A DNA stretch of 58,789 bases. Origin: Alistipes sp. GTDB taxonomy: Bacteria > Bacteroidota > Bacteroidia > Bacteroidales > Rikenellaceae. The stretch lies in contig JAFQHI010000016.1 of the NCBI GenBank assembly GCA_017398045.1, positions 1 to 58,789 on the forward strand, read 5' to 3'. Shown in pieces: positions 1-58,789 of the stretch. Below the pieces are notes generated by a model. It was not told the origin of the DNA, did not search any database, and worked only from the letters and a program-made list of their open reading frames with translations. A program made the position numbers and the translations under genes. The number at the start of each line of letters is the position of its first letter. Position 1 is the stretch's first letter.

Positions 1-1
1 A

Positions 2-502
2 GAGGATGATGCTGACGAACTATACAAGTATGCCAAAGACCTACAAGTGGGGCCAGCTGCAGGATGGCCAGTACATACAAGCGTTGAGAATAGCAGAGAA
101 ATAATCCGCACAGTTCTCTCCGCAGTAGAGACTTACGCTGTGGTATTGAAGCAAACATGCAAACCTGTTGGCTGCATCGGATTGATGATAGGCAGGCAAA
201 GTAATATTGGACTACCCGACAATGAATGCGAGGTGGGCTACTGGATTGGCGTGCCCTATTGGGGACAGGGGCTGATACCCGAGGCTGTTCGTGAGTTGCA
301 ACATCGAGCTTTTGAGGTTCTGGGAATGCAGAAAATGTGGGCTGGTTACTTCGATGGCAACGAGAAGTCAAAACGTGTGCAAGAAAAATGTGGTTTTAAG
401 TATATGTTCACGAAATGCAACGTGTCATCACAATTGGTTGGTGAGTTGCGGACGGAACACATTACTTGCCTAACAAAGATGGAATGGTTAACAAGTAAGT
501 AA
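2..502 (+). CDS. GNAT-family N-acetyltransferase (RimJ/RimL type), 5' end outside the window
   Basis: The reading frame is already open at base 2, so the true start lies upstream and 166 C-terminal residues are visible. The frame contains the acetyl-CoA-binding stretch typical of RimJ/RimL-like GNATs: a beta-strand with GYWIGVPYWGQGLIPEA, where the Q/G-x-G loop binds the pyrophosphate, then a helix (VRELQHRAFEVLG) and the segment NEKSKRVQEKCGFKY that corresponds to the conserved N-x-x-S-x-R-V-x-E-K-x-G-F motif. Such enzymes acetylate protein N-termini, amino acids or small amines; the substrate cannot be read from sequence. A hairpin with a T-run follows the stop, so the gene probably ends its transcript here. 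A GTG at 47 could be mistaken for the start, but the upstream codons still read as GNAT sequence. Confidence 0.85.
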   Translation, partial: EDDADELYKYAKDLQVGPAAGWPVHTSVENSREIIRTVLSAVETYAVVLKQTCKPVGCIGLMIGRQSNIGLPDNECEVGYWIGVPYWGQGLIPEAVRELQHRAFEVLGMQKMWAGYFDGNEKSKRVQEKCGFKYMFTKCNVSSQLVGELRTEHITCLTKMEWLTSK

Positions 503-531
503 ATTCGAATTTAACGAACGTATTCAAAAAT

Positions 532-566
532 AAAGTGTATTCAGAAAAATCAATTTGAATACACTT
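532..566 (+). terminator. Rho-independent terminator after the GNAT gene
   Basis: AAAGTGTATTCA (532-543) pairs perfectly with TGAATACACTTT (555-566) around an 11-nt loop and runs into TTTTTT. It lies about 30 bp after the acetyltransferase stop codon. Confidence 0.85.
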
Positions 567-867
567 TTTTAACACACATATTGTATGCATATTTATCAAA
601 GAATTATTTGAATATACCGAATAAATTCAGTTAATATATCACAGGTGAACACTAAAATAATCTAACTGGTTGGTAACCATTCTATTAGATGAGATTGTTC
701 CCAGCTATATGTTTATTATTATTCTCTTACTAATCTCTCTAATTCTCTATAAATCACAAAGTTAAATCATTTAACAAGCATTTGGATATGATTGGAATGA
801 TTGGTATCTTTGTGGAATGCTGGGTGAATTCTATTGTACACCTTGAGCATATTAATTAAATTTTATC
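567..867. other. AT-rich intergenic stretch with no recognisable gene
   Basis: This is low-GC DNA with stop codons in all frames and no homologous motif. Only a weak GGTTggtAACC inverted repeat near 668 was noticed. It separates the acetyltransferase terminator from the promoter-like element at 868. Confidence 0.6.
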
Positions 868-875
868 TATCTTTG
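868..875 (+). promoter_or_regulatory. Bacteroidota -7 element, possible promoter of the 880-1145 RNA
   Basis: TATCTTTG matches TAnnTTTG exactly. A TTG (843-845) lies 22 bp upstream as a weak -33. A transcript would start near 882 and could end at the T-run at 1139-1146. Confidence 0.45.
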
Positions 876-1018
876 TTACGGTTTCCGACCTTGTTCGAGA
901 AACTATACATATTATAGTTGACATTTTTTGTCGTAATCTTCAACATCAAAAACTTGGCGGTTTTATTGTAAAACGAAGATTCGCAAACAGATGTCCACGA
1001 GCGATGTTATATCTCCAC

Positions 1019-1146
1019 ATTACGCTTTTGGCGCAGTGTGTGCTTGTATATACATCCGGCGTGGGCTATCTGTGTTGCTTATTCGTTTTACGGGCAGCCA
1101 AGGCCTTGATGTTGGATAAGTAAATGCAGTGGTCTGCGCTTTTTTT
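1019..1146 (+). ncRNA. Candidate structured non-coding RNA (rod-shaped, 6S-like?) or leader/attenuator
   Basis: A long-range stem GCGCAG (about 1030) with CTGCGC (about 1133) closes the region, and the 3' strand runs into TTTTTTT. Inside, TACATCCGGCGTGGGCT (about 1051-1067) pairs with AGCCAAGGCCTTGATGT (about 1097-1113), giving a rod of about 110 nt with an internal bubble. The upstream part of the possible transcript (882-1018) also folds: AACTATA/TATAGTT, ATCTTC/GAAGAT, GTTTTA/TAAAAC. The shape resembles 6S-type or other conserved Bacteroidales RNAs, but no family was confirmed. The T-run abuts the start codon of the next gene, so it could instead be an attenuating leader. Confidence 0.5.
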
Positions 1147-1605
1147 ATGGACTTATCCGGAAATCGCTCGTTGTTGGACGGCCCGCTCGTGGCCTTCTTC
1201 GCCTCGCGCACGGCACCGGCCGAGGCCCTCGCATTGTCGCAACGCTGGGCGCATGAGATGGTCGAGGCAAATCGTGTGGTCGTCAGTGGATTTCATTCGC
1301 CCATCGAGCGTGCCGTACTGGATATTCTGCTGCGTGGCCGCTGCGCGGTGGTCGTGACGCTGGGGCGGTCGCTCTACCGCAATATTCCCGCCCACCTGAA
1401 GCAGGCCTACGAGGAGAACCGCCTGCTCTTTCTCTCCTTTCGAGGCTATGAACGCCCCTCGTTTTCCTCCTCGCAACTTCGAAATTGGGCAACCGCCCGT
1501 CTTGCCTCGGAGGTCGTCTTTGCCCCCTTCGATGAGCGTAGCCAACTCTCGACGCTCCATTTTACGCTCCGTCGCGGTACAACTCCCTGCCGAATTTTGG
1601 CCTGA
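1147..1605 (+). CDS. DprA-like (Rossmann/LOG-fold) protein, short form
   Basis: This 152-aa protein follows the DprA/Smf core: a first strand ending in a serine-arginine (LVAFFASRTAP, for the family's VAIVGSR), a helix, then VVVSGFHSPIERAVLDILL in place of the usual SGlA-x-GID-x-AH, then AVVVTLGRSLYRNIPAHL matching the aVlatGld-x-x-YP-x-N loop. Full DprA proteins (about 370 aa) load RecA on incoming single-stranded DNA. This one has only the Rossmann core and lacks the C-terminal winged helix, so a DNA-uptake role is not assured. The ATG at 1147 is preferred; a GTG at 1129 would lie inside the hairpin and T-run of the preceding RNA. A TTG a few codons later is also possible. Confidence 0.65.
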   Translation: MDLSGNRSLLDGPLVAFFASRTAPAEALALSQRWAHEMVEANRVVVSGFHSPIERAVLDILLRGRCAVVVTLGRSLYRNIPAHLKQAYEENRLLFLSFRGYERPSFSSSQLRNWATARLASEVVFAPFDERSQLSTLHFTLRRGTTPCRILA

Positions 1606-1632
1606 AACGCAGTGATTCGCCAAATTATTTCG

Positions 1633-1640
1633 TATCTTTG
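1633..1640 (+). promoter_or_regulatory. -7 element TATCTTTG ahead of the 115-aa gene
   Basis: This is an exact TAnnTTTG about 76 bp before the ATG at 1716. No good TTTG lies 19-21 bp upstream, so the -33 half is weak. Confidence 0.45.
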
Positions 1641-1715
1641 TTCGGCTGTGGGGGGTGTCGGAAAGATGGATGTTAAGCCCCCTCACCATTAAATAATAAA
1701 ACAACATAAATCGAG

Positions 1716-2063
1716 ATGGCTGATTTTGAGAAATGCCTTGCTATGACGGATGTCGACCTACAGTATGTCGCCTCGGTCTATGCCTGGATAGGCGAGGGTG
1801 GGGAGCTGCTGGTGGAGTATCGCTTCGAAGATGATGACAATGCGGCGCGTAACTTTGTAAAACGCGCGGTGGTCGATTCAGACGATGTACACGCCCTGGC
1901 ACTCCGTGTCGGTGTGCAGTTGGAGCAATTGCCCGAATGGTTGGACGAAGCGTGCGGTGTGGCGTATGATACCACTGCCTCGGAGGTTGAGCGCGTGTTC
2001 AAGGAGGCTTTGGATACGATTTTGGATGCGGGTGTGCAATACCACCTTAAGGATATAAAGTAA
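1716..2063 (+). CDS. Hypothetical protein, 115 aa, acidic
   Basis: Family not recognised. The protein is soluble with no signal peptide or membrane segment, is strongly acidic, and looks alpha/beta: a strand pair around YVASVYAWIGEGGELLVEYRF, then helices rich in E and D. The stop lies 4 bp before the SDR gene, so the two are probably co-transcribed from the TATCTTTG element at 1633. An internal ATG at 1743 (MTDVDLQY) is an alternative start. It could be a small regulatory or binding protein, but nothing in the sequence fixes a role. Confidence 0.6.
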   Translation: MADFEKCLAMTDVDLQYVASVYAWIGEGGELLVEYRFEDDDNAARNFVKRAVVDSDDVHALALRVGVQLEQLPEWLDEACGVAYDTTASEVERVFKEALDTILDAGVQYHLKDIK

Positions 2064-2067
2064 TACG

Positions 2068-2805
2068 ATGATGCGACGTGTATTTGTAACCGGTGCCGGC
2101 CACGGAATTGGTCGGGCGATTGTCGAGGCCTTTGTCGAGGCGAGCGATAGGGTGGCCTTTTGCGATATTGACCCGATACGCGGTGAAGAGGTGGCTGCCC
2201 TGACCGGAGCGCGATTCTTTCGGCTCGATGTCTGCGATAAGGAGGCCCTGGAGGGGGCTGTACAAACGCTTTTGGAGGAGTGGGGCGATTTGGATATTGT
2301 GGTCAATAACGTCGGCATTGGCGGTTTTGAGCCGATTACCGAGACCTCGGTTGACCATTTCGAAAAGGTCTTAAATACCAACCTCCGCTCGGCCTTTATC
2401 ACGGCTCGCAAGCTGGCCATACACCGCAAGGCGCAGGGTGCCACGAACCCCTATGGTCGCATCGTGAACCTCTGCTCGACCCGCTACCTGCAAAGCGAAC
2501 CACATTCGGAGGCCTATGCCGCCTCGAAGGGGGCGATCTGGTCGATGACCCACGCCTTGGCTGTTTCGCTCGCGCCCTATCACATCACGGTCAATTGTAT
2601 CGCACCCGGGTGGATAAGTGTGAACGAAGAGGAGGTGTTGCGCCCGGAAGACCACGCCTTCCACCTCTCGGGCAGAGTTGGTCGAGCCGAAGATATCGCC
2701 CGCACGTGTCTCTTCCTGTGCGATGCGAAGAGCGATTTCATCAACGGTCAATGTATTACCGTCGATGGGGGCGTGACCAAAAAGATGATTTATCCCGAGG
2801 AGTAA
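2068..2805 (+). CDS. Short-chain dehydrogenase/reductase (SDR), classical type
   Basis: This 245-aa protein has the complete classical SDR signature. The NAD(P)-binding turn TGAGHGIG is at residues 8-15, an acidic residue after the second strand (CDID, about 32-35) favours NAD(H), the structural NNVG is at 80-83, the catalytic Tyr-Lys are in YAASK at 150-154, and S137 is near the expected Ser. PGWI after the sixth strand and the C-terminal GQCITVDGG motif are also typical. It oxidises or reduces an alcohol/carbonyl substrate; FabG-like proteins and sugar or steroid dehydrogenases share this layout, so the substrate is open. It lies directly downstream of the 115-aa unknown. Confidence 0.85.
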   Translation: MMRRVFVTGAGHGIGRAIVEAFVEASDRVAFCDIDPIRGEEVAALTGARFFRLDVCDKEALEGAVQTLLEEWGDLDIVVNNVGIGGFEPITETSVDHFEKVLNTNLRSAFITARKLAIHRKAQGATNPYGRIVNLCSTRYLQSEPHSEAYAASKGAIWSMTHALAVSLAPYHITVNCIAPGWISVNEEEVLRPEDHAFHLSGRVGRAEDIARTCLFLCDAKSDFINGQCITVDGGVTKKMIYPEE

Positions 2806-2876
2806 GCCGCGGGTTCGTGTAGCGGTTTGGGTATGAATTTTGCCTGCGACAAGGTGGTTTGTTTATCCCTTGTCCT

Positions 2877-4040
2877 ATGCACGTTGATATCTCTTCCGCC
2901 ATTCGCTCGGTCGGAGTCGATGATTTCGAGCTGGAGCGTTTCGAAAGCCAATTTCCGACACCCGACGGAATGGCTTATAACTCCTATCTGATTCTTGATG
3001 AGCGCGTTGCTATCCTCGATTCGGTGGATGCGCGATGCACGAAGGAGTGGCTTTCAAATCTTGAACGCAGCCTTTCGGGGCGTTGTCCCGACTACCTGAT
3101 TATTCACCATATGGAGCCGGACCATTCCGGCTCTTTAATCGATGTCTTGCGTCGCTATCCCTCCTTACAACTCGTCGGTACCTCCCGCACGATGCAGCTT
3201 TTGAGGCAGTTTTTCGATGGCTTCGATTTCAGCCAAAACACCCTTCTTGTCGGTGAGGGCGATACGTTGTCGCTTGGCAGCCATGAGTTGTGTTTTTATA
3301 CCGCCCCGATGGTCCATTGGCCCGAGGTGATGGTAAGCTACGAACGACGCGAAAAGGTCCTCTTTTCGGCAGATGCCTTCGGTAAATTCGGAGCCGTTTC
3401 GCGCTCCGAAGCATGGATTGATGAGGCGCGTCGCTACTATTTCAATATCTGCGGAAAGTATGGCGATGCGGTACAACGCCTGCTCGAGAAGGTGGCTCGC
3501 ATCGAGGTGCGTTGTATCGCTCCGTTGCACGGGCCGGTGCTGAAAGAACCGCTTGATGAGTACCTAAATCTTTACAATAGGTGGAGTCGATATATTCCTG
3601 AAACAGATGGCGTACTGATTGCGTGTGCATCCATCTATGGTGGCACGATGTACGCCTCGGAGCGGCTTGCCGAGTTGCTCCGAAAACGCGACGCCGGCGA
3701 GGTGCGGATTGTCGATTTGACCCGTACTGATTGTTCCTATTCGCTCACCGAGGCCTTTCGCTTTTCGCGTCTTGTGGCGGCTGCGGCCTCCTACGACGGA
3801 GCGTTGTTTCCGCCCATGTACGATTTCCTTTACCACCTGCGCATCAAAGGCTATCGCAACCGACGGGTTGCACTGATCGAAAACGGCTCTTGGGGAGCCT
3901 CGGCCGCCCGCGAAATGCGGCAACAGTTCGGTGCGATGCGCGACATTGAACTCTTGCCTCAAACACTCACGATTCATTCGCGCCTAAAACATCAGGACGA
4001 GGCTTCGCTCGCGGCCCTTGCCGATGCTTTGTGTCGGTAG
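2877..4040 (+). CDS. Flavodiiron protein (class A, FprA-like O2/NO reductase)
   Basis: The N-terminal metallo-beta-lactamase-like domain carries all expected di-iron ligands: H78, E80, D82 and H83 in HMEPDH, H147 in PMVHWPE, D166 in SADAFG and H218 in APLHGP. The C-terminal flavodoxin domain (about 245-387) has an FMN phosphate-loop-like ASIYGGT. These cytoplasmic enzymes reduce O2 to water or NO to N2O and protect anaerobes. No rubredoxin domain is fused, so an external rubredoxin or reductase must donate electrons. An in-frame TTG at 2859 exists, but the ATG at 2877 fits the family N-terminus. At 387 aa the length is normal for class A. Confidence 0.9.
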   Translation: MHVDISSAIRSVGVDDFELERFESQFPTPDGMAYNSYLILDERVAILDSVDARCTKEWLSNLERSLSGRCPDYLIIHHMEPDHSGSLIDVLRRYPSLQLVGTSRTMQLLRQFFDGFDFSQNTLLVGEGDTLSLGSHELCFYTAPMVHWPEVMVSYERREKVLFSADAFGKFGAVSRSEAWIDEARRYYFNICGKYGDAVQRLLEKVARIEVRCIAPLHGPVLKEPLDEYLNLYNRWSRYIPETDGVLIACASIYGGTMYASERLAELLRKRDAGEVRIVDLTRTDCSYSLTEAFRFSRLVAAAASYDGALFPPMYDFLYHLRIKGYRNRRVALIENGSWGASAAREMRQQFGAMRDIELLPQTLTIHSRLKHQDEASLAALADALCR

Positions 4041-4234
4041 CCGTTCGGAGCGATTGTGGTGGGGTGGTTGTCCATAGTGCAACCGCCCTTTGTTTTTGTT
4101 ATCAGGGGGAACAAAATGTTGCTATAATTGTTCGTTTTGTTCGATAAATTGTCGGTCGTTTTGGTGTAAATCGGAATAAAATGGGACTATATGTGAAATA
4201 TGGCTCCTTTTTCCCCTGAAAATCGCCTTTGAGG

Positions 4235-4266
4235 TTTGCTATTCTTGGTTTTTTATCCTTACTTTG
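4235..4266 (+). promoter_or_regulatory. Promoter of the first RND efflux operon
   Basis: TTTG (4235-4238), 20 bp, then TTACTTTG (4259-4266), which differs from TAnnTTTG at one base. It places transcription near 4273, so translation must begin at the ATG at 4311 and not at the in-frame ATG at 4236, which lies inside the promoter. Confidence 0.65.
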
Positions 4267-4310
4267 CACCACAAATTTTGAATTTTTTTAGGTTAAATAA
4301 CACATTTTCG

Positions 4311-5678
4311 ATGAAACGCAAGAGACTTTTTCTAATGATGCTTCTTTCGGTGGGTTTTGTAAGCTCGCCGATGATGGCGCAGGAACAGGTCGAGCAGCCG
4401 GTAGCCGTGGCTCAAAACGGCCCGATGATGCTCACCTTGGACAAGGCATTGCAGATTGCCCTGGAGGAGAATCCGACGGTGCAGATTGCCGACCAGACGA
4501 TTGAGGTTAAACGGTATGCGAAGAAGGGTACTTTCGCCGCCCTTTGGCCCGAGATTTCGGCCTCGGCTACCTATCAGCGTTATGTCAAGAAGCAGACCTT
4601 CCACATCATGGGCCAGACCCACGAGGTAGGTACGACCAACAACGCTTCGGCCGGTATTTCGGCCGCCATGCCGCTTGTTAATTTCCAGCTCTGGAAGTCG
4701 CTCAAACTCTCGGCCATGGATGTCGAGTTGGCCGTTGAGCAGGCACGTTCGTCGCGTATCGATATGGTGGAGCAGGTTTCGAAGGCCTTCTATCAGGTGC
4801 TGATGGCCAAAGATGCCTACAATGTCTATAAGCGTGTTTATGACAATGCGGTCGAGAATCATAAGATTGTCGAGAAGAAGTATAAGGTGGGTGCCGTGTC
4901 GGAGTATGATTTCATCCGCTCCGAGGTTACGGTTGCCAATGCCGAGCCGAATCTGCTCAATGCCGAGAATTCGATTGTGCTTGCTTTGTGGCAGATGAAG
5001 GCCCTGCTGGGTATGGATTTGAATCTGGATATCGACTGCGAGGGTTCGTTGGCCGATTACGAGGCACAGCTCATGGCCGGTTACAAGGGCGAGGGCGACC
5101 TTTCGAACAATACGACCCTCAAGCAGTTCGACATTCAGCAGAAGATGCTGGAGCAGACGCTTAAGGTGCAGCGTGCCGCCAACCTTCCGTCGCTCGCACT
5201 GACGGCCAACTACACCTATACGGCCATGGACGAGTCGATTAAGATTCAGCACTATCGCTGGAACCCCTACTCGGTAGTGGGTCTGAGCCTCAATGTGCCG
5301 ATTTTTGCCGGTGGCAAGCGTCGCTCGGATATTAACCAGGCAAAGCTCAATCTGAACAACCTGGAGCTTCAGCGCGAAAACGTGGAGCGTCAGTTGCGCA
5401 CGGCCCTGATGCAGTATCAGTGCAATATGCGCACCAATATGAAGGAGTACTACGCCTCGTCGCAGAACCTTTCGCAGGCCAAGCGTGGTTACGATATTGC
5501 CGTGAAGCGTTACGAGATTGGCGGTGGTACGCTGGTCGATGTCGATAACTCGCAGTTGGCCTACACGCAGGCCGAGTTGTCGCGTTCGACGGCCATCTAC
5601 AACTACCTCATCAACGGCGTCGAGATTGACAAGTTGATTGGTGCCAATAACTTTGCAACTTATACCGAAGAGAACTAA
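4311..5678 (+). CDS. TolC-family outer-membrane efflux channel
   Basis: This 455-aa protein has a Sec signal peptide (MKRKRLFLMMLLSVGFVSS...MMAQ) and two TolC-type repeats rich in long amphipathic helices, for example the coiled stretches near VEQARSSRIDMVEQVSKAF and LNLNNLELQRENVERQL. The opening LTLDKALQIALEENPTV is the usual first periplasmic helix, and VGLSLNVPIFAGGKRRSDI is the typical beta-strand/turn before the second repeat. It would form the trimeric exit duct for the adaptor and pump encoded directly downstream. The gap to the adaptor ATG is only 16 bp. The start at 4311 is supported by the promoter position. Confidence 0.92.
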   Translation: MKRKRLFLMMLLSVGFVSSPMMAQEQVEQPVAVAQNGPMMLTLDKALQIALEENPTVQIADQTIEVKRYAKKGTFAALWPEISASATYQRYVKKQTFHIMGQTHEVGTTNNASAGISAAMPLVNFQLWKSLKLSAMDVELAVEQARSSRIDMVEQVSKAFYQVLMAKDAYNVYKRVYDNAVENHKIVEKKYKVGAVSEYDFIRSEVTVANAEPNLLNAENSIVLALWQMKALLGMDLNLDIDCEGSLADYEAQLMAGYKGEGDLSNNTTLKQFDIQQKMLEQTLKVQRAANLPSLALTANYTYTAMDESIKIQHYRWNPYSVVGLSLNVPIFAGGKRRSDINQAKLNLNNLELQRENVERQLRTALMQYQCNMRTNMKEYYASSQNLSQAKRGYDIAVKRYEIGGGTLVDVDNSQLAYTQAELSRSTAIYNYLINGVEIDKLIGANNFATYTEEN

Positions 5679-5694
5679 AAAAGTGAAAAGAGAT

Positions 5695-6726
5695 ATGAAC
5701 AAGAATCGAATCATGCGCGCGCTCTTTGTAGGCGGCGTTTGTCTGGCCACGATGGCTTGTGGCTCGAACAAGGAGACCAAGACGACCGAGGAGGTCGTGG
5801 TTGCAAAACCCAAGGTGACGACCCAGGTGGTCCACATCGAGGATGTCGAGATGGTAGGCACCTTTACCGGTAATGCCGAGGGCTATGCCGTAAATAACAT
5901 CACTCCGCAGCAGCCGCGTCGTATCAAGCGTCTGTTGGTCGATGTGGGTGACCGTGTATCGGTAGGCCAGAAGGTGGCCGATTTGGACGATTCGTCGCTG
6001 GCACAGGCCAAGGCACAGTATGAGACGGCCAAGACCGCTTTCGAGCGTTCGGACGAGCTGTATAAGTTCGGTGGCGAGTCGAAGGCTTCGTGGGAGGCTA
6101 CGAAGACCAACTACGAGGTGGCCAAGCTCACCTACGAGAACCTGCTCGAGAATACGACCCTCATTTCGCCCATCGCCGGTGTAGTGACGGCTCGCAACTA
6201 CGACAATGGCGACATGGTGGGCGCACTCCCGCTCTTTGTGGTGCAGCGCATCAACCCCATCAAGGTCTTTGTCAATGTATCGGAGTCGCTCTATGCCTAT
6301 ATAAAGCGTTACATGACCGTCAGCGTGGAGTTTGATGCCCTGCCGGGTCAAAGCTTCGAGGGTAAGATTTCGCGTATCAACCCTTCGATTGATGCCGCAA
6401 CCCGCACCTTTGAGGTGGAGGTTTCGATTCAGAACAACCACGAGGTGATTAAGCCCGGTATGTATGGCCGCGTGACGGCAACCTATGGCAAGCGTAAGAA
6501 TATCGTTGTACCCGACCAGTCGGTGGTTAAGATGCTCGGCTCGGGCGACCGTTTCATCTATGTTTGTAAGCAGGACGGTACGGTAGCCTACACGAAGGTG
6601 GAGCTGGGTGCGCGTATGAACGACAAGTATGAGATTTTGAGCGGTATCAACGATGGTGACGAGGTCGTTGTTACGGGTCAGGTGGCACTGAAGGATGGTA
6701 TCGCCGTTGAGCGCGTAACCGAGTAA
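5695..6726 (+). CDS. RND efflux periplasmic adaptor (membrane fusion protein)
   Basis: This 343-aa adaptor has a lipoprotein-type signal ending in LATMAC, followed by the usual MFP order: a barrel strand, a lipoyl half-motif (PRRIKRLLVDVGDRVSVGQKV), an alpha-hairpin built from AQYETAKTAFERSDEL and repeats, the second lipoyl half (TLISPIAGVVTARNYDNGDM), then the beta-barrel and membrane-proximal domains. It bridges the inner-membrane pump and TolC. It is encoded 16 bp after tolC and 42 bp before the pump, so all three are one operon. The ATG at 5695 is chosen because it begins the signal sequence; earlier in-frame codons overlap tolC. Confidence 0.92.
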   Translation: MNKNRIMRALFVGGVCLATMACGSNKETKTTEEVVVAKPKVTTQVVHIEDVEMVGTFTGNAEGYAVNNITPQQPRRIKRLLVDVGDRVSVGQKVADLDDSSLAQAKAQYETAKTAFERSDELYKFGGESKASWEATKTNYEVAKLTYENLLENTTLISPIAGVVTARNYDNGDMVGALPLFVVQRINPIKVFVNVSESLYAYIKRYMTVSVEFDALPGQSFEGKISRINPSIDAATRTFEVEVSIQNNHEVIKPGMYGRVTATYGKRKNIVVPDQSVVKMLGSGDRFIYVCKQDGTVAYTKVELGARMNDKYEILSGINDGDEVVVTGQVALKDGIAVERVTE

Positions 6727-6768
6727 TCCGCTCCGAGAAACAAACGCTAATCACTAAAGAGACAACAG

Positions 6769-9700
6769 ATGAATTTTTATAAGACATCGGTTAAAAACCC
6801 GATTACGACGATTATCCTGTTTGCGACAATCGCCATTATGGGTGTCGTCTCCTTCACACGCCTCGGTATCGACCTCTTCCCCGATATCGAATCGAACGCG
6901 ATGTTGGTGATGACCACCTACCCGGGTGCGTCGGCCGAGGATATCGAGACCAACGTAACCCGCCCGATTGAGAATGTGTTGAACGGTGTGGACCACCTTA
7001 AGCACATTACCTCGACCTCGAAGGAGAATATTTCGGTCGTGGCACTGGAGTTCCAATACGGTTACGACATTGATGTGCTGGTGAACGATGTGCGCGATAA
7101 ACTCGATATGCTCTCCACACTACCCGATGGTGTGAGTCAGCCCATCATCTTCAAGTTTACGGCCGACATGATTCCCGTCCTGATGGTGGGTGTGACGGCC
7201 CAGGAGAGCATGAGCGGTCTGTACAAGATTCTCGACGACCAGGTGGCAACGCCGCTGGCACGTGTGAGCGGTGTGGGTACGGTTTCGATTGCCGGTATTC
7301 CCCAGCGCGAGATTCAGGTCTATTGCGACCCGAACAAGTTGGAGGCTTACGGCCTCTCGATTGAGGCTATCTCGTCGGCCATTGCTGCGGCTAACCGCAA
7401 TACGCCGGCCGGTTCGTTCGACCTCGGTTCGAATGCCTATTCGCTGCGTGTGGACCACGAGTTCGAGGACCCGAGCGAGATGTTGAGCCTTGTGGTGGGC
7501 TACCGCAACGGTGCGCCGATTCGCTTGAGCGATGTGGCTACCATCAATGACTCGGTGCAGGAGCGTATCCAGGATACCTACAACAACGGCGAGAAGGGTG
7601 GTATGATTATCATCCAGAAGAAGTCGGGTGCCAATGCCGTGGAGATTGCCAGCGAGGTGAAGAAGCACCTGGCGTCAATTCAGCAGAACCTGCCGTCGGA
7701 CGTGAAGATGTTTACCATCGTCGATACGTCGGATAATATTATCTCGACCGTCAATTCGCTGCGCGATACGATTATCACGACCCTGTTGCTCGTGATGATT
7801 GTGGTATTCATCTTCCTGGGTCGCTGGCGTGCTACGATTATCGTCGTGCTGACGATTCCTATTTCGCTTTTGGCTGCCGTGATTTACATCCTGGCCACGG
7901 GCGAGACGCTGAATATTATCACCATGTCGTCGCTCTCGATTGCTATCGGTATGGTGGTCGATAACGCCATTGTGGTGTTGGAGAATATTACGACCCACAT
8001 CGACCGCGGAGCCCAGCCCAAGCAGGCAGCCATCTTCGCCACGAAGGAGGTAGGTATCTCGGTAATGGGTGGTACGCTGACGACGATTGCCGTGTTCCTG
8101 CCGCTGACGATGGTGACGGGTATGGCCGGTATCCTCTTCAACTCGATGGGTTGGATGGTAACCATTACGCTGACCGTTTCGACCATTGCGGCCATCACCT
8201 TTACGCCGGTACTCTGCTCTCTGATGATGAAGAAGAGTCCGAAGAAGGCATGGTTCCAGGGTAAGATTGATGCCGTGATGGAGCGTTTCAACAACTTCTA
8301 CGGTGGCGTGTTGGCCTTCTGTGTGACGCACCGCAAGCGTGTGCTGCTCGGTTCGCTGATTCTCTTCGTGGGTGTGCTTGGTATTTTGGGTCCGCGTCTG
8401 AAGTCGGAGTTCTTCCCCGTGCAGGATAGCGCACGTATCAGTGCCGAGATTAAGTTGCCGGCAGGTACGCGTCAGGAGATTACGCGCGATTTGGCTTTGG
8501 AGCTGGTGGAGCGTATCCGCGCAGCCTATCCCGAGGAGGTGACGATGGTCAACGTCCGCGAGGGTCAGGCCGATACGGACAACGTATTTGCTTCGTTGCA
8601 GGATAACGGTACGCACCTCATTTCGATGAATATTTCGCTTGTGAAGAAGACCGAGCGCGACCTGACGCTGACCGAGATTGGTGATGGTGTGCGTAAGATT
8701 CTTGGCGAGTACACGCAGATTCGTACCTTTACCGTGACCGAGGGTGGTAGTGCCGGAATGGCCGGTAAGTCGTCGGTGGATATCGAGCTGTATGGCCACG
8801 ATTTCGACACGGCCGATGCGCTGGCTGCCCAGATTGCCCAGATGTTCCGTCAGATGGAGGGTTGTACCGAGGTGACGATTTCGCGTAACGAGTACACGCC
8901 CGAGTATCATGTCGATTTCGATTTGGAGAAACTTTCGCGTGCCGGTCTGGATGTGACGACCGCCTCGACCTATCTGCGCAACCGCATCAACGGTTCGGTG
9001 ATGTCCTACTACCGTGAGGATGGTGACGAGTACGATATCCGTGTACGTTACGACCGCAAATTCCGCGAGTCGTTGGAGGATATCGAGAACATCACGATTT
9101 ACAACACGCAGGGTCATGGTATCAAGATTCGTGACGTGGGTACGGTGAAGGAGGCCTCGACGCCCCCCGATATCACCCGTAAGGACCGCGAGCGTTACAT
9201 CACGATTTCGGGTACCGTAGGTGCCGGCTACGCCCTTTCGGACCTGGTCGAGCAGACGAAGGTCGAGATGGCCAAGTTTCCGATGCCGCAGGGCTTTATG
9301 TGGCAGATTGGCGGTACGTATGAGGACCAGCAGGAGACCTTCGGTGACCTGATTCTGCTCATGGCGTTGATGGTGATTCTCGTCTTCGTGATTATGGCTT
9401 CGCAGTTCGAGTCGCTGACCTATCCCTTTGTGATTATGTTCTCGCTGCCGTTTGCCGTGTTGGGTGTGGTTATCGGTTTGGCCATTACGGGTACGCCGAT
9501 GAACATCATGGCCATGCTCGGTATCCTGATGCTGATTGGTATCGTGGTGAACAACGGTATCGTGCTTGTCGATTACACGATTCTCTGCCGTGAGCGCGGT
9601 ATGTCGGTCGTTGATGCCGTTGTGACGGCAGGCCGCAGCCGTCTGCGCCCGATTCTGATGACCACGCTGACCACCGTACTCGGTATGATTCCGATGGCAG

Positions 9701-9873
9701 TGGGTAACGGTGTCGGTTCGGAGATGTGGAACTCGCTCGGTATGTCGGTGGCTTGGGGTCTGTCGTTCTCGACCCTCATTACGCTGATTCTGATTCCGAC
9801 CCTCTATGCCGTATTCGCCTTCACGGGTGAGGAGCGCAAGGTTAAGAAGTCGTTGAAGGCTCAAAACAACTAA
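6769..9873 (+). CDS. RND efflux pump inner-membrane subunit (HAE1/AcrB-like)
   Basis: This 1034-aa protein has the length and topology of HAE1 pumps: TM1 near residues 10-30, a large periplasmic loop starting FPDIESNAMLVMTTYPGASA, TM2-6 about 330-480, a second large loop, and TM8-12 at the C-terminus. The TM4 proton-relay motif is GMVVDNAIVVLEN, with a single Asp where AcrB has two, as in many Bacteroidota relatives. It exports drugs, bile acids or lipophilic compounds with proton antiport; the substrate cannot be assigned. It lies between the adaptor gene and the 97-aa PII-like gene, 11 bp away. Confidence 0.93.
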   Translation: MNFYKTSVKNPITTIILFATIAIMGVVSFTRLGIDLFPDIESNAMLVMTTYPGASAEDIETNVTRPIENVLNGVDHLKHITSTSKENISVVALEFQYGYDIDVLVNDVRDKLDMLSTLPDGVSQPIIFKFTADMIPVLMVGVTAQESMSGLYKILDDQVATPLARVSGVGTVSIAGIPQREIQVYCDPNKLEAYGLSIEAISSAIAAANRNTPAGSFDLGSNAYSLRVDHEFEDPSEMLSLVVGYRNGAPIRLSDVATINDSVQERIQDTYNNGEKGGMIIIQKKSGANAVEIASEVKKHLASIQQNLPSDVKMFTIVDTSDNIISTVNSLRDTIITTLLLVMIVVFIFLGRWRATIIVVLTIPISLLAAVIYILATGETLNIITMSSLSIAIGMVVDNAIVVLENITTHIDRGAQPKQAAIFATKEVGISVMGGTLTTIAVFLPLTMVTGMAGILFNSMGWMVTITLTVSTIAAITFTPVLCSLMMKKSPKKAWFQGKIDAVMERFNNFYGGVLAFCVTHRKRVLLGSLILFVGVLGILGPRLKSEFFPVQDSARISAEIKLPAGTRQEITRDLALELVERIRAAYPEEVTMVNVREGQADTDNVFASLQDNGTHLISMNISLVKKTERDLTLTEIGDGVRKILGEYTQIRTFTVTEGGSAGMAGKSSVDIELYGHDFDTADALAAQIAQMFRQMEGCTEVTISRNEYTPEYHVDFDLEKLSRAGLDVTTASTYLRNRINGSVMSYYREDGDEYDIRVRYDRKFRESLEDIENITIYNTQGHGIKIRDVGTVKEASTPPDITRKDRERYITISGTVGAGYALSDLVEQTKVEMAKFPMPQGFMWQIGGTYEDQQETFGDLILLMALMVILVFVIMASQFESLTYPFVIMFSLPFAVLGVVIGLAITGTPMNIMAMLGILMLIGIVVNNGIVLVDYTILCRERGMSVVDAVVTAGRSRLRPILMTTLTTVLGMIPMAVGNGVGSEMWNSLGMSVAWGLSFSTLITLILIPTLYAVFAFTGEERKVKKSLKAQNN

Positions 9874-9884
9874 AACGAACAGCA

Positions 9885-10178
9885 ATGAAAGCAGTATTTG
9901 TAGCCTGTGACCAGGCAATGTATGATAGCGTGATGTCGCTGATGGACGAGTTGGCCATTCGCGGCTATACGGGTTGGGAAGAGCTGATTGGTCGTGGTAG
10001 CGCGACGGGTGACCCGCATCTCGGCAGCCATGCCTGGCCCGCCATGAACTCGGCCTTGGTGGCCATGATGGAGGATGAGAAGGCCTCGACCTTCCTCTCG
10101 CGTCTGCGCACCTTGGACGAGGAGAATGCAAACCAGGGCCTGCGTGCCTTCGCATGGAATGTGACGGAGGTGATGTAA
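9885..10178 (+). CDS. Small PII/CutA-like protein linked to the RND operon
   Basis: This 97-aa cytoplasmic protein begins with a strand-helix unit (MKAVFVACDQAMYDSVMSL) followed by a second strand and a GDPHLGSHAWPA loop, then MNSALVAMMED and a helix, reading like a ferredoxin-like PII or CutA fold. Small PII-like proteins of the DUF3240 type are known to accompany RND pump operons. The fold here is judged by eye only. It starts 11 bp after the pump and is the last gene before a strong terminator, so it belongs to the efflux operon and may sense a ligand or modulate the pump. Confidence 0.6.
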   Translation: MKAVFVACDQAMYDSVMSLMDELAIRGYTGWEELIGRGSATGDPHLGSHAWPAMNSALVAMMEDEKASTFLSRLRTLDEENANQGLRAFAWNVTEVM

Positions 10179-10196
10179 AAGCCTAATATATTGAAG

Positions 10197-10228
10197 AAAA
10201 ACGACGGCCTTGGGTCGTCGTTTTTTTT
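10197..10228 (+). terminator. Terminator of the first efflux operon
   Basis: AAAAACGACGgCC and GGtCGTCGTTTTT form a hairpin around TTG, followed by further T residues. It lies about 20 bp after the 97-aa gene. Confidence 0.85.
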
Positions 10229-10236
10229 ATCGGCCT

Positions 10237-10268
10237 GTTGCAGGGAATGGAAATTTATTGTATATTTG
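10237..10268 (+). promoter_or_regulatory. Promoter of the carboxypeptidase-regulatory-domain gene
   Basis: TATATTTG (10261-10268) is an exact TAnnTTTG, with GTTG about 20 bp upstream as a 3/4 -33 match. Transcription from about 10275 fits the ATG at 10311. Confidence 0.6.
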
Positions 10269-10310
10269 TTCAAAATGGGTATTGTTGCCCGATTTATCTC
10301 CTTTTATGCT

Positions 10311-11576
10311 ATGAAACGAGCCGGTCTCCTTATTGTCTGTATGTTGCTGTTGTCAGGCCCCCTCGCGATGGCGCAAACCACGATTTCGTCCGCGAGAAGG
10401 GTGGTGAGCGGTGTGGTCTATGACCGTGAAAGCAACGCCGAACTTCCTCATGTAGCGGTAGCTGTTGTGGGGACAAACATCGGTACGGTAACCAATGCCG
10501 ATGGTGAATTTACGCTTAAACTCTCCGACGAAGAGCTGACCCACGGGTTGAAATTCTCTTGTGTCGGCTACACCAATGTGCAATTCTCGTCTGAAGCCAT
10601 TGCCGCCTATCAGCACCGCCTGAAGGTGCAGATGGCTCCCCGCTCGCTGATGATGGGCGAGGTGACCATATATGGTGGTACTCCGCGCGAATTGGTGATG
10701 CAGGCCATCGAGAAGATTCCCGAAAATTACAGCGATATTGAAAACCTCTACACGACCTTCTATCGTGAGACGGTGCAGAAACGTCGCCAGCATATTGCCG
10801 TCTCGGAGGCGGTGATGGACCTCTACAAGTCGCCCTACACCACGCGCTCGATTGCCCGTGACAAGGTGCGCCTTCGCAAGGGACGTCGATTGATTAACCA
10901 CCAGGTGAGCGATACGCTGGCCGTGAAGATTGTTGGCGGACCGTCGTTGGCTTTGGCACTGGATGTGGTGAAAAACGACGAGGAGTTGCTCTCCTACGAT
11001 GAGATGGAGCATTACGACTTTACGATGGAGGCTCCCGTGATGCTTGACAATCGGATGCAGCACGTGATTCGTGTTACACCGCGCGTACAACTCAACTACG
11101 CCCTTTTTCATGGCCTGATTCATATCGACCAGGAGCGCGGCTCCTTCTCGCGCGTGGAGCTGGAGCTTGATATGTCGAATCCGGCAGCCGCGTCGGCACT
11201 GCTCCTGCATCGCAAACCTGCCGGCCTGCGTTTTAAGCCGCAAGGGGTCTCGTTCCTTATCGGCTACCGTCAGCAGGGCGAGAAGAGCTATTTGAACTAT
11301 GTGCGCAGTGAATTTCGCTTCAAATGCGATTGGCGTCGTCGCCTCTTCTCCTCGACCTATACGGCTCTTTCGGAGATGGTGATGGTGGATAGAGAGGAGA
11401 ACCCCGAGATTATCCGCAACCGCGAGCGATTCCGTTCGGACCAGATTTTCTACGACGAGGTGGATGCCTATGCCGACCCCGATTATTGGCAGGATTACAA
11501 TATTTTGGAGCCTACCGAATCGCTCGAAAATGCCGTTGACCGCCTGCGAAAGCGCAACGCGCGAGCGCGGGAATAA
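10311..11576 (+). CDS. Secreted protein with N-terminal carboxypeptidase-regulatory-like domain
   Basis: This 421-aa protein has a signal peptide (MKRAGLLIVCMLLLSGPLAMAQ) and a CarboxypepD_reg-like beta-sandwich (about 28-105: VVSGVVYDRESNAELPHVAV, GTVTNADGEFTLKL, LKFSCVGYTNVQF). The rest (about 110-421) opens VMQAIEKIPENYSDIENLYTTFYRE, a pattern seen in many Bacteroidota secreted or outer-membrane-associated proteins of unknown role. No TonB-dependent barrel follows. The promoter and signal peptide support the ATG at 10311 over upstream in-frame ATGs that overlap the previous terminator. It is monocistronic, ending at a bidirectional terminator. Confidence 0.8.
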   Translation: MKRAGLLIVCMLLLSGPLAMAQTTISSARRVVSGVVYDRESNAELPHVAVAVVGTNIGTVTNADGEFTLKLSDEELTHGLKFSCVGYTNVQFSSEAIAAYQHRLKVQMAPRSLMMGEVTIYGGTPRELVMQAIEKIPENYSDIENLYTTFYRETVQKRRQHIAVSEAVMDLYKSPYTTRSIARDKVRLRKGRRLINHQVSDTLAVKIVGGPSLALALDVVKNDEELLSYDEMEHYDFTMEAPVMLDNRMQHVIRVTPRVQLNYALFHGLIHIDQERGSFSRVELELDMSNPAAASALLLHRKPAGLRFKPQGVSFLIGYRQQGEKSYLNYVRSEFRFKCDWRRRLFSSTYTALSEMVMVDREENPEIIRNRERFRSDQIFYDEVDAYADPDYWQDYNILEPTESLENAVDRLRKRNARARE

Positions 11577-11604
11577 TAAGGCTGTAGCGTGATGTGAAAA
11601 TGGA

Positions 11605-11632
11605 GCGACCATCTCCCGAAAGAGATGGTCGC
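11605..11632. terminator. Bidirectional terminator between convergent genes
   Basis: A perfect 11-bp stem GCGACCATCTC / GAGATGGTCGC with a CCGAAA loop. It lies between the plus-strand secreted protein and the minus-strand Na/Pi cotransporter. The T-runs are short, so efficiency is uncertain. Confidence 0.75.
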
Positions 11633-11669
11633 TTGCTTACATAAAAAGAATTGGATTGGTGGAGTGATG

Positions 11670-13382
11670 TTACTCTCTTGCCTCGGAGATGTTAATCATG
11701 AAGTCGCCCATGCGCTCAAACTCCGAGATGATGTCGAGGTAGTAAACCGAACTCTGGTAGCTCGATTCGTTCTGCTCGATGCGCATAATCTCCTCCTCGC
11801 GCAGCGTGTTGCGCATCTCGTTGATTTCAACCTCGCACTGGATGGCGCGACGCAGGTCGGCCTCCGTGAAGTGCTTGGTCGAGAGGTTCTCAATCATCAC
11901 CTCGTAGGCGTGGTCAATCAGGGCAATCATCGCGTCAATCTTCTCCACGTTCTTGTCCGTGAATCGCTTGCCGTGTACGTTGCGACGCGAGAGGATTCGG
12001 CTGATGGCCTCACCCGAGTCGCCTAACGACTCCAGCTCGTTGATGATTTTATACATACGCTTCGTATCTTCGCGCGTCTCCTCGCTCAACTCCTCCTGCG
12101 GCAGGGCATTGAGGAAGGTGCCAATCTCGTACTCGATGCGGTCGGCAATCTCCTCATACTTCACAAGCTTTTTACGGAAGAACTCGAACTCCTCGTCCGT
12201 CGTGGCGTGTACGGCATCACGGATGTAACCCAAGCCGTTGCGCGAGATTTGGGCGAAGTGGATAATCTCCTGCATGGCCTGACCCAGCGACAGCTCGGCC
12301 GTACCGATGTGACCGGCATTGATGTACTTGAGCTTGAACTTCTCCTCCTTCTCTTCGGGCTTCGATTTGATGATGCTCGAAACGGTCTTTACGATGAAGG
12401 GGGTGAACCAAATCAGGAGGCAGGTGTTGAAGGTGTTAAAGAGGGTGTGGAGCATCGAAACGCCATAGAGGGCGGCCGTCGATTCCGTTGAACCGCTCTC
12501 GATACCTGCCGAATAGACGATATCCAGCGGATTGGGGTAGCCCATCCAGGTGATGATTTTGCCAATCAGCATCAGGAAGGGGGTGAAGAGAACCAACGCC
12601 CAAATGACACCGAATACATTAAATATGGTATGCGCCAAGGCGGCACGACGAGCATTGGTGCTACCGACCGAGGCGGCAATGTTGGCCGTGATGGTCGTAC
12701 CGATATTCTCACCCAACACCATGGCGGCCGCAGCCGTGAAGGGAATCCATCCCATGCTGAGCATGATGAGCGTCAGGGCCATCGTGGCCGAGGAGGATTG
12801 CAGGATGAGGGTCATTATCGTACCGATAAGGAGGAAAATCAGCACCGAACCAAAGCCGTAGTCGGTCCACTGGGTGATGAATTGCAGCACCTCGGGCGTC
12901 TCACGCAGGTCGGGGACCGAGTTCTTCATCAGCGAAAGACCGAGGAACAGGAGCGAGAAACCGATGATGAACTCGCTGATGTTGCGGTATTTCTCCTTTT
13001 TGGCCATGCTCATCACGAAACCTACGGCCATCAAAGGCACCGCCAAAATCGAGATGTCGGCCTTGAAACCGAGTACCGAGATAATCCAGGCGGTCACCGT
13101 TGTACCGATGTTGGCACCCATGATGACACCCACAGCCTGCATCAGCGTGAGCAGACCGGCATTTACAAAACCGACCACCATCACGGTCGTAGCACTCGAC
13201 GACTGGATGACGGTCGTAATACCAAGACCGGTCAATACACCCTTCAGCGGATTTGATGTCATTGCGGAGAGCAGGTTGCGCAGTCTGTTACCGGCTGCCT
13301 TCTGCAAACCACCGCTCATGAGGTTCATTCCATAGAGGAACATTCCCAGAGCTCCCAATAGCGTAAACACTTGTAATAACAT
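11670..13382 (-). CDS. Na+/phosphate cotransporter family protein with PhoU-like C-terminus
   Basis: This 570-aa protein has two copies of the Na/Pi-cotransporter repeat with their QSSSAT motifs (TTVIQSSSATTVMVVGFV near residue 60 and LILQSSSATMALTLIML near 200). About eight to ten membrane spans cover residues 1-330. A soluble tail (about 350-560) has helices like PhoU, for example VKYEEIADRIEYEIGTFL. The family (NptA/YjbB) moves inorganic phosphate with sodium; the PhoU-like tail probably regulates it. It stands alone between a terminator and mntP. A -7 element CAAAGTA-type (see 13443) precedes it. Confidence 0.9.
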   Translation of the reverse strand: MLLQVFTLLGALGMFLYGMNLMSGGLQKAAGNRLRNLLSAMTSNPLKGVLTGLGITTVIQSSSATTVMVVGFVNAGLLTLMQAVGVIMGANIGTTVTAWIISVLGFKADISILAVPLMAVGFVMSMAKKEKYRNISEFIIGFSLLFLGLSLMKNSVPDLRETPEVLQFITQWTDYGFGSVLIFLLIGTIMTLILQSSSATMALTLIMLSMGWIPFTAAAAMVLGENIGTTITANIAASVGSTNARRAALAHTIFNVFGVIWALVLFTPFLMLIGKIITWMGYPNPLDIVYSAGIESGSTESTAALYGVSMLHTLFNTFNTCLLIWFTPFIVKTVSSIIKSKPEEKEEKFKLKYINAGHIGTAELSLGQAMQEIIHFAQISRNGLGYIRDAVHATTDEEFEFFRKKLVKYEEIADRIEYEIGTFLNALPQEELSEETREDTKRMYKIINELESLGDSGEAISRILSRRNVHGKRFTDKNVEKIDAMIALIDHAYEVMIENLSTKHFTEADLRRAIQCEVEINEMRNTLREEEIMRIEQNESSYQSSVYYLDIISEFERMGDFMINISEARE

Positions 13383-13442
13383 ATTGTTTTGAATTGAGTT
13401 AGATTCCGCTTATCTTACTGCTAAAAAACTTGAATTCGCTTG

Positions 13443-13474
13443 CAAATGTAATGCTGTGAAGCAATTTGGTCAAT
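13443..13474 (-). promoter_or_regulatory. Promoter of the Na/Pi cotransporter gene
   Basis: On the minus strand TACATTTG (13450-13443) matches TAnnTTTG, with ATTG (13474-13471) 20 bp upstream as a 3/4 -33. The predicted start is near 13436, leaving a leader of about 54 nt. Confidence 0.55.
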
Positions 13475-13540
13475 AGATTGAAATAATCGTAACTTTTATT
13501 TAACGATTCGCTAACCATTTCTTAACATCGGAGTCGTCGG

Positions 13541-14101
13541 CTACCCGAGGGTGTGTTGAAGCAGAATCTTGGTACCGATAAACAGCAGTATCAGACCGCC
13601 CACCAGCTCTGCTTTTGCCTTGTAACGCGCCCCCACGTGAAAGCCGAGTCGGATGCCGACCATCGATAGGAGGGCAGTCGTAAGGCCGATGATGAGTGCC
13701 GAGGAGTATAACTCGACCTGAAGAAAGGCAAACGAGATACCGACGGCCAATGCATCAATCGAGGTAGCTACGGATAGCAGAAACATGGTGCGAGGGGCAA
13801 AATCGTTGTTGGCTGCCTCCTCCTCATCGTCGGAGCAGGCCTCCCGAATCATATTGGCACCGATGCACCCCAAGAGCAGAAAGGCTACCCAATGGTCGAA
13901 GGCCTCCATGACGCTCGAAAAACGGGCCGCCAGCAGGTAGCCGATGATGGGCATCAGCGCCTGAAACGTGCCGAACCACAAGCCGACTGCGAGCGTGTGG
14001 CGTGGCTGTAGGCGACGTACCGAAAGCCCTTTGCCAATCGAGACGGCAAAGGCATCCATCGAAAGTCCGATGGCGATGAGCAGCAGTTCGGCGTAGTTCA
14101 T
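13541..14101 (-). CDS. mntP: Putative manganese efflux pump MntP
   Basis: This 186-aa protein of six membrane helices shows the internal duplication of MntP (DUF204): the first half has IGLSMDAFAVSIGKGL, the second SVATSIDALAVGISFAF. The paired Asp residues in these motifs are essential for Mn2+ export in the E. coli protein. It sits in the inner membrane and lowers cytoplasmic manganese. A -7 element (TATCTTTG, 14113-14106) lies so close to the ATG that the mRNA may be leaderless. No yybP-ykoY riboswitch fits in the 97 bp to the divergent gene. Confidence 0.9.
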   Translation of the reverse strand: MNYAELLLIAIGLSMDAFAVSIGKGLSVRRLQPRHTLAVGLWFGTFQALMPIIGYLLAARFSSVMEAFDHWVAFLLLGCIGANMIREACSDDEEEAANNDFAPRTMFLLSVATSIDALAVGISFAFLQVELYSSALIIGLTTALLSMVGIRLGFHVGARYKAKAELVGGLILLFIGTKILLQHTLG

Positions 14102-14105
14102 AAGA

Positions 14106-14113
14106 CAAAGATA
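14106..14113 (-). promoter_or_regulatory. -7 element immediately upstream of mntP
   Basis: TATCTTTG on the minus strand, ending 4 bp before the mntP ATG. If used, transcription begins at about the A of the start codon. Confidence 0.45.
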
Positions 14114-14198
14114 ATCTTTTTCGGCCGATTTTTACAGCGCACGGCGTGTAGAGATTGAAAAAAATGCTATTTTTACACCCTATAATAATAGTAGTGCG

Positions 14199-14666
14199 AT
14201 GGCTGAAACATTGAAAATTGCCGAGGGTGGCAAGGCGGAGCGGTATGCACTGCTCTATGAGCAGGCTGTAAGTCTGCTTCGGGGTGAAGCGGATGAGGTG
14301 GCACGGATGGCCAACTTGGCCGCCATGATACACTTTACGTTCGGTTTTTTCTGGACGGGATTCTACCGCGTAGAGGGCGAAGAGTTGGTTCTTGGGCCGT
14401 TTCAAGGCCCCTTGGCCTGTATGCGGATTCGCTACGGGCGGGGTGTTTGCGGCTCGGCATGGAAAGAGGCGAAAACCCTTGTGGTGAAGGATGTCGAGCA
14501 GTTTCCGGGTCACATCGCTTGCAGCTCGCTCTCGCGAAGCGAGATAGTTGTTCCGTGGTGGCGCGAGGGTAAAATTAGGGGTGTGCTGGATATCGACAGC
14601 GAGAGTCTTGCCACCTTTGATGAGGTGGATGCCGAATGGCTGGAGCGAATAGTTGCAATATTATAA
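14199..14666 (+). CDS. msrC: Free methionine-(R)-sulfoxide reductase (GAF domain)
   Basis: This 155-aa protein is a single GAF domain with the three conserved cysteines of fRMsr: C74 (PLACMRI), C84 (GRGVCGSAW) and C108 (GHIACSS). The family motifs FWTGFY and VPWWREGKIRGVLDIDSE are also present. The enzyme reduces free L-methionine-R-sulfoxide in the cytoplasm using thioredoxin and so repairs oxidised methionine. It is divergent from mntP and ends at a strong bidirectional terminator. Length is normal for the family. Confidence 0.88.
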   Translation: MAETLKIAEGGKAERYALLYEQAVSLLRGEADEVARMANLAAMIHFTFGFFWTGFYRVEGEELVLGPFQGPLACMRIRYGRGVCGSAWKEAKTLVVKDVEQFPGHIACSSLSRSEIVVPWWREGKIRGVLDIDSESLATFDEVDAEWLERIVAIL

Positions 14667-14667
14667 G

Positions 14668-14700
14668 AAAGAACGAGATACGGTCGGTATCTCGTTCTTT
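14668..14700. terminator. Bidirectional terminator between msrC and the hydroxyacid dehydrogenase
   Basis: A perfect 14-bp stem AAAGAACGAGATAC / GTATCTCGTTCTTT with a 5-nt loop and A/T flanks on both sides. It serves the two convergent genes. Confidence 0.9.
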
Positions 14701-14702
14701 GC

Positions 14703-15629
14703 TTAAAGCAGTTCTTCGATGTTTTTGGCGATTCCTGCCACCAACCTGGCTCGTGCTTCGGCCGATGCCCAGGCGGTGTGGGGCGTAAGCGACAATCGCT
14801 CCGGCTCGTTGATGGAGAGCAGGGGTGAGTCGGCCGGTAGCGGCTCCTGTGCATAGACATCCAATCCCGCTCCGGCAATCCACCCTTCGTTGAGAGCCTC
14901 GGCCAAAGCCTTCTCGCAGATGATACCGCCACGTCCCGCATTGAGCAGGATGGTGTGGTACTGCATACGACGCAGCTCCTCCTCGCTGATGAGGTTGCGC
15001 GTGCGCTCGTTGAGCGGGGCGTGTATCGAAATCACGTCCGAGGTGGTGAGCAGTTCGTCGAGCGATACGGCACGAAAATAGTCATCGTGTGCCTTGCCCG
15101 AGGTGGCGTAATAGACCACCTCCATGCCGAAGGCCTCGGCAACGGTGGCCACGCGACGGCCGATTGCGCCCAATCCGATGATGCCCATGCGTTTGCCGTA
15201 TAACTCGCGGAACGAACGTCCCATATCGGTGAAAAGACCGCTTTGGCTATATGCGCCCGATTTGACCCGTTGGTCGAAATAGGGGAGTTTGGCCGTAAGA
15301 TTCAATAGGTGGGCAAAGGTGCTTTGTACGACGCTCTCGGTCGAGTAGCCGGCTACGTTGCGTACCGGAATCCCTCGCTCCTCGGCCGCCTGCAAATCGA
15401 CATTGTTCATCCCCGTGGCGGCGATGCAAATCATCTTCAGGGCGGGTGCCGCCTCCATCTCGGGGCGGTCGATGCGCACCTTGTTGGTGATGATGACCTC
15501 GGCATCGGCAATGCGTGCGATGCACTCCTGTGGTGAGGTGCGGTCGTAGCAGGTCAATTCGCCCAATTGCTCGATGGCCTTTAGCGAGGCGTCACCGAGC
15601 GAGGCGCGGTCTAAAAATACGATTTTCAT
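14703..15629 (-). CDS. NAD-dependent D-2-hydroxyacid dehydrogenase
   Basis: This 308-aa protein has the two-domain layout of the family. The NAD-binding motif GLGAIG is at 152-157 after the helix pair, and the catalytic triad residues are visible: R233 in NAGRGG, E262 in DVYAQEP and H284 in LTPHTAW. It reversibly converts a 2-keto acid and a D-2-hydroxy acid; hydroxypyruvate/glycerate and phenylpyruvate enzymes look alike, so the substrate is unresolved. Its ATG overlaps the TGA of the AraC regulator by 4 bp (ATGA), so it is translationally coupled to that gene. It could process a by-product of sugar catabolism, such as a lactate-type acid; this is inference. Confidence 0.85.
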   Translation of the reverse strand: MKIVFLDRASLGDASLKAIEQLGELTCYDRTSPQECIARIADAEVIITNKVRIDRPEMEAAPALKMICIAATGMNNVDLQAAEERGIPVRNVAGYSTESVVQSTFAHLLNLTAKLPYFDQRVKSGAYSQSGLFTDMGRSFRELYGKRMGIIGLGAIGRRVATVAEAFGMEVVYYATSGKAHDDYFRAVSLDELLTTSDVISIHAPLNERTRNLISEEELRRMQYHTILLNAGRGGIICEKALAEALNEGWIAGAGLDVYAQEPLPADSPLLSINEPERLSLTPHTAWASAEARARLVAGIAKNIEELL

Positions 15630-16552
15630 TGTGCGGGCTTTTGTTGCGGCTCCTCCGTGCGGCTCGTCTTGTGCAGAATACCGTGCTGGGCGCGGAATTC
15701 GGAGGCGGTGATGTTCATGTGCTGCTTGAAGAAACAGCAGAAACGGCTTACCGACTCGAAGCCCGTCTCGTAGGCAATCTCCGAAATGTTCTTGGTCGAG
15801 GTGGTCAACAACTCTTTCGCCAAGTTGAGTTTCAGCTGCTGCTGATAGCTCGACATCGAAACACCCGTGATGCTCTTAAAGAGCGAGCGCAGGAGCGAGT
15901 AGCTCATGCTGAGTCGGTCGGCAATATCGGCCGGCGAGAGGTGGGTCGAGATATGCTCGCGCAGGAGCATCTGCGCCTGGTTGATTTTGTCGGTGTTCTT
16001 GTTGCCGCGGTTTGTGAAGTTGATATGCTCGTAATAGACGCGGCCCAGGAGGTGCGAAATAATACCGGCGATGACCTGTTGCGCACCGCGGATGCTGCTC
16101 TCCGAGTAACCGATTACCTTGTTGTAGAGCGTAACGATGGATTCGCGGACGCCCACCTTTAAGAGCGGTTCGCGCTTCGAGAAGTAGTTTTGCAGAATTG
16201 TATCGGCCTGCATACCGCGGAAACCAATCCACATCTCGCGCCAGCCCGTCTCGGGGTTGGGGTAGTAGAGGTGACGCTCTCCGGGGAAGAGCAGGATGAT
16301 GGTGCCGGCCTCGACTGGACGCAAATCGCACGAATCGGATTGAAAAAAACCTTCGCCTTCGGTGATGTAGATGAGCTGGTATTCGTCGAGCGTGCGTCCC
16401 TGCTGGGTGAAATTATAATCGCTCGGGTGAGCCGATACGGGATATTGTTCGTGCGGCTTCACGTTCTGGTAGCCGACCGTCGTGCAAATCAATCCCCATT
16501 TCTCGTCCTGTGCGTTCGATGAAAGGTATTTCAGTAAATCGTTTTTGTGCAT
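15626..16552 (-). CDS. AraC-family regulator, probable L-rhamnose activator
   Basis: This 308-aa regulator has an N-terminal cupin-like sugar-sensing half (about 30-160, with HPSDYNFTQQGRTLDEYQL and GTIILLFPGERHLYYP) and a C-terminal double helix-turn-helix (about 205-300: SPADIADRLSMSYSLLRSLF and ISEIAYETGFESVSRFCCFF). It is divergent from the rhamnose operon, the arrangement of RhaR in Bacteroides thetaiotaomicron, where it activates rhaKIPAO. By position it should bind rhamnose and activate the operon at 16827. The downstream hydroxyacid dehydrogenase overlaps its stop by 4 bp. Confidence 0.85.
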   Translation of the reverse strand: MHKNDLLKYLSSNAQDEKWGLICTTVGYQNVKPHEQYPVSAHPSDYNFTQQGRTLDEYQLIYITEGEGFFQSDSCDLRPVEAGTIILLFPGERHLYYPNPETGWREMWIGFRGMQADTILQNYFSKREPLLKVGVRESIVTLYNKVIGYSESSIRGAQQVIAGIISHLLGRVYYEHINFTNRGNKNTDKINQAQMLLREHISTHLSPADIADRLSMSYSLLRSLFKSITGVSMSSYQQQLKLNLAKELLTTSTKNISEIAYETGFESVSRFCCFFKQHMNITASEFRAQHGILHKTSRTEEPQQKPAQ

Positions 16553-16580
16553 TTGTGTGAAGTTTTAAGATTCGAAATCC

Positions 16581-16612
16581 TTTGGCAAAATTAGTAATAA
16601 TTTCTATATTTG
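16581..16612 (+). promoter_or_regulatory. Divergent promoters between the AraC gene and the rhamnose operon
   Basis: On the plus strand TTTG (16581-16584), 20 bp, TATATTTG (16605-16612) matches the consensus and points to the rhamnose operon. On the minus strand TAATTTTG (16593-16586) is the -7 of the AraC gene. The two overlap, so polymerases may exclude each other. Confidence 0.6.
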
Positions 16613-16648
16613 CCATGTGGTTTTTAGGCTTTTGACGCCCCGATTTGG

Positions 16649-16751
16649 TCGTTTCACCCCCTGAAAAGGGGTTGAATATCCTCAAATGGCAGGATTTATA
16701 ATTGTTTTGTCAAAAATATAAAACGTAATATTTATATAATTGCTAAATTTG
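16649..16751 (+). promoter_or_regulatory. Rhamnose-operon control region with second promoter-like element
   Basis: A hairpin TTCA-CCCC / GGGG-TTGAA (about 16653-16675) is followed by an AT-rich stretch with GTTTTGTCAAAAATATAAAA and the -7 element TAAATTTG (16744-16751). No TTTG lies 19-21 bp upstream of that -7, which fits a promoter that needs an activator. The AT-rich stretch is the natural place for AraC-type operator half-sites. The exact operator is not resolved. Confidence 0.4.
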
Positions 16752-16826
16752 TTTAACCTATGCGGATAGGTCATTTCCTCTTCGCGTGCGCTTAACTAAA
16801 ACTATCTATTCAGAACCTAATTCTAT

Positions 16827-18251
16827 ATGACAGCAAAACACTTTTTGGCCGTTGACCTGGGTGCAACCAGTGGCCGCGTGATTTTGGCAACCCTCACCGA
16901 CGAAAAGCTCGATTTGGAGGTGTTGCATCGTTTCCCCAATCGCCTGATTGAGGTGGGCGGTAAGTATTTTTGGAACATCTACGCCCTTTACGAGGATATT
17001 CTGCAAGGTCTTACCGAGGCCGGTAAGCGGAAGGTGGAGATTTGTTCGATTGGTATCGATACGTGGGGTGTCGATTTTGTCCATGTGGCTGAAGATGGCA
17101 CGCTCTGCGGCCTGCCGCGTGCCTATCGTGACCCCTACACGAACGGCATTCCCGAGGAGTATTTCGAGAAGCTCTCGCGCAAGGAGGTCTATGACCGCAC
17201 GGGTATCCAAATCATGAACTTCAACTCGCTCTTCCAGCTCTATGCCCAGCAGAAGGAGGGGTCGTCGGCCCTGAAGAGCGGCTCGAAGATTCTCTTTATG
17301 CCCGATGCGCTGTCTTACCTGCTGACGGGCAACAAGGTGTGCGAATATACGATTCTTTCGACCTCGCAATTCATGAATCCCCGCACGAAGCAGGTGGATG
17401 AGGAGTTGTTGCAGGTGGCCGGTGTCGATAAGGCGCGTTTCCCCGAGGTGGTGATGCCCGGCACGGTGGTCGGCACGCTGACTCCGTCGATTGGACAATC
17501 GACCGGCCTGGGTGCTGTACCTGTGGTGGCTGTAGCCGGCCACGATACGGGTTCGGCTGTTGCGGCTGTTCCGGCCGAGGATGAGGGCTTTGCCTACCTC
17601 TCGTCGGGTACCTGGTCGCTGATGGGTGTCGAGCTGAAGGAGCCGGAGATTACCGCGGAGTCGTTCGCCATGAATTTTACGAACGAGGGCGGCGTGGATG
17701 GTACGACCCGCTTCCTGAAGAATATTACCGGTATGTGGCTCTTGGAGCAGTGTCGTGCCGTCTGGAAGAAGGAGGGTAAGGAGTACTCCTATCCCGAGAT
17801 TATGCAGATGATGCAGACTACCTCTGCGTCGGTCGATGTGATTAACCCCGATGCTCCGGAGTTTGCCGCCCCGACCAATATGCCGGAGGCTATTCGCGCC
17901 TATTGCGTAGCCAACTCGCTGACCGTTCCCGAAGGCGATGCACAACTTATCCGCCTGATTTTCGATTCGCTGGCCGCGAAGTATGCCGAGGTGCTTGCTA
18001 AGTTGCAGCAGGTGGCTCCCTTTGAGATTAAGACCCTGCACGTGATTGGCGGTGGTGCGCAGAACGATTTGTTGAACCAGATGACCTCGGATGCCTGCGG
18101 TATTCCGGTTGTGGCCGGTCCGTCGGAGGCTACGGCACTGGGCAACGTAATGGTTCAGGCACGCGCTGCCGGTCTGGTTGGTTCGCTTGAGGAGATGCGT
18201 CGCTACATCCTCCGCTCGATTGAGACCAAACGCTACGAACCGCGCAAGTAA
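16827..18251 (+). CDS. rhaB: L-rhamnulokinase
   Basis: This 474-aa FGGY-type kinase begins FLAVDLGATSGRVILATL, the phosphate-1 motif characteristic of rhamnulokinase. It also has GIDTWGVDFVHVAEDG, the adenosine-loop GHDTGSAVAAVPA, SSGTWSLMGVEL and a C-terminal IGGGAQNDLLNQMTSDA. It phosphorylates L-rhamnulose to L-rhamnulose-1-phosphate with ATP in the cytoplasm. It is the first gene of a five-gene operon, 58 bp ahead of the isomerase. Length is normal. In Bacteroides naming this is rhaK. Confidence 0.95.
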   Translation: MTAKHFLAVDLGATSGRVILATLTDEKLDLEVLHRFPNRLIEVGGKYFWNIYALYEDILQGLTEAGKRKVEICSIGIDTWGVDFVHVAEDGTLCGLPRAYRDPYTNGIPEEYFEKLSRKEVYDRTGIQIMNFNSLFQLYAQQKEGSSALKSGSKILFMPDALSYLLTGNKVCEYTILSTSQFMNPRTKQVDEELLQVAGVDKARFPEVVMPGTVVGTLTPSIGQSTGLGAVPVVAVAGHDTGSAVAAVPAEDEGFAYLSSGTWSLMGVELKEPEITAESFAMNFTNEGGVDGTTRFLKNITGMWLLEQCRAVWKKEGKEYSYPEIMQMMQTTSASVDVINPDAPEFAAPTNMPEAIRAYCVANSLTVPEGDAQLIRLIFDSLAAKYAEVLAKLQQVAPFEIKTLHVIGGGAQNDLLNQMTSDACGIPVVAGPSEATALGNVMVQARAAGLVGSLEEMRRYILRSIETKRYEPRK

Positions 18252-18309
18252 AAAAAACGAGAAAATACCTATTATTAAAGAACATTAACCTATAATAATC
18301 TAATACAGT

Positions 18310-19566
18310 ATGAAAACAGAACTGATTCAGAAGGCGTATGAAATCGCCAAAGAGCGTTATGCCGCCATTGGTATCGACACGGATGCCGTGCTTGAGCAAC
18401 TTCAGAAAATTTCGTTGTCGCTGCACTGCTGGCAGGCCGACGACGTAGTTGGTTTTGAGCCGAAAGCCGGTGCTTTGTCGGGTGGTATCCAGACGACGGG
18501 TAACTATCCGGGTCGCGCTCGTAACATCGACGAGTTGCGTCAGGATGTCCTGAAGGCTGCTTCGCTCATTCCGGGTAAGCACCGTCTGAACCTGCATGAG
18601 ATTTACGGTGACTTCGGTGATAAGTTCGTGGACCGTAACGAGGTGGAGCCTTGCCACTTCCAGTCGTGGATGGATTGGGCGAAGGCCAACGATATGAAGC
18701 TCGACTTCAACTCGACCTCCTTCTCGCACCCCAAGTCGGGCGATTTGTCGCTCTCGAATCCCGACCCCGAGATTCGCAATTTCTGGATTGAGCATACGAA
18801 GCGTTGCCGTGCCGTTGCCGAGGCAATGGGTGTGGCACAGGGCGACCCCTGTATCATGAACGTATGGGTACACGACGGTTCGAAGGATTTGACCGTGAAT
18901 CGTATGTACTACCGTGAGCTGTTGAAGGATTCGCTGGACCAGATTTTCGCTACCGAGTATAAGAACATGAAGGACTGCATCGAGTCGAAGGTATTCGGTA
19001 TCGGTCTGGAGAGCTACACGGTTGGTTCGAACGACTTCTACATCGGCTATGGTGCTTCGCGCGGCAAGATGGTAACCCTCGATACGGGTCACTTCCACCC
19101 GACGGAGAGCATCGGTGATAAGATTTCGTCGCTCTTGCTCTACACGCCCGAGGTGATGTTGCACGTTTCGCGTCCCGTGCGCTGGGATTCGGACCACGTA
19201 ACGATTATCAACGACGAGACCCTCGAGCTGTGCAAGGAGATTACCCGTTGCAACGCCCTGGATAAGGTACACATCGGTTTGGACTACTTCGATGCTTCGA
19301 TTAACCGCATCGGTGCCTACGTGATTGGTTCGCGTGCTACGCAGAAGTGTATGTTGCAGGCCCTCTTGGAGCCGATTGAGACGTTGCGTGCGTATGAGCT
19401 GTCGGGCAAGGGCTTCGAGCGTCTGGCTCTGTTGGAGGAGTGCAAGTCGCTGCCTTGGAACGCTGTATGGGATATGTTCTGCTTGAAGAACGACGTACCC
19501 GTGGGCGAGGAGTTTATTGCCGACGTACAGAAGTACGAGCAGGAGGTAACCTCGAAGCGTAACTAA
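18310..19566 (+). CDS. rhaA: L-rhamnose isomerase
   Basis: This 418-aa TIM-barrel enzyme has family stretches such as SLHCWQADDVVGFE, GGIQTTGNYPGRA, KLDFNSTSFSHPKSGDLSL, TLDTGHFHPTE and GLDYFDASINRIGAYVIGSR. These carry the His, Asp and Glu residues that bind the two metal ions. It converts L-rhamnose to L-rhamnulose, the first step of the pathway. It lies between rhaB and the lactaldehyde reductase with gaps of 58 and 33 bp. In Bacteroides naming this is rhaI. Confidence 0.95.
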   Translation: MKTELIQKAYEIAKERYAAIGIDTDAVLEQLQKISLSLHCWQADDVVGFEPKAGALSGGIQTTGNYPGRARNIDELRQDVLKAASLIPGKHRLNLHEIYGDFGDKFVDRNEVEPCHFQSWMDWAKANDMKLDFNSTSFSHPKSGDLSLSNPDPEIRNFWIEHTKRCRAVAEAMGVAQGDPCIMNVWVHDGSKDLTVNRMYYRELLKDSLDQIFATEYKNMKDCIESKVFGIGLESYTVGSNDFYIGYGASRGKMVTLDTGHFHPTESIGDKISSLLLYTPEVMLHVSRPVRWDSDHVTIINDETLELCKEITRCNALDKVHIGLDYFDASINRIGAYVIGSRATQKCMLQALLEPIETLRAYELSGKGFERLALLEECKSLPWNAVWDMFCLKNDVPVGEEFIADVQKYEQEVTSKRN

Positions 19567-19599
19567 TCGAACGAATTAACCTACTAACGAACTTTAAGT

Positions 19600-20754
19600 A
19601 TGTATCGTATTGTATTGAACGAGACCTCGTACTATGGTGCAGGTTGCCGCTCGGTGATTGCCGACGAGATTAAGAAGCGTGGCTACAAGAAGGCGATGCT
19701 TATCACGGATAAGGACCTCGTGAAGTTTGGCGTAGCTGCCAAGGTCGAGGAGGTGCTGAAGGGTGCCGATATTCCCTATGAGGTATTCTCGGATATTAAG
19801 CCCAACCCGACGATTAAGAATGTGCTGGATGCGCTGGCCGCTTTCCAGGCTTCGGGTGCAGAGTGCATCGTTGCTTTGGGTGGTGGTTCGTCGATTGATA
19901 CGGCCAAGGCTGTGGGTGTGATTAACAACAACCCCGAGTTTATCGATGTTCGTTCGTTGGAGGGTGTTGCTCCGACGAAGAATCGTGCCGTTCCTACGTT
20001 TGCGCTGCCGACGACGGCCGGTACGGCTGCCGAGGTGACGATTAACTACGTGATTACGGACGAGGAGAACAAGAAGAAGATGGTTTGCGTGGACCCGAAC
20101 GATATTCCGATGTGTTCGGTTATCGACTGCGAGCTGATGATGTCGATGCCGAAGGGCCTGACCGCTTCGACCGGTATGGATGCCCTGACGCACGCCATCG
20201 AGAGCTACATTACGCCCGGTGCCTGGACCATGAGCGATATGTTCGAGGAGAAGGCTATCGAGCTGATTCACCAGCACCTCTACAATGCCGTGCAGAACGG
20301 TCAGGATGTGGTTGCTCGTGAGGGCATGGCCAACGCGCAGTATATTGCCGGTATGGGCTTCTCGAATGTGGGCTTGGGTATCGTACACTCGATGGCTCAC
20401 CCGCTGGGTGCCTTCTACGATACGCCGCACGGTGTGGCTAACGCCCTGCTGTTGCCCTACGTGATGGAGTACAACGCCGAGTCGCCCGCCAAGCCGAAGT
20501 ATCTCGGCATTGCCAAGGCAATGGGTGTTGATACGACCGGTATGTCGGAGGATGAGGGTGTAAAGGCCGCTATCGAGGCCGTGAAGGCTCTCTCGATTAG
20601 CATCAATATTCCGCAGCGTCTGTCGGAGATTGGTGTGAAGAAAGAGGATTTGCACGACCTGGCTGTGGCCGCCTTCAACGATGTCTGCACGGGTGGTAAC
20701 CCGCGTCCGACGTCGGTCGAGGAGATTGAGGCCCTCTATAACATCGCCTACTAA
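19600..20754 (+). CDS. fucO: Lactaldehyde reductase (Fe-dependent alcohol dehydrogenase)
   Basis: This 384-aa group III alcohol dehydrogenase carries the NAD-binding ALGGGSSIDTAKAVG and the iron ligands of FucO: Asp and His in TGMDALTHAIESY, and two His in VHSMAHPLGAFYDTPHG. It reduces the L-lactaldehyde released by the aldolase to L-1,2-propanediol and regenerates NAD+ under anaerobic conditions. It is third in the operon, equivalent to rhaO in Bacteroides, where it comes last; here it lies between isomerase and permease. Confidence 0.92.
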   Translation: MYRIVLNETSYYGAGCRSVIADEIKKRGYKKAMLITDKDLVKFGVAAKVEEVLKGADIPYEVFSDIKPNPTIKNVLDALAAFQASGAECIVALGGGSSIDTAKAVGVINNNPEFIDVRSLEGVAPTKNRAVPTFALPTTAGTAAEVTINYVITDEENKKKMVCVDPNDIPMCSVIDCELMMSMPKGLTASTGMDALTHAIESYITPGAWTMSDMFEEKAIELIHQHLYNAVQNGQDVVAREGMANAQYIAGMGFSNVGLGIVHSMAHPLGAFYDTPHGVANALLLPYVMEYNAESPAKPKYLGIAKAMGVDTTGMSEDEGVKAAIEAVKALSISINIPQRLSEIGVKKEDLHDLAVAAFNDVCTGGNPRPTSVEEIEALYNIAY

Positions 20755-20765
20755 AAAACGGAACG

Positions 20766-21803
20766 ATGGAGATTCTGATTGGTCTTCTCATTATTGCCAT
20801 TGGTAGCTTCTGCCAGTCCAGCTCGTATGTGCCTATCAACAAGGTGCGCGAGTGGTCGTGGGAGAGCTTCTGGCTGACGCAGGGCATCTTCGCCTGGTTG
20901 GTTTTCCCCTTCCTGGGTGCCTTGTTGGCCGTCCCCGAGGGACATACGTTGGGTGAGCTGTTCCGCTCGGCCGACTCGTTCCGCGTGGCTATGACCGTTC
21001 TCTTCGGTGTGCTGTGGGGCGTGGGTGGCCTTACCTTCGGCCTCTCGATGCGCTACCTCGGTGTGGCTCTCGGCCAGTCGATTTCGCTGGGTACGTGTGC
21101 CGGTCTGGGTACGATTCTCGGCCCCGTGCTGCTCGATATCTTCTTCCCCGAGCTGAATGCCTTGCAGTCGCTTACGGCTGCCGTGATTATCGGTGTGGTT
21201 GTGACGTTGCTCGGTATTGCCATTATCGGTGTGGCCGGTTCGATGAAGGCCGCCTCGCTGTCGGAGGAGGAGAAACAGGCCGCCGTGAAGGACTTCAACT
21301 TCCCGAAGGGTATCATGATTGCCCTCCTGGCCGGTTTTATGAGCGGCTGCTTCAACGTGGGTCTGGAGTTCGGTAAGGAGATTAACTTTGGTGAATTGAC
21401 CGACCCGATGTTCCGCACGCTGCCCGCTACGTTGCTCATTACCCTTGGCGGTTTCTGCACCAATGCGGTTTACTGCTTGTGGCAGAACTGGAAGAACAAG
21501 ACCTTCTCGGATTACGGCAAGAAGGAGCTGTGGGTGAACAACATCCTCTTCTGCGCCTTGGCCGGTGGTCTGTGGTACTCGCAGTTCTTCGGACTCTCGC
21601 TCGGTCGCAGTTTCTTCGAGCCGGGTGGTGTGATGGACACGTTGTCGTTCTGTATTCTGATGGCACTCAATGTCACCTTCTCGAACGTATGGGGCATCGT
21701 GCTGAAGGAGTGGAAAGGTTGTTCGAAAAAGACCATTACGGTGCTGGTGATTGGCATCGTGGTGCTGATTGCTTCGACCTTTATCCCCGAATTGTTAAAG
21801 TAA
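20766..21803 (+). CDS. rhaT: L-rhamnose/H+ symporter RhaT
   Basis: This 345-aa protein has about ten hydrophobic spans and is a drug/metabolite-superfamily transporter of the RhaT type: IGLLIIAIGSFCQSSSYVPI at the N-terminus, GGLTFGLSMRYLGVALGQS with SLGTCAGLGTILGPVL, and LAGFMSGCFNVGLEFG in the second half. It imports L-rhamnose with protons across the inner membrane. It starts 11 bp after fucO and ends 20 bp before the aldolase gene, so it is within the operon. No SusC/D pair is nearby, so outer-membrane uptake must be elsewhere. Confidence 0.93.
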   Translation: MEILIGLLIIAIGSFCQSSSYVPINKVREWSWESFWLTQGIFAWLVFPFLGALLAVPEGHTLGELFRSADSFRVAMTVLFGVLWGVGGLTFGLSMRYLGVALGQSISLGTCAGLGTILGPVLLDIFFPELNALQSLTAAVIIGVVVTLLGIAIIGVAGSMKAASLSEEEKQAAVKDFNFPKGIMIALLAGFMSGCFNVGLEFGKEINFGELTDPMFRTLPATLLITLGGFCTNAVYCLWQNWKNKTFSDYGKKELWVNNILFCALAGGLWYSQFFGLSLGRSFFEPGGVMDTLSFCILMALNVTFSNVWGIVLKEWKGCSKKTITVLVIGIVVLIASTFIPELLK

Positions 21804-21823
21804 TATCTAATTGGTAAAAGAAG

Positions 21824-22627
21824 ATGAAAAGTATTTTGGAGAATCGTCCCGCGCTGAAAGCCGAGATTGAGAAGGTGGCCGAAGTGGCCGGTTATCTCTG
21901 GCAGAAGGGTTGGGCCGAGCGTAACGGTGGTAATATTACGGTCAATGTGACGGAGTATGTCGATGACGAGATTCGTCAGATGCCCGCCATTTCGGAGGCC
22001 TATCCGATTGGTACGACCGTTCCCGCACTGAAGGGTTGCTACTTCTATTGCAAGGGTACGAACCGTCGTATGCGCGACCTGGCTCGTTGGCCGATGGAGA
22101 ACGGTTCGATTGTTCGCATTTTGGACGACTGCGCTTCGTATGTCATTATTGCCGACAATCCGGTGAAGCCGACGTCGGAGATTGCTGCCCACCTCTCGAT
22201 GCACAACCAGATGGTCGAGAAGGGCAAGGGCTACAAGGCCGCCGTGCATACCCACCCGATTGATTTGGTGGCTATGACCCACAACCCGAAGTTCCTTGAG
22301 AAGGACGTCTTGACGAACCTCTTGTGGAGCATGATTCCCGAGACGCGCGCCTTCTGCCCGAAGGGCCTGGGTATTGTCCCCTACAAGATGCCCTCGTCGG
22401 TTGAGCTGGCCGATGCCACGATTGAGCAGTTGGAGGAGTACGACGTAGTGATGTGGGAGAAGCACGGTGTTTGCGCCGTGGGTCCCGATATCATGGAGGC
22501 CTTCGACCAGGTGGATGTACTCTCGAAGGCTGCCCAGATTTACCTTACGGCCAAGTCGATGGGCTTCGAGCCGACGGGTACGACCCAGGAGCAGATGTTG
22601 GAGTTGCAGCGAGCCTTCAACCTCTAA
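21824..22627 (+). CDS. rhaD: L-rhamnulose-1-phosphate aldolase
   Basis: This 267-aa class II aldolase has the zinc ligands H142 and H144 in AAVHTHPIDLVA and H214 in MWEKHGVCAVGPD, and a conserved Glu near 119 (KPTSEIAAHLSMHN). WAERNGGNITVNVTE is the substrate-phosphate loop. It splits L-rhamnulose-1-phosphate into dihydroxyacetone phosphate and L-lactaldehyde, feeding glycolysis and the reductase encoded two genes upstream. It is the last gene of the operon and is followed by a strong terminator. Confidence 0.94.
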   Translation: MKSILENRPALKAEIEKVAEVAGYLWQKGWAERNGGNITVNVTEYVDDEIRQMPAISEAYPIGTTVPALKGCYFYCKGTNRRMRDLARWPMENGSIVRILDDCASYVIIADNPVKPTSEIAAHLSMHNQMVEKGKGYKAAVHTHPIDLVAMTHNPKFLEKDVLTNLLWSMIPETRAFCPKGLGIVPYKMPSSVELADATIEQLEEYDVVMWEKHGVCAVGPDIMEAFDQVDVLSKAAQIYLTAKSMGFEPTGTTQEQMLELQRAFNL

Positions 22628-22649
22628 CAGCACGCAATGTTTTTTCGAA

Positions 22650-22684
22650 GGATGTTCCCCCGAGCGGGGAGCATCCTTTTTTTT
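22650..22684 (+). terminator. Terminator of the rhamnose operon
   Basis: GGATGtTCCCC and GGGGAgCATCC pair around a short loop, followed by eight T. It lies about 22 bp after the rhaD stop. Confidence 0.9.
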
Positions 22685-22760
22685 GCGGTGCAGTGTCCGA
22701 TTTGTGCAAAAGTGGTTGAAAAAATCACCATTCAACCGTTACAAGGAGGTCGAAAATTCG

Positions 22761-22768
22761 TATCTTTG
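22761..22768 (+). promoter_or_regulatory. -7 element of the DUF1846 gene
   Basis: TATCTTTG, an exact TAnnTTTG, 22 bp before the ATG at 22790. The -33 half is weak. It shows that in-frame ATGs upstream of about 22775 cannot be the start. Confidence 0.6.
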
Positions 22769-22789
22769 TGGCTTAAAAGGATGTTTCGT

Positions 22790-24253
22790 ATGAGAAAAGG
22801 TTTCGATAACGACAAGTATCTGAAGATTCAGTCCGAGCAGATTAAAAAGCGCATCGGTGAATTTGGTGATAAACTCTATTTGGAGTTTGGCGGAAAACTC
22901 TTCGACGACTACCACGCCAGCCGTGTGTTGCCCGGCTTCCTGCCCGATAGTAAGCTCCAGATGTTGTTGCAACTACGTGACTATGCCGAGATTGTGTTGG
23001 TCATCAGTGCCATCGACATCGAGAAGAATAAGATGCGCAGCGACCTCGGCATCACCTACGACGAGGATGTGTTGCGCCTTCGTGGTGAGTTTGAGAGTGC
23101 CGGTCTCTATGCCGGTGGGGTGGTGATAACCCACTACAACGGTCAGTCGAGTGCCGATGCCTATCGCAAACGTCTGGAGCGTCTCGGCATCAAGGTCTAT
23201 TACCATTATACGATTGAGGGCTATCCCCACAATGTGGCTCTGATTGATTCGGAGGAGGGTTTCGGTCGCAACGATTATGTCGAGACGGAGCGTCCGCTGG
23301 TGATTGTGACGGCCCCCGGCCCCGGTAGTGGCAAGATGGCGGTCTGCCTCAGCCAGCTCTATCAGGAGAATCGTCGCGGCATCAAAGCCGGCTATGCCAA
23401 GTTCGAGACCTTCCCCGTGTGGAATCTGCCGCTCAAACACCCCGTGAATATCGCCTATGAGGCTGCAACGGCCGATTTGAACGACGTCAATATGATTGAC
23501 CCGCTCCACCTGGAGAATTACGGCGAGGTAGCCGTGACCTACAACCGCGATTTGGAGATTTTCCCCGTGCTGAATGCCATTTTCGAGGGCATCTATGGCG
23601 AAAGTCCCTATAAGTCGCCGACGGATATGGGTGTCAATATGATTGGCTATTGCATGAGCGATGAAGATGTATGTTGCAATGCGGCCCGTGAGGAGATTAT
23701 CCGTCGCTACTACTACGCGCTCTGCAAGTTGGCCGAGAAGGGCGACAATGAGCATGAGGTGAATAAGATTGCCCTGATTATGAAGCAGGCAAAGCTGACT
23801 ACCGAGTACCGTCGTCCGACGGTGGCTGCACATGAGCGTCGAGAGCTGTGTGGCGGTGGCGCGACGGCTGCCATTGAGTTGTTGGACGGTACGATTATCA
23901 CCGCGCGCACCAGTTCGCTCTTGGGGTCGAGTGCCGCTTTGTTGCTCAACGCTACGAAGTATCTGGCCGGTATCCCGCATGATAAGAAACTCATTGCCGA
24001 GGATTTGATTGCTCCGATTCAGAAGACCAAGGTAGAGTATCTGCACGGCCATAATCCCCGCCTGCATACGGACGAGGTGCTGGTGGCCTTGTCGCTCTTG
24101 AGCAACCACGATCCCGATTGCCGTAAAGCCCTCGACCAACTGCCCAAGTTGAGAGGATGCCAGGTTCACTCAACGGTGATGTTGAGCGAGGTGGACCGCA
24201 AGATTTTCCACAAGCTCGGCATTGAGCTGACGTGCGACCCGCGCACCGAGTAG
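22790..24253 (+). CDS. DUF1846-family protein
   Basis: This 487-aa soluble protein starts with the family hallmark GFDNDKYLKIQ and YLEFGGKLFDDYHASRVLPG. A later P-loop-like APGPGSGKMAVCLSQLY (about 230) suggests nucleotide or phosphate binding. The family is widespread in anaerobic Firmicutes and Bacteroidota; a Streptococcus structure exists but the function is unknown. The ATG at 22790 is chosen because the family N-terminus starts there and the promoter is just upstream; the ATG at 22781 is nearly as good. The gene stands alone between two terminators. Confidence 0.85.
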   Translation: MRKGFDNDKYLKIQSEQIKKRIGEFGDKLYLEFGGKLFDDYHASRVLPGFLPDSKLQMLLQLRDYAEIVLVISAIDIEKNKMRSDLGITYDEDVLRLRGEFESAGLYAGGVVITHYNGQSSADAYRKRLERLGIKVYYHYTIEGYPHNVALIDSEEGFGRNDYVETERPLVIVTAPGPGSGKMAVCLSQLYQENRRGIKAGYAKFETFPVWNLPLKHPVNIAYEAATADLNDVNMIDPLHLENYGEVAVTYNRDLEIFPVLNAIFEGIYGESPYKSPTDMGVNMIGYCMSDEDVCCNAAREEIIRRYYYALCKLAEKGDNEHEVNKIALIMKQAKLTTEYRRPTVAAHERRELCGGGATAAIELLDGTIITARTSSLLGSSAALLLNATKYLAGIPHDKKLIAEDLIAPIQKTKVEYLHGHNPRLHTDEVLVALSLLSNHDPDCRKALDQLPKLRGCQVHSTVMLSEVDRKIFHKLGIELTCDPRTE

Positions 24254-24273
24254 GGTAGATTGCCCATGATAAG

Positions 24274-24307
24274 AAAACCACGCTTTTTTGGCGTGGTTTT
24301 TTTGTGG
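24274..24307 (+). terminator. Terminator of the DUF1846 gene
   Basis: AAAACCACGC and GCGTGGTTTT form a stem around TTTTTTG, followed by more T. It begins about 20 bp after the stop. Confidence 0.9.
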
Positions 24308-24315
24308 TGTGGAAA

Positions 24316-24468
24316 GAGGCTTAAGGGAACTTAAAATTGCTAAAGTTGCTTAAAGATACTTAAGGGGGCTTAAGGTGACTTAAAGTGACTTAAAGTGACT
24401 TAAAGGATTACGTTAAGAGAACCTTGCCCTTAAGCACCCTTAAGCCCCTTTAAGGCACCTTATACCAC
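24316..24468. repeat. 10-bp phased TTAA array with an inverted second arm
   Basis: From about 24320 to 24405, blocks of the form (G/A)CTTAA(A/G)gn recur every 10 bp for nine units, including ACTTAAAGTG twice exactly. After a short spacer (about 24406-24422) the same motif continues in inverted orientation (CCCTTAAGCA, CCCTTAAGCC, CCTTTAAGG) to about 24468. The exact 10-bp phase is close to one helical turn. It is not protein coding, and the two arms could pair as a long imperfect hairpin. Confidence 0.8.
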
Positions 24469-24482
24469 CTCCAGCCGCATTC

Positions 24483-24506
24483 CTGGCGGTGCGTAGGGGA
24501 CTCGAA
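24483..24506 (-). repeat. Duplicated 3' end of tRNA-Asp (att-like direct repeat)
   Basis: These 24 bases are identical to 24777-24800, which hold the CCA, acceptor strand and T-arm side of tRNA-Asp. The copy lies 294 bp away in the same orientation, downstream of the tRNA. This is the geometry left by integration of an element into a tRNA 3' end, but no integrase is present. Confidence 0.85.
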
Positions 24507-24515
24507 GCGAAGCTC

Positions 24516-24571
24516 GCGCGGATACAAAGCGCAGCCCATATAGGGCGAGCAATAAACACCATTATCCGCGC
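24516..24571. other. Inverted-repeat structure 1 beside the tRNA fragment
   Basis: GCGCGGATA (24516-24524) pairs perfectly with TATCCGCGC (24563-24571). A smaller GCCC/GGGC hairpin lies in between. The GCGGATA sequence recurs in the neighbouring cloverleaf stem. Confidence 0.7.
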
Positions 24572-24615
24572 AACCCCATTATAGTGAGAGTGACCTACGC
24601 CCGAGGGGGTGGATG

Positions 24616-24724
24616 TTTGCATGACCTGCCAAGGGCAGTGCGGATAGATGTGGTGTTCGCTTGGGCTTGCACGAAGGCGAATAGCCACATCTATCCGCAT
24701 CGCGCTGTAAGCGCGTCATGCAAA
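24616..24724. other. Cloverleaf-like nested inverted repeats of unknown function
   Basis: An outer stem TTTGCATGA (24616-24624) / TCATGCAAA (24716-24724) closes three internal arms. These are CTGCC/GGCAG (24626-24638), a perfect 14-bp GCGGATAGATGTGG/CCACATCTATCCGC (24640-24653, 24685-24698) extended by TTCGC/GCGAA, and CGCGCT/AGCGCG (24701-24715). Together they form a four-way junction. It lies between tRNA-Asp and the duplicated tRNA end. It has no tRNA-like conserved bases, so it is not a tRNA. Confidence 0.75.
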
Positions 24725-24745
24725 CCTACGTAGCCATACAACGAC

Positions 24746-24774
24746 AAAAAAAGGATGACCTTTCGATCATCCTT
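24746..24774 (-). terminator. Terminator of tRNA-Asp
   Basis: On the minus strand AAGGATGA / TCATCCTT with a T-run, starting 3 nt after the tRNA CCA end. It separates the tRNA from the cloverleaf region. Confidence 0.85.
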
Positions 24775-24777
24775 CTC

Positions 24778-24854
24778 TGGCGGTGCGTAGGGGACTCGAA
24801 CCCCTGACCCCGTGCGTGACAGGCACGTATTCTAACCAGCTGAACTAACGCACC
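24778..24854 (-). tRNA. tRNA-Asp (anticodon GTC), CCA encoded
   Basis: The minus strand folds as a standard cloverleaf. The acceptor is GGTGCGT/ACGCACC, the D-arm contains AGTTCAGCTGGTTAGAAT, and the anticodon stem CGTGC/GCACG holds the loop CTGTCAC with anticodon GTC. A 5-nt variable region precedes the T-arm AGGGG TTCGAGT CCCCT. The discriminator is G, as expected for Asp, and CCA is encoded. A terminator follows directly. Confidence 0.96.
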
Positions 24855-24922
24855 AGATTTAGAACCTTGCAACTCGGATTAGCGTTCTTTCGTTCGCCCT
24901 CGTTGTTCCCTCATTGCGATTG

Positions 24923-24953
24923 CAAAGGTAGTACAAAAAATTGAATCTGCAAG
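24923..24953 (-). promoter_or_regulatory. Promoter of tRNA-Asp
   Basis: On the minus strand TACCTTTG (24930-24923) matches TAnnTTTG, with CTTG (24953-24950) 19 bp upstream as a 3/4 -33. The primary transcript would start about 60 nt before the mature 5' end. Confidence 0.6.
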
Positions 24954-24972
24954 CGTTTTACAAACTTTTTTT

Positions 24973-25506
24973 TCATTTTTTGAAGAAAGAAAATTGCACA
25001 CTTCCGTAACTCCTTAATTGCCAAAAGAGAGGGTGGTCGGAAAAATTTTTCTCCTTTGAGTGTTCAAAGATGAAAATTCCCCCCTCTTTCAAGATTTCGC
25101 CCTCCAGGACAAGCGGAATAATCTCCTCGCTATGCTCCAAATCGTAGGGCGCATCCGAAAAAACAAGGTCAAATTGCTTCGGGCAGCTCTTCAAATAGAG
25201 AAAAGCATTCGCCTTGACGGGGTAGAGCGTGCGGAGACCCAACTCGCGTGCCGTTTGGCGGATGAAGTTGTGGTGTACGGCATTTATCTCGACCGAGGTC
25301 ACCGACTTCGCTCCACGCGAGCAGAACTCATAGCTGATGGAGCCGGTACCTGCGAAGAGGTCCAGCACGTCGCACTCCTCGATATCGACGAGGTTTTGCA
25401 GCACGTTGAAGAGGTTCTCCTTGGCAAAGTCGGTCGTAGGACGCGCTCGGAGATTCTTGGGCGGGTTGATGGCGCGCCCTTTGAGTGTTCCGCTGATTAT
25501 TCGCAT
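24973..25506 (-). CDS. rsmD: 16S rRNA (guanine966-N2)-methyltransferase
   Basis: This 177-aa Rossmann methyltransferase starts MRIISGTLKGRAI and has RPTTDFAKENLFNVL, the SAM-binding DVLDLFAGTGSISYE, SVEINA for ribose binding and the catalytic-loop SDAPYD (the family usually has D/N-P-P-Y). It methylates G966 of 16S rRNA during 30S assembly. Its start overlaps the end of the DUF3822 gene by 10 bp, the usual Bacteroidota arrangement. It is the last gene of a three-gene minus-strand operon. Confidence 0.92.
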   Translation of the reverse strand: MRIISGTLKGRAINPPKNLRARPTTDFAKENLFNVLQNLVDIEECDVLDLFAGTGSISYEFCSRGAKSVTSVEINAVHHNFIRQTARELGLRTLYPVKANAFLYLKSCPKQFDLVFSDAPYDLEHSEEIIPLVLEGEILKEGGIFIFEHSKEKNFSDHPLFWQLRSYGSVQFSFFKK

Positions 25507-26078
25507 TGCAGTCGTTTGAAGAGGTTCTTGTAGTGTCGCAACAGTTGCTTGTTCTTGCTGCGCAGATTCAGGCGCACGGTGTAACGCTTCGGGTCGCAGG
25601 CCTCGATAAGGCGAGAAAGGAGGTATTCACGGTCTGCCTCGTTTTCGATGGCTACCACCTCGGCGGCCTGGAGCTTCGGGTCATATACCTTTATATATAT
25701 AAGGTCCTCCGTGTCGCAAATCCAAACCGTAGGTTCGATATTACCCACGGGGTGGAGCAGCGGGGTGGTGTAGCGCACCTCATCGCCAAAGGCGGCCGAA
25801 AGAGCCTCCTGCTCGGCCGATGTGAGGGCTACAAGAGCCATCATGCCTTTATCGGTGCGAATCGGTAACACCTGGTCGTCGGCCTCGATGGGCATACCGG
25901 AGGCTGCAAAGGCACTCTTCGCACCCTCGGCAGCATAGAATTGTTCCGGAACGAGCAGCGTGCGGCTCGTGAGCAACTCCACCTCGTCAACCTTCTGCGT
26001 AGGTGTGGCCACCGAAAAAGAGTGTCCACCCGTCAATCGGATGGACACCTTGTTTGTTGTATTGGAACTTCCGTTCAT
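25497..26078 (-). CDS. DUF3822-family protein
   Basis: This 193-aa cytoplasmic protein opens with SIRLTGGHSFSV, followed by EVELLTSRTLLVPEQFY, a pattern of the DUF3822 family that is encoded next to rsmD across Bacteroidota. The fold looks actin/RNase H-like in strand order, but this is by eye. The biochemical function is unknown; linkage suggests a part in rRNA modification or ribosome assembly. It overlaps rsmD by 10 bp and the upstream gene by 1 bp (TAATG). Confidence 0.8.
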   Translation of the reverse strand: MNGSSNTTNKVSIRLTGGHSFSVATPTQKVDEVELLTSRTLLVPEQFYAAEGAKSAFAASGMPIEADDQVLPIRTDKGMMALVALTSAEQEALSAAFGDEVRYTTPLLHPVGNIEPTVWICDTEDLIYIKVYDPKLQAAEVVAIENEADREYLLSRLIEACDPKRYTVRLNLRSKNKQLLRHYKNLFKRLQCE

Positions 26079-26716
26079 TAGTCCTCCCAGTTACCGGCCT
26101 CGTTGTTACCGGCATCCATCGAACCGAACTTGATACCGGGGTAGCGGTTGAAGTTGTTCACGTCGTCGTCAATCTTGTTGATGATTTCCTGACGATAGGT
26201 TACCGTATCAAGGAACATGATGTAGGGAGCGCGGCACTCAACAACGGGAATCACAATCTTCGACTCGGTCGTAATCTGACCGGCCTCGAGAATGAACTGT
26301 GCCTGGTTGTTGGTCGTGGGGATATAGCGCATATTCATGATATCCTCCTTCGAAAGCTTCTTGGGCGAGAAGATGGTATCAATAACGGCTACCGTGAACT
26401 TCTCTACGTTCTTCTTACCCTGCTTCTTCAGCATAGCCAGACCTACCGAGTCGTCCTCGTCAACGAGCTTGCGCTCCATCTCGAGCGTCTCGTTCAGGAT
26501 GAAGTTTGCCAGCGTATCCCAGTCGGCGGTGAACTTCTGGTACTTCGACTTGTAAGCGCGCTCGGCAGTACGAATGTCCTTGATGCGCTCGATTACCTGT
26601 GCGCTCTTCGACTTCAGGTCGTTCTCGAAGCGGATGGGCGTCGAGATTTGCTTGTAAATCACATAGACAAATGCTACGATGACCACAGCAAGAAGAATTT
26701 GTGCGATTTTTTTCAT
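26078..26716 (-). CDS. Membrane-anchored hypothetical protein, 212 aa
   Basis: One N-terminal membrane helix (KKIAQILLAVVIVAFVYVIY) is followed by a coiled segment (ENDLKSKSAQVIERIKDIRT) and then AERAYKSKYQKFTADWDTLANFI, reminiscent of type IV pilin-like or periplasmic scaffold proteins. The rest is mixed alpha/beta and ends in an acidic tail (NNEAGNWED). Homologues are known by eye in other Bacteroidota beside DUF3822, but no function is established. It is first in the rsmD operon and overlaps DUF3822 by 1 bp. Confidence 0.7.
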   Translation of the reverse strand: MKKIAQILLAVVIVAFVYVIYKQISTPIRFENDLKSKSAQVIERIKDIRTAERAYKSKYQKFTADWDTLANFILNETLEMERKLVDEDDSVGLAMLKKQGKKNVEKFTVAVIDTIFSPKKLSKEDIMNMRYIPTTNNQAQFILEAGQITTESKIVIPVVECRAPYIMFLDTVTYRQEIINKIDDDVNNFNRYPGIKFGSMDAGNNEAGNWED

Positions 26717-26738
26717 TTTTATTTAGGTTTTGTTTATT

Positions 26739-26746
26739 AATTTTGT
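26739..26746 (+). promoter_or_regulatory. -7 element of the helicase gene
   Basis: TAATTTTG matches TAnnTTTG 20 bp before the ATG at 26766. The -33 is not clear. It lies between the divergent helicase and rsmD operons. Confidence 0.4.
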
Positions 26747-26765
26747 CTTGTTAAACGCGCACTCT

Positions 26766-28190
26766 ATGGAAAGTACTCGTATTGCGATTCAAATTTACAC
26801 TAAAATTTGTTTCGAAACAACCTTTGGGCAAAAAAAAATCATCGAAAAGCTGTCGGAATACCTCGTTTCCGATGATTTTTCCCGAATTTTTGTCCTAAAC
26901 GGCTATGCGGGTACCGGAAAAACCACCTTAATTGCCGCTACGGTGGCCGCTTTGAAGGAGGTCGGCATCAAAACCGTGCTGCTTGCTCCGACGGGTCGTG
27001 CGGCCAAAGTGTTGGCCCGCTATTCGGGCGAAAAGGCCTTGACCGTGCATAAGCGAATTTACCGCGAGCGGACCAATGCCGACTATGAGTCGAAATTTAC
27101 ACTTGACCTGAATCGCGAGCAGAACACGGTCTTTATCGTCGATGAGGCTTCGATGCTCTCGGATGCTTCGTTCGATACCACCTTCGGCAGTGGTTCGCTC
27201 CTGGCCGATTTGGTGCGCTACGTGCGAAGCGGAAAGAATTGCCGCCTGATTTTGGTGGGCGACAGTGCGCAGCTTCCGCCCGTGGGGTACGACTTCAGTC
27301 CGGCCCTCGACCCCGAAACCTTGAGCCGCTTTGGCGATGTGGAGTACTGCACGCTGGACGAGGTGGCGCGCCAGCAGAGCGAGTCGGGCATCCTGTTCAA
27401 TGCGACGATGGTGCGCTGTATGTTGGAGCAGGGGATTATCGATGTGCCGCTCTTCGAGATGGATTTTCCCGACATCGAGGCGGTGAGCGGGGGTGATTTT
27501 CTGGAGCTGTTGAGCGATGCCTATGCCAAATACGGGCGCGACGAGGTGATTGTGATTACCCGCTCGAACAAACGCGCCAACCGCTACAACGAGGGAATTC
27601 GTCGCCATGTACTTTCGGCCGAGGAGGAGATTGAGAGCGGCGATATGCTGATGGTCGTGAAGAACAACTATTATTATACGGAGCGCACCGAGGGATGCCC
27701 GATGCACTTTGTGGCCAATGGCGATATCGCCCGCCTGAAGCGGCTGCGCCGTTTCGAGGATTTCTACGGCTTCCGCTTTGCCAATGCCGTGCTGGAGTTT
27801 CCCGACTACGACGATACGCAGCTCGAATGTAAAATCCTGCTCGATACGATTGCTTCGGAGTCGCCTTCTCTTACGCGAGAGGAGCAGAACCGGCTCTTCT
27901 ACGAGGTGGAGAAGGATTATCTGGACGTGAAGAGTAAGCTTAAACGCTTCAAGGAGATTCGCGAAAATCCCCATTTCAACGCCTTGCAGGTCAAATTTTC
28001 CTATGCCGTGACGTGCCACAAGGCGCAGGGCGGTCAGTGGCGGGCCGTCTTTATCGACCGTTTCCTTTTTGGCGACGAACCGCTGAATACGGACCTGATG
28101 CGTTGGCTCTATACGGCCCTTACGCGCGCGACCGATAAATTATATTTGGTCAATTTCGACGAACGCTTCTTCGGGGGCGAATTGAAATAA
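26766..28190 (+). CDS. RecD-like SF1 DNA helicase
   Basis: This 474-aa SF1 helicase has Walker A GYAGTGKTT (46-54), motif Ia (LLAPTGRAAKVL), Walker B VDEASML, motif III (LVGDSAQLPPVG) and a C-terminal UvrD_C_2-like domain with VTCHKAQGGQW and YTALTRATDKLYLV. It resembles short RecD2-type ATPases common in Bacteroidota and is probably involved in DNA repair or recombination. The next gene starts 9 bp later and encodes a uracil-DNA-glycosylase-like protein, so the two may work in repair. The ATG at 26766 is preferred; the in-frame ATG at 26730 lies upstream of the -7 element. Confidence 0.88.
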   Translation: MESTRIAIQIYTKICFETTFGQKKIIEKLSEYLVSDDFSRIFVLNGYAGTGKTTLIAATVAALKEVGIKTVLLAPTGRAAKVLARYSGEKALTVHKRIYRERTNADYESKFTLDLNREQNTVFIVDEASMLSDASFDTTFGSGSLLADLVRYVRSGKNCRLILVGDSAQLPPVGYDFSPALDPETLSRFGDVEYCTLDEVARQQSESGILFNATMVRCMLEQGIIDVPLFEMDFPDIEAVSGGDFLELLSDAYAKYGRDEVIVITRSNKRANRYNEGIRRHVLSAEEEIESGDMLMVVKNNYYYTERTEGCPMHFVANGDIARLKRLRRFEDFYGFRFANAVLEFPDYDDTQLECKILLDTIASESPSLTREEQNRLFYEVEKDYLDVKSKLKRFKEIRENPHFNALQVKFSYAVTCHKAQGGQWRAVFIDRFLFGDEPLNTDLMRWLYTALTRATDKLYLVNFDERFFGGELK

Positions 28191-28199
28191 TCCTGCACG

Positions 28200-28793
28200 A
28201 TGAAACCCGCCTTGCCACCCGTTGAACACCATCCTTTGACGCCCTTTCTGCCCGAGGGGGCGCGCCTGTTGATGCTCGGCAGTTTCCCGCCCAAGCGCGA
28301 GCGTTGGTCGATGGATTTTTTCTACCCGAATTGGATCAACGATATGTGGCGCATCGTGGGTCTGCTCTTTTTCGATGACCGTCACCACTTCGAAATAAAA
28401 ACCGAAAAGCGATTTGATAAAGAACGCATTGTGGAGTTTTGCTCAACCTTTGGTTTAGCTCTTTTCGATGCCGCTTCGGCCGTTCGTCGCCTGCAGGATA
28501 ACGCCTCGGATAAGTTCTTGGAGGTGGTCACGCAGACCGATATTCGTGGCCTCCTGAATCGTTGTCCGACCCTTCGGGCGATCGTCACCACGGGCGAAAA
28601 GGCAACCGACCAGGTGGTCGAACAATTCGCTTGCGAAAAACCGAAGGTGGGCGCGTGTGTCGAGATTCAACACGCGGGGCGCACATTGCACTTTTGGCGG
28701 ATGCCCTCCTCCTCGCGTGCCTACCCCTTATCGCTCGAAAAGAAGGCAGAATTTTATCGAAAACTCTTTCGCGCGTGCGAGATTCTCGGATAA
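28200..28793 (+). CDS. Uracil-DNA glycosylase superfamily protein
   Basis: This 197-aa protein has RLLMLGSFPPKRERWSMDFFYPN, the strand and loop that corresponds to the water-activating and pyrimidine-binding motifs of the UDG superfamily, and a C-terminal MPSSSRAYPLS that corresponds to the DNA-minor-groove loop (H-P-S-P in UDG; the His is replaced here). Members of this branch act on G:T/G:U mismatches or are uncharacterised. It is 9 bp after the helicase and just before mutS, so a repair role is likely. Confidence 0.75.
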   Translation: MKPALPPVEHHPLTPFLPEGARLLMLGSFPPKRERWSMDFFYPNWINDMWRIVGLLFFDDRHHFEIKTEKRFDKERIVEFCSTFGLALFDAASAVRRLQDNASDKFLEVVTQTDIRGLLNRCPTLRAIVTTGEKATDQVVEQFACEKPKVGACVEIQHAGRTLHFWRMPSSSRAYPLSLEKKAEFYRKLFRACEILG

Positions 28794-28799
28794 ATAATG

Positions 28800-28807
28800 T
28801 ATCTTTG
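28800..28807 (+). promoter_or_regulatory. -7 element of mutS
   Basis: TATCTTTG, an exact match, 32 bp before the GTG start. No convincing TTTG is seen at -33. Confidence 0.5.
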
Positions 28808-28839
28808 CTTACTTATTAAGAAAAGCAAAACCCGAAACT

Positions 28840-31527
28840 GTGAACGAAACGAAAGCCGATAAAGCCAAGCCCGCCAAGCGTGTGAAGACCCCGTTGATGG
28901 ATCAATATTATGCCGCCAAGGCGGCCTATCCCGATGCCATCATGCTCTTCCGCGTGGGCGACTTCTACGAAACCTTTGGCGAGGATGCCATCAAGACGAG
29001 CGGTATTCTCGGCATCACCCTCACACGTCGCGCCAACGGCACGGCCTCTCATGTCGAGCTGGCCGGATTTCCGTATCATGCCATTGATACCTACCTGCCG
29101 AAACTTGTGCGGGCAGGCGAGCGTGTGGCTATCTGCGAGCAGTTGGAGGACCCGAAGCTGGTCAAAGGCCTCGTGAAGCGTGGCGTCACGGAGCTGATTA
29201 CCCCGGGCGTGGTGTTGCAGGATAACATCCTCTCGAATAAGGAGAATACCTTCCTCGCCTCGGTCTATTTCGGCAAGCAGCTCACGGGCGTTGCGTTCCT
29301 CGATATCTCGACGGGCGAATTTTACGTAGCCGAGGGTTCGGATGCCTATGTCGATAAGCTGCTCTCGAACCTGCAGCCCAAAGAGGTGGTCTATCAGCGC
29401 GCCGCGGAGGATCGTTTCAAATCCTCGTTCGGGACGCAATTCTACACCTACCGCCTCGACGAATGGGTTTTCTCGGAGGATGTCTGCCGCGAGAAACTCT
29501 GCCGTCAATTTGGGACGAAAAGCCTCAAAGGATTTGGCGTGGACCACTTTACGGCCGGTCTGTCGGCTGCCGGGTCGATTCTGCACTACCTGGAGATGAC
29601 CGAACACCGCCAAACCGACCACCTGCGCTCCATCTCGCGCCTGGATTCGGAGGATGCAGTCTGGATTGATAAATTTTCGATTGCCAACCTCGAACTCTTC
29701 TCCTCGAACGGTGGCGCACGTCGCACCTCATTTGCCGATGTGATTGACCGCACGCTGACCCCGATGGGTGGTCGCTTGCTGAAACGATGGATTGCCATGC
29801 CACTGCGCAAGGTGGAGCAAATCGAGGCGCGACACGATGTGGTGGGAACCTTTTGCAAGGAGCCGGAGTTGCACGAGGCCGTCATGGAGCAGATTGCCCG
29901 CGTGGGTGACCTGGAGCGTATCGCTTCGCGTGTTGCGGCTGCCCGTGTCCTTCCGCGTGAATTGTTGCAATTAAAACAGTCGCTCACGGCTGTCGAAATG
30001 CTCAAAGCGTTGCTCGACTCGACCGACCATGCCTCGCTACATCGCCTTTCGGGGGCCATCGATGTGATGGAGGAGGTTCGCACGCAAATCGAGCAGACGA
30101 TTTATCCCGACCCCGAAACCAACCAGATTCAGAAGGGCGGCATCATTGCCGATGGGGTGGATGCCGAGTTGGACGACCTGCGTCGCATCGCTTTGCACGG
30201 GAAGGATTACCTTCAGCAACTGCAACAGCGCGAGCGCGAGGCGACGGGTATTTCGTCGCTCAAATTGGGCTACAACAATGTCTTCGGTTACTACATCGAG
30301 GTCAGCAATACGCATAAAGACAAAGTCCCCGAGGAGTGGATTCGTAAGCAGACCCTCACGAATGCCGAGCGTTACATCACCGAGGAGCTGAAGGAGTATG
30401 AGGAGAAGATTCTCGGTGCCGAGGGGCGTATGATTGAAATCGAACAGCGCATCTACGGTGCGCTTATCGGCTCGATTGCCTCTTCGTTGCAACCCCTGTT
30501 GCGCAATGCCGCTTTGGTGGCCCGCATCGACTGCCTGCAATCCTTCGCTACGTTGGCACGCCAGCGTCGCTATGTGCGCCCGACGCTCGATGATGGTTCG
30601 CGCATCGAAATCAAGCAGGGTCGCCATCCGGTGTTGGAAACCTTGATGCCCGTAGGGGAGGAGTATATCCCGAACGATATCATGCTCGATGATGATAATC
30701 AGCAAATTATCATGATTACAGGTCCCAATATGTCGGGTAAGTCGGCCCTGTTGCGCCAGACGGCACTCATTGTGCTGATGGCCCAGATGGGTTCGTTTGT
30801 ACCCGCCAAAGCGGCCCATATCGGCGTGGTGGATAAGATTTTTACCCGCGTGGGTGCTTCGGACAATATCTCGCAAGGCGAATCAACCTTTATGGTCGAG
30901 ATGCTGGAGTCGGCCGGTATCCTGAACAACATCTCCGACCGCTCGTTGGTGTTGTTGGATGAGATTGGTCGCGGTACGAGTACCTACGATGGCATCTCGA
31001 TTGCGTGGGCGATGGTGGAGTACCTGCATAACCATCCCACGGCTCGCGCCAAGACGCTCTTTGCCACGCACTACCACGAGTTGAACGAGATGACCAATAT
31101 GTGTCCCCGCGTGAAGAATTACCACGTCTCGGTGCGCGAGGTGAATGGTACGATTGTCTTCCTGCGCAAGCTCGAGAAGGGTGGCACGGAACACTCGTTC
31201 GGTATCCATGTGGCTCGCCTGGCGGGTATGCCAGCCTCGATAGTAAAACGCGCCGAGGATATCCTGCAAAACCTCGAAACGGTCTATGGCAAGAATGAGA
31301 TTGTCCCCTCGAAGAGCCTCAAGGAGCGCAATAAGCGTGCTTCGCAGGCGGTGCGCCAGGCTGCCGAGCTACCCGAACCGCAGTCGATGCAACTCTCGAT
31401 GTTCCAGCTCGACGACCCCGTGTTGGTGAAGATTCGCGACCAAATCAAAGGGCTTGATATCAATGCATTGACCCCGCTCGAAGCACTTAATAAACTGAAC
31501 GAAATTAAAAAAATTACCGGAATATAA
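28840..31527 (+). CDS. mutS: DNA mismatch repair protein MutS
   Basis: This 895-aa MutS has the mismatch-reading Phe-x-Glu motif in [12 protein letters not shown], the connector and core domains, Walker [14 protein letters not shown], the Walker B region [13 protein letters not shown], the HYHEL signature and a C-terminal helix-turn-helix dimerisation region. It recognises mismatches and recruits MutL. The start codon is GTG at 28840, inferred because the -7 element is 32 bp upstream and no ATG precedes the conserved [11 protein letters not shown]. That Met (M19) is the alternative. It ends at a terminator. Confidence 0.96.
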
Positions 31528-31533
31528 AATTAA

Positions 31534-31560
31534 GGCCGCCCTTCGGGGACGGCTTTTTTT
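31534..31560 (+). terminator. Terminator of mutS
   Basis: GCCGcCC and GGgGaCGGC form a stem around TTC, followed by seven T. It starts about 7 bp after the mutS stop. Confidence 0.8.
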
Positions 31561-31602
31561 GTATATAATTAACGATAAACGATAAATAATTAACGAAAAA
31601 AG

Positions 31603-31633
31603 TTTGGAAGTTCGAAGTTTATAATTATTTTTG
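31603..31633 (+). promoter_or_regulatory. Consensus promoter of the DUF2975/HTH pair
   Basis: TTTG (31603-31606), exactly 19 bp, TATTTTTG (31626-31633). The surrounding DNA carries repeated AACGATAAACGATAAAT stretches (31571 and 31639) that might be regulator sites. Confidence 0.75.
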
Positions 31634-31695
31634 CATAACGATAAACGATAAATATTTAATGATAAAATATCGCAAACCATTAAAACCGTTATGCT

Positions 31696-32379
31696 ATGAA
31701 AATTTCGAAATCCACGCAGCGACGTGTCATCGCACTCTTTGTTTTGGTCAGTTTGATGTTTCTGCCCAATTTGATACTCTCGGTTGTGCATGTCGTTCTC
31801 GATAAGGATTGGCGCACGACTAACAATGTTACTTTTATTGGTACGGTGGACGTTACGCGACCGAGCTATATGCTTGATGAGGGTAAACAGAACAGCTACG
31901 CCCCGATTGTTGTCCGTCCTGCAACTGCTGATGAGCCGGCCATTATGGTCGAGCCGTCGGAATACGTTGTGTACGCCACGGAAGGTGAATATAAAATCGA
32001 CACGGTGGCTAACCGTGTGCGTATGGTGATGTTGAGTATCTCGATGGTTGTGATTTTTGCCTTGACTATACTGCTCTTAACGATTATCTATCAGGCGATA
32101 AAGGGCTTTCAAACTGGTGAGTTTTTCACGCGTAAGTCGGTTGTTATGGTGCGTGTGATGGCTGCACTCTATTTTGTAGGCAGTCTGGTTTGGTCGAATT
32201 TTGGCGCATTAGAGGCTCGTGTCGCATCGGAATTTTGCGGTACATTATGTCCCGAAAGTTTGGGTGAAGCATTCGTGCTGAATACCAATTCGATACTGAT
32301 TCCGATTGTGATGTTGGTTATCGCCGAGTTGATGCATATCGCCCATATGCTGAATGAAGAGGAGAGTGCAACCCTGTAA
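31696..32379 (+). CDS. DUF2975-family membrane protein
   Basis: This 227-aa protein has a helix near 12-33, a long extracytoplasmic loop, and three more helices near 112-137, 152-170 and 195-215. The motif IKGFQTGEFFTRKSV between helices 2 and 3 is the DUF2975 landmark. The function is unknown. DUF2975 genes are usually followed, as here, by a short Xre-type regulator of the YozG kind, a pair thought to act as a unit. It has a consensus promoter and lies 14 bp before the regulator gene. Confidence 0.85.
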   Translation: MKISKSTQRRVIALFVLVSLMFLPNLILSVVHVVLDKDWRTTNNVTFIGTVDVTRPSYMLDEGKQNSYAPIVVRPATADEPAIMVEPSEYVVYATEGEYKIDTVANRVRMVMLSISMVVIFALTILLLTIIYQAIKGFQTGEFFTRKSVVMVRVMAALYFVGSLVWSNFGALEARVASEFCGTLCPESLGEAFVLNTNSILIPIVMLVIAELMHIAHMLNEEESATL

Positions 32380-32393
32380 ATGAATGTAGAACT

Positions 32394-32621
32394 ATGATTA
32401 TAACTAATTTAGATGTAATACTTGCACGGCGCAAGATGTCGTTGCAGGAGCTTTCCGAGCGTATTGGTATTTCGGTTGTGAACCTCTCGAAACTTAAAAC
32501 GGGCAAGGTGCGCGCAATCCGATTTTCAACCCTCGATGCGATTTGTCGAACGCTCGATTGTCAGACGGGGGATATCCTCGAATTTCGTCCCGACCAACCC
32601 GAACCAGATGCTGAATGTTGA
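32394..32621 (+). CDS. Small Xre/YozG-like HTH regulator
   Basis: This 75-aa DNA-binding protein is almost only a helix-turn-helix: DVILARRKMSLQELSERIG and VVNLSKLKTGKVRAIRFSTL form the Cro/C1-type fold, followed by ICRTLDCQTGDILEF typical of the HTH_26 family. It probably represses or adjusts its own operon with the DUF2975 protein encoded immediately upstream. The palindromic or repeated AACGATAAA stretches around the promoter are candidate targets. Confidence 0.85.
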   Translation: MIITNLDVILARRKMSLQELSERIGISVVNLSKLKTGKVRAIRFSTLDAICRTLDCQTGDILEFRPDQPEPDAEC

Positions 32622-32635
32622 TTTACCACAAACCA

Positions 32636-32670
32636 AAAAGGCCGCCCTGTTAAGGACGGCCTTTTATTTT
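32636..32670. terminator. Bidirectional terminator between the HTH gene and udk
   Basis: AAAAAGGCCGcCC pairs with GGaCGGCCTTTT around TGTTAA, with T-rich 3' and A-rich 5' flanks. It serves the convergent genes. Confidence 0.85.
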
Positions 32671-32685
32671 GCTTTTGAACGAGAT

Positions 32686-33303
32686 TTACTCCTTAATGAT
32701 TGAGCGGATGTTCTCGATAAGCATTGCTACGGCAACCGAGTTGAAGCCACCTTCGGGGATGATTACGTCGGCATATTTTTTCGAAGGCTCGACAAACTCT
32801 TCGTGCATCGGCTTGACGGTTGTGGTGTATTGTCCGATGACCGATTCCATTGAGCGGCCACGCTCTTTTACATCGCGCAAAATTCTGCGAGCCAGGCGGA
32901 TATCGGCGTCTGTATCAACAAATACTTTAATATCCATCAACTCACGAAGCTCCTTGTTTTCGAAAATCAGGATGCCATCGACGATAATCACCTTCGAGGG
33001 TTTCACGCTCACCTTTTCCTCCGTGCGGTTGTGTTCCACGAACGAATAGACCGGATGCTCGATGGCTACGTTGGCCTTCAGGGCTTTGATATGCTCGACC
33101 ATCATGTCGGTATCGAAGGCGGCAGGGTGGTCGTAGTTGAGTTTTGTGCGCTCCTCGTAGGTCAGTTCGGGATGCGCCTTGTAATAATAGTCGTGGCAAA
33201 GCGTCACGACATCAGCCCCGGCAAAGGCTTCCCGCAGACGCTTGACGAGGGTCGATTTGCCGGAACCCGTACCACCGGCAACTCCGATAACGGTTACTTT
33301 CAT
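32686..33303 (-). CDS. udk: Uridine/cytidine kinase
   Basis: This 205-aa P-loop kinase opens MKVTVIGVAGGTGSGKST (Walker A GGTGSGKST) and carries the Udk landmarks CHDYYYKAHPELTYEERTKLN, YDHPAAFDTDMM, the PVYSFVEHNRTE phosphate-binding loop and VDGILIFENKELRELMDIK (Walker B). It phosphorylates uridine and cytidine to UMP and CMP in pyrimidine salvage. Length is standard. It is convergent with the HTH gene and downstream of gyrB on the same strand, with the palindrome at 33392 between. Confidence 0.94.
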   Translation of the reverse strand: MKVTVIGVAGGTGSGKSTLVKRLREAFAGADVVTLCHDYYYKAHPELTYEERTKLNYDHPAAFDTDMMVEHIKALKANVAIEHPVYSFVEHNRTEEKVSVKPSKVIIVDGILIFENKELRELMDIKVFVDTDADIRLARRILRDVKERGRSMESVIGQYTTTVKPMHEEFVEPSKKYADVIIPEGGFNSVAVAMLIENIRSIIKE

Positions 33304-33391
33304 CGTTTTAGGTCGTTTGAACGGTTAAAGAAAAAGAGGTGCGCTCAACTTTCCGATGGCCGAGCAGCACCCCTTTGAATCACTATTAGCG

Positions 33392-33512
33392 ATGAATTCG
33401 ATTGACGCGAGCTATTTTTAGGCCCCCGCAGTCGAGAAATACGGAGCATACTGACGTATGTGAGTAATTTCTCGGCAAGGGAAACGCCAAAAGAGCCGTG
33501 TCAATCAATTCA

Positions 33513-33513
<1 letters not shown>
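33392..33513. repeat. Large imperfect extragenic palindrome after gyrB
   Basis: The left arm ATGAATTcGATTGACgCG (33392-) pairs with CGtGTCAATCAATTCAT (to 33513). The pairing continues irregularly through GCTATTTTTAGGCCCCCGC versus GCAAGGGAAACGCCAAAAG to a core CGAGAAAT (33433-33440)/ATTTCTCG (33467-33474) with an inner CATACtgacGTATG. The whole unit is about 122 bp and abuts the gyrB stop codon. It may act as terminator or mRNA-stabilising hairpin, or be a mobile repeat family. Confidence 0.75.
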
Positions 33514-36309
<2,796 letters not shown>

Positions 36310-36330
36310 GGTTGTTGCTCGATATTTTTA

Positions 36331-36338
36331 CAAAGATA
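36331..36338 (-). promoter_or_regulatory. -7 element of ftsE
   Basis: TATCTTTG on the minus strand, 21 bp before the ftsE ATG. No clear -33 is seen. Confidence 0.5.
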
Positions 36339-36380
36339 GCTTTTTTTTGCCAATCACGGGAGCAATTCTATAAAAAAGTG

Positions 36381-36388
36381 TATCTTTG
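36381..36388 (+). promoter_or_regulatory. -7 element of the glycosyltransferase gene
   Basis: TATCTTTG, 42 bp before the ATG at 36431. It is back to back with the ftsE element about 43 bp away. Confidence 0.5.
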
Positions 36389-36430
36389 TAAAGGACTATA
36401 TGACCTCACGCGTCGAAAAAAAAGAGAAAC

Positions 36431-37336
36431 ATGGAGAAAATCTATGCCGTGGTGGTTACCTTTAACCGCCTTGAATTGCTCAAAAAAAATATCGCTTGCC
36501 TGCGCCAAAATCGGCCCATCGAGCGCATCATCGTCATCAACAACGGTAGTACGGACGGCACCCGCGAGTGGCTTGCGGAACAGACTGATTTGTTGGCTAT
36601 AACGCAAGAGAATGTCGGCGGTTCGGGCGGTTTCTATCGCGGTATGAAGGAGGCTGTGGCTTTGGGAGCCGACTGGGTGTGGTGCATGGACGACGACGTC
36701 TTCCCGCGTCCCGACTGCCTCACGCAGCTGTTGGCCCATGCTACGAACCCCGAGGTGGGCATCCTCGTTCCCCAGCGATTGATTGAAGGGGAGGTCTTTG
36801 CCACCGAATTCCGTGCCTTCAACATGACCAACCCCTTCACCTCGACCAATGTCGGAAAGCTGAAGAAGAACCTCCCGCAAGAGGCGACCTACATAGCCGG
36901 TGCCACCTTCGAAGGTCCCTTTATTCGTCGCACGCTGATTGATAAAATCGGCCTCCCGAATAAGGAGCTTTTCATCTTCTACGACGATACGGATTACTGC
37001 CTGCGCAGCCTGCTGGCCGGCTATAAAAACTGCTATGTGCCGGCGGCCAAGATGGATAAACATCGCTTCTTTGCCGATGATTCGTGGGGTGATAAACAGT
37101 TGAAAAAGAAGTGGAAACGACTCTATCAGATTCGCAACGCCACCTATCTAAACCACCACTACGGCAAGAATTGGGGCGTGCGCACCTTCCGCGGATTCCA
37201 GGTGATGGCCGGCTACGTGGTGATGGCCCTCTTTACGGCTCCCTTCTCGAAGGCGTGGCAGTGGCGCGATATTCCGCGTCTGTATCGTGCCTACCGCGAT
37301 GGCGTGCGTGAGCGGCTGGGTAAGATTGATTGGTAG
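36431..37336 (+). CDS. Family 2 glycosyltransferase (GlfT/rhamnosyltransferase-like)
   Basis: This 301-aa GT-A enzyme starts IYAVVVTFNRLELLKKNI, has VINNGSTDGTREWL for the nucleotide-sugar site and GADWVWCMDDDVFPRPD, where the DDD is the metal-binding motif. NVGGSGGFYRGMKEA and FIFYDDTDYCLRSL match the rhamnosyl- and galactofuranosyl-transferase branch (GlfT2-like). It probably adds a sugar to a surface polysaccharide or lipid. One hydrophobic stretch near 265 may tether it to the membrane. It stands alone, just upstream of ssrA. Confidence 0.85.
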   Translation: MEKIYAVVVTFNRLELLKKNIACLRQNRPIERIIVINNGSTDGTREWLAEQTDLLAITQENVGGSGGFYRGMKEAVALGADWVWCMDDDVFPRPDCLTQLLAHATNPEVGILVPQRLIEGEVFATEFRAFNMTNPFTSTNVGKLKKNLPQEATYIAGATFEGPFIRRTLIDKIGLPNKELFIFYDDTDYCLRSLLAGYKNCYVPAAKMDKHRFFADDSWGDKQLKKKWKRLYQIRNATYLNHHYGKNWGVRTFRGFQVMAGYVVMALFTAPFSKAWQWRDIPRLYRAYRDGVRERLGKIDW

Positions 37337-37415
37337 CGACGATTTTTTTCTTCCATACGGATGCGGGGCGAGTGCAACTTTTGCGTTCGCCTCGCTTTTT
37401 TGCCGGTGAATAAAA

Positions 37416-37446
37416 TTTGTTTTCCACCGTTTTTGCACTATCTTTG
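37416..37446 (+). promoter_or_regulatory. Consensus promoter of ssrA
   Basis: TTTG (37416-37419), exactly 19 bp, TATCTTTG (37439-37446). Transcription should begin near 37453, about 33 nt before the mature tmRNA 5' end. Confidence 0.85.
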
Positions 37447-37485
37447 CCCCTACGAAATCAGACAATCGGCAGATTGCTGCAACTC

Positions 37486-37887
37486 GGGGGTGCCCGGTTT
37501 TGACAGCAGGCTGAGGTTGATGGTAAGCACGTCGAGCGCTGTGTGGCGGCTCGTTAATCCCGATGCTCAAAAATTAGTTGGCAACAACAATTACGCACTC
37601 GCTGCCTAATTTCCAGGAAATTGAGGCTTAATCGCCGGGGCCAAGGCTGCCTTAGCGACGAGTATCCCGAGGGGCTGTTCCGCTCTTTAACGGCTCTTCA
37701 TATGGGGTATCATTCATTTAGAGATAGTCAGACGGAGGGCTTCGGTCGTCGGGCGAAATTTTAGAAGCTGGGCCGCGTGTTTGGTTGTTGCCTACCGGAT
37801 GCGCGGAGAAGGACTAAACGGTAACTAAACGTGTAGAAAGCCCTCGGGCTCCCTGTTTGGACGCGGGTTCGACTCCCGCCACCTCCA
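37486..37887 (+). ncRNA. ssrA: Transfer-messenger RNA (tmRNA)
   Basis: The 5' acceptor GGGGGTG (37486-37492) pairs with CACCTCC (37880-37886), discriminator A; the next bases are CGG, so CCA is added after transcription. The T-arm is GCGGG-TTCGACT-CCCGC (37863-37879). The tag frame starts at GGC 37580 after TTAGTT and reads GNNNYALAA before TAA (37607-37609), a typical C-terminal degradation tag. About 400 nt is normal length. It rescues stalled ribosomes with SmpB. A consensus promoter precedes it and a terminator follows 10 nt after the mature end. Confidence 0.97.
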
Positions 37888-37948
37888 CGGACATTAGAAA
37901 AAGCGTGCCTTGTTTAAGGCGCGCTTTTTCCGTCCGTGGAGGTGGCGG
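37876..37948. repeat. Inverted copy of the tmRNA 3' end around the ssrA terminator
   Basis: CCGCCACCTCCACGGAC (37876-37892), which includes the tmRNA acceptor 3' strand, is perfectly mirrored at 37932-37948. The terminator stem lies between, so the whole is a 30-bp interrupted hairpin. In a read-through transcript it could sequester the 3' acceptor strand. Confidence 0.85.
37897..37930 (+). terminator. Terminator of ssrA
   Basis: GAAAAAGCGTGCC (37897-37909) pairs with GGCGCGCTTTTTC (37918-37930), including one G.U pair, around an 8-nt loop. Confidence 0.85.
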
Positions 37949-38333
37949 AGGGGCCGCCACTTATATTTACAATCCTCCCAAACCCTCCCTTTACGGCGAT
38001 AAATCGCCGTGACTGCTTGCGCGCCTCGGCAAAGGTTGCAAGCGACCTCTGCACTCGGCTGTTGCAGCAGTTGATAAGGGAGGCTTACAATAGCAAGAAG
38101 ATATTTGGCGCGCTTCCGTTGTTTGGTGGAGGTGACGGAGATTCCGCCACTTATATTTACAATCCTCCCAAACCCTCCCTTTACGGCGATAAATCGCCGT
38201 GACTGCTTGCGCGCCTCGGCAAAGGTTGCAAGCGACCTCTGCACTCGGCTGTTGCAGCAGTTGATAAGGAGGACTAACAATAGCAAGAAACAATGCGGCG
38301 CGCTTTTTCCGTCCGTGGAGGTGGCGGATTAGC
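37918..38333. repeat. 190-bp tandem repeat downstream of ssrA, two full units and a partial third
   Basis: Unit starts are at 37918, 38107 and 38297, each opening GGCGCGCTT. From 37954 the sequence repeats at 38144 with offset 190 and very few differences over about 140 bp. Each unit contains ACGGCGataaaTCGCCGT and GTGGCGG/CCGCCAC hairpins. The openings of units 1 and 3 are identical over about 32 bp, while unit 2 has diverged (GTTTG insertion). Because 190 is not a multiple of three, open frames across it are not conserved, so it is non-coding. Confidence 0.9.
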
Positions 38334-38343
38334 CGTTTTAGAT

Positions 38344-38378
38344 AAAAAATAGGAGGAGCTTGGTTGCAAGCTCCTCCT
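38344..38378 (-). terminator. Terminator of the pectate lyase gene
   Basis: On the minus strand AGGAGGAGCTT and AAGCTCCTCCT pair around a 6-nt loop and run into ATTTTTTA. It starts 19 bp after the lyase stop. Confidence 0.9.
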
Positions 38379-38397
38379 ACTATATAATGCTTAACCG

Positions 38398-40041
38398 CTA
38401 CTCTTTGTCAAGGTATTTAATCATTTGCATCATATTGTCAATGTAGGTGCGCACCGAAATGCAATCTACGGGATTCTCGGCTGTGTAGGGCGAAGTGTCG
38501 AACTCGTCACCTACATAGGTCGAAGTGTATTCGCGCGTAGTGCTGGGCGTGAAGTCGGTGCAGGGCTTGTAGGGGTTCGAGGTCTGGCGCAGCGGCGTCA
38601 GCCAATAGCCCTCCTCGGTCATCTCGCCAATGATTTTGCGGATGTTCTCCAACGACGGAGTTGCGGGTGCGCCCCAACCGCGGAAGCTGCCACGCGTGTA
38701 GTACTTCTTCAGGGGTACAAGGCCATTATTGAGGAAGGGCGAATCCTTCGCAAGCTCCTCCTTCGGAATCTTTTTCACCACCTCGTAAGCCTCGCGCAGT
38801 GCCTTCGGATTGACACTTGTGAATGAGCCGTAGTGCGCCAGCGTACCCTCGGGGTTGCCGTCGTAGAAGTAGCGGCCGTTATAGACATTCGAACCCTCGC
38901 GGTGAACAAATTGCGGTTCGCCCGTATCGGGGTGGATAAAGCGTGCAGCAATGAAGGAATCCGAATTGGGGTCGTTGCGACGACGTGCAGCCATACCGCC
39001 ACGCTCAATCAGCTCCTCCGACAGCGGGAGGGTTTCGAGGTAGTCGATGGCGGCAGGGATGCCAATCAGGAAGCGCGAATCGGCCGTCAGCTTATAGTAG
39101 TTCATCAACAGATGAATCATGCCGCTCGTCGTGCTGGTGTTGATGGCACGAGGCTCATACGAACGGGCATGAGCAGGCTTGAGGTCCTCGACCGTATATT
39201 GGTCGGCCCAGCCGGCATAAGGCTCACCCTGTTGCAACGAGGGAATCAGGTACATGGCACGCAAAATCGGCTCTTTGAGGTTCTGCATACCGAGTGCCTG
39301 ATAGCACTGCGTGAGGAAGTTGATGATGCCCGGAATAACATCGTCGTTGAGCGTAATGAACGACGAATAGTCGGCACGACCCTGGAACGGGTGGTCGTAG
39401 CGCAACGGATAACGCTGCGGCCAACCACCGATGGGGTATTGGCTCTCAAGCACGAAATTGATGACCTTCTCCAGCGCAGGGCGATAAATCGGGTCGTTCT
39501 TCTCGACATAGATACGCAGCAGGAAGGTGGCAGCCTCCATCGTGCCACCGTCGTCGTAAGTGGCATTGCCGTAGTAGTGCTGGAACTCCTCCAGACGCCA
39601 TCCCGCCTTGCCGACGGTCGAGTACCACTCCTTGAGCGAGTTCTCGCCTGCAAAGTCAAAGACATAATTCCAACCGCCACACGGAAGCTGGCCCCAAATC
39701 AGCGCGTTGGCTACACGCTTGGCCTGGTCGTAATAGTACTCGTCGCCCGTGCAGTGGTAGGCATCGAGCAGCAGGTGCCCCACCGAAGGGGTGCCGGGAG
39801 GTTGAATCCAAACCATCGTGCGTTTAGCCTCCATCTCGCCCCATTGGCGCGAGAGGTCGGGCATATAATTCCAGACAAAGCCACCGTTGTAGCTGACCTT
39901 CTCCATCATAAATTCGGTAGCACGACGCATTGCATCGCGCACCTCGTCATCGGGGTTTTGCTTGGGTTTTGCCGAAGCAGTCGTAAGAAGCGCAACAGAC
40001 AAACACAGCCCCCACATCGGTTTGAGTATCGAAACGGACAT
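38398..40041 (-). CDS. Secreted pectate lyase, PL10 family
   Basis: This 547-aa protein has a signal peptide (MWGLCLSVALLTTASA within the first 24 residues) and a PL10 pectic-acid-lyase domain. The landmarks are WGEMEAKRTMVWIQPPGTPSVG, NALIWGQLPCGGWNYVFDF, DDGGTMEAATFLLRIY, ESQYPIGGWPQRYPL, FITLNDDVIPGII and PAHARSYEPRAINTSTTSG. PL10 enzymes cleave de-esterified polygalacturonan by beta-elimination with Ca2+. The extra C-terminal part past about 350 still reads as the same alpha-toroid. It stands alone with no SusC/D or sensor nearby, unlike most pectin loci. Rhamnose from pectin's rhamnogalacturonan could feed the operon at 16.8 kb; this is inference. Confidence 0.87.
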   Translation of the reverse strand: MSVSILKPMWGLCLSVALLTTASAKPKQNPDDEVRDAMRRATEFMMEKVSYNGGFVWNYMPDLSRQWGEMEAKRTMVWIQPPGTPSVGHLLLDAYHCTGDEYYYDQAKRVANALIWGQLPCGGWNYVFDFAGENSLKEWYSTVGKAGWRLEEFQHYYGNATYDDGGTMEAATFLLRIYVEKNDPIYRPALEKVINFVLESQYPIGGWPQRYPLRYDHPFQGRADYSSFITLNDDVIPGIINFLTQCYQALGMQNLKEPILRAMYLIPSLQQGEPYAGWADQYTVEDLKPAHARSYEPRAINTSTTSGMIHLLMNYYKLTADSRFLIGIPAAIDYLETLPLSEELIERGGMAARRRNDPNSDSFIAARFIHPDTGEPQFVHREGSNVYNGRYFYDGNPEGTLAHYGSFTSVNPKALREAYEVVKKIPKEELAKDSPFLNNGLVPLKKYYTRGSFRGWGAPATPSLENIRKIIGEMTEEGYWLTPLRQTSNPYKPCTDFTPSTTREYTSTYVGDEFDTSPYTAENPVDCISVRTYIDNMMQMIKYLDKE

Positions 40042-40182
40042 ACGTTTTAATGATTTTAGGTTTGTGTAGTTGGTTTGTTAGGTAAAATTAGTAATAAATT
40101 CCGAATTATGCCACATTTTGCGCCATAAAGTTCGATTGAGTGATGTGAATCGACCAAAATTAGCGGTGAAAGACCATGAGAT

Positions 40183-40214
40183 ATTGCGCTTTCGGTCGAA
40201 AAAATCTATCTTTG
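40183..40214 (+). promoter_or_regulatory. Promoter of purT
   Basis: TATCTTTG (40207-40214), with ATTG (40183-40186) 20 bp upstream as a 3/4 -33. It lies 29 bp before the ATG. Confidence 0.6.
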
Positions 40215-40243
40215 CATAAAGAAACTTAAAAATTCACCGAAAT

Positions 40244-41422
40244 ATGACAAAAAAAATCCTGTTGCTCGGCTCGGGTGAGCTGGGAAAAGAGTTTGTAATC
40301 GCCGCGCAGCGTCTGGGTCAGACGGTCATCGCTTGCGATAAGTATGCCGGTGCGCCCGCCATGCAGGTCGCTGATGCATACGAAGTGTTCGATATGCTTG
40401 ATGGCGAGGCCCTCGCGGCTGCCGTTGAGAAGCACAAGCCCGATTTGATTGTTCCCGAGATTGAGGCCATCCGCACGGAGCGTCTCTACGACTTCGAACA
40501 GCAGGGTATTCAGGTGGTGCCGAGCGCACGTGCCGTAAACTTCACGATGAACCGCAAGGCCATCCGCGACCTGGCAGCCGTGGAGCTGGGACTGAAGACG
40601 GCCAAATACTTCTATGCCAAGACCTTCGACGAGTTGAAAGAGGCGGCTTCGAAAATCGGTTTCCCGTGTGTCGTGAAGCCCCTGATGTCCTCGTCGGGCA
40701 AGGGCCAGTCGGTGGTTCGCTCGGAGGCGGATTTGGAACACGCCTGGACCTATGGTTGCGAGGGTTCGCGCGGTGATATCATGGAGCTGATTATTGAGGA
40801 GTTTATCGCCTTCGACAGCGAAATTACGCTCCTTACGGTGACGCAGCAGAACGGTCCTACGCTCTTCTGCCCGCCCATCGGTCACGTGCAGATTAGCGGT
40901 GACTACCGCGAGAGCTTCCAGATGGCCCCCATCTCGGAGGAGCATCTGAAGGAGGCACAGCGCATGGCGGCTGCCGTTACGGAGGCTCTGACCGGTGCCG
41001 GTATCTGGGGCGTGGAGTTCTTCTTAAGCAAGGAGAACGGTGTCTATTTCTCGGAGCTTTCGCCCCGTCCGCACGATACGGGCATGGTGACGTTGGCCGG
41101 CACGCAGAACCTGAGCGAGTTCGAGTTGCACGCTCGTGCCGTATTGGGCTTGCCGATTCCCGAAATCACTTTCGAGCGTATGGGTGCCTCGGCCGTTATT
41201 CTGGCCGATGAGGTTTCGGCTACGGCTCCCGAGTATGAGGGCATGGAGGAGGCTGTTCGGATGGATGCCCGCAACGATATCCGTATCTTCGGCAAGCCGT
41301 CGGCTCGCAAGAATCGTCGCATGGGCGTGGTAGTAGGCTATGCGCCTCACGGCTCGAACCTCGATGAGTTGCGCGACCGCGTGAAGGCCGCTTCCGCACA
41401 GGTCAAGGTGGTCTGCAAATAG
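40244..41422 (+). CDS. purT: Formate-dependent phosphoribosylglycinamide formyltransferase
   Basis: This 392-aa ATP-grasp enzyme starts [22 protein letters not shown], then [15 protein letters not shown], the ATP-grasp glycine loop [14 protein letters not shown], and [29 protein letters not shown], all hallmarks of PurT. It makes formyl-GAR from GAR, formate and ATP, replacing folate-dependent PurN. This suits an anaerobe that produces formate. It is monocistronic with its own promoter and a strong terminator. Confidence 0.96.
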
Positions 41423-41434
41423 GCTGTGTCGGAT

Positions 41435-41474
41435 AAAAAAATAAGGAGAGCGAAACGGCTCTCCTTATTTTTTT
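41435..41474. terminator. Bidirectional terminator between purT and the aminotransferase
   Basis: AAATAAGGAGAGC and GCTCTCCTTATTT form a 13-bp stem with A- and T-runs on either side, so it works in both directions. Confidence 0.92.
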
Positions 41475-41489
41475 GTGCTTGGTTGAACA

Positions 41490-42677
41490 CTATTTGCCGA
41501 AGGCGGCCACTACGTTATCCGTGGCACGCTTAAGCAACTCCTCGGGGCAGCAGAGCGTAATACGGATATAACCGTTACCCTCCGAACCGAAGATGCCACC
41601 CGGCGTCAGGAATACATCGGTCTTCTCCATCACCTCGTCCGAGAACGAGAAGCTGTCGCCCTCGTAACCCTCCGGCAGCTCGGCCCAAATAAAGAGACCG
41701 GCCTGGTGCTTGCGATAACGGCAACCCAGCGCATCCAACAGCGCGTAGGCCTGACGCTCGCGGCCGTAGTAAATCTCGTTCAGCTCCTTGAACCACTCCT
41801 CGCCGAGTGCCAAAGCGGTATCGGCAGCAGCCTGAATGGGGTAGAACATACCCGAGTCCATGTTCGATTTGAAGGTCAGAATCGAGTCAATCCACTCCTT
41901 CTTGCCCACAACGACACCCACGCGCCAACCGGCCATCGAGTGACCCTTCGAGAGCGAGTTCATCTCAAGAGCCACCTCGCGTGCGCCCTCGACCTCCATA
42001 ATCGAGATGGGTGCCTCGGCGTTGCGGATGAAGCTGTAGGGGTTGTCATGTACGATAAGGATGTTGTGCTGACGACCAAAGGCGATGATTTTTTCGAACA
42101 GCTCCATCGAGGGGGTCTGACCCGTCGGCATATTGGGGTAGTTTACGAGCATCATCTTCACACCCTCCAGACCGGCTTTCTCGATGGCCTCGAAGTCGGG
42201 GTAGAAGTTCGTCTCCTTGTTCAGTGCGTAGGTCACCATCTCGCCACCGGCCAAACGCACGGCAGCCGAGTAGGTGGGGTAGCCCGGGTTGGGAACCAGC
42301 ACCTTGTCACCCTGATTGAGGAAAGTCATGCAGATATGCATGATGCCCTCTTTCGAGCCGATGAGTGGCAGCACCTCGGTCTGGTAATCCAGCTCCGTGC
42401 GATACCACTTCTTGTACCAATCGGCAAAGGCTTTGCGCAGAATCGGCTCACCCTTGTAGGACATATACTTATGCACATCGGGGCGCAACGACTCCTTCGC
42501 CAGGCGGTCGATAACCGACTGGTGGGGCGGCAGGTCGGGGCTGCCCATGGCCAACTTAATGATTTGACGGCCCGTCGAGGCCTCAATCTCGCCAATCTCG
42601 CGCAGACGACGCGAGAAATAGTACTCACCGATGCCGTCGAGGCGATGCGAACGGTCGATTTTCACAGCTTCTGCCAT
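41490..42677 (-). CDS. PLP-dependent aminotransferase (LL-diaminopimelate/alanine type)
   Basis: This 395-aa class I/II aminotransferase has the PLP lysine in SLSKGHSMAGWRVG, the conserved NYPNMPTGQTPS, DNPYSFI and an Arg near the C-terminus (GYIRITLCCP). MGSPDLPPHQSV and YMSYKGEP place it in the DapL/AlaC clade, so it may make LL-diaminopimelate or use alanine. The exact donor cannot be read. The ATG at 42677 is chosen because a consensus promoter has its -7 at 42715-42708, which excludes the ATG at 42710. The neighbouring transporter is an aspartate:alanine-exchanger relative. Confidence 0.88.
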   Translation of the reverse strand: MAEAVKIDRSHRLDGIGEYYFSRRLREIGEIEASTGRQIIKLAMGSPDLPPHQSVIDRLAKESLRPDVHKYMSYKGEPILRKAFADWYKKWYRTELDYQTEVLPLIGSKEGIMHICMTFLNQGDKVLVPNPGYPTYSAAVRLAGGEMVTYALNKETNFYPDFEAIEKAGLEGVKMMLVNYPNMPTGQTPSMELFEKIIAFGRQHNILIVHDNPYSFIRNAEAPISIMEVEGAREVALEMNSLSKGHSMAGWRVGVVVGKKEWIDSILTFKSNMDSGMFYPIQAAADTALALGEEWFKELNEIYYGRERQAYALLDALGCRYRKHQAGLFIWAELPEGYEGDSFSFSDEVMEKTDVFLTPGGIFGSEGNGYIRITLCCPEELLKRATDNVVAAFGK

Positions 42678-42707
42678 TATTGTTTGTGTATTAGAGTTTT
42701 CTTTTTG

Positions 42708-42738
42708 CAAATTTACACCTTTCTTTCACTTTTACAAA
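42708..42738 (-). promoter_or_regulatory. Consensus promoter of the aminotransferase gene
   Basis: On the minus strand TTTG (42738-42735), exactly 19 bp, TAAATTTG (42715-42708). It overlaps the last codons of the upstream transporter gene. Confidence 0.75.
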
Positions 42739-44396
42739 GCGAAGAGAATGAAAATCTGTGCGGTCAATACGCGCAGGAACATCACTACGGGATAGACCGT
42801 CGAGTAGGCCACGGCCGGCATATCGTTACCGGCAACTCCGTTGGCGTAGGCCAATGCCGGAGGGTCGGTCATTGCGCCCGAAAGCATACCGGTCAGCGTG
42901 TAGTAGTTCATCTTCAGCACCAGACGGGCAAAAAGACCCACAACCAACAGTGGCAACACGGTGATAATGGCACCGTAGCCAATCCAGCGGTAGCCACCAT
43001 CGGCGATGGCCTCGACAAAGCCTTCACCCGCTCCAAGTCCTACGCAGGCCAGGAACAACGCGATACCCATCTCGCGCAACATAAGGTTGGCACTCATGGT
43101 GGTATAGGTGACCAGACCGAAATGGGTGCCGAAGCGACCGATAAGGATGGCCAAAATCAGCGGGCCACCGGCCAGACCGAGTTTGACGGGCTGCGGTACG
43201 TTCATCAGCGGAATCGAACCGAGCAAAACACCGAGGGCTATACCCACGAAAATCGTCACCAGGTTGGGGTGGTCGAGCTTCTTGAGCGAATTGCCCAGCA
43301 CATCGGCCACTTTCGTTACCGACTTTTCGGGACCTACGACCATTACGCGGTCACCCACCTGAAGTTCCAAACCCTGGTAGGGGATAAGGTCCACACCGGC
43401 ACGATTGACGCGCGTTAAGGTGATGCCGTATTTGGTTCTAAGGCGCAGGTCGGAGAACTTCTTGCCGTTGATTTGGGGTTTGGTGATGAGGATACGACGC
43501 GAAATGAAGGTGGCATTGGGGGTGTTGTGTCCCCACTCCTCGTCCGACATCTCGACCGTGTGGCCGAGGAAGGCGATGACCGCCTCCGAATCTTCGGGTT
43601 GGCAAATCAGGCGCAGTTTGTCGCCCATGTGGAGAACCGTCGCGCCATCGGCCATCGTCAACTCGCCCGAGGCGTGAGCCACACGCGAAATGACAAATTG
43701 GCGGTTAATCAAATCGCGGATATACTCCACCGAACGACCGTCGAGGAGTTGGTTCGTAAACTCGACCGAGAGCTTCTCGGCAAGTTTTTTCTCTTGCGAA
43801 AGTGCCTCCAGCCCCTCGTTCTCCTTCTTGAAATCAACACCGAGGATGAAACGCAAAGCGATGAGCGAAAGGATGATACCCACTACACCCAACGGATAGG
43901 CCACGGCATAACCGAGCGCGATGGTGGGGTCCTGAATACCCGTCGTATCGGCATAGGCGGCCTGGGCGGCACCCAGACCCGGCGTATTGGTCACGGCACC
44001 CGACAAAATACCGACCATCGTCGGAATCGGCACACCGGTTACCAGATGCAGCACACCGGCCGTCACGACACCCAACAGCACGATGCCCGTGGCGCAAGCA
44101 ACAAGCTGCATACCTCCGTGTTTGAACGAGGAGAAGAAACTCGGACCCACCTGCAAACCAATCGAGAAGACGAAGAGAATCAAACCGAACTCCTGTGCGA
44201 AGTGGCGTATCTCGTCCGAAATGGACATTCCGAAATGGCTCATGGCGATACCTACGAAGAGAATCCAGGTGATGCCGAGCGAAATGCCGCGGAATTTGAT
44301 TTTGCCGAGCGTGATACCCAGCGTGATAACAAGTGCGATGATAAGCACCGAATGGGCGATGCCCTGACCGAAAAAGAGGTTATACAACCACTCCAT
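42732..44396 (-). CDS. AspT/YidE-family transporter with two RCK_C domains
   Basis: This 554-aa protein has about ten to twelve membrane helices split by a central cytoplasmic part. The two membrane halves each have an AspT-like segment (VFSIGLQVGPSFFSSFK; GILSGAVTNTPGLGAAQ and a matching GMLSGAMTDPPALAYAN). Residues about 205-375 hold two RCK_C (TrkA-C-like) regulatory domains. Family members exchange aspartate and alanine or move dicarboxylates; others (YidE, YbjL) are uncharacterised. A -7 element (TACCTTTG, 44459-44452 minus) precedes it. The aminotransferase gene downstream has its own promoter, so they are neighbours rather than one strict operon. Confidence 0.85.
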   Translation of the reverse strand: MEWLYNLFFGQGIAHSVLIIALVITLGITLGKIKFRGISLGITWILFVGIAMSHFGMSISDEIRHFAQEFGLILFVFSIGLQVGPSFFSSFKHGGMQLVACATGIVLLGVVTAGVLHLVTGVPIPTMVGILSGAVTNTPGLGAAQAAYADTTGIQDPTIALGYAVAYPLGVVGIILSLIALRFILGVDFKKENEGLEALSQEKKLAEKLSVEFTNQLLDGRSVEYIRDLINRQFVISRVAHASGELTMADGATVLHMGDKLRLICQPEDSEAVIAFLGHTVEMSDEEWGHNTPNATFISRRILITKPQINGKKFSDLRLRTKYGITLTRVNRAGVDLIPYQGLELQVGDRVMVVGPEKSVTKVADVLGNSLKKLDHPNLVTIFVGIALGVLLGSIPLMNVPQPVKLGLAGGPLILAILIGRFGTHFGLVTYTTMSANLMLREMGIALFLACVGLGAGEGFVEAIADGGYRWIGYGAIITVLPLLVVGLFARLVLKMNYYTLTGMLSGAMTDPPALAYANGVAGNDMPAVAYSTVYPVVMFLRVLTAQIFILFAL

Positions 44397-44506
44397 GACC
44401 TACCTTAACCTAAATTTGTTGAAATCGGAATTGCCCCCATTTGAAGGCGCACAAAGGTACAATTTCTTGCTCACTTTTGAAAACAAACCGACCAGAAAAA
44501 GACAAT

Positions 44507-45202
44507 TTAATAGAGGTATTGTTCCATGAGCGGGCAGAGAAGGGCCGTAGCGACCCCCATCAGTGCCATGGCAAGGCCGCTCATGGCTCCTTCGATGACG
44601 CCAAGTTCAATGGCCCGCGAGGTGCCGATGCCGTGCGAGGCGGCACCCAGCGCAAAGCCTACCGCTTCCGATCGGCAGACACCACCGATGCGCAGTATCG
44701 AAGGGCCGAAGACCGCCCCGAAGATACCGACACAAAAGACCACGACCGACGTAACGGAGAGGATGCCGCCCAGCGGTTCGGCTACGGCTATGGCAATCGG
44801 CACGGTGACCGATTTGGGGGCTATCGAGTGCAGAATAACGCGGTCGGCACCCATCGCAGCGGCAATCCACACGACACTCAAGATGCCCGCCACACATCCT
44901 GCAAAGGTTGAGATAAGAATCGGTAAAAAGTTCTTTCCGAGGCGTTCCGACTGTTCGTAGAGCAGGTACCCAAGTGATACGACCGAAAGCCCCAACGCAA
45001 AGTCGAGCAGCTTGGTGGCCTCCATATAGCGAGCATAGGGAATCTTCATCAGATGCAGGAAGAGAATCATCAACAGAAAGGTGAGCAGGACCGGATGCAG
45101 GAGCATCAGGCGTGTGCGACGATGTATGGCACCACCCACTACAAAGAGGGCCACGGTCAGGGTCAGCAGTGCCAAATCCGAGCTAAACAAATCGTACCAC
45201 AT
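44507..45202 (-). CDS. lrgB: LrgB-family protein
   Basis: This 231-aa membrane protein of about seven helices has the LrgB landmarks LDFALGLSVVSLGYLLYEQ, SIAPKSVTVPIAIAVAEPLGG and AASHGIGTSRAIELGVIEGAMSGLAM. LrgB works with LrgA in the cid/lrg system; in Gram-positives they influence murein hydrolase activity, and plant and B. subtilis homologues transport glycolate or pyruvate. It starts 2 bp after lrgA. The pair is the last part of the feo operon in this genome. Confidence 0.9.
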   Translation of the reverse strand: MWYDLFSSDLALLTLTVALFVVGGAIHRRTRLMLLHPVLLTFLLMILFLHLMKIPYARYMEATKLLDFALGLSVVSLGYLLYEQSERLGKNFLPILISTFAGCVAGILSVVWIAAAMGADRVILHSIAPKSVTVPIAIAVAEPLGGILSVTSVVVFCVGIFGAVFGPSILRIGGVCRSEAVGFALGAASHGIGTSRAIELGVIEGAMSGLAMALMGVATALLCPLMEQYLY

Positions 45203-45204
45203 CC

Positions 45205-45546
45205 TTACTTCCGTTTATGTTTCATGAGTCGTTGAAAGCAGTGGCCCGTAGTGAGCAACACCACCACGGTCGAAAGAAGGGCAGCCACCACAATCGCCCA
45301 GAGATTATCGAGGATGACATGGTAGCTCTCCATCAGCCCCACACCGTAGGGGATAAAGAAGAGGGCCATCGCTCCGAGTAGAAATTTGGCCACGGGACGC
45401 ACCGTTTCGGCCTTCACGATGCCGAGTTTGAGCAGTGCAAAGAGAATCAGCATGCCGAGAACATTTCCCGACACATAGCCTGAAAGGAGTTGGCTTAAGA
45501 GGTTACCCGCCAAATAGGCGAGTAGAATCACCAGCAGACCGACCAT
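45205..45546 (-). CDS. lrgA: LrgA/CidA-family holin-like protein
   Basis: This 113-aa protein has four membrane helices and the family motifs YLAGNLLSQLLSGYVSGNVLGMLILFALL and AKFLLGAMALFFIPYGVGLMES. It partners LrgB. Its ATG overlaps the stop codon of the FeoB-Cys gene by one base (TAATG), so it is translationally coupled to the iron-transport genes. Confidence 0.9.
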   Translation of the reverse strand: MVGLLVILLAYLAGNLLSQLLSGYVSGNVLGMLILFALLKLGIVKAETVRPVAKFLLGAMALFFIPYGVGLMESYHVILDNLWAIVVAALLSTVVVLLTTGHCFQRLMKHKRK

Positions 45547-45722
45547 TATCGATTGCGTTTTTGGTGTTCTTCATCCCACTCGCGGCTACGGATACCGCAA
45601 TGGCCGAAGTGACAACTTTCACAATCGCGCGAGCGGCAAAAAAAGGTGCGCCAAATCCAACGCCAGACCACAACCACCACAACGGCAAAGATTGCCCAGA
45701 CGACCCACTGTTGCCAATTCAT
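45546..45722 (-). CDS. FeoB-associated Cys-rich membrane protein (58 aa)
   Basis: This short minus-strand gene reads MNWQQWVVWAIFAVVVVVWR, a single membrane helix, followed by a Cys-rich tail with CRSRDCESCHFGHCGIR and a basic end. It has the layout of the FeoB-associated Cys-rich (FeoB-Cys) peptides that follow feoB in many bacteria. It may help FeoB deliver or sense Fe(II). The stop overlaps the lrgA ATG by one base, and the start lies 13 bp after the feoB stop. The family is assigned from the layout and position, with moderate certainty. Confidence 0.8.
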   Translation of the reverse strand: MNWQQWVVWAIFAVVVVVVWRWIWRTFFCRSRDCESCHFGHCGIRSREWDEEHQKRNR

Positions 45723-45735
45723 AGCTATTTGTTTG

Positions 45736-48105
45736 TTAGATTAGTAAACATCCTATTTGGTAGAAGAGCCACGCTACGCCCCACGCCACGAGGGTGTTAT
45801 ACAGCAAGGCTCCCAAGGCCCATCGCCAGCCTGCTTCCGAGGCAATGGCCGCAATCGTGGCCATGCAGGGGAAGTACAGCAGCACAAAGACCAGGAAGGA
45901 GAGGGCCGATGCAAGGTTGAAATCACCGCTCGCGGTGAGCTTCTCGGCCAAGGCCCCCGTCTCGCCCTCCTCGGCATAAAGAACACCGATGGTCGAGACG
46001 ATAATCTCTTTGGCGGCCACACCCGAGAGGAGCGAAACGCCCGCCTTCCAATCCAGCCCCAAAGGCTCGAATACCGGTTGGCACGCCTTGCCCAAACGGC
46101 CCAGGTAGGAGTTCTCGTAGTGCGCCTCGCTGTGGAGCGGGGTATGCTCCGAGTGGGGGTAGTAGCTCAAGAACCAGATAACAATCGAGGCGACGAGAAT
46201 CATACCGCCCATCTTCTTCAGGTATTGTGCGCACTTATCCCACATATGGGTCAGCGTGGCACGCCACGTGGGGATGCGATAGGGGGGAAGCTCCATCACA
46301 AAGGGGGTCTCATCCACCGGGAAAAAGACAAGGCGCATGAGACGGGCCGTTAAAATCGCTATCAGGATGCCCAGCAGGTAGATGCCCGTCATGACCCATC
46401 CACCGTGCGACGGAAAGAAGGCTGCCGTCAAAAGAATAAAGAGCGGCAGACGCGCACTGCACGACATGAAGGGGGTGATAAGGATGGTTATCAGGCGACT
46501 CGAACGGCTTTCGATGGTACGACAAGCCATGATGGCCGGCACGTTGCAACCAAAACCCATGATGAGCGGAATGAAGGATTTGCCGTGCAGACCGGCTCGG
46601 TGCATGACGCGGTCCATGATGAAAGCGGCCCGTGCCAAGTAGCCCGAATCCTCCATAAAGGAGATAAAGAGGTACAAAATCATGATGTTGGGCAGGAATA
46701 CAATCACCGAACCAACACCACCGATGATGCCGTCAACCACCAGGTCGCGCAACACACCGGCCGGCATCAGGGCATTGACTCCGTGGCCAATCCAGCCCAC
46801 CAGCCAATCAATCCACGCCTGCGGATAACTGCCGAGTGAGAAGGTACACCAGAACATGACGCCCATCACGAAGAAGAAAATCGGGAAGCCCCACACCTTG
46901 TTCGTCACCACCAGGTCGATGAGGTTCGTTGCCGTGCGTTCGTCAATCTTTCCGGGCGTAAAGGTCTCCTTCAAGGCACCCGAAATAAAGCCGTATTTAC
47001 GGTTGGCGAGAGCCGTCTCGACCTCCTCGCCCAAGTCGTTTTCGATGTGGCGCACCACGCGGTCGCGTATTTCACACCATACGCCATAGCGGGGCAGTGA
47101 TTTGAGATGCTCCTCCACCTCCTGGTCGCGCTCCATCATTTTGAGGGCAAAATAGCGGGGCGGGAAATACATCGGCAGCTCCTCGCGGTGTGCGCTCATG
47201 TCGCTGTTCAACTCCTGCAACCCCTCCTCGATAATCGCACCTTGGTGGATGTGGATATGGCGCACACGCTCGTCACGCCCCTCGTAGATGGCAATAATGG
47301 TATCTAACAACTCCTCGATGCCCTTGCGATTGCGTGCCTCGACCGGCACCATCGGCACACCCAGCATACGCCCCAACGAATCGTGGTCGAGGTGCGCTCC
47401 CGTGGCCTCCAGCTCGTCGTACATATTCAGGGCGATGACCATGCGGGGGTTGATATCAATCAGCTCGGTCGTAAGGTAGAGGTTACGCTCCAGGTTCGAG
47501 GCTACGACCGAGTTAATCACCACATCGGGCTGCTCCTGGGCAATATGGGCGCGAACGAACCGCTCTTCGGGCGAATAGGCCGAGAGGGCATAGGTGCCGG
47601 GCAGGTCGGTCACCTCGAAGCGGTAGCCCTTGTAGGTGCGCACACCGCGTTTGGCCCCGACCGTCACACCGCTATAGTTGCCTACGTGTTCGTGACCACC
47701 CGAAATGGCGTTGAAGAGCGAGGTTTTTCCACTGTTGGGATTGCCCACCAAGGCTACACTGATGGTACGCGAAGAGCGATTTACAACATCGGCAATGGTC
47801 TCGATGCGCGGCTCCTGCTCCTCAATAAAGGGGGTGGTGCGCTCTTTTTCCTGCTCCAAGAGAAGCAATGCTTCGGCCTCCTCGTCGGTCAAGACCTGCA
47901 CCATGGCCGCCTCGCTGCGTCGGAGCGAGATATCGTAGCCCATAATACGGTACTCGATGGGGTCTTTGAGCGGAGCATTGAGAATCACCTCGACCCGCTG
48001 ACCGCGGACGAAGCCCATCTCGATAATCCGCCGACGAAAACCACCGTGGCCGGTCACTTTAAGAATGGTGGCCTTGTCGCCACTTTTGAGTTCGGAGAGT
48101 CGCAT
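45736..48105 (-). CDS. feoB: Fe(II) transporter, FeoA-FeoB fusion
   Basis: This 789-aa protein starts with a FeoA-like SH3 domain (1-75: LSELKSGDKATILKVTG, RRRIIEMGFVRGQRV, GYDISLRRSEAAMV), then the G-domain with G1 GNPNSGKTS (121-129), G3 DLPG and G4 NMYD, and the FeoB membrane part with its two Gate motifs and GCNVPAI. GTP hydrolysis drives or gates ferrous-iron uptake across the inner membrane. Separate feoA is normal in enterics; here it is fused. A TATCTTTG element (48138-48131 minus) lies just upstream. Confidence 0.95.
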   Translation of the reverse strand: MRLSELKSGDKATILKVTGHGGFRRRIIEMGFVRGQRVEVILNAPLKDPIEYRIMGYDISLRRSEAAMVQVLTDEEAEALLLLEQEKERTTPFIEEQEPRIETIADVVNRSSRTISVALVGNPNSGKTSLFNAISGGHEHVGNYSGVTVGAKRGVRTYKGYRFEVTDLPGTYALSAYSPEERFVRAHIAQEQPDVVINSVVASNLERNLYLTTELIDINPRMVIALNMYDELEATGAHLDHDSLGRMLGVPMVPVEARNRKGIEELLDTIIAIYEGRDERVRHIHIHQGAIIEEGLQELNSDMSAHREELPMYFPPRYFALKMMERDQEVEEHLKSLPRYGVWCEIRDRVVRHIENDLGEEVETALANRKYGFISGALKETFTPGKIDERTATNLIDLVVTNKVWGFPIFFFVMGVMFWCTFSLGSYPQAWIDWLVGWIGHGVNALMPAGVLRDLVVDGIIGGVGSVIVFLPNIMILYLFISFMEDSGYLARAAFIMDRVMHRAGLHGKSFIPLIMGFGCNVPAIMACRTIESRSSRLITILITPFMSCSARLPLFILLTAAFFPSHGGWVMTGIYLLGILIAILTARLMRLVFFPVDETPFVMELPPYRIPTWRATLTHMWDKCAQYLKKMGGMILVASIVIWFLSYYPHSEHTPLHSEAHYENSYLGRLGKACQPVFEPLGLDWKAGVSLLSGVAAKEIIVSTIGVLYAEEGETGALAEKLTASGDFNLASALSFLVFVLLYFPCMATIAAIASEAGWRWALGALLYNTLVAWGVAWLFYQIGCLLI

Positions 48106-48130
48106 CTGTATCTTTATCCGTTACGCGCAA

Positions 48131-48138
48131 CAAAGATA
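48131..48138 (-). promoter_or_regulatory. -7 element of the feo operon
   Basis: TATCTTTG on the minus strand, 25 bp before the feoB ATG. The -33 half is not clear. No Fur-box-like palindrome was recognised. Confidence 0.5.
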
Positions 48139-48181
48139 CATTATTTTTGTCGATTTTCCGCATCCCCATTAGTGGGTATTT

Positions 48182-49558
48182 CTACAAAGTTTGCCACCCA
48201 CCTCCGAGGGCTTTGCAAAGGGTGACGTAGTTGATGTATTGACTCGACAGCAATCCGACGAGGTCCATTTGCGCCGTGTAGAGCGTGCGCTCGGCATCAA
48301 TCACATCGAGATAATCGGCCATGCCGTTGCGATAGAGCGCATAAGCCATCTCAAGAATCGAACGATAGGAGTTGACCAGCTCGGTGGTGCGTATGGTCTC
48401 TATCCGCGTGGCGGCAATCGACGAAAGCACCTTCTCCACATCGGCAAAGGCAGCCAGCGTGGTCTGCTCGTAGCCGTATGCCGCCTGATTGTAGCGTTCG
48501 ACGGCAGCCTGCTCGCGTCGTTTGAGGCCGTGAAAGTTGAAAATAGGTTGCACAATCGCCCCCACGGCACTCCACGTAAAGGGGTTGGATGAAGTTAAAC
48601 CTTTTATCGAATTTGCCCCCACTCCTCCGCTGGCACTCAACGTGATGGAGGGGAAACGAGCCGTGCGGGCAAGACCTGCTTGAGCCGCCGCAGCATCCAG
48701 CGCATAACGGGCCTGCATGATGTCGGGGCGTCGCTCGAGCAGTTCGGACGGCACACCGATATCCAACCCCTCGGGATTGAGGTCGGTCAGCAGCTCCAGA
48801 CCCACCCCCTCGTGCGAAGCGGGCATGGGCGGCTCACCAAGCAGCAACCCCAGCGACAGGTGCGCCTGCTCGATGGCACTTTGATAACGCGGAATATCGC
48901 TCTCGGCCGAGGCCACCAAGGCGTGCGCCTGTTCGCGCTCCACCCCCGTTGCCATGCCGTAGTTAAAGAGCGAGTCAATCAGCGCGGCCGACTCGCGTCG
49001 CAGGGCCGATGTGCGACGCGCAATCCACAAATCACGCTCATATTGCAGTAACGTGAAATAGGTAGTGGCCACCTCGGCCGCAAGCGCGAGTTGCACACCG
49101 CGGTAATTCCAAATAGCCGAACCGATTTCGGCTCGGGCGGCTTGCGTGGTCTGTTTCAACTGCCCGAAGAGGGGAACCTCCCACGAGGCGGTCAATTCGG
49201 GCGCATACTGCTCGGTGATTTTCGTGGCGCGGTTGTAGCTCCCCTTGGCGGTGAGTTGTCCGTTGAGCGAGGGAAGCAAGTCAGCACGTGCCACCGAGCG
49301 ATTGTAGCGCGTCTCCTCGATACGCGAGGCGGCAACCCAAAGGTTGCGGTTGTTGCTCATGGCCCGCTCGATAAGCCGATTGAGGGTCGTATCGCCAAAG
49401 AGTTGCCACCATGTTTCAGGCAGCGTGAGGGAATACTGCCGAAACGCATTGCCATAGAGGTAGTTGGTGCGAGCCGTCACCTCGGGAGGCATCAGGCGGG
49501 GCGAACAGCTCGACAAGGCGAGCGCGAGGAGACAGAGGGTATAGAGAATTCGTTTCAT
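48182..49558 (-). CDS. Outer-membrane efflux lipoprotein (NodT/TolC family)
   Basis: This 458-aa protein has a lipoprotein signal (MKRILYTLCLLALALSSC, lipobox LSSC) and the NodT-type start TWWQLFGDTTLNRLIERAMSNNRNLWVAASRIEE. The second repeat has VGVPSELLERRPDIMQARYALDAA and FNFHGLKRREQAAVERYNQAAY. It forms the outer-membrane exit of the RND pump encoded upstream, overlapping it by 4 bp (ATGA). It is the last gene of the second efflux operon. Confidence 0.92.
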   Translation of the reverse strand: MKRILYTLCLLALALSSCSPRLMPPEVTARTNYLYGNAFRQYSLTLPETWWQLFGDTTLNRLIERAMSNNRNLWVAASRIEETRYNRSVARADLLPSLNGQLTAKGSYNRATKITEQYAPELTASWEVPLFGQLKQTTQAARAEIGSAIWNYRGVQLALAAEVATTYFTLLQYERDLWIARRTSALRRESAALIDSLFNYGMATGVEREQAHALVASAESDIPRYQSAIEQAHLSLGLLLGEPPMPASHEGVGLELLTDLNPEGLDIGVPSELLERRPDIMQARYALDAAAAQAGLARTARFPSITLSASGGVGANSIKGLTSSNPFTWSAVGAIVQPIFNFHGLKRREQAAVERYNQAAYGYEQTTLAAFADVEKVLSSIAATRIETIRTTELVNSYRSILEMAYALYRNGMADYLDVIDAERTLYTAQMDLVGLLSSQYINYVTLCKALGGGWQTL

Positions 49559-52500
49559 GATTGCACGTTGTTTTTTCGGTCGCGCTCTTTTTCGAAGCCT
49601 CCCAACCGTCCCACGAGGTAATACAGCGAGGGGTAGAGGAAGATGCCCAACATCGTGGCGCAGAGCATACCGCCCACAAGCGCGATGCCCATGATGTTGC
49701 GTGCCGTGGAATAGACCCCCGAGGCGAAAATCAGGGGCAGCACACCGAGGATAAACGAAAAGGCGGTCATCAGAATCGGTCGCAGGCGCAGACGGGCAGC
49801 CTCCATGGCCGCATCCAAAAGCGAAGCTCCCCGCTCGTGGAAGAGGCGGTCGGCATATTCGACCACTAAAATCGCATTTTTAGCCGCCAAGCCGATGAGC
49901 ATCACAATCGAAATTTGCAGGTAGAGGTCATTCACATAAATCGGACGCCACAGGTGCGCCAGAGCGACAAATCCGACCGCCCCCAGCACCGCAATCGGCA
50001 CGGCCAGCAGAATAGCCATCGGCAATCCCCACGATTCGTAGAGGGCCGCCAACGCCAGGAAGACAAAGAGCAGGGTAATGGCGTAGACCCACAGCCCCTT
50101 TCCCTGCTCGGCCGCCTCCTGGAACGAAACACCGCTCCAGGCCATGCCGATGTCGGTCGGGAGGATGCTGCCACCTTGCTCCATGATGCGCTTCATGACC
50201 GTGGCGGTCGAAGCTCCGCGCTCGGGCGTGATGGTAAGCGATACCGAGCGGTAGAGGTTGAACTGCGATACATAACCTGCACCCACCGTATCACGCACCT
50301 CGACCAAGGCCGAAAGAGGTATCTGCTCGCCACTTTCGGACGAGATGAAGTAGCTCTCCAATGCGTTGCGGTCGCGTCGATAGTCGGGAGCGGCTTGCAG
50401 ATAGGTCTGATACAACCGCCCGAAACGGGTGAAGTTGTCGATATAGCGTCCTCCGAGCATGGCACTCATATCTCCGTACAGCGAGGCGAGATTCACCCCC
50501 TTGGCGAGTGCCTGCTCACGGTCCACCACAAGGCGACGCTGGGGTACGCCATCGTTGAATTGGGTTGTGGCGGAGGCAATCGTCGGCTCCTTCTCGAGCG
50601 CGGCCATCAGCTCCTTGGCGTGGTGCATCAGATAGGCCGTGCCTCGCCCCTCCAAATCCTGTATCTCGACCGAGATGCCCGACGTGATGCCAAGCCCCGG
50701 TATGGAGGGCGGAATGAAGGCAAAAGCGGTCGCCTCGGGAACGGCCGCATACAGCTCTGCGGTCAGCTCATCGGCCAACTGCATGGCGGTTGTTTTGCGT
50801 TCGGAGTAATCCTTCAGGGCTACGAAAATCACACCGCTGCTGGTGTTTGCAATGCCCGAAAGCAGGTTGAAACCGGCTGCAAACGAGGTGTCCTCGACCG
50901 CATCGTGCTGTCGGATGAGTTGGTCGATGCGCAGCATGGCCGCTTCGGTCACCTGCAACGAGGAGGCATCGGGTGTATTGACCATCACCATCACATAACC
51001 CTGGTCCTCTTCGGGTAGGAAACCGCCCGGCAAGAGCCGCCAAATCACAACTATTGCCCCCATCATGGCCACCGTCAGGAGCATCGTGCGTCCCGTGTGG
51101 CGCACCAGCGTGGGGGTAAAGGCCAAATAGCGGCTGCGCTCCCGTTCAAAGAGCCGATTAAAGCGGCCGAAGAAACCCTTCGTGGGAGGCTCCTTGCGCC
51201 TTAAAATAATCGCACACAGGGCGGGCGAGAGGCTCAACGCATTGAAGGTCGAGATAACCACCGAGACGGCAATCGTGACCGAGAACTGCTGAAACATCAA
51301 CCCCGCCACACCTCCGGCAAAGGACATCGGCAGAAAGACGGCCAGCAGTACGACCGTCGTAGCAATGATGGGCGAGGAGACGTTTCGCATCGCCTCCATA
51401 GTGGCCTCGCGGGCCTTCATCCCATTATCCAGATTCACCTGCACCGCTTCGACCACCACAATCGCGTCATCCACCACCAATCCGATGGCCAGCACCAAGG
51501 CCAAAAGCGAGATGATATTGATGGAAAAACCCAAAAGCGGGAAGATGGCGAATGCACCAATGAGCGATACAGGGATGGCCACCAACGGAATGCACGTAGC
51601 ACGCCAATCCTGAATAAAGAGGTAGATAATCGCCACCACCAACACCAGCGCAATGAGCAGCGTGAAGAAAATATCCTTTACGCCCGCCCGAATCGAAGTG
51701 GTAGTATCGACAATCGTCGTTGTCGAGATGCCGTCCGGAAATCGCGCTTCGAGCCGCTCCATCGTTTGGCGAATCGCACGCCCGACCTGCATGGCATTGC
51801 TTCCCGGCTCCTGATAGATAACCATCAGTGCCGTTGGTTTTCCCTCGAAACGGGAGCTGACGCCATAGGTCTGGCTGCCGAGGCTTACATCGGCAATCTC
51901 CTTGAGCCGTATCTGCTCGCCCGACGGGGTGGTATAGACGATGATATTCTTAAACTCGTCGGCCGAGGTCATCGTTGGGGGCAGGGTCACCGTATAGGTA
52001 TAGACCGTCCCTTCGGGAGCGGGTTCGGCTCCGAATTGTCCGGCAGGGTAGATGCTGCTCTGGGTGTCGATGGCCTCGACCACGGCATCGAGCGGGATGT
52101 TGTAATACTTCAACAGGTCGGGTTTCAACCAGATGCGCATGGCATATTCGCCCGCACCCATAATCTGGAGCTTGCCCACACCATTGATTTTCAACAGCTC
52201 GTTTTGCAGGTTGATATAGGCGTAGTTCGACAGATACTCCTCGCTGTAACGGCCGTCGCTATGCAGGGCGAAGACCATCAAAAAGCCCGTCATTGTCTTT
52301 TGGGTCGTCACGCCCTGCTGTAGAACCGCCTCGGGGAGTTTGGCCTGCGCCGAGGCGACGCGGTTTTGCGTAAATACGGCATCCATATCGGGGTCGGAGC
52401 CAATCTCGAAGATAACCTGCAACGAGGCGGTACCATCGTTTGAGGATGTACATTGCATATAAAGCATATCGCTCACCCCCATAATACTCTCGGCCAAAGG

Positions 52501-52689
52501 GGTGGTCACGGCGTTGTTCACCGTCTCGGCATCAGCCCCCGGGTAGGTGGCCGAGACCTCCACCACGGGCGGTGTGATGTCGGGGTACTGCTCGACGGGG
52601 AGCGAGAGAATCGACAGCCCGCCCAGCGCAACAATGGCCAGGGCGAGTGCGATGGCAAAAATCGGACGTTGGATAAAAAAGCGACTCAT
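49555..52689 (-). CDS. RND efflux pump inner-membrane subunit (HAE1)
   Basis: This 1044-aa protein starts MSRFFIQRPIFAIALALAIV and has the VEQYPDITPPVVEVSATYPGADAE periplasmic opening, the TM4 proton relay GLVVDDAIVVVEAV with the two adjacent Asp, and the second loop GGFLPEEDQGY. The paired Asp match AcrB more closely than the first pump (single Asp). It exports drugs or bile acids. It lies 3 bp after the adaptor and overlaps the outer-membrane lipoprotein gene by 4 bp. Confidence 0.95.
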   Translation of the reverse strand: MSRFFIQRPIFAIALALAIVALGGLSILSLPVEQYPDITPPVVEVSATYPGADAETVNNAVTTPLAESIMGVSDMLYMQCTSSNDGTASLQVIFEIGSDPDMDAVFTQNRVASAQAKLPEAVLQQGVTTQKTMTGFLMVFALHSDGRYSEEYLSNYAYINLQNELLKINGVGKLQIMGAGEYAMRIWLKPDLLKYYNIPLDAVVEAIDTQSSIYPAGQFGAEPAPEGTVYTYTVTLPPTMTSADEFKNIIVYTTPSGEQIRLKEIADVSLGSQTYGVSSRFEGKPTALMVIYQEPGSNAMQVGRAIRQTMERLEARFPDGISTTTIVDTTTSIRAGVKDIFFTLLIALVLVVAIIYLFIQDWRATCIPLVAIPVSLIGAFAIFPLLGFSINIISLLALVLAIGLVVDDAIVVVEAVQVNLDNGMKAREATMEAMRNVSSPIIATTVVLLAVFLPMSFAGGVAGLMFQQFSVTIAVSVVISTFNALSLSPALCAIILRRKEPPTKGFFGRFNRLFERERSRYLAFTPTLVRHTGRTMLLTVAMMGAIVVIWRLLPGGFLPEEDQGYVMVMVNTPDASSLQVTEAAMLRIDQLIRQHDAVEDTSFAAGFNLLSGIANTSSGVIFVALKDYSERKTTAMQLADELTAELYAAVPEATAFAFIPPSIPGLGITSGISVEIQDLEGRGTAYLMHHAKELMAALEKEPTIASATTQFNDGVPQRRLVVDREQALAKGVNLASLYGDMSAMLGGRYIDNFTRFGRLYQTYLQAAPDYRRDRNALESYFISSESGEQIPLSALVEVRDTVGAGYVSQFNLYRSVSLTITPERGASTATVMKRIMEQGGSILPTDIGMAWSGVSFQEAAEQGKGLWVYAITLLFVFLALAALYESWGLPMAILLAVPIAVLGAVGFVALAHLWRPIYVNDLYLQISIVMLIGLAAKNAILVVEYADRLFHERGASLLDAAMEAARLRLRPILMTAFSFILGVLPLIFASGVYSTARNIMGIALVGGMLCATMLGIFLYPSLYYLVGRLGGFEKERDRKNNVQS

Positions 52690-52692
52690 AGG

Positions 52693-53808
52693 CTACTTGG
52701 CAATGCTTTGAGGTGTGACACGCGCCCCTTCGTGGAGCTTTTGACGACCCGTGAGTGCGACCCATTCGCCCGCTTCAACACCCGATGTGATGCACCACAG
52801 CGAATCGCGCTCTTCCCCCAGTTCGACACGCCGATAGGTAGCCGTGCTGTCGCGCCGAATGACCCACACGGAGTTCACCCCCTGCGATTGGCTGACCGCC
52901 TCGGCCGGAACGACCCGTTGTCGTTCGCTTGGCCCCACACGACACACCACGCGGGCAAATTGTCCCGCCTTGAGTGCCTGCTCGGGGTTTGCAAACTTCA
53001 CCACCAACAGCAGCGTACCGGTTTCTGTCGAAATATCCTTGCGCGTATGGCTGTAAAAACCGGCAAGCGGGTAGCGCGTCCCATCATCGAGTATCAGTCG
53101 AATGTCCGTGAGCAGCCCCTCGTTGTCGTAGATGTTCGCCCGTTCGCCCGTAATCCGCAGATAGTCGTTCATCGGCAACGCCACATCGAACGAGAGTGTG
53201 TCGAGGTTCGAGATGGTGGTTAGTACGTTAAACTCCGTACCCGGGCCGACAAAGTCACCCACGTGTCCGTTCGTCGAACCGGCAATTCCGTCAATCGGGG
53301 AGCGAATCTCCGTATAGCTTACATTCAGTCGCGCATTGCGTAGCGACTCCTCGGCCGAGCGTACCGAGGCCTCGGTGGCCTTGAATTGGGCCGTGTATTG
53401 GTCGAGTTGGGCGCGGCTGATGGCATTCATCTCGGCCAGCGGCACTGCGCGTTCGTAGTTGTTCCGCGCCTCGATAGCCTCGGCTCGTGCCGATTGAAGC
53501 GACGCCTCGGCCGCATACATGGCGGTTGAAAGTTGTGAGGGGTCGATGCGGTAGAGTAGTTGTCCGCGCCTTACGGGCAGTCCGCCGTTGAAATGTTTCG
53601 AGGCGAGGAAACCATTGACGCGCGGCTGAATGACGGCATCGAAATTACTTTGCAGGTTGCCGATAAACTGCATCGTGCGGGGAATCTCCTCCTCTGTAAC
53701 GATGCCGACGGTGACCTGTAAGGGGGGCATTGTCGGACTCTTTTTCTCGCGGTCGCAAGCGACCATCAACTGCAAAAGCGACAGCAGGGTTACAATTTGT
53801 ATGCGCAT
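52693..53808 (-). CDS. RND efflux periplasmic adaptor (lipoprotein)
   Basis: This 371-aa adaptor has a lipoprotein signal ending LMVAC and the MFP order: VNGFLASKHFNGGLPVRRGQ for the first lipoyl half, a coiled alpha-hairpin (AAEASLQSARAEAIEARNNY), IRSPIDGIAGSTNGHVGDFV for the second half, then beta domains. It connects the pump and outer-membrane factor. The ATG at 53808 is preferred; the in-frame ATG at 53838 adds a charged stretch ahead of the signal. It is first in the operon, divergent from the mini-histone gene. Confidence 0.9.
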   Translation of the reverse strand: MRIQIVTLLSLLQLMVACDREKKSPTMPPLQVTVGIVTEEEIPRTMQFIGNLQSNFDAVIQPRVNGFLASKHFNGGLPVRRGQLLYRIDPSQLSTAMYAAEASLQSARAEAIEARNNYERAVPLAEMNAISRAQLDQYTAQFKATEASVRSAEESLRNARLNVSYTEIRSPIDGIAGSTNGHVGDFVGPGTEFNVLTTISNLDTLSFDVALPMNDYLRITGERANIYDNEGLLTDIRLILDDGTRYPLAGFYSHTRKDISTETGTLLLVVKFANPEQALKAGQFARVVCRVGPSERQRVVPAEAVSQSQGVNSVWVIRRDSTATYRRVELGEERDSLWCITSGVEAGEWVALTGRQKLHEGARVTPQSIAK

Positions 53809-53937
53809 AGCTTTCTGTTTTCCCGTTTGGGGCGACAAAAAACATACCGAGCAGGCTCAAAGTGGGTTAAATCGTTCGAAAATGAAGAAAAATGCGATTT
53901 TTTTACTCCTTTTATGGTTGGATTTAGAATATTTTTA

Positions 53938-53945
53938 TATCTTTG
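53938..53945 (+). promoter_or_regulatory. -7 element of the mini-histone gene
   Basis: TATCTTTG 31 bp before the ATG at 53977. A GTTG lies 17 bp upstream, shorter than the usual spacing. Confidence 0.5.
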
Positions 53946-53976
53946 TATCGATATCAACCTTAAAAATAGAAAAACA

Positions 53977-54150
53977 ATGAAAGAACTGGTTGCAAAAATC
54001 AATGCAGAGTATGAGGTGTTCGCAGTAAATGCAGCAGCTCAGGTAGAGAAGGGCAACAAGGCTGCCGGTACGCGCGCTCGTAAGGCCGCTCTGGAGCTGT
54101 CGAAGCTGATGAAGGAGTTCCGCAAGGTTTCGGTAGAGGCCGCGAAATAA
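53977..54150 (+). CDS. Histone H1-like (Hc1-type) DNA-binding protein, 57 aa
   Basis: This small basic protein starts MKELVAKINAEYEVFAVNAA, contains QVEKGNKAAGTRARKAALEL and ends SKLMKEFRKVSVEAAK. It matches the short Hc1-like histone family of Bacteroidota and is rich in Lys, Ala and Arg. It probably coats DNA as an abundant nucleoid protein. The longer in-frame ATG at 53797 lies in non-coding AT-rich DNA upstream of the -7 element and is rejected. A strong terminator follows. Confidence 0.88.
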   Translation: MKELVAKINAEYEVFAVNAAAQVEKGNKAAGTRARKAALELSKLMKEFRKVSVEAAK

Positions 54151-54177
54151 TCCCTATTAACAACTTCTCGAGAAGAT

Positions 54178-54206
54178 AAGGGCTACCCAACGGGTAGCCC
54201 TTGTTG
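54178..54206. terminator. Terminator after the mini-histone gene
   Basis: AAGGGCTACCC and GGGTAGCCCTT form a perfect 11-bp stem with a 3-nt loop, followed by GTTGTTTG. Confidence 0.8.
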
Positions 54207-54234
54207 TTTGTGTGACGGTATGAAAGTGTAATGC

Positions 54235-54987
54235 TTAACGCCGATGTTTCAAAAAGCGCACAATCTTACGCGGCTGTTCCAACGAGTGGGGGTGATGCCC
54301 ACAATCGGCCTTGCGGATGATGCGCATCGGGCGATGACGCACAGCAGCGATGCGGCCGAAATTCTCCGCGTAGGGGACCAACTCGTCAACCGCACCATAG
54401 CAGACAATGAGCGGGATACCCGCCTTGCGAATCTGCTCGAAATGGCGAATCGGGTAGTCGTGGCCCTCTTTGAGGTCACCGCCACCCTCGGCCCAGCGAC
54501 GTTCGGCATCCCGATAGAGCTTCTCGTCGCGCTTCGAAGGCCAGCTCTCCAGGTCGCAAACCGGTGCATCGAGGTAAATTTTCTCTATCTGTTCGGGGTG
54601 GTCGATGGCATAGCTCAAGGCGAAGAATCCGCCACGGCTAAACCCTTCGATGATAAACTTTTCGTGGAGTTGATAGCGACGACGTGCCTCGTGGTAGAAC
54701 TGCTCGAAATCGCGCTTGGATTGGGGATTGGCATACTCGTGCGTGACATCGCAATAGGCCACCGTGAATCCCAACGCGAGCATCCGTTCATCGACCGACG
54801 GGAAGGCACCCAAAAAGGCGGGACGCACCACCCAGCGACCATTCTTTTCGCCCGTGGGGTGGATGACGATACACTCCCGCTCGGCCACCGTAAAGCGGTC
54901 GAAGCGATACTTTTCATGCCATTTGGGCTTTGCTGTCAAGGAGCCTGCAAGCAGCAACAGAGAACAAAGAAGAGCGAGTCGTTTCAT
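54235..54987 (-). CDS. Secreted alpha/beta hydrolase
   Basis: This 250-aa protein has a signal peptide (MKRLALLCSLLLLAGSLTA) and an alpha/beta-hydrolase fold. The nucleophile elbow is GFSRGG, the acid is likely Asp in YGAVDELVPY, and the His is in CGHHPHSLEQ. An oxyanion-type region is near VVRPAFLGAFPS. It probably cleaves an ester in the periplasm; the substrate is not readable. It is the last gene of a four-gene minus-strand operon, 14 bp after the phosphoethanolamine transferase. Confidence 0.85.
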   Translation of the reverse strand: MKRLALLCSLLLLAGSLTAKPKWHEKYRFDRFTVAERECIVIHPTGEKNGRWVVRPAFLGAFPSVDERMLALGFTVAYCDVTHEYANPQSKRDFEQFYHEARRRYQLHEKFIIEGFSRGGFFALSYAIDHPEQIEKIYLDAPVCDLESWPSKRDEKLYRDAERRWAEGGGDLKEGHDYPIRHFEQIRKAGIPLIVCYGAVDELVPYAENFGRIAAVRHRPMRIIRKADCGHHPHSLEQPRKIVRFLKHRR

Positions 54988-55001
54988 GCGGTTGGTAGGG
55001 A

Positions 55002-56714
55002 TTAGAGCTTAACGCCAAATTTTTCGAGCAGGGTAATATCCTCCTCCTTCAATCCTGTTTCGCGGTACGGCACCGCCTCGTTGTGGTCGTTCAGGTAGCG
55101 ACGCGGTGCGGTGTGGTCGAACGAGGCATTTACGAGCGACGATTCCGCCTTAACGAAACGCCCCTCGATGGAGGCCATATCGGCCATCGTGTGGTACATG
55201 GCGTGGGTCGTGGCGGCTGCCGCGCTATGCTCCTCGGCCTGCTGCACCTTCTCGGGGAAGGCGTGGCGATAACGCTCCGAGAACCAACAGAACGAGGCTA
55301 CGTAGAGCTGGTAGGCGGTCGTCGTGGGCGAGGCGTGGAGAAAGCGGTGTCGCTTATCATCCATCATATCCTCGCCGTGGTCGGCACAATAGAGCAGGGC
55401 CGTGGCCGTATCGTCCAGTGTGCGCAGGTACGAGATGGTCTCGGTGAGGAAATAATCGGTGTAGCGAATCGAATTGTCGTATCCGTTGCGCAGCTCTTCG
55501 CGATGCTGTTTGCGGATAGCCACATCGGGGTCGGGTTGGAAGTGTGCCACCTCGCGCGGGTAGCGTTGGTGGTAGCTGAAGTGCGAACCGTAGCAATGGA
55601 GGATGAAGAAGAGCTTCTCGCTCCGGCTCTGTTCGATGGCGCGTTGCATCGTCTCCTTCAGGCGAATATCGTAGCGCGGCTCGTCGAGGTAGATGCGGTG
55701 GTCCACATCCTCCGAGAGGTTGTCAATCATGGCTCCCTGGGGCGATTGGTTCGAGATAAACCAACATTCGAATCCCGCCTCACGGAAGAGTGCCGGAAGC
55801 CCCTTGCGACGATACAGTTCGGGGTGTTCGTCCGTATTGACCGACGAAAGGAAGAGCGGCACACTCTTGTGGGTGGTGTTGCTCTGCGTCAATACGTTTC
55901 GAAAGAGGGTGATATCCGTCACCTGGCTCAATCCCGGATTGGTTTCACGTTCGTAGCCGAAGAGTTGCCAATTCATGGCACGCGAGGCCTCACCAATAAT
56001 ATATACGTAGATTTCGCGCCCCTCGAACGAGTGCGTGCGATGCGCATCGAAACGGAAGTTGCGCGTCTGCTCCTCGTAGGCAAACGTATTGCGCAACTCG
56101 GAGGCCGAGAGATAGACGTTGTAGCAGACGTTGAGCGGGAAAATTTCATCGCGCAGGACGTGTTTTTTCTCGCTCACGGCATAAGCCGGCCAGAGGGCAA
56201 GCCCACCGAGGAGGAAGAGAATCAACCCCGTAAGCGAGAAAATCTTGCGCAGTTTGGGCGAGAGAATGCGTCGCTTGGCAATCTCACGGGCAGCGAGGTA
56301 GAGAAGCGGCAGATAGATAACCGCCACAAGCAGCACGGCAGGCCAGATGTTGGCCAGCAGCTCGTTTGCTTCGTTCGGGTTGGTCGTCACCAGGTTGGTG
56401 AACATATCGGTTGCGATAATCGAGTTACCGAACAGATAGAGCAGCACCACCTGAAAGGCAGCAAAGAAGATAAAGGGAAATCCGAGCCAAATCATCAACC
56501 CCGAGCGACGCAGTGCCATGCTCCACATCATATAGAAGCCGAGCGGCATGAGAATCAACGCCTCAATGGTCCAAAGCGAATACTCCTCCGTGACGGCCAG
56601 CGCAAAATTGGGCAGGATGATGGAGAGCAGGAACCAGATGGTGAGCAAAATCGAAAAGCGACTTCGCGTCTCACCCGGATTGGGATTTAAGTATATATAG
56701 TTCAGAAATTTCAT
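55002..56714 (-). CDS. Phosphoethanolamine transferase (EptA/sulfatase superfamily)
   Basis: This 570-aa inner-membrane enzyme has five N-terminal helices (about 20-175) and a periplasmic alkaline-phosphatase-like domain. The zinc and nucleophile residues are visible: E242 in GEASRAMNW, a Thr in LTQSNTTHKSVPL (about 280) and the DHGED pair near 455. It transfers phosphoethanolamine to lipid A or another envelope glycan and can lower sensitivity to cationic peptides. In Bacteroidales the acceptor is often lipid A; here it is inferred. It is third in the envelope operon. Confidence 0.88.
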   Translation of the reverse strand: MKFLNYIYLNPNPGETRSRFSILLTIWFLLSIILPNFALAVTEEYSLWTIEALILMPLGFYMMWSMALRRSGLMIWLGFPFIFFAAFQVVLLYLFGNSIIATDMFTNLVTTNPNEANELLANIWPAVLLVAVIYLPLLYLAAREIAKRRILSPKLRKIFSLTGLILFLLGGLALWPAYAVSEKKHVLRDEIFPLNVCYNVYLSASELRNTFAYEEQTRNFRFDAHRTHSFEGREIYVYIIGEASRAMNWQLFGYERETNPGLSQVTDITLFRNVLTQSNTTHKSVPLFLSSVNTDEHPELYRRKGLPALFREAGFECWFISNQSPQGAMIDNLSEDVDHRIYLDEPRYDIRLKETMQRAIEQSRSEKLFFILHCYGSHFSYHQRYPREVAHFQPDPDVAIRKQHREELRNGYDNSIRYTDYFLTETISYLRTLDDTATALLYCADHGEDMMDDKRHRFLHASPTTTAYQLYVASFCWFSERYRHAFPEKVQQAEEHSAAAATTHAMYHTMADMASIEGRFVKAESSLVNASFDHTAPRRYLNDHNEAVPYRETGLKEEDITLLEKFGVKL

Positions 56715-56723
56715 TGTTTGATG

Positions 56724-57938
56724 TTAAAATGCCTCGTTGATGGAGAGCAGGAAACCGCTCGTCGAACGGCCGAAGCCGTAATCCATACGTACATTGACAC
56801 GCTTTTTCAGCTCCCAACGCAATCCCAAACCATAGTTGGGCAGCGTGTTGCGCCAACTGAAGGGTTCGCGTTTAGAGAAGATGTTGCCGGCTCCACCCCA
56901 GACTGCGCAACCAATTCTTCGCCACAGATGCTGACGCAACTCGGTTTGGAAGGTGAGCAGGTTGTTGTCCGTATATTGTCCCTCGTAGTAGCCACGCATA
57001 CGCTCCGAACCACCCAGGCGAGCCAGCATCGGCCAGGGGGTACCCTCGGAGTTAAATTCGCCATGCAGGTCGAAGGCCATGATGCCGCCTCGCCACAGAC
57101 GGAGGTAGCTGTTTGCCGTGAAATCGAGTTGCCAGAGCGATTTGCCGCAGTTGCCCAAGCCGTGGGCATACCACGTGCCTTGCAGACTGAAGCGTACACC
57201 ACGCCAGGGGTTGGGGATAAAGTCGCGCGAATCATACTCCAACGCCACACCAAAGCCCGTGGCCGTATAGGTGCGATTCTGCCCTTCGATGTAGTCGAGG
57301 CTCTGCTCGTCGAATTTGCGACCTTTGGTGTGCTGGAAGCGAACGAGCGGACCGATATAGGTATTGGGGAGGATGCGTTGCAGGAATCGCCCGCAAATCA
57401 GGTACTGCTCCTCGACAAAGTCCGATTTCGGGTTGTGACGTCCGGCCTCATAACCGATGCCCCATACATCGCGGGGCGCGGAGGTGAAGCTGATATCGTA
57501 ATCGACCTTGCGCACCGAATGGCGGAAGATGGTGTTGCCCGTCACACCAAAAGCGTAGAATCCCGAAGTGGTGATGTTGGCAAAAATCGAGACGTCCGAA
57601 GGGGGCGTAATCGAATCGGTACGGTCGAGGCGATAAAGGCCGGCCGCAAGGACACCAAGCCCCAATTTGGTGGTCTTCGAGTAGCTCGGTCCACCGGCGA
57701 AGGTGATATCGATTTTCTTCTCAAAGGTGCGGTCGGTGGCCGATTGCCCGAAATAATCGATGACCCGATTGAAAAAACTCCGCTTCTGGGGAATGAGCAT
57801 CGGCACCGAATCTTGCGGCAGCGGGGTATAGGTGTAGCGTAGCGTATCGCCCTCCACCACGCGGTAGAGGGTTTGCGTCTGTGCCGTGGCCGTAAGAGCC
57901 ATGCAGCAGGCTATCAAGATATGCAACAGACGACGCAA
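56724..57938 (-). CDS. Omp85/BamA-like outer-membrane beta-barrel protein
   Basis: This protein of about 404 aa has a signal peptide (RRLLHILIACCMALTATAQ) and a C-terminal 16-strand surface-antigen barrel. It has the lid-loop-like GGSERMRGYYEGQYTDN (the R-G-Y motif of Omp85) and ends in strands such as LPNYGLGLRWEL with an aromatic C-terminus. There is no POTRA array, so it is a short Omp85 variant rather than BamA. The start is uncertain: no ATG lies ahead of the signal, and a TTG at 57938 leaves 10 bp after the upstream stop and gives a normal signal peptide. Confidence 0.75.
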   Translation of the reverse strand: MRRLLHILIACCMALTATAQTQTLYRVVEGDTLRYTYTPLPQDSVPMLIPQKRSFFNRVIDYFGQSATDRTFEKKIDITFAGGPSYSKTTKLGLGVLAAGLYRLDRTDSITPPSDVSIFANITTSGFYAFGVTGNTIFRHSVRKVDYDISFTSAPRDVWGIGYEAGRHNPKSDFVEEQYLICGRFLQRILPNTYIGPLVRFQHTKGRKFDEQSLDYIEGQNRTYTATGFGVALEYDSRDFIPNPWRGVRFSLQGTWYAHGLGNCGKSLWQLDFTANSYLRLWRGGIMAFDLHGEFNSEGTPWPMLARLGGSERMRGYYEGQYTDNNLLTFQTELRQHLWRRIGCAVWGGAGNIFSKREPFSWRNTLPNYGLGLRWELKKRVNVRMDYGFGRSTSGFLLSINEAF

Positions 57939-57948
57939 GGCCTTTCGT

Positions 57949-58458
57949 TTAGCGATAGAGAGCCACAATGCGGTAGAACTCCGCCTTATCCTCCTCCGTA
58001 AGCTCGCCCTTACGCAGGTAGAGCATCTCGCCATCGCGCGATACGAGCATCAGGACGAATTTGTTGTTGCAGTCGCCCAACCCCCAGGCCTTGGACAAGA
58101 TGCGGTCGTGGTCGGCCAACACCGTAGCACCGTTCTTCTCGGTGCGTTTGCGGGCCATGGTGCGGATGATGCCGTTCGGGAGCATCGTATCCTTCAGATT
58201 CAATACACCGAATCCCTCGATGTTGTCACCCTCGGCAGCATGATTCTGCTCGATTTCAATCGTAAAATCCTCGTTCTGCTTGTGGCGGTCGGGGTCCACG
58301 TAGAAAATCAAAAGGTGTTTTTCGCCAAAATAGGGGAGCATTTGAGGCTCATTCTTCAGATTCTTCAGCTCGACATTCTCAAGCCCCTTTTTCGTCTCTT
58401 GCGCCGAAAGCGAGAGTACCGACAACAGGGCAAAAAGCGCACATACAATCTTTTTCAT
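57949..58458 (-). CDS. YtfJ-like thioredoxin-fold periplasmic protein
   Basis: This 169-aa protein has a signal peptide (MKKIVCALFALLSVLSLSAQ). The body has a thioredoxin-like arrangement: KHLLIFYVDPDRHKQNEDF, GFGVLNLKDTMLPNGIIRT and AWGLGDCNNKFVLMLVSRDG, similar to YtfJ by eye. No CxxC motif is present, so it is probably not a disulfide catalyst. It is first in the envelope operon, 10 bp before the Omp85-like gene. An earlier in-frame ATG would lie upstream of the -7 element and is rejected. Confidence 0.7.
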   Translation of the reverse strand: MKKIVCALFALLSVLSLSAQETKKGLENVELKNLKNEPQMLPYFGEKHLLIFYVDPDRHKQNEDFTIEIEQNHAAEGDNIEGFGVLNLKDTMLPNGIIRTMARKRTEKNGATVLADHDRILSKAWGLGDCNNKFVLMLVSRDGEMLYLRKGELTEEDKAEFYRIVALYR

Positions 58459-58483
58459 TGCTTTTACCGGATTTTTTACGGGG

Positions 58484-58491
58484 CAAAGGTA
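58484..58491 (-). promoter_or_regulatory. -7 element of the envelope operon
   Basis: TACCTTTG on the minus strand, 25 bp before the YtfJ-like ATG. No clear -33. Confidence 0.5.
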
Positions 58492-58789
58492 CGCTTTTCT
58501 TTTGTAAAAATGGTGGATAAAACAAGATATATCTTGTTCGTTTTGCACACGGAAAACAATTCGGACTTTTTGGCATGAAGCACGACAAAGCGGGTGCCGC
58601 GCATCGCACAGCACCTTTTTGTAGCTTTACACACTTGTCGAAAAAAACGGCTTAATGGTCAAAAAAGAGACCTGCGAGAGGGGGTAAAAGGTTGAGATAT
58701 AGTATATTTGCATCATTTATAATTAATATGGACAAAAAGTTGCTCTCGATGCGGGAGTTCTGATGTGGTCCGTAAGGGCATCTGGCGGG
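58492..58789. other. Right-edge intergenic stretch with a possible gene start
   Basis: AT-rich DNA with an AAGATATATCTT palindrome near 58535 and a -7 element TATATTTG (58703-58710, plus strand). An ATG at 58729 opens MDKKLLSMREF and then stops (TGA at 58762). One base shifted, the following codons read SDVVRKGIWR. This could be the 5' end of a gene leaving the window, possibly with a frameshift, but too little is visible. Confidence 0.35.

Follow-up and report, generated by a model that had tools for sequence, protein, structure and literature searches.

What is the compact nest of inverted repeats that lies behind a tRNA gene at 24616..24724 of an Alistipes contig? A sequence-only reading of the window (the whole 58,789-nucleotide stretch of DNA analysed here) described it as an outer stem enclosing three arms. 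Our repeat search placed the nested inverted repeats at these positions: an outer stem (24615-24625/24715-24725, 11 bp, inverted-repeat search) encloses a long arm, with two small hairpins between. The long arm is a perfect repeat, as had been claimed, although its length is 15 bp and not 14 when read from the sequence (24639-24653/24685-24699). On the basis of folds and repeats, the outer stem, the two small hairpins and the long arm are treated together as a variable long hairpin domain at 24615..24725, annotated without a strand. The 109 bases at 24616-24724 fold to -64.6 kcal/mol as RNA (z -8.46) and to -39.9 as DNA (z -8.37), and in each case 0 of 200 shuffles reached such an energy.

A sister 9-bp repeat, GCGCGGATA/TATCCGCGC, is located at 24516-24524/24563-24571. 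The GCGGATA that had been noted as common to both hairpins is probably due to chance; the sequence of the long hairpin differs in relatives. The segment is indeed tRNA-flanked: it lies between tRNA-Asp(GTC) and an exact 24-nt copy of the tRNA 3' end. Behind the tRNA gene, a 294-bp, gene-free unit surrounds the palindrome nest, which forms its core. This element, which spans 24507-24800 including its leading tail and is followed by a displaced tail at 24483-24506, is larger than the palindrome first singled out, and what is conserved in it is the sister repeat rather than the long hairpin.

Along the tRNA strand (the minus strand of the window), the order is tRNA tail, terminator, variable hairpin, tail-complementary segment, GGTT mimic, hairpin hp1, hairpin hp2 and displaced tail. 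The tRNA-Asp(GTC) gene ahead of the unit (24778..24854 by ARAGORN; Rfam tRNA, 66.3 bits at 24781-24854) contains the proximal copy of the 24-nt repeat (24777..24800), a tail that starts at TTCGA of the T-loop. It recurs exactly, as a direct repeat at a spacing of 294, in the displaced copy at the unit's far end (24483..24506). Behind the tRNA stands a terminator-like hairpin followed by a T run (24744..24774; 8-bp inverted repeat 24751-24758/24767-24774, T run read from the sequence). This terminator may be native or carried by the unit, because a nearly identical one stands behind the unit-free tRNA-Asp of the relative G027, in the same gene neighbourhood. Beyond the variable hairpin, a 13-nt segment (24588..24600) is 85% complementary to the tRNA tail, as seen among the inverted repeats and in a family-wide test. 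It precedes GGGGTT (24572..24577), a mimic of the T-stem's 5' strand followed by TT that, as helix 1 of the covariance model introduced below, covaries with the tail in the family. The sister repeat forms hp1 (24516..24571, from the inverted repeat and the model match), with a conserved inner loop and an inner hairpin. The tiny hp2 (24507..24513, read from the sequence; helix 4 of the model) stands directly before the displaced tail, and in relatives its sequence varies while its pairing is kept. The model of this end module matches the window at 24485-24615 with 100 bits.

At gathering score, the window's Rfam matches are tRNA and tmRNA only, and a loose Rfam search of 24470-24800 returned two microRNA models far under threshold. 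Other repeats were also seen in the window. Adjoining the displaced tail, ~10-bp repeats with CTTAAG/ACTTAAAG motifs and imperfect inverted repeats occupy 24313-24460. Behind the tmRNA, at 37889-38330, two ~190-bp tandem blocks carry, by eye, GTGGAGGTGGCGGA-like copies that appear to be inverted copies of the tmRNA 3' end; the end-module model has no match in these blocks. In the genome G058, four ~303-bp tandem repeats (L023:1600-2960, on G058:C16) run up to what appears by eye to be the 3' end of a tmRNA on the opposite strand. GGGGTT recurs in every repeat, together with a perfect long hairpin, another hairpin and TTCGACCCCC; the architecture is that of the unit, but the sequence differs.

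Relatives and their placement at tRNA genes

Other copies, for which a BLASTN search had been suggested, exist: by DNA BLAST, related pieces occur in 31 of 101 genomes, the window's own genome counted. R1, a covariance model built from 22 end-module sequences, has matches in 88 of the 151 genomes sampled from the genus, own genome counted, and in 67 of 200 genomes of a family sample, where they fall in 3 of 22 genera. In an order sample it has matches in 1 of 295 genomes, that one being the window's own; the filters used on such large samples miss weak R1 matches. Matches per genome number six in the window's genome (two of them weak) and 13 in G058. Among the loci listed, model-confirmed matches are from Alistipes or Rikenellaceae MAGs, many of them with titles that name ruminant gut samples; the named-contig scan covered 80 of at least 120 genome-contig loci (L197-L236 left out) and 6 viral ones. 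Two pattern scans of viral contigs gave 6 and 9 matches, of which R1 confirmed 0 of 15, and a distant BLAST of phage and plasmid records with the window's unit gave no match. A literature search that covered few subscription papers, with preprints outside its scope, found no description of the element. With middling confidence, we regard the window feature as a member of a family of mobile cassettes, gene-less and specific to this lineage, at tRNA genes in uncultured gut Alistipes. The whole analysis rests on contigs, nearly all from MAGs and several of them stopping inside arrays, and its thresholds and tail-repeat definition favour intact units in the counts.

A same-strand tRNA lies upstream of 82 of 97 R1 matches (102 before same-place duplicates were removed, from 90 loci scanned), in most cases one unit length away or a whole number of unit lengths. 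Among the remaining 15, the contig extends no more than 402 nt upstream in 12, and three are real exceptions, one at L098 and two at L111. The L098 exception appears to be explained by an island inserted between tRNA-Leu-CAA and the unit. At L111 (G131:C5:1200-7800), two end modules ~430 bp apart carry degenerate, Met-like tails, and a tRNA was not found in the stretches read.

Of 94 unit rows, 88 were kept (repeat 200-345 nt after the tRNA), and removal of two L202 rows, L012 and L033 as not single units left a set of 84. In these, the repeat-to-repeat length is 238-346 bp (median 288.5), 21 tRNA types are represented, and GCAAGC is kept near the tip of the long hairpin in 64. The longest stop-free run has a mean of 65.3 codons, against 62.3 in shuffled sequences, with no extended ORF. 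The left edge of the repeat is sharp: identity is 0.96 where TTCGA begins, falls to 0.57 at the preceding base (G, C or A vs G) and is at most 0.40 further left. High identity within the repeat is partly a selection effect, the units having been picked for the repeat, but the left edge is free of it. The displaced tail begins TCC (8) or GTC (3) instead of TTC in 11 of the 84 units, at different tRNA types. In a test for imported tails, a non-pair in the acceptor stem was present in 19 of the 112 tRNAs with units and in 4 of the 66 others. Most of these are Met or His cases that are found also without units; Thr-CGT has an A.C acceptor mismatch in four unit-bearing loci.

Conserved pairing and the probable folded strand

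Covariation, another proposed check, bears out conserved pairing. Across 96 distinct sequences, in an alignment that leans towards structure because it was fitted to the model, 97.1% of cells are paired, against 80.4% in shuffles, and sliding the pairing partners leaves 32-48% of cells paired. Double-change cells number 347, against 117.9 in shuffles, and none of 500 shuffles reached that number; only about 13 cells have a change on a single side, and standard pair types show no excess (29 vs 31.4 in shuffles). Double changes occurred in 10 of 23 pairs in an earlier MAFFT alignment (A1), and compensating changes are seen by eye among closely related units. Chance palindromes, which the sequence-only reading had allowed for, do not account for the locus, because other copies occur and pairing is conserved among them. 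On its own, as single-stranded DNA, the end module of the window gives a modest z of -1.72, with 12 of 200 shuffles as good, and the case for a folded end module rests on the family, not on the window copy.

The end module is also related to the tail of the tRNA that it accompanies. In 72 of the 88 units, those with the GGTT and the hp1 motif located, complementarity to the own tail (acceptor strand) is 6.06, against 4.23 for other tRNAs and 4.54 in the best of 200 permutations, and it exceeds the unit's own background in 58 of the 72. The T-stem mimic matches at 3.63 of 5 positions, against 2.85 and, in the best of 500 permutations, 3.06. The module and the tail together can thus form a split T-arm, with a modelled loop where hp1 and hp2 can sit.

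Would such pairing be expected of an RNA? Strong covariation is what a non-mobile structured RNA or cis-regulatory element at tRNA genes would show, if mostly vertical and homogenised by gene conversion, an explanation that we consider unlikely overall. RNA helices usually show many wobbles, and the near absence of single-side changes beside so many double changes speaks against such an RNA. Promoters were sought with the full Bacteroidota consensus of TTTG, a spacer and TAnnTTTG. With this consensus, a full promoter lies upstream of 83 of 111 unit-bearing tRNA genes. Within units it is found in 2 of 88 in the sense direction (shuffles 0.4, most 2) and in 0 of 88 antisense. A relaxed version of the full promoter is present in the sense direction in 7 of 88 units (shuffle mean 2.7, most 7) and antisense in 2 of 88 (0.6, most 2). 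In favour of an RNA, 11 of 88 units carry the -7 element by itself antisense, more than shuffles give (mean 2.9, most 6). Both looser forms exceed shuffles somewhat, and a weak antisense promoter is therefore possible in some units. However, the full form is near absent, and the terminator separates tRNA and unit.

The strand on which the variable hairpin folds can be approached through its mismatches. On the tRNA strand of 61 units, A.C occurs 37 times and G.T six times, where composition predicts 1.18 to 1. This excess of A.C implies that wobble is tolerated on the opposite strand, which is therefore probably the folded one. Folding of the variable domain also favours that strand, by 2.5 kcal/mol where shuffles give 0.1; a cruder comparison leaned similarly, as did its control. 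In the end module, strand bias is no larger than composition or shuffles give. We infer that the units fold as single-stranded DNA rather than act as an RNA gene, although an RNA read from that strand could show one-strand wobble too. The proposal that the nest is the substrate of a minimal mobile element, or else a structured RNA, thus pointed in the right direction. Of its two halves, the mobile cassette is a better fit than the RNA gene, given that full promoters are rare in the units and that these stand behind the tRNA terminator.

Apparent turnover of units and a proposed exchange of tRNA tails

For 68 of 87 units, the nearest-neighbour unit is at the same tRNA amino acid. G058, G130 and G112 have a Leu-CAG unit in common, in syntenic position; a comparison of G058 with G130 gives 98.2% identity over its first 230 bases and 93.0% upstream. 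Both observations agree with a mostly vertical structured RNA. In these genomes (L095, L107 and L114), tRNA-Leu-CAG and its units adjoin lspA- and xerC-like genes, named by reading, an adjacency that is probably just synteny. Such an RNA would, however, leave the displaced tail copy and the tandem arrays unexplained, and different units occur at orthologous sites.

Among 325 same-tRNA pairs (two same-locus rows dropped from 327), 28 have upstream flanks at least 80% alike; the unit is at most 60% alike in 18 of these and at least 80% alike in seven. Thirteen of the 18 are tRNA-Asp, and divergence may explain part of these cases because the Asp flank is conserved across many genomes. The clearest replacements are at Lys-TTT of G017 and G050 (flank 93%, unit 56%) and at Asp of G058 and G112 (91% and 49%); in the other four of the six pairs with flanks at least 90% alike, the unit is kept. 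In 9 of 22 pairs with units at least 80% alike, the upstream flanks are at most 50% alike, and flank and unit identity over all pairs are not positively correlated (Spearman -0.18). Almost identical units are found at two tRNA loci of G055 (Ser-CGA and Ser-TGA) and at one of G056 (Ser-GGA), and their downstream flanks differ; gene conversion between serine tRNA loci could also produce this pattern. The loyalty of most units to one amino acid and the four of six flank pairs with kept units indicate that movement is slow or partly gene conversion.

Nine tandem pairs occur in the stretches examined. Five are 93-100% identical and one is 81% identical, and in the pairs at L019, L023 and L229 the last 100 bases are 75-100% alike while the first 90 are only 38-42% alike. 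These three resemble cassettes in having one site type and different contents, although gene conversion could homogenise their ends.

How might a unit enter a tRNA gene? We propose that the end module and tail would fold as single-stranded DNA into the split T-arm, which would serve as the recombination site. A tyrosine recombinase, perhaps XerC/XerD or an enzyme supplied in trans, would join the folded unit end to the tRNA T-loop, cutting at G53|T54 or close to it. A new tRNA 3' end would come with the arriving unit, and the old tail would be pushed downstream; if only units with a fitting tail survive, tRNA-specific lineages would arise. Joining at the T-loop would explain these lineages and a possible decay of displaced tails. 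At L129 (Ser-TGA), the proximal tail looks native and the displaced tail donor-like, a polarity that runs opposite to the simplest T-loop cut. We offer only tentatively the full scheme of gene-less, integron-like cassettes that sit across the genome's tRNAs, are inserted at the T-loop by XerC/XerD or an enzyme in trans, and exchange tRNA 3' ends and terminators.

Candidate enzymes and known mobile systems

Ten genomes were searched for PF00589 proteins, and only two each were found in G039, G022, G101 and the unit-free G163. In G039 (98% complete, 11 R1 matches), G022 and G101 these are, by best score, one XerD-like and one XerC-like protein. They score under the equivalog cut-offs of those models and are regarded as candidate recombinases, no more. 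A search for dif gave no clear site, and no Xer binding site was identified. The integron integrase model TIGR02249 scores eight proteins at 112-145, under its cut-off of 265, and a trans source outside the MAGs is possible.

Tyrosine integrases of another kind do occur beside the units. At L265:9306-16500 and L283:194-2068, islands with an integrase of the P0001 family (PF13102 + PF00589) lie between tRNA and unit; the tRNAs are Leu-CAA (by ARAGORN) and Met (by its tail), respectively, and the islands end in shorter tRNA-tail copies. They are 6-7 kb or longer, at two loci. A larger autonomous version of the unit (L098/L265, L283) was considered and rejected, and these loci are read as islands inserted between tRNA and unit.

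Are the units then remnants or non-autonomous derivatives of tRNA-targeting islands, with double-stranded att sites, a lost tyrosine integrase and folding that is incidental or otherwise used? A tRNA with a displaced tail is the known island signature (PMC4383910), and the two loci indicate that such enzymes use the same tRNAs. But those islands lack the module beside their own att end, and homologues of the P0001 integrase are present in 17 of 121 genomes, with a distribution that does not track the units. A double-stranded site, moreover, needs neither pairing kept through double changes nor a mimic of the tail, and we regard an island origin as rather doubtful. Islands and units are alike in the restored tRNA 3' end, the displaced tail fragment in the same orientation and the tandem arrays. 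Unlike the islands, units measure 238-346 bp rather than kilobases, have no integrase or genes, possess a folded end module and occur at 21 tRNA types in one family. The filters of the island finder Islander require an integrase gene inside and a length of 2-200 kb, and would reject the units because they are shorter than 2 kb and without an integrase (PMC4383910).

Movement through RNA, either as SINE-like retrotransposition or as a bridge-RNA element, would suit the tRNA-derived tail, the structured body and the guide-like complementarity to the target. The IS110 transposase domain PF02371, in which the units differ from IS110 bridge-RNA elements, is found in 0 of 17 genomes. Reverse transcriptase PF00078 is found in 5 of the 17 but not in G058, G112 or G123, which have 12-13 R1 matches each. 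With the full promoter near absent from the units as well, movement of this kind seems very improbable.

In architecture, the units resemble integron cassettes. Units form arrays, their end site is conserved by fold and not by sequence, the boundary lies beside G|TT, and a common end with different contents occurs in three of nine tandem pairs. Unlike integron cassettes, units are without a gene, no attI platform was seen and no integron integrase was found in the genomes tested, and units target the T-loop of many tRNA genes, each bringing a tRNA 3' end. The attC fold has R and L boxes, an unpaired central spacer, extrahelical bases and a variable end (PMC2727003). By comparison, the units show a covarying palindromic fold and an unpaired conserved loop, and boxes and extrahelical bases were not identified. 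In integrons only the bottom strand is recombined, whereas for the units the hint of a strand is indirect and comes from the variable hairpin.

Other small elements were compared as well. Like MITEs and REP-type palindromic repeats, units are short, non-coding and palindromic, and presumably moved in trans. However, no terminal inverted repeats were seen in the units read, which start with a tail and end with hp2. Their direct repeat is about 20-24 nt of tRNA and not a short target duplication, and, unlike MITE or REP copies, 82 of 97 stand behind a tRNA, 12 of the remainder being at contig ends. Xer-dependent elements of the CTX-phage type use folded single-stranded sites. The units would share such a site with them, and host XerC/XerD would fit, but the units' target is not dif.

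So, what is the unit behind the tRNA-Asp gene? The sequence comparisons make it about an even call that it is a minimal mobile cassette with a folded recombination site, integron-like in anatomy and not itself an integron. Should the RNA reading be true instead, the family would be a structured RNA class at tRNA genes that is absent from Rfam 15. If the units are mobile cassettes, they would be among the smallest site-specific mobile units known to us, and would stand behind about 20 tRNA types. Folded-strand recombination would then be tied neither to integron platforms nor to dif. Host Xer enzymes may suffice for it, and the tRNA 3' ends and terminators of these genomes would be swappable as modules.
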